Source: a virus | Reading direction: 5' to 3' (one strand) | IMG/VR virus record: IMGVR_UViG_3300025137_000137 | Coordinates: 1-34,155 of that record | DNA length: 34,155 bases | Notes under the pieces: generated by a model | Databases searched by the model: none | What the model was told of the DNA's origin: nothing | Seen by the model: only the letters and a program-made list of their open reading frames with translations | Program-made: the position numbers and the translations under genes | In this document: positions 1-34,155 of the stretch, one piece after another | How positions within the stretch are numbered: the stretch's first letter is position 1 | Layout of the letters: every line of letters starts with the position of its first letter

Positions 1-1
1 G

Positions 2-1057
2 GATGCTGTAAAAGCTTTAACCCAAGCAGGTACAGGTACAGGTGTAGATAGTTTAGCCATTCCTGACCAACCTAAATTTACAGATGAAGGCGTTATGCGT
101 GGACGGGGTATGCAAGATGCGGCGGCACTTGGGCTTGGTACATATACTGCGGCTAAAGATGACAAACCTGCTTCATTTAGTCCGGCGTATATAACACCAG
201 CAGTTAAAGCTCGCGCTAAACAAGATGGCATATCCGAACAGCAAGCGGCTGGTATAATAGAGAAAGAACGTTTAGATAAAGATTTAAAACGTTCTGAGCT
301 TGGGGCAATGTATGACACACAAGCAGAAGAACGTAAAGCAATGTACGGAGATCCGTTAAACCGAACTGATAAACAACTTGCGGCAGAAGACAGGGCGGCA
401 GATAGCGCGTTCTTTCAAGCTATGCCTGAGTATGGTTTCCAAAAGTCAGAGGTGGCTAAGAATAAAGTGCGTGCCGCTAACCGTGCCAGACAAGAAGGTA
501 TATTTGAGGCAGGGCAAAAAGCAGAGCGTGAGAAGTTCGCAAAAGACTTTGAGCGCGGCAAAGTATCTAACGAAGCCTACACTAGAGAGAAAGATAGGTT
601 TGTAACCCAAGCGACATCTTTAATGGAAACACTGTCAAACTTTACCCTACAGGATAGAAAAGAAGCAGGAGAGCGGGCAGACCGACAATTCCAGCAGAAC
701 AAGTTGATAGTATCTCAGGCGATAGAGAAATATAAAGCAGATATAACCGCTAATGTTAGTAAAGAGCAAGCTCAAGCTACGTTGGTATCGGCTATGGCCG
801 ACGTAACAAGTTCGTTAGAAGAAACATACAAAATGCTCATGAAAGGTAAGAAAGGACAAGAACTTGAAGATTTGCAAGAGGCGAAGAGAAATGATTTAGC
901 TTTCCAATTAGCGCCTATACTAATGCAGTTCGATGAAAGCAAACGGTCACAGCTTGAGGATCTATACGGTATAAATAAAACAGCGACAACACCACCACCA
1001 CTTAATGATCCTAACGTGCAAGGCATTGCTGGCGACCTATTAGGTGGTACACCTTAA
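2..1057 (+). CDS. Internal virion (ejection-type) protein, 5'-truncated
   Basis: The reading frame is open from the first bases of the window, so the true start lies upstream; the first in-frame ATG at 95 is not a convincing start. The visible ~351 residues are rich in Lys, Glu, Gln, Arg and Ala, with long predicted helices and no cysteine-rich or enzymatic motif. The tail is a Pro/Gly-rich linker (TATTPPPLNDPNVQG). Such helical proteins typically sit just before the giant ejection protein in short-tailed phages and are carried inside the virion or form part of the ejection channel. Its stop overlaps the next ATG (TAATG at 1055-1059), so the two are translationally coupled. Function is inferred from position and composition only. 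Confidence 0.6.
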   Translation, partial: DAVKALTQAGTGTGVDSLAIPDQPKFTDEGVMRGRGMQDAAALGLGTYTAAKDDKPASFSPAYITPAVKARAKQDGISEQQAAGIIEKERLDKDLKRSELGAMYDTQAEERKAMYGDPLNRTDKQLAAEDRAADSAFFQAMPEYGFQKSEVAKNKVRAANRARQEGIFEAGQKAEREKFAKDFERGKVSNEAYTREKDRFVTQATSLMETLSNFTLQDRKEAGERADRQFQQNKLIVSQAIEKYKADITANVSKEQAQATLVSAMADVTSSLEETYKMLMKGKKGQELEDLQEAKRNDLAFQLAPILMQFDESKRSQLEDLYGINKTATTPPPLNDPNVQGIAGDLLGGTP

Positions 1058-4000
1058 TGGCTTATTCCAGAGAAGAGATTATACAAGCTCTGGATATTGC
1101 TAAACGCCAAAACAATGTTGAAGCAGTATCTGTACTAACCGAAGCGTTGCAAGCAGATGAGGTATACCAAGCCAACCTGTCTCCACTACGTAGGTTAGAG
1201 CTTTCGCAACTCAAAGCGGCAGAGTCTAAGAATAAAAAGTTCAACCCTTTTGCTGATGTAGTGGGTGGGCTTGGTAGTGGTTTTGTTAGCACGTTTGAGA
1301 CGGGTGCTAAAGGCGCTATAGTTCCTCTTGAAGAAGACGCTGAACTACGCGCACGCGATGCTATAACTAATGTTGCTGACAAGTTAAGACCTGAATTCGG
1401 CGATCCCAAATCTCACCTGTATGAATTCTCTTCTGCTTTAGGTTCTTTTGCGGCCATACCTGCATCGGTTGCGGCGGGCGCAGGTATAGGTACTTTGGTC
1501 GGCGGCGTTCCCGGCGGTGTAGTAGGGGGTGGGTTAGCTGGTTTAAGCTCGGCTTTATTACCCGCATCTGGTGAGGCAAGTGAACGAGCTAGAGCATATG
1601 GAGCTACAGAAGAAGAACGTAACCTAGCGTCTTTAAAAGCGCTACCAGTTGGCGCACTTGAACTAGTCGCTCCAGCTAGAATATTTAAATACTTCTCTAA
1701 ATTTAATGTTCCTGTACTCGATAAGATAGAAAAACGATTTGGTAAGGGTCAGTCAGAAAGATGGCGAGATAAGGTAGGAGATGCGCTTGTATCTGGTGGT
1801 GTAGAGGGTACGCAAGAAGCTACCACTGCTATATTACAAAACATGATAGAGCAAGGGTACAACCCAGAAGCTGAACTACTAGATGCTGGTGTAGGTAAAG
1901 ACGCATTACTCGGCGCAGAAGTTGGTACGTTTGTAGATCTGTTCTCACAAGTTTTCCTAAAAGGTGGTAAAGCTGGTAGGTACGCGCAACTAAGAGCGGA
2001 ACAAGAAAAACAACGTAAGGGGCAAGTAGATACTGAAACAGATACTAAAACAGATGCTCCAGTAACTCCTCCGCAAGAGTTTGATGATGACGATGCCGCA
2101 CCTGTAAATGCCGAATTAGAACAATATGCTAGCACAGAACGTGTACCCCTAGAGTTTGCTAATCGTGTATTTGCGTATGCCGAAAAGAATAACGTTAGTA
2201 GGGACGAGGCTAGAGAGGCTATAGAAGCTGAAGATGCCGCCAAAGAACCCGTAAAAGAACCTACAAAACTTAACACAGCAGGAGAAAGACGTAAGGCGGT
2301 TTTTGATTATATAAAAGATAACCTAGATCAAGCGGTAGCGGACGGTGGTATTCGCTCAATCGGCTGGGACGGTAAGCTTGTAGTAAGACCATTTGATAAA
2401 AAAGAACAAGACTACGTAGACACGCAGTTAGAAAAACGAGCACTTGCGGAAGGGCAAGATGCCGATGCCGATGCTAAAGTTGGACAAGATGCTGAAGAAG
2501 CTAAGGACAGTAAGTTAGCTGTAGGGCAGACTGTTACTGTTGTGAAAAATAAAAATGTAGTAACGATAGATGACGATATTGACCCAAAGAAAGTGACTAT
2601 TACCCGCACAAAGGTGTTAGACAACGGTGACATTATCTATATGGGTCAAATTGAAGGGGCCTATAAAGGGCAAAATTTTGCTTGGAATCAGTCCGAATTA
2701 GAAAAAGGCGAGGTTATTCTTAACCCTACACAAAAAGATGTTGACGCACTAAAAGCCAAACAAGACGAATACAGAGCGAGTTTGAGAAAACAACAGGAGA
2801 AAGAAGATGCAGACATTGATAAACGTGCTGACACAACCACAGCTGGAGAGAGCGTTCCAAGTAATACTGGAGGTGTGGGAGACGCAACAAAAGCCGGAGT
2901 CACTGCCGAAAGCACTGAAGGAACTGACACCGGAGCAGTGGGGGGACTTGATAGAAATGTTGACAGAACTGATGGAAGCGAAGGAGATGCAGACGCTACA
3001 CTAGAAGAAACTGATGTGTTAATGGATCCGAGTCAAATTGCTATTCAAACTGGCGAAAGAGTGGTTAAAAAGGGAGCCGCGTTTCCTTTAGTTACATCAG
3101 AGGCTGACCCCACTGCGACAGGTAGAACTGTAGGGCAAAAAGCAACTAGTGACAGAGCTAAAGCGGGAATAGGGGCTTTAACTAAAGCAGAAGAGAAAAT
3201 AGAAGCCGGAAAAGCTACGCTAGTGCCAGCCGCTACACCTACAGGGAGAATACCCCTAGACACAGTAGGGTTAAAACCTCTAGGTAAGCTACGCCAAGAA
3301 TTAATTAAGAAAGACCAAGATGAGCTTGTATCAACGCGTAGTATGGCTGGTCAAAAAGCCCCGTCTAAAAAACAACTAGACGACAAAGCAAACTACTATG
3401 ATACTGCGGCGGGCATCCAAAAACTGCTGACTGAAGCTAACAATCGCGGTATAAAAATTACTAAACAAGACAGGCTTAGGATAGAAAAAGGGCCAATGTT
3501 TAGTAAACCTAAGAAACGTTCGCCGGTTATTACTGAACCTTTTAACGAAACGCAATTAGCAGAAATACAAGCTTATCAGGGCAAGCTTAAACGGGATTTA
3601 ACTCCTTTAGAAATAGATGCGCAAAACGTAGAAGCTGAAACGTACGTAAAAAACTATGAGAAAAGAATGTTACTTGGTTTACAAAACGTAATACCTGACT
3701 CTCAAGATCCAACTTCTAGGAGAGATATTCTAGCTTTACGTGATCTACAACAACGACCTTTGGAAAAACAAAAACCCGCTAAAAAGAGAAAAGGAGAATC
3801 TGACGCGGACTTTCAAAAAAGAAGGGACGATTGGTCTATGACCAAAGCGGCTAAAGCCTACTTTGACAACCCAAATAGAATAGTAGATAACATGTTATCT
3901 ATGGAAGGGGATGTAGTTAATTTTGAAACAGGTGAGGGTCAAGGTAAAAAAGTAGTAGCCGATACTAAAAAAGATCCTAAACCAGAAGCCATAGCTGAAT

Positions 4001-7000
4001 TAGAAGCGGATCAATCTTATGAAAACGCGTTACTAGCTAGAGAGTGGGCAGATCAAAACTTATCGCCAGCGTTAAAACAATTCAGACAAACTCAATATAA
4101 ACGATTAACTGATTCTTACACTACTAAACCACCAAAGGGTTCAGAGCAATTAGCGCGTGAAAAAACCGTAGAAAATGCTAAGAAGACAGTAAAAAAACTA
4201 GATGCTATGAGATCCGCCAAAGAAAACAATAGACTGAGAAAAGAAAAAGGATTAAAAGGACAACCAATACAAGTTAAGCTCGACGAAGGTGAAAGAGTAG
4301 CGCCGGAAATAATTAAAAAAGCTAACAAGATTTTGAGGGAAGCCGATGAAACAAGAAAATTTAATAACCTTTCTTTAAAAGAACAGTTAGGTGTACTTGA
4401 TTTAATAGCTGACAACGCTAGAGTTACTGGGCAAGTTATAGAAAGCGCAAAAGACTTATTTGCAAAGGTGGCTGAAACAACAGATACAGCGGTGGGGCAA
4501 GTAGCAAAAGGTGCCGAACCAACAGGCACACAGCAAATTGACGCTCTGAGTGCAGACATAGAAGGCGACAGCATATTTGCTCAAGAGGTTGCAGAAAACT
4601 TTTCTTCTCACGATGATAATCTTGCTGTTCAAGCGATTGTCGGTGATGGTATAACTGTGGATAGTAGCGCTATAGATATTTTTATAGACAACACAGAACC
4701 CGAAATATCAGAAAAAATATCAACCGTGCTAGAAGCATATATGGCTGATGGTGACAAGACTAAACTTAAAAAAGGTTTAAAAGACGCTTACAAACTTGCT
4801 GTAAAAATGGACGAGGAAGGTAGTCTTTTTGCGGCAGATGCCGAAATGATTGGCAATTTAAAACTGAGTATAAACAAACAAATAGATGTTCTTGTAAACA
4901 ACTTAGGTTCAGTGCCTATTGTTATGTACAACAACGGTGAGGCTACAGGGAACTTTACCGCAGAGCAGATTGAAGTATTTGAAAACAGTCAAAAGAGAAA
5001 TGTAAACCGCCAAAGAGCAAAAGCAAGAAGAAGAATGACCGAGTCTTTCGCTAAGTACATAGGTGCAGACCCTAAACGAGAAGACAGGTTTAAGAGAAAA
5101 AGTAAAGCTAGTCAAGAACGACAAAAAGAAAGATACTTCAAAGCGCTAATGGACGAAGACCCTAGCCTAAAAAGAATTATGACAAGCGACCAGCAAACTG
5201 CTGGACAATTTCAACCTTCCGGTGGTGGAGCTATTATAATAAACCAAAGTATTGACGGTGGCTTGAACTTACATACCGTGTTACATGAAATGACACATGC
5301 AGGTACACTAAGTACTATTAATGACCCAAACAGTAAGTTAGGTAAAGAATTTAAAGAGTTATATAAAGCGGCTAAAGAAGCAGACAATAATAGCTCTAGG
5401 TTTAGTAGTTACGGCCTTACAAATCCAGACGAGTTTGCGGCAGAGATTTTTAATAATCAAGAGTTTATTGATGAGATTACTCAGGTTTACCTACAAGCAA
5501 AACCTAATGGTAAGGTAGAGCCGTTAAGTCTTTGGCAAAAAATTGCTAATTGGTTTGGTAAATGGTTTAACCGTAGACCAATATACATTGAAGCTGACGG
5601 CTCTTACAACGGTGCTAAACTCGCAGAGCGTGCAAACTTGTTAGTGTTAAGTATGTTACGGCCCCACACAGACACGACCACGTTAGATCAAATAACCGCT
5701 GTAGACATGAGTAAGCCTCAAAGCGTAGATAAAATACTCGGACGTTCTTTTTATAGTCGTAAACAACCACCATTAACACGTAAACAACAAACTTCTTTTA
5801 TAGATAAAACCAGCGAACTTTTTAAGGAAGAAGGGCCAGAGTGGGTTAAGGATAAGATGGCCAGCATACTGCCTTCCAAAGCCATGTCTGAGGCGGCGAG
5901 TAATGTATACAAACCGTTAGGTGATCTGTATACGGAGGCGCACCAAACATTTGAACTGCAACGTGGTGATCTAAAAAGAATGGACGACAATGTTACTAGC
6001 TCAGTTGAACTAGTAGATAGCTATACTAAAACATTGACTAACGAACAGGTAGATGAATTACATAACTTGATGGACGATGCTACTAGGGTATACCGAGTAG
6101 ACCCCACTGCTAACATTAACGAGTATAGTAAATTTTGGTTGGCATACAGACAACACTCTGGTAACAACGCGCCGATAATACGTAAATCGTTTGATACTGC
6201 AAAAGATAGAGATGCGGCTATAGAAGCTAGAAACAAAAAATTCCCTGATAACAAGGCATGGAATGATGGAGATCTTGACCAAGCAAAAATAGATATATTT
6301 CCAGAACTACAGGCTAGGTACAAAGCATTACCAAAGAACGCTAAGTTGGCGTATAAAGAAGTAGAAAGATTATACGAAAGTATGTTTCAACAGTTACAAG
6401 AAAAGTTGTTTGGGGACATAGATAGTGATACAACCATAGACCCTGCAACTGGGCGTAAAATCAAAAACGATTTGTTTGCTAAGTTGTTTGCCTCAACAAC
6501 ACTTAAACCTTACTTCCCCCTAGACCGTGAAGGCAAGTACAAAATAAGATACGAGTTAAGCCCAGATAGGCATTCGGAGTTAGACCAAATACAAACAGTC
6601 ATGGTAGATACCAAAGCTGAAGTAGATAGACTACTTGCAGTGCTTAACAAAGATCCTGACGTTGTGGGCGACCCCAAGGTAAGCCTAGTAAAAGATAGTA
6701 TAAAAGATTTAGAAAAAGTACCACCTACAAAGTTTGTTAGGGAGACGTTAGAATATTTAAAAGAGGCTAAAGTAGATCCAGAAGTATCACAAAAAATACT
6801 TACTCTCTATATTGATGCTTTACCAGAATCAAGTTATGCCAAGAGTTTACGCCAAAGGGCGGGTATAGGCGGCGCTAGTAAAGATCAAACAGGCTATGTA
6901 CTATCCAAAAAAGCTAGAGACTTAGGTAGGCAGATAGTAAGAATAGAGTACGGATCGAAACTACATAAATTAAAAGCTCGACTAGATGAGATGGATAAGA

Positions 7001-8820
7001 GTGGGCAAATACCTGAAGCAACCGGTAAGACTGCTAAGGCTCTTACAAGTAAAGACGTTATAGTTAAAGACCTAGACGAGCGTATTAACTTTGCCATAAA
7101 TCCTACTTCTGCTAATTGGTCTATGGTAGCTAACAGACTAGCATTCTTGTATACCATAGGGTTTAACGTTTCGTCTGCTGTTGTGAACTTATCCCAAATA
7201 CCTTTAGTTGTTTTACCATATATGACAGCTAGGTATGGTTTGAAAAACACTATGCGTGCGTACAAAGATGCTAACGTCCTACTTATAAACAGTGGTGTAT
7301 CAAAGGGTGGTCGTACGATAGCGGGCACGGAAGTAGATGGTAGGTCTTACACTCCAGAACTAATAAAATATTTTAGGGTAAACAAAGAAGGAGAGTTAGA
7401 ATTAAACGAAGATAAGTTTAAAGATATTGTCGGGCGCACAGATAAACTGAAAGAACAAGTGGCCGAGATGCAACCTTTAGTACAACTTGCTTATGAGAGA
7501 GGGCAACTTAACGAATCTCACTTGAGTGATTCATTAACACTTAAAGAAGATGGATCAAGAAAGACTTTTATGGACAAAGCAACCACTGTATCGGCGTGGT
7601 TTTTCCACAATGGTGAGCAACTTAATCGCCAAACTGCTATGACTATGGCGTACTTACTAGAAGTGCGAGCTAAGAAAGAAACTTTAGGTAGAGATACGTT
7701 AACAGATGCAGAAATGGAGTCTGCCGCACAAAGAGCTTTGTCTCAAACACAAGATACCAACGCAGGGTCTGTAATAGAAACTGGCCCAAGAATGTCGCAA
7801 AACCAATTTGGTAGGGTAGCATTGATGTATAAGCCTTACGGCATACAAATGTACTACACCATGATTAAGTCTGCTAGACAACTTCTTAAAAACCTGTTTC
7901 CCGGAAATGACGTTGTGTCAAGAACACAAAGAAACATAGCGTTTAAAGAGTTAGCAGGTGTGCATCTAACCTCAATATTGTTTGCTGGTGCTAGAGGCAT
8001 ACCCCTGTACGGCGCAATAAAAATGTTGTTTAACATGTTTGCCGATGATGATGAAGAAGATTTTGATATTGTAGTTCGTAAAAAAATTGGTGAAGAACTG
8101 TATAAAGGCGGTATGACTTGGTTGACAGGTGTTGACGTTTCGCAACGAATAGCGTTGTCACAACTTGTATTTAACGCTAATAGGTATAACCCAGACGCAT
8201 CTTTAGAGGAAACATTGTTCTATGTGTTGGGTGGCCCCGCTGGTAGTGTAATTAAAGGGTACGAGCGGGCGTATAAAGATTTTAGAAATGGGCAGTACGA
8301 ACGTGCGTTTGAGGCCGCCATACCTACGGCGTTCCGCAACATGTATAAATCCACTGTACGATACCCAAGAGATGAGGGTATGCTAACTAGACGTGGTGAC
8401 CCAATATACAGTGATATTAGTAAAGGAGAATTAGTTGGGCAGTTTGTTGGTTTTACACCCAAAGAATACACTGAACGCCAAGAAATAAATATGGCAGGTA
8501 AGCGTATTGATGAGTCTATTAGGAGTCAACGATCTAGCCTGACTAAAAGATTTTATATTGCTCTGACTGGTGATGATGGCGTTGAAGCGGGTAATGTGTT
8601 AGATGAGATAGTTAAGTTTAACGACAAGCACCCTGAAGCATTTATATCACTGGCTACCATAAAACGATCAAATAAAATGCACACTAAGATAAGTATGACC
8701 ATGCACAATGGTATTACGATAAGTAATAACTACAAGTACGGTATGGCAGAGCTACAAAGTGGGATAGATCAAGGGTTTAACTTAGGTTTAGGTGAATGGT
8801 TAAGTAGCGCTATGAGATAA
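1057..8820 (+). CDS. Giant polyvalent internal virion protein with HExxH metallopeptidase motif
   Basis: This 2,587-residue protein is probably ejected with the DNA. Residues ~126-170 are a Gly/Ala-rich hydrophobic stretch that could insert into membrane. Residues ~330-700 are charged and of low complexity. HEMTH at 1410-1414, followed by PDEFAAEIF at 1457-1465, fits a gluzincin-type zinc metallopeptidase (two His ligands plus a downstream Glu). A second hydrophobic region lies at ~2014-2060 (LAFLYTIGFNVSSAVVNLSQ), and the C-terminal part resembles the conserved tail of large polyvalent phage proteins. The peptidase could process virion proteins or act on the cell envelope during entry; the sequence does not say which. 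No RNA polymerase motif was seen, so it is not an obvious N4-type virion polymerase. A second ORF is overprinted at residues ~584-649. Confidence 0.75.
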   Translation: MAYSREEIIQALDIAKRQNNVEAVSVLTEALQADEVYQANLSPLRRLELSQLKAAESKNKKFNPFADVVGGLGSGFVSTFETGAKGAIVPLEEDAELRARDAITNVADKLRPEFGDPKSHLYEFSSALGSFAAIPASVAAGAGIGTLVGGVPGGVVGGGLAGLSSALLPASGEASERARAYGATEEERNLASLKALPVGALELVAPARIFKYFSKFNVPVLDKIEKRFGKGQSERWRDKVGDALVSGGVEGTQEATTAILQNMIEQGYNPEAELLDAGVGKDALLGAEVGTFVDLFSQVFLKGGKAGRYAQLRAEQEKQRKGQVDTETDTKTDAPVTPPQEFDDDDAAPVNAELEQYASTERVPLEFANRVFAYAEKNNVSRDEAREAIEAEDAAKEPVKEPTKLNTAGERRKAVFDYIKDNLDQAVADGGIRSIGWDGKLVVRPFDKKEQDYVDTQLEKRALAEGQDADADAKVGQDAEEAKDSKLAVGQTVTVVKNKNVVTIDDDIDPKKVTITRTKVLDNGDIIYMGQIEGAYKGQNFAWNQSELEKGEVILNPTQKDVDALKAKQDEYRASLRKQQEKEDADIDKRADTTTAGESVPSNTGGVGDATKAGVTAESTEGTDTGAVGGLDRNVDRTDGSEGDADATLEETDVLMDPSQIAIQTGERVVKKGAAFPLVTSEADPTATGRTVGQKATSDRAKAGIGALTKAEEKIEAGKATLVPAATPTGRIPLDTVGLKPLGKLRQELIKKDQDELVSTRSMAGQKAPSKKQLDDKANYYDTAAGIQKLLTEANNRGIKITKQDRLRIEKGPMFSKPKKRSPVITEPFNETQLAEIQAYQGKLKRDLTPLEIDAQNVEAETYVKNYEKRMLLGLQNVIPDSQDPTSRRDILALRDLQQRPLEKQKPAKKRKGESDADFQKRRDDWSMTKAAKAYFDNPNRIVDNMLSMEGDVVNFETGEGQGKKVVADTKKDPKPEAIAELEADQSYENALLAREWADQNLSPALKQFRQTQYKRLTDSYTTKPPKGSEQLAREKTVENAKKTVKKLDAMRSAKENNRLRKEKGLKGQPIQVKLDEGERVAPEIIKKANKILREADETRKFNNLSLKEQLGVLDLIADNARVTGQVIESAKDLFAKVAETTDTAVGQVAKGAEPTGTQQIDALSADIEGDSIFAQEVAENFSSHDDNLAVQAIVGDGITVDSSAIDIFIDNTEPEISEKISTVLEAYMADGDKTKLKKGLKDAYKLAVKMDEEGSLFAADAEMIGNLKLSINKQIDVLVNNLGSVPIVMYNNGEATGNFTAEQIEVFENSQKRNVNRQRAKARRRMTESFAKYIGADPKREDRFKRKSKASQERQKERYFKALMDEDPSLKRIMTSDQQTAGQFQPSGGGAIIINQSIDGGLNLHTVLHEMTHAGTLSTINDPNSKLGKEFKELYKAAKEADNNSSRFSSYGLTNPDEFAAEIFNNQEFIDEITQVYLQAKPNGKVEPLSLWQKIANWFGKWFNRRPIYIEADGSYNGAKLAERANLLVLSMLRPHTDTTTLDQITAVDMSKPQSVDKILGRSFYSRKQPPLTRKQQTSFIDKTSELFKEEGPEWVKDKMASILPSKAMSEAASNVYKPLGDLYTEAHQTFELQRGDLKRMDDNVTSSVELVDSYTKTLTNEQVDELHNLMDDATRVYRVDPTANINEYSKFWLAYRQHSGNNAPIIRKSFDTAKDRDAAIEARNKKFPDNKAWNDGDLDQAKIDIFPELQARYKALPKNAKLAYKEVERLYESMFQQLQEKLFGDIDSDTTIDPATGRKIKNDLFAKLFASTTLKPYFPLDREGKYKIRYELSPDRHSELDQIQTVMVDTKAEVDRLLAVLNKDPDVVGDPKVSLVKDSIKDLEKVPPTKFVRETLEYLKEAKVDPEVSQKILTLYIDALPESSYAKSLRQRAGIGGASKDQTGYVLSKKARDLGRQIVRIEYGSKLHKLKARLDEMDKSGQIPEATGKTAKALTSKDVIVKDLDERINFAINPTSANWSMVANRLAFLYTIGFNVSSAVVNLSQIPLVVLPYMTARYGLKNTMRAYKDANVLLINSGVSKGGRTIAGTEVDGRSYTPELIKYFRVNKEGELELNEDKFKDIVGRTDKLKEQVAEMQPLVQLAYERGQLNESHLSDSLTLKEDGSRKTFMDKATTVSAWFFHNGEQLNRQTAMTMAYLLEVRAKKETLGRDTLTDAEMESAAQRALSQTQDTNAGSVIETGPRMSQNQFGRVALMYKPYGIQMYYTMIKSARQLLKNLFPGNDVVSRTQRNIAFKELAGVHLTSILFAGARGIPLYGAIKMLFNMFADDDEEDFDIVVRKKIGEELYKGGMTWLTGVDVSQRIALSQLVFNANRYNPDASLEETLFYVLGGPAGSVIKGYERAYKDFRNGQYERAFEAAIPTAFRNMYKSTVRYPRDEGMLTRRGDPIYSDISKGELVGQFVGFTPKEYTERQEINMAGKRIDESIRSQRSSLTKRFYIALTGDDGVEAGNVLDEIVKFNDKHPEAFISLATIKRSNKMHTKISMTMHNGITISNNYKYGMAELQSGIDQGFNLGLGEWLSSAMR
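2807..3004 (+). CDS. Candidate overprinted small protein inside the giant gene (+1 frame)
   Basis: This 65-codon ORF lies wholly within the giant gene. ATG at 2807 is preceded by AGGAG (2795-2799) at an ideal 7-base spacing. The product reads as an ordered, acidic, helical protein with Trp, Leu and Met in regular positions (for example LTPEQWGDLIEMLTELMEAK), without a membrane segment. In the same stretch the host frame encodes a low-complexity Thr/Gly/Asp/Ala linker with almost no hydrophobic residues and an unusual preference for GGA glycine codons, as if free to be shaped by the other frame. Against it: codons in the small frame are rich in CTG, GAG and AAG, unlike neighbouring genes, and chance ORFs of this length occur. 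No function is assigned. Confidence 0.45.
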   Translation: MQTLINVLTQPQLERAFQVILEVWETQQKPESLPKALKELTPEQWGDLIEMLTELMEAKEMQTLH

Positions 8821-8823
8821 AAC

Positions 8824-8863
8824 ACCTCTCTACCACGTTGGAGGGAGTACGCAGTAGAGAGGT
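8824..8863. terminator. Hairpin between convergent genes, probable bidirectional terminator
   Basis: ACCTCTCTAC at 8824-8833 and GTAGAGAGGT at 8854-8863 form a perfect 10-bp stem with a 20-base loop. It sits just after the stop of the giant + strand gene and before the end of the - strand replication operon. Leaving the hairpin on the - strand, the sequence reads GTTTTATC, a weak U tract; there is no clear U tract on the + strand. It probably limits read-through of converging transcripts. Confidence 0.65.
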
Positions 8864-8886
8864 CGTACGGGAGAATTGTAATTATA

Positions 8887-9114
8887 TCATACGATTTGCC
8901 AGACGCGAACCCCTAACATATCTTTTTCTATAACAATCCTTATCTCTACAGAAATACCTTTGTCTTTAGTTATACGTTTAACTTGTTGCTTACACTCATG
9001 TGTGTTTACACAGGGCACAAACACTGAACGCCCCGGCGCAAGTGTTTCCCATCTGACTACTATTCGTACACCATCAGGGTTTAAATCATGTATTCTAAGA
9101 ATCCCCTGATCCAA
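8887..9114 (-). CDS. Small protein of unknown function, TTG start
   Basis: This 75-residue protein is the last gene of the leftward replication operon. No ATG lies in a useful position. TTG at 9112-9114 is preceded by a strong purine-rich ribosome-binding site (AGAGGGGG) at proper spacing, which decides the start. The first 20 bases overlap the 3' end of the primase-helicase gene, so translation is coupled. The sequence has alternating hydrophobic residues (RIVVRWETL, ISVEIRIVIEKDMLGVRVW) suggesting a small beta-rich fold, and two Cys (NTHECKQQ and VPCVN). I do not recognise a family. Confidence 0.6.
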   Translation of the reverse strand: MDQGILRIHDLNPDGVRIVVRWETLAPGRSVFVPCVNTHECKQQVKRITKDKGISVEIRIVIEKDMLGVRVWQIV

Positions 9115-11902
9115 CTTCTACCCCCTCTGGAACGTCTATATCAATCTTAAATATATAACAATATTGGTTCATATCCATTGCTGTGCCTTTAGTGAGCCGT
9201 GTTTTCTTATATGTAGCCCCCATCTTTTCTTTAAGGTCGGTCACTAGCTGTCCATAGTTTATTTGTTGTTCGACAGACCACGATTTTAAATACTTAGGTA
9301 TTATAAATATGAGCTTAGTGTCAGGTTCATACCTAGCCACCAGCTTTTGTGACCTTGGAATAGCATCGGGTATGACTAACATATCCATACCATTGTCCTG
9401 CTCTTTACTAAAGCGTTGCGTGCTTTTTATCCACAACATGCTGTTGTAGTGATCAGTAATAAAGTCGTTAATTATTTGTTGTACGGAAACCGTCATGTCA
9501 CTTACAGTATTCTTGTTTATTTCAAGCTGTTTCAGTGCCCATTTCTCTACTTTTTTTAAGTCATAATCTATAAGCCCTAAGTGCTTGGCTATCAACAAGC
9601 CGGTTAAAGTACAAGCAACTCCAGCCGACCAAAACCTGTTTTCGGCTTTCAAGCCAGCTTTCTTATCTAACCTAACCTGCATAGTCTTTAATGTCTTTCT
9701 AACTTGTTCTATATTATTTATAACGTACTGTATATAGATAGATCCGGCTTGCCCCCAGTTATCAGTTATAGTCTCTGAAAAGTCATCAGTAACTTCCTTG
9801 CTAACAAAGTGAGTCTTACCGGCTTTGCATTCAAGCATACGTTGAGCTTCAGCTATGGGTGCATTTTTGTACCCACTAATTGTTTCTACTGCACTTACAT
9901 TACCATTAGTAACCGCGCAACATGCCCACGTATCACCCCTAGCACGTTCTTGGTTAGAGCCACTTTGCATACGACCCCTTTGCTTGCCAGAAGTGAGTTG
10001 GTACACAAGATCAGACAACTGTTTACCCCGTGAGTTGGTAAGCTCATCTATATAAAGTGGTAGGTTTTTATACACCTCGCCACGGTTCATCTTGCTGGCA
10101 TGTGTATCTACTTCATCTAACACTAACTTCTTAGGGTTACCCCACACTGTAGCCGCAGACATAAGAGCAGTTGTTTTACCATGCCCGCTACCTTTACTGT
10201 GTAAGTGCATGGTAGAACATGACACTGAAGTAAGTGCCATAAGTGGCGAGCCGAAAGCCGTACCCATAACGTATTGGTGTAGTTCCATACCATCTTGAGC
10301 ATAGAAATTAGCCATATCGCTCCAGCCTTGTAGCGTACCTTTTGGCTCAAAAGCAGAAAACAAGTCAGCCGTCTGAGTAGAAGGTGGGTTAAACCTAAAC
10401 TCGTTACCACGTATCTCCGTATTGCCAAGTATAAACGCCTCACATTTATCATTAGTCCAACCGAATTGTGTGTGCGCCTCATCAGCTACTATCGTAGCCT
10501 GTAATTCATTTACCCAAGTAGTTGTGTATGACATAAGTTCGTCCATCTTTGTAACAGCCACACCTTGTGAGGACATAGCCTTTCTAAATTCTTCCCTTGA
10601 CGTTACTGCGGTCAACGGTACGGTAAACTCTCTAACCCCATCTTTTGGTAAGTGTAGTCTCATGACTATAGCCTCACCCACTTCTTTATCTTTTAACCTA
10701 CGTACCACGTACAAGTCGTTGTGGTATATCATCTTCTCATCTATTTCACCGTCTGCATCTGAGGAGCGTACGTAAACACCACCGTTCTTACCTCTAAAAT
10801 ACGGCTTGGGATATGTTGGTATAGTGTAGGTACTAATCGGAGCGTTCGGCAGATCAATGGCTGGTTCTTGTACTACTTCCTCCTCTGCCTCGGCTATCTT
10901 CTGCCCTAACACAATGGGAGATTTTACTTTACCAAAGTGTGGGCAATCAGTGCATACACCATTTACACGCTCGTCAAACGTAGAGCACGTATGTGGGTAC
11001 TTTATATTATTGTATTTAGTGTCTGTTTCTTCTGCGTCATAGCCATCATACCCACGCGATAATTCATGTGCTTTGTCACGCCCTGCATCGTCACAATGTT
11101 TGGCTATAGATATTGCCGACACCCACACTGGTTCACTCTGCGTGTTGGGTTCATCAACAACCCTACGTAGTTGCTCACACCCTGTACCTCCCCTAGACTT
11201 GACTATTATGTCGTCAAAACTAGATATGATATTACTGTGTACAGCATCAAGAAACGCCGTAGTGTTCTCTACCTTGGTAGGTACTGGTATCATGTCACCA
11301 CCCAGCAATTCATTGAAGTGGTCAAAGTCAACCGCTGAACTGTAGGATAGTAATTTTACTTCGGTAGGTGGGTCTGTCTTGTGGTTATGTGTGTTAGGTA
11401 TACGTAATACCCTAGCGGCATCGGCAGTTACAGCGGCATCGGCGTACAACCCATGTTCGACACATAACTTTTTAAGGCGCTCTGCTACAGGAGTCCACTC
11501 GTTTATACCTATGGCTTCTTTCAACCGCCAGTAAACGTGTATGCCTCTGCCTGAGTCTATCAAGACAGGTTTAGGTAAAGATAGCTTCGCGCAAAACCTC
11601 TTTAAGGCGTTCAGCGCATCGTTTCTATCTTCAAAGTCTTTCCCCTCCCCGCAATCGAGGTCGAGAAAGAATGATTTTAACTGTGTTACGTTATCAACTT
11701 TACGTGAGTTAGGTTCTTTAAAACGTGCTGTAGCAAAATAAGTATCGTATCCCTCTGCGTCAAGGTCGTACGCCGATGCTTGTAACTCATCTATCGAACT
11801 AAAAAACTTCTGTACCTTACGATTTTCCGTAGGCTTTAACGCTAAAATACAATAGTGCCCTTCATCCCCCAATACCCCACACAAGAAATCTCGTGTTTTC
11901 AT
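9095..11902 (-). CDS. PrimPol-type primase/polymerase fused to a DUF927-type helicase
   Basis: The 935-residue protein should prime and unwind DNA at the phage fork. The N-terminal archaeo-eukaryotic primase (PrimPol) domain shows FFLDLDCGEG (metal-binding Asp81/Asp83), SGRGIHVYW (catalytic His122) and a third Asp in TADAARVLRIP (~161). A Cys/His cluster near 304-322 (HTC, then CTDCPH) may bind zinc. The C-terminal half resembles DUF927 P-loop helicases: Walker A GSGHGKTT at ~571-578, Walker B YIDEL at ~617-621, then CAVTNGN as a likely sensor. I start at ATG 11902 because GGAGAG lies 4 bases upstream. A GTG at 11944 would extend the protein by 14 residues but falls inside a terminator hairpin. 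No separate DnaB-like helicase is visible, so this is probably the replicative one. Confidence 0.88.
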   Translation of the reverse strand: MKTRDFLCGVLGDEGHYCILALKPTENRKVQKFFSSIDELQASAYDLDAEGYDTYFATARFKEPNSRKVDNVTQLKSFFLDLDCGEGKDFEDRNDALNALKRFCAKLSLPKPVLIDSGRGIHVYWRLKEAIGINEWTPVAERLKKLCVEHGLYADAAVTADAARVLRIPNTHNHKTDPPTEVKLLSYSSAVDFDHFNELLGGDMIPVPTKVENTTAFLDAVHSNIISSFDDIIVKSRGGTGCEQLRRVVDEPNTQSEPVWVSAISIAKHCDDAGRDKAHELSRGYDGYDAEETDTKYNNIKYPHTCSTFDERVNGVCTDCPHFGKVKSPIVLGQKIAEAEEEVVQEPAIDLPNAPISTYTIPTYPKPYFRGKNGGVYVRSSDADGEIDEKMIYHNDLYVVRRLKDKEVGEAIVMRLHLPKDGVREFTVPLTAVTSREEFRKAMSSQGVAVTKMDELMSYTTTWVNELQATIVADEAHTQFGWTNDKCEAFILGNTEIRGNEFRFNPPSTQTADLFSAFEPKGTLQGWSDMANFYAQDGMELHQYVMGTAFGSPLMALTSVSCSTMHLHSKGSGHGKTTALMSAATVWGNPKKLVLDEVDTHASKMNRGEVYKNLPLYIDELTNSRGKQLSDLVYQLTSGKQRGRMQSGSNQERARGDTWACCAVTNGNVSAVETISGYKNAPIAEAQRMLECKAGKTHFVSKEVTDDFSETITDNWGQAGSIYIQYVINNIEQVRKTLKTMQVRLDKKAGLKAENRFWSAGVACTLTGLLIAKHLGLIDYDLKKVEKWALKQLEINKNTVSDMTVSVQQIINDFITDHYNSMLWIKSTQRFSKEQDNGMDMLVIPDAIPRSQKLVARYEPDTKLIFIIPKYLKSWSVEQQINYGQLVTDLKEKMGATYKKTRLTKGTAMDMNQYCYIFKIDIDVPEGVEVGSGDS

Positions 11903-11918
11903 AGTTCTCTCCAAAACC

Positions 11919-11946
11919 AAAAATACCGTGGGGGTAATCCCCACGG
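11919..11946 (-). terminator. Rho-independent terminator or attenuator between SSB and primase genes
   Basis: Read on the - strand: CCGTGGGG, a 5-base loop, CCCCACGG, then TATTTTT. This is an 8-bp GC-rich stem followed by a U tract, lying after the SSB stop (11963) and before the primase ATG (11902). It probably makes the SSB gene, which is needed in large amounts, more highly expressed than the primase-helicase. Confidence 0.8.
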
Positions 11947-11962
11947 CTAAAAGGGGTATTTA

Positions 11963-12625
11963 CTAATCGTCCCAATCATCAATGAGGGAGCTTAGATCCT
12001 CATCTTTCGGTTTTGGCTTAGACTTTTTACTTACTACTTTTTTAGGTGCAGGTTCTTCTTCGGTAGCAGGTTCTTCGGGAGCGGTTTCAACAAAAGGGTT
12101 TTCGTCTTTTATATCAAACCCTTCTACTGTACTGAATGGGTTAGCCGATTCTTTCTGTTCAGCTAACTTGACGACTTGTACTGCTTTAAGCCGTAACGAT
12201 ACACCGTTGTCACGCATGTTGTAAGGGACAAAGACTACCGCTATGTTAACTGTGCTACCGGAAGTAAGTTTAAAATCATCAGGTAACTTGTTGCTCTTAG
12301 CATCAAACTGTGAAGGTTTTCTTGTAAGTTCTTCGCCATACGAACCTTTGAGTTTGGCCTTACCTATATACATACCGTCTTCGTCTTTGGTAAACGGCAT
12401 ATCTAATTTGTCCGGCCACTTGTCCTCACGTTTTTCTGCGTAGGCTTCTGACATTGCTTTAAATAATTCTTTTGCCTGATCCTTATTCATACAAAAAGAT
12501 AATTCATATGATGAACCATCTGCTTTTGGGTCGCATGGTACTGACTTGTTTTCAGAAGTATCGAAACGATAGGTCTGATTTATACGGGGGTACATTGCTG
12601 TAACGTCATTTATTAAATGTGTCAT
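11963..12625 (-). CDS. Single-stranded DNA-binding protein, T7 gp2.5-like
   Basis: This 220-residue protein has the architecture of phage SSBs of the T7 gp2.5 type: a globular N-terminal part of ~150 residues with alternating beta-strand-like segments (AKLKGSYGE, TVNIAVVFVPYNM, VSLRLKAVQVVKL), a Pro/Glu/Lys-rich linker, and a very acidic C-terminal tail ending in DDWDD. In this family the acidic tail contacts the polymerase and primase-helicase. AAGGAG lies 8 bases before the ATG. The linker contains NPFSTVEGF, a motif that recurs at the end of the upstream neighbour's product. It is followed by a terminator, consistent with stronger expression than the primase gene. Assignment rests on architecture and operon position rather than a diagnostic catalytic motif. 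Confidence 0.75.
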   Translation of the reverse strand: MTHLINDVTAMYPRINQTYRFDTSENKSVPCDPKADGSSYELSFCMNKDQAKELFKAMSEAYAEKREDKWPDKLDMPFTKDEDGMYIGKAKLKGSYGEELTRKPSQFDAKSNKLPDDFKLTSGSTVNIAVVFVPYNMRDNGVSLRLKAVQVVKLAEQKESANPFSTVEGFDIKDENPFVETAPEEPATEEEPAPKKVVSKKSKPKPKDEDLSSLIDDWDD

Positions 12626-12647
12626 TGCGCATTCTCCTTAGAATGGT

Positions 12648-13268
12648 TTATTTATGTACGTAACCTTCAACAGAATCGAAAGGTGACGAGGTTGCACTCT
12701 GCTCTTTAGTGAGAGAGGTTATTGCTTCGTGCGTATCGGGGTGGTCAATCATACCAGATACGGTTTCTAACTGCTCCTTGTTTAACCCTTGTATGGGTTT
12801 AAAAAAGAGTTTTGGTACTACACTGTTACTATCAAAGTATATTTTTGTTACAACAGATGCGGCTTTAGTATTATGTTTAGATAAATGTTTCGCATACTCT
12901 TGTAAGGGCATGTGACCATTTATAGTTTTACCAAATATAGAAGTCGCTGGCAACATAAGTTGGTAAACTTCTTCTAAATTATCTGCAAACACCACGGCCA
13001 ATCTTTGTTGAAATCGGCAAGCGCGACCTTGCCCTGCTGAACCGCGTATATTTTGTTTACAATCTAAACATCTATTAGCTTGCCGTTCATCTACAAAGGG
13101 GTCGGGTCGTTGTGTGTCTTCAGACCAACACGTTGGTGCTACTGTGTTCTCACCATCAAACTCGTTTGCAAAGTATGCACGCGATACCCTAGCGGCGTTT
13201 ACTATAACAACTTCTACAGCATCACCGTGGTAAGAAAACGTACCTCCTCGTATACTAAGCCTCTGCAT
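12648..13268 (-). CDS. Zinc-binding protein of unknown function, SSB-associated
   Basis: The 206-residue protein has four Cys spaced as in a metal site (Cys47 in PTCW, Cys67 and Cys70 in RCLDC, Cys84 in RACR), embedded in a pattern I associate with uncharacterised phage replication-region proteins. The C terminus reads SPFDSVEGYVHK and matches the NPFSTVEGF motif in the linker of the SSB encoded next to it, hinting that both bind one partner. The ATG overlaps the end of the HTH gene by 14 bases and has no good Shine-Dalgarno sequence, so it probably depends on translational coupling. A role at the replication fork is an inference; a recombination mediator is another possibility. Confidence 0.6.
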   Translation of the reverse strand: MQRLSIRGGTFSYHGDAVEVVIVNAARVSRAYFANEFDGENTVAPTCWSEDTQRPDPFVDERQANRCLDCKQNIRGSAGQGRACRFQQRLAVVFADNLEEVYQLMLPATSIFGKTINGHMPLQEYAKHLSKHNTKAASVVTKIYFDSNSVVPKLFFKPIQGLNKEQLETVSGMIDHPDTHEAITSLTKEQSATSSPFDSVEGYVHK

Positions 13269-13539
13269 CGTTGTTAAACAAATGCTTGGTTACTTTGTCT
13301 ATATCAAACCTGTAGGTATGACCTATTAAGAAATAAGAATCTTTAGGTATATGTTCGCTACGTACCCACTTACGTACAGTAGAGTCAGATACCTTAAAAT
13401 GCTTGGCTACTTCTTCAAGAGAAAAGTACGGACTTTCATCAGGGTGTCGGTGCTTTTGCACAAACTCCTCCAGTTGTTGTCGCGTTACGGCTTTAGGACG
13501 TAACACATTTTCTTCACTATCTATATCGGGTTCAGACAT
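13255..13539 (-). CDS. Helix-turn-helix DNA-binding protein (excisionase/MerR-like)
   Basis: In this 94-residue protein, residues ~39-62 (YFSLEEVAKHFKVSDSTVRK) are a classic winged HTH of the excisionase/MerR type, followed by a likely wing (GHTYRFDIDKVTKHL). The N-terminal ~35 residues are charged. It could regulate the repeated operators at 22.9-26.3 kb or act as an architectural factor in replication; there is no integrase here for it to serve as an excisionase. GAGG lies 8 bases before the ATG, which overlaps the upstream stop as TAATG. Confidence 0.75.
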   Translation of the reverse strand: MSEPDIDSEENVLRPKAVTRQQLEEFVQKHRHPDESPYFSLEEVAKHFKVSDSTVRKWVRSEHIPKDSYFLIGHTYRFDIDKVTKHLFNNDAEA

Positions 13540-13928
13540 TATTTTTTCCTCACTGATAATGTGTATTCGGAATCCGCATTTAATCCCATAGGAACTAAGT
13601 CGGGGTTTTCTTCGAGGAACTGCCGTACATTACTCTGGTTCAAACGCTTGTCAAAGAACTCAGGGACTTCGTTATCCAGCACAAATTTGTACATGGATTC
13701 CCAATCACTTGTCCAGTAACGTGTTTTAACAGACCTGTAGAACAGCCCTTCGGAAGTGCGTACACTCTCAACACCATTGGCATCGCAGTATTCGAGTAGT
13801 GCTTTCTTTATTGTTTCTTGTTTCTCAAGAAGCTCTTTGTCGGCCTCTTTAAATTCTTTAGATAACTCAGAACGCTTGGCGCGTATCTTAGAATATACCT
13901 TTACTAACTTAGCTAGATCTTCTGACAT
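13539..13928 (-). CDS. Conserved-looking phage protein with N-terminal coiled coil
   Basis: This is a 129-residue product when started at ATG 13928, which has GGAGG 5 bases upstream; an in-frame ATG at 13985 has no such site and would overlap the helicase gene. Residues ~1-45 are a heptad-rich coiled coil (RAKRSELSKEFKEADKELL). A compact C-terminal part follows (TRYWTSDWESMYKFV, QFLEENPDLVPMGLN, EYTLSVRKK). This layout is common in replication operons of aquatic phages, but I know of no settled function. It lies between the helicase and HTH genes and is coupled to the latter by a TAATG overlap. Confidence 0.65.
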   Translation of the reverse strand: MSEDLAKLVKVYSKIRAKRSELSKEFKEADKELLEKQETIKKALLEYCDANGVESVRTSEGLFYRSVKTRYWTSDWESMYKFVLDNEVPEFFDKRLNQSNVRQFLEENPDLVPMGLNADSEYTLSVRKK

Positions 13929-13977
13929 GTGTACCTCCATACATTGTAGGATAGGAAGTTTAGTATCAGGTTCTATG

Positions 13978-15513
13978 TTAGTCAAGCATTTCGTTGTATA
14001 AATCTATAACTTTTGTGTGTACGTCTATTCTATTATCTAAAAGTGCGTAGATACGTCTTTCTACGAAAGAACCCTGTAACTGAACGACAGTACATTTATG
14101 TGTTTGTCCTGACCTGTGTACACGAGCATTAGCTTGCGCGTATGTTTCTAGTGAAGGTGTTGGCCCCCACCACACTACGGTATTTGCGGCAGTCAATGTC
14201 ACACCATGTGCGGCTGACTGTGGTTGTATAACTAATACTTTGGGGTCGTCTTGTTCTTGAAACTGTTTAAATCTTTCGGTGCGCTTTGCGGCTGATACGT
14301 CACCACGTATGACCTCTGTAGTTATGCCATCACTACGTAGTTTGTTTGTGAGTACATCTATTACGTGTTTAAACGGTACGAATACCAACACCTTTTTACT
14401 TGACTCATCTATAACTTCACGTAGCACTTTGTACCTGTGCTTTATGTCAAACTCAAGTGCATCTCCGTTGTCTGTGTATATAGCGCCACAACTTATTTGC
14501 AGTAACTTGTTCATAACAACTGCGGCATTGGCGGCGGTTACTTCCTCACCAGCCGCGTGCATTATCATCTTATCCTTTAGCTCTTTATAGTATTTGTTTT
14601 GTTGTCGGGTAAGCTCTACCGTACGCTTGACGTACACCATAGGGGGTAAGTCTAAACATTCTTCTTTAGTAAAACGTATGGCTGGTTGTAAGGCACGGAA
14701 CACTACGTCAGTCGAATCTTCTCTTGGAATCCATTTAAACTGAGTAAGTTTTACCATTACGTGGTCACGAAATGTACCAAAGAATCTAGGTACAGATTTA
14801 GGATTAACAAGTTTAGCTAAACCATAAGCATCTAGTGGGCTTTGTGCGGCTGGTGTACCGGTCATCAACCACAACCATGTGTCAGGTTTTAGTAGTCGAT
14901 TAAGTGTTTTCCATCGTTTGGTCTGTACGTTTTTGTAGTGTGTAGCCTCGTCTACAATGATACAGTCGAATCCACCATTAGCTATGGCATCTTGCACTAT
15001 CTCCACGCCGTCATAGTTTATTATCACAAAGTCAGCGTCACCACTTATTATCTTAGCGCGTTTGTCTTTCGCTCCATGTGCTATGTCAACTGTCCTGTGC
15101 ATAGCGAACGTAAATAAATCAGCACGCCACGCGCTGTCCATAATAGACAAAGGGCATACCACTAGCACTCGGTTAATTTTACCCTGTTTCATTAGGTAAT
15201 CAGCCGCCCATATCGCACTAGCAGTCTTGCCTGTACCTTGCTCATTGAAGCAAAACGAACGCCTGTTCATCGTCAAGAACCCTGCCGTCTTTTTCTGGTG
15301 GTCGAATGGATCGTGCTTACCTGTCCACTCGTACCTGCCCTCTATTGGGCTTGGCACTCTTATGTTTATGTTGCGTAGGGTTTTTGCTTCGTCTAGTCCC
15401 CAGTTTACCGCGACTTCATTTGCTCCTAACGTCTTACTCTTAGGTATCAAATTGGTTACGCGGGCGGGGTCGCGTAGGTTAAGCACTATGGCTTTGTTAT
15501 CCACTATTCTCAT
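13978..15513 (-). CDS. SNF2-type DEAD/DEAH helicase
   Basis: This 511-residue superfamily 2 ATPase shows motif I QGTGKT (92-97), motif Ia VLVVCPLSIMDSAW, motif II DEAT (188-191), motif III LMTGTP, and in the second RecA-like domain LVIQPQSAAHGVTL and motif VI ARVHRSGQTHKC (~475-488), typical of SNF2 and related enzymes. It is short, with no extra chromatin-type domain, as in phage homologues thought to act in DNA replication, recombination or repair. Its start overlaps the upstream stop as ATGA and lacks a strong Shine-Dalgarno sequence, so it depends on coupling. Confidence 0.92.
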   Translation of the reverse strand: MRIVDNKAIVLNLRDPARVTNLIPKSKTLGANEVAVNWGLDEAKTLRNINIRVPSPIEGRYEWTGKHDPFDHQKKTAGFLTMNRRSFCFNEQGTGKTASAIWAADYLMKQGKINRVLVVCPLSIMDSAWRADLFTFAMHRTVDIAHGAKDKRAKIISGDADFVIINYDGVEIVQDAIANGGFDCIIVDEATHYKNVQTKRWKTLNRLLKPDTWLWLMTGTPAAQSPLDAYGLAKLVNPKSVPRFFGTFRDHVMVKLTQFKWIPREDSTDVVFRALQPAIRFTKEECLDLPPMVYVKRTVELTRQQNKYYKELKDKMIMHAAGEEVTAANAAVVMNKLLQISCGAIYTDNGDALEFDIKHRYKVLREVIDESSKKVLVFVPFKHVIDVLTNKLRSDGITTEVIRGDVSAAKRTERFKQFQEQDDPKVLVIQPQSAAHGVTLTAANTVVWWGPTPSLETYAQANARVHRSGQTHKCTVVQLQGSFVERRIYALLDNRIDVHTKVIDLYNEMLD

Positions 15514-15701
15514 GTTTCAAGTGCTAACATTATTTCTGTGGGCGATTCTGCTACGGTTATGTAATCATACTCATCCATACCAAAATAAATTTTAGTAAAC
15601 GCACGCTCCCCACGTTTTTCATATTGCATCCATAACATGTTGTCTAAATTTACTACTGTTGTACCTTTATCATTTAGCTCAGTTAAATACATTAATTTCA
15701 T
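15510..15701 (-). CDS. Small protein, weakly FlbD-like
   Basis: The 63-residue product is probably a small beta-sheet protein ending in a helix (ITVAESPTEIMLALET). The pattern, with NLDNMLWMQYE followed by a beta hairpin and a final ES..EI helix, recalls the short FlbD/flagellar-regulator-like fold, but the likeness is only by eye. GAGG precedes the ATG. It overlaps the HNH-like gene upstream (ATGA) and the helicase gene downstream (ATGA), so it belongs to the coupled replication operon. Confidence 0.65.
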   Translation of the reverse strand: MKLMYLTELNDKGTTVVNLDNMLWMQYEKRGERAFTKIYFGMDEYDYITVAESPTEIMLALET

Positions 15702-15943
15702 TTTTTCTTCCTCTTGTAATTACGGCTACGGTTCTTACTACGGTCTTCTAACTTGTAGCCATCTTTGTTAGAGCCGCCATTGTGTAGTGACTTGTTGTGA
15801 GACACGTCTTTACCACTACGGTCTATACCTTTCTTATCCATAGCACGCCTAGCCCGTTGTCGTTCCATACGTGCTTTGTGCGCTTTGCTACCCACTGGAG
15901 GGTTAAACTGTTTCTTTCTGTCTTTCGGATTCTTGTATGGCAT
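15698..15943 (-). CDS. Small basic HNH-endonuclease-like protein
   Basis: This 81-residue, strongly basic protein has an Arg/Lys-rich N-terminal half (RMERQRARRAMDKKG) followed by DVSHNKSLHNGGSNKDG and a final SKNRSRNYKRKKK. The order of a His after a short hydrophobic strand, Gly-Gly-x-Asn, then an Asn-Arg near the end matches small phage HNH-like proteins, where the usual form is D-V-D-H; here it is D-V-S-H, so activity is uncertain. I start at ATG 15943 (GGGAGA 5 bases upstream, TAATG overlap with the nuclease gene) rather than at 15967. Confidence 0.6.
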   Translation of the reverse strand: MPYKNPKDRKKQFNPPVGSKAHKARMERQRARRAMDKKGIDRSGKDVSHNKSLHNGGSNKDGYKLEDRSKNRSRNYKRKKK

Positions 15944-16617
15944 TAGTTTCTCCCATTGTGTGCGCACTCAAGTACATCGCACCACGCACGGCATAACCCA
16001 CTAGGGTTCGGATTCCATACGTTGTTATCAGATGCGATTACCATTTGTGAGAACTTGTCTCTGTATTTGACCTCAAGGTCATTTTCCCGGCGGGGCCGCG
16101 TATATGACTCTGTGATAAGTTGTTTACATACAACAAACAACAGCCCCCCGTTACATGTGTGTATCTTTGGAAAGTGTTTGAATACTGCAAGAGCCATCAA
16201 CTCTAGTTGTCCCTTGTCTGCATAGCGTGCTGACTTGCCGGTTTTGTAGTCCACTACCCACGCTATGCCATCTTCTTCATTGAGTATAATTAGATCAGCT
16301 ATGCCTCTGAACCACACGTCTTCGTCCCAAAATCCACAAGGTTGTAAGTCCTCAGTTAGACCTAGCTCATACTCACATAGTTTCTTGCCTTTCTTACGCT
16401 TTAACGCATCGAGTGAAGGTTGTACGTAACTGTACTTTTTTGGTATAGGTTTGTTGTCACGTATATGTTCTTCACACGCGAGATGCACGTCTGTACCGTA
16501 GCGCATAGCATCAGTTTCTTCCTGCGGATATTGCTTTAATATTTTCACATGGTAAAACTGTTTGGGGCATGTCTCGAATGCCTTTAGCTTACTATATGAC
16601 CACGGTACTAAACTCAT
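15943..16617 (-). CDS. PD-(D/E)XK nuclease, Cas4/RecB-like, with possible Fe-S cysteines
   Basis: In this 224-residue nuclease of the RecB/Cas4 group, the N terminus WSYSKLKAFETCPKQF is the usual opening of the family. The core shows GIADLI (Asp108), VVDYKTGK (Asp123, Lys125) and a Gln in KGQLELMAL (Gln137), the QxxxY-like motif. Cys17 near the N terminus and Cys209, Cys213 and Cys218 at the C terminus resemble the arrangement that holds a 4Fe-4S cluster in Cas4, AddB and Dna2, although the spacing differs. It probably processes DNA ends in replication or recombination. It overlaps the zinc-ribbon gene as ATGA. Confidence 0.85.
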   Translation of the reverse strand: MSLVPWSYSKLKAFETCPKQFYHVKILKQYPQEETDAMRYGTDVHLACEEHIRDNKPIPKKYSYVQPSLDALKRKKGKKLCEYELGLTEDLQPCGFWDEDVWFRGIADLIILNEEDGIAWVVDYKTGKSARYADKGQLELMALAVFKHFPKIHTCNGGLLFVVCKQLITESYTRPRRENDLEVKYRDKFSQMVIASDNNVWNPNPSGLCRAWCDVLECAHNGRN

Positions 16618-16748
16618 TCGTAAAATTCTTCCTCATGCTTATCGTCTGCGTCAATTTCACCCTGACAAATGTAACACATCTGTGGTTGTCGTGCGCCATC
16701 TTCTGATACCAGTTGCCCACAATCTTGACAATTAAAGTAATCTTCCAT
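16614..16748 (-). CDS. 44-residue zinc-ribbon protein
   Basis: The short ORF exactly fills the gap between the polymerase and nuclease genes. It has two CxxC pairs, NCQDCG (Cys7, Cys10) and MCYIC (Cys25, Cys28), separated by 14 residues, followed by an acidic tail (DADDKHEEEFYE). That is a minimal zinc ribbon. The ATG overlaps the polymerase stop as TAATG and its TGA overlaps the nuclease ATG as ATGA, so it is coupled on both sides and very likely a real gene. It could be a nucleic-acid or protein adaptor for the polymerase or nuclease; the exact role is unknown. Confidence 0.8.
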   Translation of the reverse strand: MEDYFNCQDCGQLVSEDGARQPQMCYICQGEIDADDKHEEEFYE

Positions 16749-18613
16749 TATCCACAACTCCCGTATGTTTTACCCACACCACTCTCACAATCAAGTGGCA
16801 TACCCTCACACCAACTAGGCACTGCACGCATACACGTTTCTATAAACTGCTGTGCTTCGTTGACCTCATCTTCCGGCACGCAACAGATAATACTATCGTG
16901 TACCGTCATTACTACATCGTATGTCTTAGCTATCAGTAGCATCTGTTCACCAATGATACACCTAGCAACAGCTTGGCATATGTTCTCTGTTACCTTGCCA
17001 CCATAGATGCGCGTTGAGCCTTGCCTAGTCTCATAATGAAACTCCAGACCTTTCTCACCCTGAAAATACCCCAAGTCTTTGTAGTGCATACACAACCCAG
17101 ATGGTAGTTGTACCTCAACCCGACCCCCGTATAAATATTGTTCGCCCGTATCAAAGTGACCACCTACCGGCCAACACCTTATGAGATCATTAGTGCCTAA
17201 ACAATAACCCATGTTTCTCGTCATTTGTAACAACATGTTTTGGCACTCACGCCAAAAGTGTTTTATCTTCCAGTTCGTATTGCGGTACACCTCTATTATT
17301 CTACGCGCTTCGTCTAACTCAATATCAACACCTGACTGTGCTTTAAGTTGTTCTTTAAAACGCACGCCACCCATACCATACCCTGCGCCTAGTATGGCTG
17401 TCTTACCAACAAACCTTTGTTCTTTGGTAACATCTTCAACTGCCACGCCGTAGATAGATGAAGCCATCTTCTTGTAAACATCTTCTCCCCTGTCAAATGC
17501 GTCTACTAGATCCTCTTGCCCTGCCAGCCACGCAAGTACACGCGCCTCTATCTGTGACGAGTCGCAGTCAATTAACATATATCCTTTGGGCGCACATATA
17601 CTATCTTTGAGAGACTTGTTACCACGACTAGGTAGGTTCTGCATATTGATCTTGTCATCACCACCCCATCTACCTGTGTGTGCGGCGTAGTATTTTATCG
17701 GTGCTGGCAGTGCGCCACGCTTGGCGATACCCATAAACCTCTCGGTACGTGTCTCCTCAAGTGTGGACTTCACCGCTAATCTTGCTTCGGCTAACGCCTT
17801 GACGTATGGGTTTTGGCTCACAAGCATATCTTGGAATGCCCTGTCTGTCTTAGCAAAAGCATAGGCTTGTTTACCGGTGGTAGGGCTAGTCTTTGTGGGT
17901 GGTTTTATACCTGCGTCCATCAAAGAATCGGCAAACTTTTCATTGCTCATCAGCGTCTCTTTCGTCACCCCGGCGAGCTTGACGAGTGTATCTTTATGAG
18001 AACGTATTTGTGTGAGGTGAGAATCGAGCGCGGCGTTGTTGATAAAGAGTTTAGGCTCGATAAACATACGCAAGGTAACATCAATGAGCTTGAGTTCTTT
18101 CTTTGGAAATTTCTTACCCATGATACCGAATAGTTTATAGGTTAGTTCTACATCGTTGATACAGTAATCACCATATGCGGCTAACTCGTCTGGTCGAAAG
18201 TCTGCCCTCTTTTTGCCCAACGCGGATTCCACCTCTGTACCTTTCTCCCCAATCCCATAACGTGTAGCAAGTGCCTTGAGAGAGCCACCAACTTGAACCC
18301 CATGTAAAGCACGGGCAATACACAAAGTATCGGTATAAACGCGAGGACGAACATCAAAGCGCCAGTTGAGAATAGCGCCATCGAACATAGTATTGTGAGC
18401 AACAAGACAAATGTCCTGCCAATCGAATTGTTGTAAGTATTCTTTGAGTTCAGCTTCTGACCCACTAATCCATCTTGTTTCTTCTGCATTATATTTTACC
18501 CCCATTCCTATCACTTCGAACGTAGAACTACGTACGTATTCTTCGGTTGTTAACTTACTTAGTGAAAACTTCTTATCATAATATGTTTCAAAATCTATCG
18601 TTATTATATCCAT
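16748..18613 (-). CDS. Family A DNA polymerase with 3'-5' exonuclease
   Basis: This 621-residue replicative polymerase has a DEDDy exonuclease at the N terminus: IDFETYY (Asp7, Glu9), HNTMFDG (Asp78) and YCINDVE (Tyr150, Asp154). The polymerase domain shows TGRWGGDDKINMQNLPSRG, motif A LIDCDSSQIEARVLAW (Asp351), motif B QRFVGKTAILGAGYGMG (~400-414) and motif C TVHDS (His572, Asp573). All catalytic residues looked for are present. There is no 5'-3' exonuclease domain, as expected for a phage enzyme. GGAGGG lies just before the ATG. It works with the primase-helicase and SSB encoded in the same operon. Confidence 0.95.
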   Translation of the reverse strand: MDIITIDFETYYDKKFSLSKLTTEEYVRSSTFEVIGMGVKYNAEETRWISGSEAELKEYLQQFDWQDICLVAHNTMFDGAILNWRFDVRPRVYTDTLCIARALHGVQVGGSLKALATRYGIGEKGTEVESALGKKRADFRPDELAAYGDYCINDVELTYKLFGIMGKKFPKKELKLIDVTLRMFIEPKLFINNAALDSHLTQIRSHKDTLVKLAGVTKETLMSNEKFADSLMDAGIKPPTKTSPTTGKQAYAFAKTDRAFQDMLVSQNPYVKALAEARLAVKSTLEETRTERFMGIAKRGALPAPIKYYAAHTGRWGGDDKINMQNLPSRGNKSLKDSICAPKGYMLIDCDSSQIEARVLAWLAGQEDLVDAFDRGEDVYKKMASSIYGVAVEDVTKEQRFVGKTAILGAGYGMGGVRFKEQLKAQSGVDIELDEARRIIEVYRNTNWKIKHFWRECQNMLLQMTRNMGYCLGTNDLIRCWPVGGHFDTGEQYLYGGRVEVQLPSGLCMHYKDLGYFQGEKGLEFHYETRQGSTRIYGGKVTENICQAVARCIIGEQMLLIAKTYDVVMTVHDSIICCVPEDEVNEAQQFIETCMRAVPSWCEGMPLDCESGVGKTYGSCG

Positions 18614-18634
18614 AGTCCCTCCGACTAGTTAAGT

Positions 18635-18661
18635 GCAGGTTGTAAGTCTTACGCGACCTGC
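18635..18661. other. Nested inverted repeat upstream of the polymerase gene
   Basis: GCAGGT (18635-18640) pairs with ACCTGC (18656-18661), and GTAAG/CTTAC is nested inside. It sits in the 87-base gap before the polymerase gene, the widest gap in this part of the operon. There is no U tract, so it is more likely an RNA structure or protein site than a terminator. Confidence 0.35.
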
Positions 18662-18700
18662 GGCTACGCCCTATTACTCGACTTACTAAGCATGGAGAAA

Positions 18701-19030
18701 CTAGATTAATCCATGATCAATATCTGGTGCAGTTAGCCAACCAACATCGAGTAGCTTTTCAATGTTGTGCATGTTGTCCTCGTTTACCACCAAGGCTATA
18801 CCACCAGCTATTTTTATCTGTAGTAAGTTCTTTTCCTGTAGTGGTGTAGGCTTGTTGTTACCAGCCTTGAGTTCAACCCCAAAAAACGTACCGTTGTAGC
18901 ACCCTACTATATCCGGCACGCCACTCTTACCGTAGCCACCCGTTGCTGGCATAAAGTAGTAGCAGTAATCCAACTCATCAAGATACTTCCTGACTACTTT
19001 CTTGACTTTCCCTTCCGGTGTCATAGCCAT
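18701..19030 (-). CDS. VRR-NUC domain nuclease
   Basis: This 109-residue protein is essentially a bare VRR-NUC (PD-(D/E)XK) domain. Key residues are Glu6 in the first helix, SGVPDIVG (Asp40), GVELKAG (Glu53, Lys55) and PTPLQ (Gln65). Stand-alone phage VRR-NUC proteins are thought to act as structure-selective nucleases, for example on Holliday or flap junctions. GAGGAGG lies 6 bases before the ATG. The 87-base gap before the polymerase gene follows. Confidence 0.9.
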   Translation of the reverse strand: MAMTPEGKVKKVVRKYLDELDYCYYFMPATGGYGKSGVPDIVGCYNGTFFGVELKAGNNKPTPLQEKNLLQIKIAGGIALVVNEDNMHNIEKLLDVGWLTAPDIDHGLI

Positions 19031-19121
19031 TACGTTCCTCCTCTATCATGGTCACAAGTTTTTCTAATGAGCTTGCGATACGTAGTAACGCGTTACACGC
19101 ATCAATTTCTATCTGTGTCAT
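18978..19121 (-). CDS. Small helical protein of unknown function
   Basis: The 47-residue product starts at ATG 19121, which is preceded by GGAGG at 5 bases; an in-frame start at 19169 is weaker. It has an amphipathic helix (ACNALLRIASSLEKLVTMIEE) followed by a polar Ser/Glu tail. It overlaps the unknown 102-residue gene by 20 bases and the VRR-NUC gene by 53 bases, an unusually long overlap for this operon. Confidence 0.5.
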   Translation of the reverse strand: MTQIEIDACNALLRIASSLEKLVTMIEEERNGYDTGRESQESSQEVS

Positions 19122-19410
19122 CTTCGCCTCCGAATACCCAAAACTTTTCTGCACTAGCTCTCCTACCAATAGTGTCTATGACATTACTATCGGCATCACA
19201 AAGCATTAGTATAGCTATCTTACGCTGTACCCATTCGGGCATATCGTTTATAGAATTGTAGTCCGACTGTAACTCATCGTCAACACAATCCATACCAATA
19301 CAAGTAACGTGTACCTTACCTGTATTAGAATCGACATACACTCGGTGTACCCTGTCATGACCTGACTTAGCCATGCGCATAACTTTCTGTGCGGCATCAT
19401 TCAACAACAT
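19102..19410 (-). CDS. Unknown 102-residue protein
   Basis: I do not recognise this protein. It has a beta-rich N-terminal half (HRVYVDSNTGKVHVTCIG) and a helical part (MPEWVQRKIAILMLCDAD), with three Cys not arranged as a clear metal site. GGAGGG lies 8 bases upstream of the ATG, which overlaps the end of the preceding gene by 14 bases. It lies in the leftward operon between the MoxR/VWA triad and the replication genes. Confidence 0.6.
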   Translation of the reverse strand: MLLNDAAQKVMRMAKSGHDRVHRVYVDSNTGKVHVTCIGMDCVDDELQSDYNSINDMPEWVQRKIAILMLCDADSNVIDTIGRRASAEKFWVFGGEDDTDRN

Positions 19411-20311
19411 AGAACACGCCCTCCATAACCTTCATGCCAACACCGTCAACGTATTGCTTATCCTCTAACACGTTTACAACAGATACAGCACCCTGTAGTG
19501 CTTCAGGTAACGTATCGACTATTTCAAACGACCAGTTAGTCCCTAGCGATGTAGCCGTGCACCTGAGCTTGTCTTCTTTACCAATGGTGAACGTATGTCT
19601 GCCACTTGCTAACTTTTCACGTACACGTACGTACCTAAGCGCACCTTGCCCATTGACTAACTCGGCGTGTTCTTTCTCCAACGCAAGCAAGTTAGTTAGC
19701 TCTGACCTGCAACCAAGCTCATGCCCTGCGTTGTACATATTTACCAAGTCAAGCATCAAAGGTGAGTTGCGTAGCAAGTCGTACTCGGCAGAGCGTATCA
19801 CATACTCTTTGGCATTGAGCAGACCAGCCAGCGCCTCGTCTAGTTCTTTACTACTGTGGTCTAACGTGTTTCTACGACTTGCTTTAAAGGATTCATAATT
19901 GAGTACGTGTATCTCTGGGTCTGTGTACTCACGAAAATACTGAGCCGCGTTGCGTACTGCTTTGTCCATGCTTACTGATGATAGACAGTAGTATTTCTTT
20001 GGGTTGTACGGGTCTGACTTTTTGTTCTCAACGTATGGTGACTTCACGTTGTATGTTTTCTTCTCATCGGTGGTGTTTCTCAACTCCCAATCACGCTCAT
20101 CACTGAAACTAATCCTACCACGCGCATACTTCTCGTCTTTGTAATACGCACAAGCCGTGTGAGCGTTTTCAAAGTAGAACAACATATCAGGAAACACTTT
20201 GTTTATGGCGTCTGTAAACAGAGCAAGCTCGTCACTACAGCCCATAACACCTGTAGCCGGTAATTCTGATACAAGGTTGTGCTTGTACCTGTTGTTTGTA
20301 TCAATCTCCAT
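19397..20311 (-). CDS. Unknown 304-residue protein
   Basis: I do not recognise this protein. ATG 20311 is chosen because GGAGGA lies 7 bases upstream; a TTG at 20326 would give five more residues. The product is mixed alpha/beta, with aromatic segments (FPDMLFYFENAHTACAYYK), a central coiled coil (ELTNLLALEKEHAELVNG) and a beta-rich C terminus (WSFEIVDTL, MKVMEGVFYVVE). It has no membrane segment and no nucleotide-binding motif. Its start overlaps the stop of the 82-residue gene. Confidence 0.65.
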   Translation of the reverse strand: MEIDTNNRYKHNLVSELPATGVMGCSDELALFTDAINKVFPDMLFYFENAHTACAYYKDEKYARGRISFSDERDWELRNTTDEKKTYNVKSPYVENKKSDPYNPKKYYCLSSVSMDKAVRNAAQYFREYTDPEIHVLNYESFKASRRNTLDHSSKELDEALAGLLNAKEYVIRSAEYDLLRNSPLMLDLVNMYNAGHELGCRSELTNLLALEKEHAELVNGQGALRYVRVREKLASGRHTFTIGKEDKLRCTATSLGTNWSFEIVDTLPEALQGAVSVVNVLEDKQYVDGVGMKVMEGVFYVVE

Positions 20312-20549
20312 TGTACATTCCTCCAATTTTATTAGTTAATAAAGTGTCAAATTCTGCCTGTGTAAGTTCTACGCCTTTGTTCTCATCATCAGTTACACCG
20401 GTGTAACCAGCCGGTTTTTCTGATACCAGTCCCGCGTCACTAAACTCACGTAGCTTTGCGAGTACCTCGTCAAACGTAAACTCTCTGTTGATAGCGTCAT
20501 CACCAAAGGCTAACTCAAACACGTCCTCAATAAATTGTTTCTTGTTCAT
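20301..20549 (-). CDS. Unknown acidic 82-residue protein
   Basis: This is a short acidic protein with a helical N-terminal half (KKQFIEDVFELAFGDDAINR) and an ELTQAEFDTLL helix near the end. The ATG at 20549 overlaps the VWA gene's stop as ATGA, and GGAGGA lies about 9 bases upstream. Longer in-frame readings into the VWA gene have no ribosome-binding site. No family recognised. Confidence 0.6.
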   Translation of the reverse strand: MNKKQFIEDVFELAFGDDAINREFTFDEVLAKLREFSDAGLVSEKPAGYTGVTDDENKGVELTQAEFDTLLTNKIGGMYNGD

Positions 20550-21838
20550 TTCTTCATGTCCTCCGATTTGATATGTAATACTGAGCCACATGGTGGCACG
20601 CAATTGGGGTTGTCGAGTATGCACCACAACACTGGGCAGTCCCAAGTACCCCAATGATTCTTGTCAAACACCTCACCGTCCGTGAACACGATTGCACACT
20701 GTGGTGATATCTTGTTGTCACGTAAGTGATTCGGCACACACGCTGGTACAGTACCACCACCACCAACCGGCTTGGTGTTTTGTATCAGCGCATCAATCTC
20801 CTCACCTACGAATAACTCGTCACCCTGTACTTCATGATCCCAATAGATAACACGCGCAGATTCTGGCCTGACTGTTGATACGATCTGTTGTACCTCGGTC
20901 ATGAAGTAAGGCAGTATGTTCCAGCATGAATACGACAAGTCATTGGCTAGTAGTAACTCACCAACCTGCTCATCGTATGTACTGGGCATGACAATGCCAC
21001 GACCAATAAACCTACGGTGTAGTCTGTTGTAGGTATTCTCGGTGTCACCCTCACACGTTGTGGCAATGTAGTCACGTAGTACCGTACGCCAATTGATCTG
21101 TGGCTTGAGTAGATCCTCAATGATCTTGTTGTGTCCCTTGCCACCTACCTTACCGGCAACCAACTCACCCTGACGTAGTGCGTCCTTGATCTCTTGAGCT
21201 ACGGTCTTTTTCTCATCGGCACTTAGTGCTGGGTAGCCACCTTCCATACCCTCATCGTCCCCGGATTTGGGTTCGTCACCTTGTGGTGACACGTTGGGGT
21301 CAAAGACATGACTGTCGAATGTCTCACCACTCTGTGGCGTACCATCGTCATTGTCTGGGTCAAACTTACCTTGCCCCTGCTCCTTGTCCTCATACAGTGA
21401 GTTGAATACCTCGACAACACTCATGTCACGGTACTGCTCATCAATCAACCAACCCTCACCGATAGCACAAAAACCTTTGGGGTAGTTTGGCTCTGGTGGA
21501 TTCTCGTCCTTGATAATAAGGTTAATCACATAGTCACCGGCCATGTTGAACACCTGCGGATCTTTCTTGCGGTATGGCTCATAGAATGAACAGTGACATA
21601 AGCCCTTGTGGTAGTTCTCATGTACTACACCACCACGTAACTCGGCATCACAAACACTGTCGATCCACCCTGTACCGTACCACTCGTCACGACCATTGGT
21701 ACACGCGGTCGGGCACTCTGGGTCTACCACTCGCGTGCCGGTCATGAACACGCCCTTCATTGCTAGGTATCGGCCATCACGATCAATCTCTGATATGGCA
21801 CGATACAATCGTTCTTGCGGCTTGAGCTTGCCAAACAT
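20546..21838 (-). CDS. DUF2201-type metallopeptidase-like/VWA-domain protein
   Basis: The 430-residue partner of the MoxR ATPase has HENYH at 73-77 and NMAGDYVIN at 98-106, matching the HExxH plus downstream Asp pattern of the putative metallopeptidase domain (DUF2201 N-terminal). A disordered acidic Gly/Pro/Asp linker spans ~155-205. The C-terminal VWA-like domain carries a MIDAS site: DLSYS (Asp300, Ser302, Ser304) and a TDG in IVFTDGEVFD. MoxR-VWA pairs usually act as metal-dependent chaperones that remodel or mature a protein complex. GGGGAGG precedes the ATG, one base after the ATPase stop. Base composition is GC-richer than in the virion genes. Confidence 0.82.
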   Translation of the reverse strand: MFGKLKPQERLYRAISEIDRDGRYLAMKGVFMTGTRVVDPECPTACTNGRDEWYGTGWIDSVCDAELRGGVVHENYHKGLCHCSFYEPYRKKDPQVFNMAGDYVINLIIKDENPPEPNYPKGFCAIGEGWLIDEQYRDMSVVEVFNSLYEDKEQGQGKFDPDNDDGTPQSGETFDSHVFDPNVSPQGDEPKSGDDEGMEGGYPALSADEKKTVAQEIKDALRQGELVAGKVGGKGHNKIIEDLLKPQINWRTVLRDYIATTCEGDTENTYNRLHRRFIGRGIVMPSTYDEQVGELLLANDLSYSCWNILPYFMTEVQQIVSTVRPESARVIYWDHEVQGDELFVGEEIDALIQNTKPVGGGGTVPACVPNHLRDNKISPQCAIVFTDGEVFDKNHWGTWDCPVLWCILDNPNCVPPCGSVLHIKSEDMKK

Positions 21839-21839
21839 G

Positions 21840-22925
21840 TTACACCTCCCCTGCTGTAATCCAGCTATTAGCTACACACCAATCGGTAAACTTTTTGTTC
21901 TTGAATACAATGTCACGCTTGGCATACGTATCAACACGCGCACCGTTGACGAACATAGATTGTAGATCCTTGGGTAGCCGTTCCATGTAGGTAAGCCACT
22001 GATTGACCCATGTCTTGTCAATACTTGTTAGTGTGCGATACACAACAAGAACCCGCGCACTAGCATTGTCTGGTACTTTGGCTGTCATAGGATCGTCAAT
22101 GATTGACTGTTGTGTAGGCAACTGAGCACCGAGCTTGAGAAACGTATACAGACTAGCACCTGCGACATCACCAATGGCCGCGATCAATGCCATCTGCAAT
22201 GTCTGATCGTCGAAGGCATCACGGTTGGGTAATACGCTCATACAAACACGTTCAAACGAGCGTGGTGTAAGGCAACCCTCACGTTCTGGTGCGCGTGGAT
22301 CATTGATCATCTCGTTCTCATGTGGGTTCTCATACATATCGAACGTGTGCAGTGCGTGTGGATTGTCACGCAACCAACCTAGACCCATAGGATCATAGCC
22401 CTGATTGATACCGTACTCGATCTGCTCATCGGCTGTGGGTGAGCGCATATAGACAGGCATTGTACGGTTACGTGTGTGTGGGAGTAACAAGTCGTTCAAC
22501 CCCTCTGCACCGTGGTTAGTAGTACCAAATATGATGGTGCGTGGGTGCTTCTTCTTACCACACAACTCGCCACTGTGTAACAGGCCATTGATCGGTAGCT
22601 TGAGCGCGTTCTTACACTTACCGATCTCGTCAATACATATGACTAGTGGCTTGTCGATATGGAAGCCAAGATCCTCATTGGGTAAGTTACGTACGCAACC
22701 CGCTTCGACATCGGGCATCGGTATAAACAAGTCACCGGTGTCCTTGGCTGGTGCGTCAAACATGATACCCTCAAGGCCGGTCATCTCACATATAAGCTGT
22801 AGCAATGCTGACTTGCCGATACCCATATGACCTTGCACAATGATTGACTCTTTGTGACCGATCTTAGCAATAAGCTCGGCTGTCTGTTGTATGCTCATAG
22901 CGAGCGATAGTTTGTTCTGGTTCAT
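21840..22925 (-). CDS. MoxR-type AAA+ ATPase
   Basis: In this 361-residue AAA+ ATPase, Walker A is GHMGIGKS (32-39), Walker B VICIDE (~95-100) and sensor 1 IIFGTTNHG (~132-139); an Arg-rich TRNRTMPVYM follows where the arginine finger is expected. Spacing and the C-terminal helical domain fit MoxR. It is encoded next to the VWA/DUF2201 protein, its usual partner, and after an unrecognised 302-aa protein, suggesting a three-part chaperone. GGAG lies 7 bases before the ATG. One copy of the 18-bp palindrome (22954-22971) lies in the 48-base gap upstream. Confidence 0.88.
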   Translation of the reverse strand: MNQNKLSLAMSIQQTAELIAKIGHKESIIVQGHMGIGKSALLQLICEMTGLEGIMFDAPAKDTGDLFIPMPDVEAGCVRNLPNEDLGFHIDKPLVICIDEIGKCKNALKLPINGLLHSGELCGKKKHPRTIIFGTTNHGAEGLNDLLLPHTRNRTMPVYMRSPTADEQIEYGINQGYDPMGLGWLRDNPHALHTFDMYENPHENEMINDPRAPEREGCLTPRSFERVCMSVLPNRDAFDDQTLQMALIAAIGDVAGASLYTFLKLGAQLPTQQSIIDDPMTAKVPDNASARVLVVYRTLTSIDKTWVNQWLTYMERLPKDLQSMFVNGARVDTYAKRDIVFKNKKFTDWCVANSWITAGEV

Positions 22926-22953
22926 GATGTTTCTCCATAAAGTTTAGGGTTTG

Positions 22954-22971
22954 AGTTACGCCGGCGTAAGT
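22954..22971. promoter_or_regulatory. 18-bp palindrome, copy 1
   Basis: AGTTACGCCGGCGTAAGT, differing by one base from the other three copies; the 14-bp core TTACGCCGGCGTAA is intact. It lies between the 302-aa and MoxR genes. It could be an operator, an initiator-protein site or, in RNA, a stable hairpin ahead of the MoxR ribosome-binding site. Confidence 0.8.
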
Positions 22972-22973
22972 GA

Positions 22974-23882
22974 TTACAAAATATCCAGCGTTGGTAATGA
23001 CGCAATAGCCTGATCGACCTTGCGCTTGGTTTCTACACGTAGCTGTGAACTATCGCGTAGTGCTTCACAAGTGACACCACGTAGTGCATCTTCGAGGTTG
23101 TCACACATACTTGTCATTTGAATGTCGTTGTCCGCGTTGCACGTTCGTAGTATCTCAACCATGTCCAACACGTTAGACACAAGTGTACCTGCGAACCGCT
23201 TGGTGTTGTCCGCGTGTAACTTCGTAGCCATGTTGTTAAGCGGTTTGTATAGCCGGTCATACATAGCGAGCTTGCCGTTGTGTAACTGTGTTTTCACAAA
23301 GTCATCGGTTTCGGCACGCCATTGGTCGGCATCGGCTTGCGCGTCATCAAAGAACTCATCACTGAAATGCTGGCCGCTAGGTAATGGGAACATAGAAACG
23401 CGGTGATTGAACCGATCACGCATGGTGGCTGGGTCTGGGTATTTGCTCATGTCATGCAAGTCACCGAGTGCGTCTTGGCTGATACGTAAGAACTCATACT
23501 GCTCACTGAACTCATCGGCTAGGCTGTTGAACTTAGCTAGTGGCTCGCGCATCTTACCGTGCGGTAGTGCGGCAGGGCATAACTCATTCAGCCATATCAC
23601 GTTAGTACAAGTACGATAACCACCGTCAAGAAACGGTGACGATAGCTCTTTGAATACATCACGCAAGTCACTCTCTGTTGATTTGATTTGCTTGAGCAAT
23701 GTTGTACCGGCCATAAGATCAACACGGGTTGATACTGCATTACTGTCTGCATTGTGTTGGGCGGCGACTGACTTAGATAACTTGTTGTTGGTGCGTAGGC
23801 TGTTCCATACGCTGATGTTTTGTACGACCATTGCCATGCAATCTTGTGGCCGTAGTATCTTTGGTGTTGTTGGTGTGTTCAT
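22974..23882 (-). CDS. Unknown 302-residue protein, third member of the MoxR/VWA unit
   Basis: This is the first gene of the leftward operon behind a consensus promoter. The protein is largely alpha-helical, with coiled-coil-like stretches (TLLKQIKSTESDLRDVFKEL, NNMATKLHADNTKRF), scattered Cys and no catalytic motif that I can see. By position it is likely an adaptor, substrate or scaffold of the MoxR-VWA pair. AGGAG lies 7 bases before the ATG. A copy of the 18-bp palindrome lies just upstream of that ribosome-binding site, in the leader. Confidence 0.65.
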   Translation of the reverse strand: MNTPTTPKILRPQDCMAMVVQNISVWNSLRTNNKLSKSVAAQHNADSNAVSTRVDLMAGTTLLKQIKSTESDLRDVFKELSSPFLDGGYRTCTNVIWLNELCPAALPHGKMREPLAKFNSLADEFSEQYEFLRISQDALGDLHDMSKYPDPATMRDRFNHRVSMFPLPSGQHFSDEFFDDAQADADQWRAETDDFVKTQLHNGKLAMYDRLYKPLNNMATKLHADNTKRFAGTLVSNVLDMVEILRTCNADNDIQMTSMCDNLEDALRGVTCEALRDSSQLRVETKRKVDQAIASLPTLDIL

Positions 23883-23898
23883 GTTTTATCTCCTGCCG

Positions 23899-23916
23899 AC
23901 TTACGCCGGCGTAAGT
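23899..23916. promoter_or_regulatory. 18-bp palindrome, copy 2
   Basis: A perfect ACTTACGCCGGCGTAAGT in the 5' leader of the 302-aa gene, 8 bases from its AGGAG and about 50 bases downstream of the expected transcription start. A bound protein here would block elongation; as RNA it would fold next to the ribosome-binding site. Confidence 0.85.
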
Positions 23917-23938
23917 GTGATTTAGGTAAACGTGTTGA

Positions 23939-23961
23939 CTCAAGACGAATTACCACTTGAG
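23939..23961 (-). other. Leader hairpin downstream of the main promoter
   Basis: On the - strand CTCAAG ... CTTGAG form a 6-bp stem around an 11-base loop at the expected 5' end of the main early transcript. It may stabilise the mRNA end. There is no U tract after it, so it is not a terminator. Confidence 0.4.
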
Positions 23962-23969
23962 CTTCGCTC

Positions 23970-23998
23970 ATTATAACACACCTATTAGGATATGTCAA
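23970..23998 (-). promoter_or_regulatory. Perfect consensus sigma70-type promoter, P(main)
   Basis: Read on the - strand: TTGACA (23998-23993), 17-base spacer, TATAAT (23975-23970). Both hexamers match the consensus exactly and the spacing is optimal. Transcription would start near 23963 and read the 302-aa, MoxR and VWA genes and, without an obvious strong terminator, on into the replication operon. The spacer contains the small palindrome CCTAATAGG. Confidence 0.9.
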
Positions 23999-24247
23999 GT
24001 GACCCCAAAGTCTGGTATTTAGGCGAATGTCCTATAATGTCCGTGAATGTTCTATTGTATAGGCGGGCAAGTTACTGATTATACTATAATGTTCTAATGT
24101 TCTAAAATATGGAAAATTGGAGGTGGATATTAATCTGCGTAAAAGGGCTGGAACAATAGAGCGTGTTCATAATAATTTAATAGTAATTTTCTAATTATAG
24201 AACATTATAAATATATATATATATAGGGGCTTTTTGCAATGTCCCGC

Positions 24248-24277
24248 ACTAGATCATACTAGATCATACTAGATCCT
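24248..24277 (+). repeat. Three tandem 10-mers
   Basis: ACTAGATCAT, ACTAGATCAT, ACTAGATCCT back to back, one helical turn apart, inside the origin candidate. Each unit contains CTAG and GATC. Phased repeats of this kind are typical protein-binding sites in origins. Confidence 0.75.
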
Positions 24278-24347
24278 ACAGGATTTGTTTTGTTCTATAA
24301 AGTAGCAGAAATAGTAGAACATTAGGGAACGTTTTATAGAACATTAG

Positions 24348-24365
24348 ACTTACGCCGGCGTAAGT
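24348..24365. promoter_or_regulatory. 18-bp palindrome, copy 3
   Basis: A perfect ACTTACGCCGGCGTAAGT abutting the last TAGAACATTAG iteron (24335-24347), at the edge of the origin candidate and not near a recognisable promoter. Its position argues that the palindrome may serve replication and not only transcription. Confidence 0.85.
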
Positions 24366-24374
24366 GCCTTCCCA

Positions 24375-24460
24375 CGCGCCGCGCTACATATCAACTGGTT
24401 TCAGGGAACGCCACGACAAGCCGCGCCGCGCAACTCTGGAACTGGTCTCAAAATTGAGAC
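24375..24460. repeat. GC boxes and GTCTCAA inverted repeat
   Basis: CGCGCCGCGC occurs at 24375-24384 and again at 24422-24431. It is followed by GTCTCAAAATTGAGAC (24445-24460), a perfect 16-bp inverted repeat. The same order, GC box then GGTCTCAAAATTGAGGCC, recurs at 25291-25330. These blocks lie just beyond the terminators, between transcription units. Confidence 0.65.
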
Positions 24461-24462
24461 AC

Positions 24463-24494
24463 AAAAAAAAGGCGACCACCCGAAGGTGACCGCC
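24463..24494 (-). terminator. Rho-independent terminator T1
   Basis: On the - strand GGCGGTCACC, loop TTCG, GGTGGTCGCC (10-bp stem with two G-U pairs), then eight T. It follows the stop of the 218-residue gene by 7 bases and should insulate the origin candidate from its transcription. It is closely related to terminator T2. Confidence 0.92.
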
Positions 24495-24501
24495 GAAAGT
24501 G

Positions 24502-25158
24502 TTACTTAGTTGAGATAAAAGTTTTCAAAGCATCTAGCATTTCCAATGCTTCGACCGGATCGAATGCCGGTGATTCCAGCTCTTGGATAGCCTTACGATA
24601 CTGAGTATCAGCATCATTAAGCTTGATAGCCGGTGACTTATCCGACTTGGGTTCAGGCTTGGCTTGGGGCTTACCGTTCTCTTTATCCTCGGCCTTTTGC
24701 TTACGTTCATATGCACGCCCTAGGCTCTTAGCAATCGCGTCCATTCTTTGCCCGATATACTTATTTGCCTTATCGCGGATTTTAAAATCCTCTTTAGTGC
24801 AATCGTCTTGTACCTTACCAAGTATCAATTGCACCGGCTCAGGCAATCCAAGCTTGAGCATTTCCTTGCCCTGCTCATAAGGCGTCAATTGCTCAGGCTC
24901 GACACGGTCACTTGATCGAAAATTACTAGCCGGTATTTCATTTTCAACTAGCAATCCGATCATATCCTTAAACGCCGCATGATCCTTTTGCTTTGCGTCT
25001 AATTGCTTATAGCCGGTATCAGTGGCCTTGTTTACCGCCGTAACTAGCCGGCGTTGTTTAAAGGCTAGCACGTCAATATCAGCGCTCTCATCAGTGATAA
25101 GGAAACAAGCGGCCACATTAGCGTGCATGGCGTCTTCACGTAATTTTAAAGTCTTCAT
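24502..25158 (-). CDS. Unknown 218-residue protein
   Basis: I do not recognise this protein. ATG 25158 is chosen because GGAG lies 6 bases upstream. The sequence is charged and mostly helical (AFKQRRLVTAVNKATDTGYK, LQLILGKVQDD-like region, KYIGQRMDAIAKSLGRAYERK), with a Lys/Pro/Glu linker near 155-175 and a helical C terminus. There is no membrane segment or clear motif. It is a one-gene transcription unit with its own promoter (A) and terminator (T1), next to the origin candidate. This fits an early host-takeover or regulatory protein, but that is inference. Confidence 0.6.
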   Translation of the reverse strand: MKTLKLREDAMHANVAACFLITDESADIDVLAFKQRRLVTAVNKATDTGYKQLDAKQKDHAAFKDMIGLLVENEIPASNFRSSDRVEPEQLTPYEQGKEMLKLGLPEPVQLILGKVQDDCTKEDFKIRDKANKYIGQRMDAIAKSLGRAYERKQKAEDKENGKPQAKPEPKSDKSPAIKLNDADTQYRKAIQELESPAFDPVEALEMLDALKTFISTK

Positions 25159-25216
25159 AATATTCTCCAATAGGAATAAGCCGTCTTATGGATCGAATGC
25201 CCTGCGACTTGGAATA

Positions 25217-25244
25217 ACTATAACCCATGATAACGTGTTATCAA
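25217..25244 (-). promoter_or_regulatory. Promoter A with operator-like inverted repeat
   Basis: On the - strand: TTGATA (25244-25239), 16-base spacer, TATAGT (25222-25217). TGATAACACGTTATCA (25228-25243) overlaps the -35 and fills most of the spacer, so a dimer bound there would compete with RNA polymerase. It drives the 218-residue gene. Confidence 0.82.
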
Positions 25245-25256
25245 GAGAGTGGCATG

Positions 25257-25274
25257 ACTTACGCCGGCGTAAGT
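25257..25274. promoter_or_regulatory. 18-bp palindrome, copy 4
   Basis: A perfect ACTTACGCCGGCGTAAGT whose edge is 12 bases upstream of the promoter A -35, a place suited to an activator or a cooperating repressor. Confidence 0.85.
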
Positions 25275-25280
25275 GGTAGC

Positions 25281-25330
25281 GCAACACCAACGCGCCGCGC
25301 CGCTGAGGAACTGGTCTCAAAATTGAGGCC
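25281..25330. repeat. Intergenic cassette repeat, copy A
   Basis: Positions 25281-25320 match 25712-25751 at 35 of 40 bases by eye. The block contains CGCGCCGCGC and ends in the inverted repeat GGTCTCAAAATTGAGGCC (25313-25330). It sits between terminator T2 and palindrome copy 4. Confidence 0.75.
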
Positions 25331-25361
25331 AAAAAAAAAGCGACCACCCGAAGGTGATCGC
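25331..25361 (-). terminator. Rho-independent terminator T2
   Basis: On the - strand GCGATCACC, loop TTCG, GGTGGTCGC, then nine T. It lies 8 bases after the stop of the 73-residue gene. Stem and loop sequence are nearly those of T1, so the two were probably duplicated. Confidence 0.92.
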
Positions 25362-25369
25362 CCTAGATA

Positions 25370-25591
25370 CTAATCCTCCTCAGTCTGACACTCTAGGATA
25401 AGAGTGAGCAGTTCTTCCGAATTTAGCAGAGTAGATATACGAACAGCTGTTGAGCCAGCCCATCGCACTCTAAACTCAGTGCTAATACCGCCACTATACT
25501 TACTATAGCGTGTATCCATAGACTCTACTTTAATCTTACCGTTTGGGTGGTCATAGATAGTGCCGACTTGGATATCGTGTGAAGTATTCAT
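25370..25591 (-). CDS. Unknown 73-residue protein
   Basis: The start at ATG 25591 is supported by AGGAG 7 bases upstream; a longer reading to 25660 would run through the promoter and can be dismissed. The product is probably a small beta barrel: VGTIYDHPNGKIKVESM, TEFRVRWAGSTAVRIS, followed by a helix (NSEELLTLILECQ). The first part is reminiscent of KOW/SH3-like folds, by eye only. It forms a single-gene unit between promoter B and terminator T2. Function unknown. Confidence 0.6.
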   Translation of the reverse strand: MNTSHDIQVGTIYDHPNGKIKVESMDTRYSKYSGGISTEFRVRWAGSTAVRISTLLNSEELLTLILECQTEED

Positions 25592-25648
25592 AATGTTTCT
25601 CCTATAGGCAAGCCGTCTTAAAGAGCTAATGTCCTGCGACTTGAGATA

Positions 25649-25676
25649 ACTATACCCCATGATAACAAGTTATCAA
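25649..25676 (-). promoter_or_regulatory. Promoter B with operator-like inverted repeat
   Basis: On the - strand TTGATA (25676-25671), 16-base spacer, TATAGT (25654-25649), with TGATAACTTGTTATCA at 25660-25675. The hexamers and spacing are identical to promoters A and C. The leader shares further blocks with promoter A (AAGTCGCAGG and TAAGACGGCTT). It drives the 73-residue gene. Confidence 0.82.
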
Positions 25677-25711
25677 GAGAGTGAGGTGATATGCCTACGC
25701 ATTCATGCAGT

Positions 25712-25774
25712 GCAACACCGACACGCCGCGCCACTGAAGAACTGGTATCAAAGTGGGCGCTGTGGTAGCCGCCC
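25712..25774. repeat. Intergenic cassette repeat, copy B (degenerate)
   Basis: 25712-25751 matches copy A at 35 of 40 bases. The GTCTCAA inverted repeat is decayed. Where copy A has terminator T2, this copy has a hairpin with a bulge (25755-25774, GGGCG/CGCCC) and no proper U tract, so termination after the 72-residue gene is probably weak. It has no 18-bp palindrome. Confidence 0.65.
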
Positions 25775-25779
25775 GCAGG

Positions 25780-25998
25780 TTAATGTCCGTAATTACATCC
25801 GATAACCCATTTGTTACCAGATAGATCAATGTAATTGGATTCAAACTCACCGCAACAGCCTCGCTTTCTACGGTGAAAGAATTGACTTTTTAAGAATCCA
25901 TCATTTAGCCGATATGCTCTGTAGTTGTCAGCACATTCTAAATCGTAACGGCCTACCTCATACTCGATGGCCTCTATTATCTCTGTAGGGATTTGCAT
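25780..25998 (-). CDS. Unknown 72-residue Cys-containing protein
   Basis: I do not recognise this small protein. It opens with a helix (PTEIIEAIEYEVGRY), then has basic and aromatic residues (KSQFFHRRKRGCCGEF) and a beta-like end (SNYIDLSGNKWVIGCNYG). Four Cys (one early, a CC pair, one late) might bind metal, but the spacing is not a known motif. GAGG lies 7 bases before the ATG. No promoter is seen directly upstream, so it is probably read from promoter C past the hairpin at 26032-26047. Confidence 0.55.
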   Translation of the reverse strand: MQIPTEIIEAIEYEVGRYDLECADNYRAYRLNDGFLKSQFFHRRKRGCCGEFESNYIDLSGNKWVIGCNYGH

Positions 25999-26019
25999 TG
26001 TATAACCTCGCTGGTAGTT

Positions 26020-26059
26020 TTGGTTAAGGTTGCCCCCTTTCGGGGGCGGTTGGTTAAGG
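26020..26059 (-). terminator. GC hairpin flanked by direct repeats, weak terminator
   Basis: GCCCCC-GAAA-GGGGGC on the - strand (26032-26047) is a 6-bp stem with a GNRA-type tetraloop, following the stop of the 61-residue gene. No U tract follows, so it may only attenuate or protect mRNA ends. It is flanked by direct repeats TTGGTTAAGG at 26020-26029 and 26050-26059, the second running into the gene's stop codon. Confidence 0.55.
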
Positions 26060-26239
26060 GAATACCATCATACGAGGTATCAGTTCTTTATTGTAAAACC
26101 CCCTGCGATTAGACTCGATTGTTACTTCGATGTTGTGATACCAAACATCTGGATCAAGTGGATGCTCCCACTCAAGCGATAGTTGTCCAGTCATTGCATC
26201 GTTCATACGTTGTATATCTAGTTCTTTAAAGTAAGCCAT
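26054..26239 (-). CDS. Unknown 61-residue protein
   Basis: The start at ATG 26239 is set by GGAGG 7 bases upstream; the in-frame reading to 26281 runs through promoter C. The product has a short N-terminal helix (FKELDIQRMNDAMTGQ) and then Trp/Tyr-rich beta-like sequence (LEWEHPLDP, WYHNIEVTIESNRRG). It has no known motif. It is the first gene behind promoter C at the outer end of the leftward region, a usual place for very early host-takeover genes. Confidence 0.55.
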   Translation of the reverse strand: MAYFKELDIQRMNDAMTGQLSLEWEHPLDPDVWYHNIEVTIESNRRGFYNKELIPRMMVFP

Positions 26240-26269
26240 GTTGTTTCCTCCTTTGTTTGACTTGATATA

Positions 26270-26297
26270 ACTATACCCCATGATAACACGTTATCAA
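26270..26297 (-). promoter_or_regulatory. Promoter C with operator-like inverted repeat
   Basis: On the - strand TTGATA (26297-26292), 16-base spacer, TATAGT (26275-26270), with TGATAACGTGTTATCA at 26281-26296. It is the third copy of the same promoter/operator module and faces away from the head genes. It drives the 61- and probably the 72-residue genes. Confidence 0.82.
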
Positions 26298-26406
26298 GAG
26301 AGTGAGATGACTACCCCTCCCCTATGCCCCGCTATACTATTGCTACACCACACTACATATATATCCCAATTTTCACGAATAAATCCGATTTTTTTGAAAT
26401 CTGTAA

Positions 26407-26435
26407 TTGACAAAGTACCCCCCTATGTGATTTAA
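26407..26435 (+). promoter_or_regulatory. Candidate rightward promoter for the packaging/head genes
   Basis: TTGACA (26407-26412) is a perfect -35; 17 bases later ATTTAA (26430-26435) is a weak -10. A weak -10 is usual for late promoters that need a phage activator. No other good promoter is visible between promoter C and the terminase genes. Confidence 0.5.
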
Positions 26436-26442
26436 ACCCTAG

Positions 26443-26459
26443 ACAAAAAAATTTTTTGT
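26443..26459 (+). other. A/T palindrome at the head of the rightward transcript
   Basis: ACAAAAAA-A-TTTTTTGT, with 8-base perfect arms, starts where transcription from the candidate promoter would begin. It may be a bendable protein site or a weak leader structure. It covers a possible GTG start at 26458. Confidence 0.45.
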
Positions 26460-26499
26460 GCTATATTTCGAAAAACTGGTTGATAACCTGCGAAAAAAC

Positions 26500-27111
26500 A
26501 TGGCCTTAGTACTAGAAACGGAACCTAGTGTTCCACTTTCAGACGAAAATCCGTTTATGGACTTAACACTCCAAGCGGGTGCGGCGGCTAACACCTCTCT
26601 ATTCTTGGCAGACTACGGGTTAAACATAAAACCTAACAAAGAAGATGAGGATGTAGCGGCTAAGTTAGCCGTGGCTTACGCTGACGACCCTGAAAAGACA
26701 TCCAAGAAAGCCACCCCCAAACGAATGGCGGCACTTACACCAGCATCACTCGTGCTAACAAACACCATACTTACTGAATTCGGCCAGTCTGTAGTGCAAA
26801 GCGCTACTCAGGTACGTCATTTAGTAACCAACAAACTACTATTAGAAACAGAAAACCCTGACGCACGCCACAGACTGCGGGCTTTAGAGCTATTAGGTAA
26901 GATTTCTGATGTAGGATTATTTGCGGAGAAGTCCGAAGTGACCATAACACACCAAACATCTGATGATTTACGTTCAAAACTGCGTGGTAAGTTAGAAAAG
27001 TTAGTGCGTCCTATAGAAGATATAGTAGATGCGGTGGTTGTGGAGAACGACGCGCTTGATATTGAGTATGAGTTTGGGCCAGAAGACGATGCTAGCTACG
27101 ACGACGACTGA
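26500..27111 (+). CDS. Terminase small subunit (probable)
   Basis: This 203-residue protein sits directly before the large terminase, where the DNA-recognition subunit belongs. It has helical N-terminal and central parts (KATPKRMAALTPASLVLTNT, ATQVRHLVTNKLLLETENPD, RHRLRALELLGKIS) and a very acidic C terminus (EFGPEDDASYDDD). The central RxLRALELLGKIS region resembles phage small terminases. Neither ATG 26500 nor GTG 26458 has a Shine-Dalgarno sequence; I prefer ATG because GTG lies in the A/T palindrome, too close to the likely transcript start. The gene overlaps the large-subunit gene. Confidence 0.7.
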   Translation: MALVLETEPSVPLSDENPFMDLTLQAGAAANTSLFLADYGLNIKPNKEDEDVAAKLAVAYADDPEKTSKKATPKRMAALTPASLVLTNTILTEFGQSVVQSATQVRHLVTNKLLLETENPDARHRLRALELLGKISDVGLFAEKSEVTITHQTSDDLRSKLRGKLEKLVRPIEDIVDAVVVENDALDIEYEFGPEDDASYDDD

Positions 27112-28648
27112 CTTTACTGAAGAAGAAGTCCAGATCATGCTGGACAATCTCGATAGCTACTCAGATGATGAAGTGGCCGAGATAAGTCGCATTGTAGATG
27201 AGCTAGATTCACGTAAAGGTAACGAAGCGGCGTACGCTGATCTTATAGATTTTGCCCAAGCAATGATGCCTGAGTTCTTAGTAGGCAAACACCACCGTAT
27301 ATTGGCCAATGAACTCATGGCAATCGAGGCTGGAGAGCGCGATAGGGTCTGTGTAAACATACCCCCACGTCATGGTAAGTCTCAATTGGTGTCAATTTTC
27401 TATCCAGCATGGTTTTTAGGGCGAAATCCCGGAAAAAAAGTCATGATGGTATCCCACACCACCGATTTGGCGGTGGATTTCGGTCGAAAAGTGCGAAATC
27501 TCATCAGTATGGACGCGTATAAGGCTATCTTCCCTACAGTTAGCCTCGCGATAGACTCCAAATCAGCCGGACGGTGGAATACGAACGTCGGAGGTGAATA
27601 TTACGCCTGTGGTGTGGGATCAGCGCTAGCGGGACGTGGTGCTGACTTGTTATTAATCGACGATCCACACTCAGAGCAGGACGTTATTAACGGAAACTTT
27701 ACTGTTTTTGAGAAAGCGTACGAATGGTACACGTTTGGAGCGCGTACAAGGCTCATGCCGGGTGGTCGAGTGGCTATTATTCAGACAAGATGGCACATGG
27801 ACGACCTAACAGGACGTGTTATACGCGATATGACGCAAAATGCACGCTCAGATCAGTTTGAAGTCATAGAATTTCCAGCCATACTGGACACAGTAGACAA
27901 AGAAACGAATAAAGAAGTGCAAAAACCACTTTGGCCTGAGTTTTTTGACTTAGAGGCGTTGTTACGTACCAAAGCGTCAATGCCGGTGTTTCAGTGGAAC
28001 GCACAGTACCAACAACAACCCACCGCAGAAGAAGCATCTATCATAAAACGTGAGTGGTGGAGTATGTGGGGTGATGAACGCCCGCCCTCGTGTGAATACA
28101 TTATCATGTCGTTAGACTCTGCGGCAGAAACTCATAACAGAGCTGACTATACGGCACTAACTACATGGGGCGTGTTCTTAAATGAGGAAAATGACGCGTA
28201 CAACATTATATTACTAAACAGTATAAAACGTAGGATGGAGTTTCCAGAGTTAAAAACCATGTGTATGGAAGAGTACGACTCGTGGGATCCAGATGCGTTT
28301 ATTGTAGAGAAAAAGAGTTCTGGGGTGGCTATATACCAAGAGATGCGTAGAATGGGGCTACCTGTATCGGAGTATACACCACATCGTGGGTCGGGCGATA
28401 AACTAGCCCGTTTGAACTCAATAGCCGATATTGTGTCGTCTGGGTTGTGTTGGATGCCTCCAACGCGTTGGGCGGAAGAAGTTATAGAAGAAATCGCAGG
28501 GTTTCCATTTATGAGTCACGATGATTTAGTTGACTCGACGGTAATGGCGCTAATGCGGTTTAGGCAAGGTGGGTTTATACAGTTACCCACAGATGAACAA
28601 GACGAAGTTTCATATTTTAAGTCGCGTAGGGGCGACAGATTCTACTAG
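27089..28648 (+). CDS. terL: Terminase large subunit
   Basis: The 519-residue packaging motor has a Walker A variant PPRHGKS (92-98), Walker B LLLIDD (187-192), and a C-terminal RNase H-like nuclease domain with SLDSAAETHNRADYTAL (Asp343, Asp353) and the late acidic pair in MSHDDLVDSTVMALM (~478-479). The ATPase cuts and pumps genome concatemers into proheads. I start at ATG 27089, which overlaps the small-subunit gene by 23 bases; the reading frame extends to 27029, but that would greatly lengthen the overlap. The ribosome-binding site is poor, so coupling with the small subunit is likely. Confidence 0.92.
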   Translation: MLATTTTDFTEEEVQIMLDNLDSYSDDEVAEISRIVDELDSRKGNEAAYADLIDFAQAMMPEFLVGKHHRILANELMAIEAGERDRVCVNIPPRHGKSQLVSIFYPAWFLGRNPGKKVMMVSHTTDLAVDFGRKVRNLISMDAYKAIFPTVSLAIDSKSAGRWNTNVGGEYYACGVGSALAGRGADLLLIDDPHSEQDVINGNFTVFEKAYEWYTFGARTRLMPGGRVAIIQTRWHMDDLTGRVIRDMTQNARSDQFEVIEFPAILDTVDKETNKEVQKPLWPEFFDLEALLRTKASMPVFQWNAQYQQQPTAEEASIIKREWWSMWGDERPPSCEYIIMSLDSAAETHNRADYTALTTWGVFLNEENDAYNIILLNSIKRRMEFPELKTMCMEEYDSWDPDAFIVEKKSSGVAIYQEMRRMGLPVSEYTPHRGSGDKLARLNSIADIVSSGLCWMPPTRWAEEVIEEIAGFPFMSHDDLVDSTVMALMRFRQGGFIQLPTDEQDEVSYFKSRRGDRFY

Positions 28649-28657
28649 GAGTAGACC

Positions 28658-31150
28658 ATGGCCGTAGATAAAAGCATATTCCAAGCACCACAAGGTATGT
28701 CAGACGAAGATTTACCTGACGCTGAGATGTTAGAGATTGAGATTGTCGATCCAGAGGAAGTCACGTTAAGTGATGGTAGTGTAGAGATTACATTAGTGCC
28801 CGGTTCTGATGAGGACGATTCTAAATTTGAAGACAACTTAGCCGAGAAGTTAGACGAAGATGAGCTAGCTGGTATTTCATCCGGTATTATGGAGCTTGTT
28901 GAAGGCGACGTAGCTAGTCGCAAAGAGTGGGCCGACACGTACGTAGATGGTCTTGATGTTCTTGGCTTTAAGTATGAAGAACGTACCGAACCGTGGGAAG
29001 GCGCGTGTGGTGTGTATTCAACTGTGTTAGCCGAAGCCGCTATACGGTTTCAAGCAGAAGCTATGTCTGAGACATTTCCGCCACAAGGCCCAGTAAAAAC
29101 TAAAATACTCGGTATGGAAACTGACGAGAAGCTAGAGTCGGCTGATCGTGTTAGAGACGACATGAACTTCGAGTTGACTGAGAACATGGTTGAGTACAGA
29201 CCTGAGCACGAGCGCATGTTGTATTCGTTAGGGTTGTCAGGGTCTGCGTTTAAAAAAGTGTACTACGAACCAAACATGGACAGAGTGTGCGCTCACTACA
29301 TACCAGCAGAAGAAGTTATCGTGCCATACGGTGCGTCAACTATCGAGACTGCCGAGCGTGTTACACACGTCATGCGTAAGACTAAGAACGAGATGAAGAA
29401 GCTACAAGCTATGGGCTTCTATCTCGATACTAAGTTAGGTGAGCCGAAATCGTTTCACACTGACATAGAAGAGCGTAAAGCAGAAGAAGGTGGTTACTCA
29501 GTTAATGATGACGACCGCTATACTATCTATGAAATACACGCCGACTTGTTTATAGAAGAACTAGACAAGGACAAAGATGAGATAGCTAAACCATACGTAG
29601 TAACTATCGAGCGTGGTACAGGTGAGATACTAGCTATACGTCGTAACTGGGACGAAGATGACGATCTATATATGAAACGTCAGCACTTCGTACACTACAA
29701 CTATGTGCCCGGTTTTGGGTTTTATGGTTTAGGTCTTATACACATTATCGGTGGGTACGCCCGCGCAGGTACGTCACTTATACGACAACTTGTTGACGCG
29801 GGTACACTATCTAACCTGCCGGGTGGTCTGAAGGCTCGTGGTCTACGGATCAAGGGCGATGACACACCGATAGAACCGGGTGAGTGGAAAGATGTTGACG
29901 TACCATCAGGTGCGATCAAAGACAACATTATGCCTCTGCCCTACAAAGAGCCTAGCCAAACATTGCTAGCGTTACTAGAACGTATTACTACGGAGGGTCG
30001 TAGGTTAGGCGCTATTAGTGACATGGATATATCTGACATGTCAGCTAACGCACCAGTTGGTACAACACTCGCCATACTTGAGCGTACGCTAAAACCAATG
30101 GCGGCAGTACAAGCTCGTGTCCACTACTCTATGAAGCAAGAGTTTAAATTACTCAAAGCGTTGATGGCAGAAAACGCACCTGCTGAGTACGCGTATGAAC
30201 CAGTACGTGGTGGAGTCATGGCTAAACAGTCTGACTACGAAAGCATTGATGTCATACCTGTAAGTGATCCTAACAATACAACCATGGCGCAACGTGTTGT
30301 GCAGTATCAGACTGTTCTACAGATGGCGGCACAAGCACCACAGATATATGACTTACCGCAACTGCACCGTCAAATGATTGACGTGCTTGGCGTAAAGAAC
30401 GCTGAGAAGTTAGTACCAACGTCTGAAGAATCTACTCCGCTTGATCCTGTTAGTGAAAACATGTCTTTCTTAAATGGTAAACCTGTAAAAGCGTTTATTT
30501 ATCAAGATCACAAAGCACACATAGCGGCGCACCAAGCGTTTATGGAAGATCCGTTTATAGCGGCGGCTATTGGGCAAAACCCACAGGGTAAACAGATTAT
30601 GGCGGCTATCCAAGCGCACATTTCTGAACACACCGCGTTCTTATATAGAGAGCAGATAGAAGAAAGACTTGGTGTACCTCTACCAGCCCCAGAAGCTGAA
30701 CTACCAGAAGATATTGAGGTTCAGTTAGCTCGTATGGTTGCTACAGCAGGACAGCAAGTCAAAGACGGGCATAAGAAAGAACAAGCGCAGAAACAAGCGC
30801 AACAGCAACAACAAGACCCTGTATTCCAGCTACAACAACAGGAAGTACAGGCCAAGGTACAAGAAGTACAACGTAAGGCTCAGAAAGATCAGTTAGATGC
30901 GCAAGCTAAACAAGCTGAAGCACAACGTAAGATGATGAAAGATAAAACTGACGCACAACTTGCACAACAAAAACTACAGTTGGAATCTCAACTAGCACAA
31001 ATGAAAATGCAAATAGAACAAGCTGAGTTAGAGTTAGACGAACGTAAGTCGGGTGCAAGTATGGCCGCAGATCGTCGTAGAGACAGTACTAAACTAGACC
31101 TTGATTTACTAAATATGCAAAACACCAATAGACCAAAAGGTGACAAATAA
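28658..31150 (+). CDS. Portal protein
   Basis: This 830-residue portal is much longer than the ~530 residues of T7-type portals. The core has typical portal patterns (SLGLSGSAFKKVYYEP, HYIPAEEVIVPYGAS, HFVHYNYVPGFGFYGLGLIH). The C-terminal ~130 residues are a Gln/Lys/Ala-rich coiled coil (QAQQQQQDPVFQLQQQEVQA onward), likely forming the barrel or crown that reaches into the capsid, as in P22-like portals. AGGAG lies 6 bases before the ATG. The dodecameric ring would hold the terminase during packaging and the tail later. The stop overlaps the next ATG. Confidence 0.88.
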   Translation: MAVDKSIFQAPQGMSDEDLPDAEMLEIEIVDPEEVTLSDGSVEITLVPGSDEDDSKFEDNLAEKLDEDELAGISSGIMELVEGDVASRKEWADTYVDGLDVLGFKYEERTEPWEGACGVYSTVLAEAAIRFQAEAMSETFPPQGPVKTKILGMETDEKLESADRVRDDMNFELTENMVEYRPEHERMLYSLGLSGSAFKKVYYEPNMDRVCAHYIPAEEVIVPYGASTIETAERVTHVMRKTKNEMKKLQAMGFYLDTKLGEPKSFHTDIEERKAEEGGYSVNDDDRYTIYEIHADLFIEELDKDKDEIAKPYVVTIERGTGEILAIRRNWDEDDDLYMKRQHFVHYNYVPGFGFYGLGLIHIIGGYARAGTSLIRQLVDAGTLSNLPGGLKARGLRIKGDDTPIEPGEWKDVDVPSGAIKDNIMPLPYKEPSQTLLALLERITTEGRRLGAISDMDISDMSANAPVGTTLAILERTLKPMAAVQARVHYSMKQEFKLLKALMAENAPAEYAYEPVRGGVMAKQSDYESIDVIPVSDPNNTTMAQRVVQYQTVLQMAAQAPQIYDLPQLHRQMIDVLGVKNAEKLVPTSEESTPLDPVSENMSFLNGKPVKAFIYQDHKAHIAAHQAFMEDPFIAAAIGQNPQGKQIMAAIQAHISEHTAFLYREQIEERLGVPLPAPEAELPEDIEVQLARMVATAGQQVKDGHKKEQAQKQAQQQQQDPVFQLQQQEVQAKVQEVQRKAQKDQLDAQAKQAEAQRKMMKDKTDAQLAQQKLQLESQLAQMKMQIEQAELELDERKSGASMAADRRRDSTKLDLDLLNMQNTNRPKGDK

Positions 31151-31347
31151 TGGCTAAAACCGTCTTTGACGTGCTTAAAGATAAAATCGTAGAGGATAAA
31201 ACCGCTACGCAAGGATTTCTTAGTGGCGGTGGGGCTAACAGCTACGCCGAATACCGAGAACTAACAGGTAAAATCCGAGGATACGACGCCTGTCTAAACC
31301 ATGTCGATGACCTCGCTAGAAACTATATGGAAGAAGACGATGACTGA
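31150..31347 (+). CDS. Small head-region protein of unknown function
   Basis: This 65-residue protein has one helical segment at each end and a Gly-rich turn (SGGGANSYAEYREL). The order of a short helix, GGG-Asn-Ser-Tyr-x-Glu-Tyr, and a helix with an acidic end (NYMEEDDD) is often seen between portal and scaffold genes in aquatic phages, without known role. Translation is coupled to the portal by TAATG and to the GroES-like gene by an 8-base overlap. Confidence 0.65.
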   Translation: MAKTVFDVLKDKIVEDKTATQGFLSGGGANSYAEYRELTGKIRGYDACLNHVDDLARNYMEEDDD

Positions 31348-31741
31348 ACCAATCCTCGCTGTGCCTGAGCACATACGAAAGGAGCAAGAAGAAGCTACTT
31401 TTGAAGCGCAATTACCAAAACCTGTAGGCTATCGTGTGTTAGTAGCCCTGCCTGAAGTAGAAGAAGAGTACGAAGGTGGGATTATTAAGGCTGAAAGTGT
31501 ACGTAAACGTGAATACATTATGTCCATTATGGGGCTTGTCATAGATATGGGTGACTTAGCCTATAAAGATGATAGCCGTTTTGGTAAAAACTCCGAGCCT
31601 TGGTGTAAGGTCGGCGATTACGTAATGTTTCGAATGAACACGGGCACTCGTTTTACCGTTAGTGGTAAAGAGTACCGTTTAATGAATGATGATTCCATTG
31701 AGGCCGTTATTGACGACCCTCGTGGCATCTATCACGTGTGA
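31340..31741 (+). CDS. GroES-like co-chaperonin
   Basis: In this 133-residue protein, after ~25 extra N-terminal residues, the Cpn10 fold is visible: KPVGYRVLVALPE, an acidic-to-Gly stretch for the mobile loop (EEEYEGGIIKAE), GLVIDMGDLAYKDDSRFG, VGDYVMFRMNTGTRFTVSG and a final DSIEAVI strand. It probably caps host GroEL during folding of the capsid protein, as gp31 does in T4. No GroEL gene is in the window. I start at ATG 31340, which overlaps the upstream stop; the reading to 31301 would lie inside the previous gene. Confidence 0.82.
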   Translation: MTEPILAVPEHIRKEQEEATFEAQLPKPVGYRVLVALPEVEEEYEGGIIKAESVRKREYIMSIMGLVIDMGDLAYKDDSRFGKNSEPWCKVGDYVMFRMNTGTRFTVSGKEYRLMNDDSIEAVIDDPRGIYHV

Positions 31742-31749
31742 GGTGAGTC

Positions 31750-32751
31750 ATGGGATTTGAAGAAGTAACATACAAGTTTCCGCATGAAAATGACGAAAAC
31801 GAAATAGAAATAGAGGATACTGGGGCTGTGGAAATAGACCTTAGTGGTAAGAAAACGGCTGAAGAATACTCTAAAGAACAAGAGCCAGAGCCGGAAGTTG
31901 AGGCCGAAGATGATCTTGATATTGAGGTTGTTGATGACACACCCAAAGAAGACCAAGGGCGTCAGGCATCTGAAGCTCCTGAAGAAGTAACCGATGATGA
32001 GCTTGAAGGTTATTCTTCTAAAGTTAAAAAACGTATAAATAAGATACAAAAAGGCTATCATGATGAGCGTCGAGCCAAAGAAGCGGCGGCTCGTGAGCGT
32101 GAGGAAGCTGTACGTGTTGCTCAACAATTAGCCGACGAGAACAGGTCGTTACGTGGCAATATAAACAAAAGCCGAGAGGCACTGTATGAACAGGCTAAAC
32201 GTAATTCTACGATAGAGGTTGAGCGAGCTAAACAGGTATATAAGGACGCGTACGAAGAAGGCGATGCTGAAAAAGTAACCGAAGCACAAGAAAAGTTAAC
32301 CTCGGCAAAGATAAAAGCTGATAAATTAACCGATCTTACTCCAGAGCCTTTACAAGAAGACGCTAATAGTGTAACAATACCCGACACTAGCTCACAGGAA
32401 CAAGTTGACACTAAGGCACAAGATTGGGTATCTCGCAACCCTTGGTTTGAAACAGACCCCGAAATGCGTAGTCTAGCTTTAGGTGTTCATAACAAACTTG
32501 TAGACGAGGGTGTTGACCCCCAAAGTGACGAATATTACGAGAAAATTGATTCTCGCGTTAGACAAATCTTCCCCGATAATTTCGAGGATGCACCGAAAAA
32601 GAAACGAGCCAATGTAGTTGCACCCGCTACGCGGAGCACAGCCCCTAAAAAGGTCACATTAACGCAAACACAAGTACGGCTTGCCAATCGTTTGGGATTA
32701 ACAAACGAACAATACGCTAGGCAACTAGTAGAAGAAATGAGGAAATCATAA
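31750..32751 (+). CDS. Capsid scaffolding protein
   Basis: This 333-residue protein has a very acidic N-terminal third (for example EPEPEVEAEDDLDIEVVDDT), a long central coiled coil (residues ~90-190, from KKRINKIQKGYHDERRAKEA) and a basic helical C terminus (TLTQTQVRLANRLGLTNEQY). That is the classic scaffold layout, with the C terminus binding the capsid shell. Its place two genes before the capsid region supports this. GAGG lies shortly before the ATG. The stop overlaps the next ATG as TAATG. Confidence 0.82.
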   Translation: MGFEEVTYKFPHENDENEIEIEDTGAVEIDLSGKKTAEEYSKEQEPEPEVEAEDDLDIEVVDDTPKEDQGRQASEAPEEVTDDELEGYSSKVKKRINKIQKGYHDERRAKEAAAREREEAVRVAQQLADENRSLRGNINKSREALYEQAKRNSTIEVERAKQVYKDAYEEGDAEKVTEAQEKLTSAKIKADKLTDLTPEPLQEDANSVTIPDTSSQEQVDTKAQDWVSRNPWFETDPEMRSLALGVHNKLVDEGVDPQSDEYYEKIDSRVRQIFPDNFEDAPKKKRANVVAPATRSTAPKKVTLTQTQVRLANRLGLTNEQYARQLVEEMRKS

Positions 32752-33197
32752 TGGCTGATAATAGAATTAAGCGCGAACAGGAAACCCGTGAGAAAACCGT
32801 GGCTACAAGACAATGGGAACAACCCGATGTCTTACCTATGCCTAACCCCGAACCGGGGTACGAGTTTAAATGGGTACGCCTTAGTACGTTAGGAACTACG
32901 GACGCCAGAAACATTTCTTCGAGCTTGCGTGAAGGTTGGGTTCCTGTGAAAGCAGTTGACCACCCTGAAATCATGTTGGTTACTGTCGAGAACGAAAAGT
33001 TCGCAGACAACGTAGTAATTGGCGGGTTAATGCTCTGTAAGATACCAACAGAAATGATGGATCAACGCAGAGAACACTTCGCAAATGTTACGAAAAACCA
33101 GATGGATGCGGTAGACAACAACCTAATGCGTGAAAATGATCCACGAATGCCTATCTTTAATGATAGGAAATCGAATGTTACCTTTGGAAAAGGGTAA
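32751..33197 (+). CDS. Unknown head-module protein
   Basis: This 148-residue protein lies between scaffold and decoration genes. It opens with a basic helix (RIKREQETREKTVATRQWEQ), then has a compact alpha/beta part (FKWVRLSTLGTTDARNISSS, REGWVPVKAVDHPEIMLV) and a helical end (MMDQRREHFANVTKNQMDA). The conserved look of the central region and its position suggest a minor head or assembly protein. No enzyme motif is visible. Confidence 0.65.
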   Translation: MADNRIKREQETREKTVATRQWEQPDVLPMPNPEPGYEFKWVRLSTLGTTDARNISSSLREGWVPVKAVDHPEIMLVTVENEKFADNVVIGGLMLCKIPTEMMDQRREHFANVTKNQMDAVDNNLMRENDPRMPIFNDRKSNVTFGKG

Positions 33198-33225
33198 CTT
33201 AACTAAAATTTAGAGGTGATCTAAA

Positions 33226-33852
33226 ATGGCTACTACAGCTTCCCCATACGGGTTAGTACCCGTAAAGAACGCTGACGGCTCACCATATACTGGTGCGCGG
33301 GACGCATTTCAAATTGCTTCAGGGCTAGCTAATAACATTGGCTTTGGTTCTGTAGTAAAACTACATGCTGGTAGGATTGAAATAGCTACTGGTACAGGCG
33401 CAGATGAAGGAGCAAATAACCTCGCTGTGAACACTGGCGGTGCAATTGGTGTATTTGTCGGTTGTGAGTACGTAAATAGCCAAGGACAGTTGATCTTCGA
33501 TCAATTTTTTCCTACAGCTACAACTGTACCCACGGGCACTAAAATCATTGCTTACGTTGTAACAGACCCCGGTGTAACTTTCATGGCGCAATCAACAGGC
33601 GCTATTGATGATGATGTTATTGGTCAAAACGTAACGTTTTCTGCGGCACAAAACACAACAAGCTCGGTAAATACCGCTACTGGTAAATCTAATATGGCGA
33701 TAGGTGCGGCGGCAACCGCCACTAAAGCGTTTAAGATTGTTGGTTTATCTGATCGTCCCGGATCAACCGCTAATGATTTAAAAACCGATTGTTTAATTAA
33801 GTTTAACCCCGCTTACCATCAGTTTGGTACTGGCGTAGTTGGCGAATCTTAG
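33226..33852 (+). CDS. Capsid decoration/stabilisation protein (probable)
   Basis: This is a 208-residue, Gly/Thr/Ala-rich beta protein (ASGLANNIGFGSVVKLHAGR, NTGGAIGVFVGCEYVNSQG, TGTKIIAYVVTDPGVTFMAQ). The opening SPYGLVPVKNADGSPYTGA is typical of head proteins encoded right before the capsid gene in aquatic phages, probably coating or cementing the shell. GAGGTG lies before the ATG at good spacing. It is followed at once by the capsid gene. Confidence 0.7.
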   Translation: MATTASPYGLVPVKNADGSPYTGARDAFQIASGLANNIGFGSVVKLHAGRIEIATGTGADEGANNLAVNTGGAIGVFVGCEYVNSQGQLIFDQFFPTATTVPTGTKIIAYVVTDPGVTFMAQSTGAIDDDVIGQNVTFSAAQNTTSSVNTATGKSNMAIGAAATATKAFKIVGLSDRPGSTANDLKTDCLIKFNPAYHQFGTGVVGES

Positions 33853-33864
33853 GAGATATAACTC

Positions 33865-34155
33865 ATGGCTATTTCACGATCCCAGCTCCTTAAAGAGCTA
33901 TTACCCGGCCTTAACGCCTTATTTGGTTTAGAATATGCCAAGTATGGTGAAGAGCATAAAGAAATCTTTGAAGATGAGACTTCTGATCGCTCGTTTGAGG
34001 AAGAAACTAAACTGTCAGGCTTCGGAGCCGCACCGACTAAATCAGAAGGTGGAGCTATCGAGTATGACACAGCGCAAGAAGCGTTTACTGCACGTTACAC
34101 GCACGAAACTGTTGCTATGGGTTTCTCAATCACTGAAGAAGCGATTGAAGATAAC
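33865..34155 (+). CDS. Major capsid protein, 3'-truncated by the window
   Basis: Only 97 codons are present. The start is ATG 33865, with AGGAG 9 bases upstream. The N terminus (SRSQLLKELLPGLNALFGLE, then KEIFEDETSDRSFEEE, LSGFGAAPTK, ARYTHETVAMGFSITEEAIE) has the pattern of phage major head proteins. The gene runs off the right end of the window, and the shell fold cannot be checked here. Confidence 0.82.
   Translation, partial: MAISRSQLLKELLPGLNALFGLEYAKYGEEHKEIFEDETSDRSFEEETKLSGFGAAPTKSEGGAIEYDTAQEAFTARYTHETVAMGFSITEEAIEDN

Follow-up and report, generated by a model that had tools for sequence, protein, structure and literature searches.

A small gene apparently nested in the +1 frame of a giant phage gene, and the overlooked protein family to which it appears to belong

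The window, that is, the whole stretch of viral DNA analysed here (34,155 bases), carries a giant gene with a short open reading frame inside it (Table 1), along with portal, GroES-like, DNA polymerase and primase genes. The terminase is closest to those of the uncultured phage 023Pt_psg01 and the pelagiphage HTVC027P (44-46% identity), and given this kinship to pelagiphages the DNA is probably of marine origin. The GroES-like co-chaperonin gene (31301-31741; phrog_3188, 1.9e-15) is situated among head genes, and a gene of the same kind is likewise annotated in HTVC027P, HTVC023P and 023Pt_psg01.

Table 1. Features of the giant gene and of the reading frame nested in it (window coordinates).
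Feature	Position	Strand	Remarks
Giant host gene	1057..8820	+	2,587 aa, large polyvalent / virion-type; phrog_10089 DarB-like, 3.7e-36
Conserved N-terminal domain of the giant protein	1255..1941	+	lies upstream of the nested gene and includes a Gly-rich hydrophobic stretch; relatives conserve residues 50-300
Shine-Dalgarno sequence AGGAG	2795..2799	+	7 bases before the nested ATG
Giant-frame linker over the nested gene	2806..3006	+	Asp/Gly/Thr/Ala-rich, few hydrophobics; relaxed frame; synonymous suppression in relatives
Nested (overprinted) gene, putative	2807..3004	+	65 aa, ATG to TAG, +1 frame of the giant gene; homologues, and dN/dS in other clades
Metallopeptidase-like region, HEMTH motif (DUF6782-like)	5119..5388	+	HExxH also in relatives
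C-terminal region common to DarB-like giant proteins of isolated phages	6307..8736	+

The giant protein resembles the large polyvalent and DarB-like proteins (PMC5512222) in three respects: an LPD39 domain, which scores below the cutoff in the window copy, as does DUF6782, and above the curated cutoff in the relatives L009, L021 and L042; a metallopeptidase-like region, whose HExxH motif is present in the listed giant proteins that have the N-terminal domain; and a C-terminal region matching proteins of isolated phages annotated as DarB-like. Judging by these parts and by the Gly-rich hydrophobic region near its N-terminus, the product may be an ejection protein, which would be packaged and injected.

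The short frame runs from an ATG at 2807-2809 to a TAG at 3002-3004 (65 codons); no other same-strand ORF nested in the gene at 1057-8820 reaches 60 codons. A sequence-only reading of this DNA had pointed to the ATG, to the Shine-Dalgarno sequence and to the frame itself, and all of these coordinates proved correct. The same reading had described the main frame here as a Thr/Gly/Asp linker poor in hydrophobic residues and biased to GGA glycine codons; the composition agrees with that, and GGA accounts for 9 of the 11 glycine codons of the linker vs 19 of 168 in the remaining giant gene (Fisher p = 7e-7).

Such a frame could be simply a chance opening in the +1 reading of the Thr/Gly/Asp linker. 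In order to estimate how often this happens, we fixed the main-frame amino acids and redrew synonymous codons from the giant gene's own usage. The +1 frame of the linker remained open in 0.7% of the draws, and an ATG-initiated +1 ORF of at least 65 codons arose somewhere in the giant gene in 7.7% of them. Thus, the length of the ORF alone is only mildly unusual, and the decision rests on comparative evidence. The open resampled readings of the linker contained on average 29 Leu, Ile, Val, Met, Phe and Trp residues vs 24 in the real ORF; hence the protein-like look of the product, which the sequence-only reading had derived from hydrophobic residues in register, proves little by itself. The comparative evidence that follows, that is, homologues in many divergent giant genes and a small-frame dN/dS near 0.1, leaves the chance explanation with a practically negligible probability. 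As a separate observation, the +1 frame of one giant gene without the nested gene contains an ORF (L024:8283-8471) made of Lys-Pro repeats (MLKPKPKLKP...), which is a reading of a short-period repeat in that gene.

Relatives were collected with the N-terminal part and with the C-terminal part of the giant gene. When the 65-residue product (P0001) alone was compared with them by tblastn, it matched L011 (3e-7), L018 (1e-6), L027 (3e-5) and L009 (2e-4), as well as L013, L006 and others, in each case in the +1 frame and within the giant ORF, or as much of it as the contig contains. A profile built from 16 members recovered 33 distinct copies among the loci gathered after a motif scan of IMG/VR, and a scan with the L013 member added two relatives, L080 and L081, both nested at +1. 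All these copies are nested at +1 within a gene of approximately 2,000-2,600 codons, or the part of it present on the contig, and none of the 33 copies, nor L080 or L081, is free-standing. One further match, to L003 (46% over 41 residues), was discarded as a chance similarity to an ordinary gene sharing the string EVWETQQK. Two records overlap the window almost without change, L002 (IMGVR_UViG_3300025120_000468) being identical over all 13,001 overlapping bases and L019 showing 2 differences in 11,939 bases, and hence they add no evolutionary information.

The family consensus is LTQQEVExAF..I...VPxxLxHLxxxEWxxLxxxLxxLxxEK....H. Among 29 sequences, L8, E14, A16, L37 and W45 (window numbering) are invariant, and T9, P34, L40 and H65 are nearly so; the start codon, the Shine-Dalgarno sequence and the C-terminal His-stop are conserved across the family. 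Over the same alignment columns, the mean identity among 15 representatives is 36% in the small frame and 19% in the giant frame.

We calculated dN/dS from Nei-Gojobori counts on codon alignments of five clades (A-E). In the small frame the values are 0.10, 0.06, 0.14, 0.09 and 0.07, and the apparent giant-frame values in the overlap are 2.9-11 where computable; as the method treats the two frames as independent and ignores the overlap, these ratios are qualitative, with the same direction throughout. The giant-frame pS in the overlap is 0.10, 0.06, 0.015, 0.04 and 0.00, vs gene-wide values of 0.58, 0.46, 0.58, 0.44 and 0.17, so that at least 80% of the synonymous variation is lost there. Segments of equal size with pS as low constitute about 1% or fewer in the two largest clades, A and B, and none in clade C; the corresponding 13.6% in clade D and 3.8% in clade E reflect a ranking blunted by few usable segments or low divergence. 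In a sixth clade (L079, L080, L081) the contrast runs the same way but is weaker (0.20 vs 1.29). The window DNA has no rate estimate of its own, since its sole near copy is identical.

Judged by these substitutions, the +1 frame of the relatives is under strong purifying selection, while what the giant frame encodes there is a linker that looks disordered and varies easily. The proposal that the small frame is the constrained one is thus borne out by the values of 0.06-0.14 in relatives. The pattern that would speak against it, relatives lacking the +1 ORF, its ATG or its Shine-Dalgarno sequence and a near-neutral dN/dS, is not what we observed; it is the main-frame sequence that drifts instead.

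Synonymous suppression can also be caused by RNA or DNA elements alone, in which case the DNA would be conserved for an RNA structure or another cis signal and the small ORF would be incidental. The mismatches, however, are most frequent at the third codon position of the small frame (0.20-0.38) and least frequent at the second (0.00-0.09), which is a coding pattern that preserves its amino acids. Moreover, the copies vary in length while the protein motif is retained. Thus, we consider a cis element very improbable.

In all copies the giant frame is uninterrupted, and hence both products are expected. The small one would be made by ribosomes starting internally, at the Shine-Dalgarno sequence and ATG on the message of the giant gene. 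Shine-Dalgarno-like motifs (4-7 nt) precede all the starts first chosen except those of L013 and L027, where alternative starts are preceded by AAGGAG and, in the case of a GTG start in L027, by GGAG; as a background, a Shine-Dalgarno motif of at least 5 nt precedes 31 of 554 other +1-frame ATGs in the giant genes. Alternatively, ribosomes translating the giant gene could undergo a programmed +1 frameshift, which, with no internal initiation, would yield a truncated giant protein ending in the small domain. The open +1 stretch does begin slightly upstream of the ATG (72 vs 65 codons), and Shine-Dalgarno-like sequences can stimulate frameshifting. On the other hand, nearly all copies retain the ATG with its Shine-Dalgarno-like motif, the protein similarity starts there, and in the sequences that we read, albeit not as a systematic test, we noticed neither a conserved slippery site nor a pausing stop; a frameshift is therefore very improbable. 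Taken together, the homologues, the selection pattern and the start signals make it very likely, with a probability of roughly 0.93, that the ORF at 2807-3004 is a real out-of-frame gene, translated internally into protein.

The predicted product is, with medium confidence, a helical protein of approximately 62-65 residues. The AlphaFold2 model obtained with 29 sequences (pLDDT 71) has helices at residues 10-26 and 42-63 and a short helix at 35-38; internal initiation would give a protein of about 65 residues in which a conserved proline turn separates two main helices. The sequence-only reading had called the product ordered, helical and acidic. The helices are indeed present in the model, with a backing limited to medium confidence by its pLDDT, and a negative charge is usual in the family, although not universal, as the charge is positive in L031 (pI 11.0) and L062 (pI 9.5). 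The window product contains zero cysteines (Cys makes up 0.2% of the residues across the 15 representatives), and no lipobox, lipoprotein signal or transmembrane segment is apparent in its sequence.

Searches of the nested family against Pfam, PHROGs, NCBIfam, PDB and BFVD gave no credible match; the profile matches in PDB are short, involve designed repeat proteins, and comprise no stretch that passes by itself. No significant fold match was found by Foldseek in PDB (with the first model) or BFVD. No match came from a scan of genome contigs for the family, nor from a tblastn search of 50,697 phage records in which three members and one made-up, consensus-like sequence served as the four queries. 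One divergent member (L070:7998-8177), and no other, has a weak match to phrog_37486, a family of 94-aa proteins, over 32 residues (E 9e-4, uncorrected for the 29 members), which is a possible link to a described family. In all, the nested family appears to be a real protein family overlooked by annotation.

The distribution of the gene is patchy. On a tree of the giant C-terminal region, copies occur on both sides of the basal split, and about four presence changes are required, three of them forced by the starred branches; the pattern fits an old nested gene with several (about three or four) losses, and regain by exchange is possible. Each of the 11 larger records carrying the nested gene has exactly one copy, and the 12 records without it at the locus have no copy elsewhere in the portion examined. 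A test for strict linkage between the small gene and the giant protein's N-terminal domain was negative, as the domain occurs without the gene in some giants and the gene without the domain in a few. At the level of close relatives, L027 retains the gene and its sisters L029, L035 and L025 are without much or all of the linker block; L027:874-1176 and these three loci form natural comparison pairs for the presence or absence of the block.

By profile, no copy was found in the stretches fetched from HTVC027P, HTVC023P, 023Pt_psg01, DSL-LC04, Pag-Yong1 and Vibrio phage douglas 12A4. The first three have a gene of 63-72 aa directly 3' of a large structural gene (L073:35920-36111, L074:43482-43691 and L075:42356-42574, respectively); its product has a hydrophobic C-terminal stretch and is unrelated to the nested family.

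As for the function, the sequence-only reading had suggested that the product could be a small virion or host-interaction protein. The nested gene is always inside the giant gene and was found nowhere else, and this favours a role as a partner: the small protein may act on or beside the giant one, as an assembly or solubility chaperone or a minor virion component, a reading to which we give slightly less than an even chance. Genes born by overprinting are expected to have no free-standing copies anyway, and most of the records compared are incomplete. The main rival is that the gene is real and its product is an accessory host-directed protein (for takeover or anti-defence), which would be made late or during assembly and have no link to the giant protein. 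Its patchy presence, as in L027 and its sisters, and the number of changes on the tree would suit such a gene, as would the small size and the lack of known homologues. However, its nested position is constant across very divergent giant genes, the surrounding gene is of the virion type, and neither free nor relocated copies turned up, contrary to the usual mobility of accessory genes. Thus, we regard a host-directed role as rather unlikely, and retain the partner role as the preferred one.

Small genes wholly inside the +1 frame of a larger phage gene are known, the best case being lambda Rz1, an o-spanin embedded in Rz and often missed by gene callers (PMC6139136). The nested gene shares this arrangement. 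Unlike the proline-rich Rz1, its product is a Leu/Glu/Gln-rich helical protein with no visible lipoprotein signal, lipobox or transmembrane segment. A role as an Rz1-like o-spanin was rejected, as there is neither a lipobox cysteine nor an apparent transmembrane segment, and the host gene codes for a giant virion-type protein of 2,587 aa with DarB-like and LPD39-like regions and not for an i-spanin. Another overprinted viral gene is phiX174 E within D. As in overprinted viral genes generally, a second protein would be produced from another frame of an existing gene; what differs is that over the overlap the giant frame is relaxed and codes for a linker, and that, compared with cases of the E/D type, the family is previously undescribed and occurs in tailed phages with larger genomes. 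Overprinted viral genes have been reviewed (PMC8227390).

A text search of the polyvalent-protein paper (PMC5512222) found no mention of overlapping genes, and full-text searches of the open-access literature turned up no account of this nested gene in giant phage proteins. As nested phage genes are already known, with Rz/Rz1 as the best example, and no description of this one was found, we regard it as a new protein family in a new class of host gene. The isolates checked, in the stretches fetched, are without the nested gene; this, together with the discarding of nested genes by standard gene callers, may explain its absence from curated libraries.

Thus, the locus provides a well-supported overlapping gene in tailed phages, present in about 15 divergent lineages, where the constraint is reversed and the hidden frame is the conserved one. 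Tentatively, these may be obligately nested phage genes, where the gene of a giant injected protein also supplies the template for a small partner of its own and the linker is kept mainly to encode that partner. Related phages without the nested gene offer natural comparison pairs, and the finding suggests that more hidden genes could profitably be sought in the disordered linkers of giant phage proteins.
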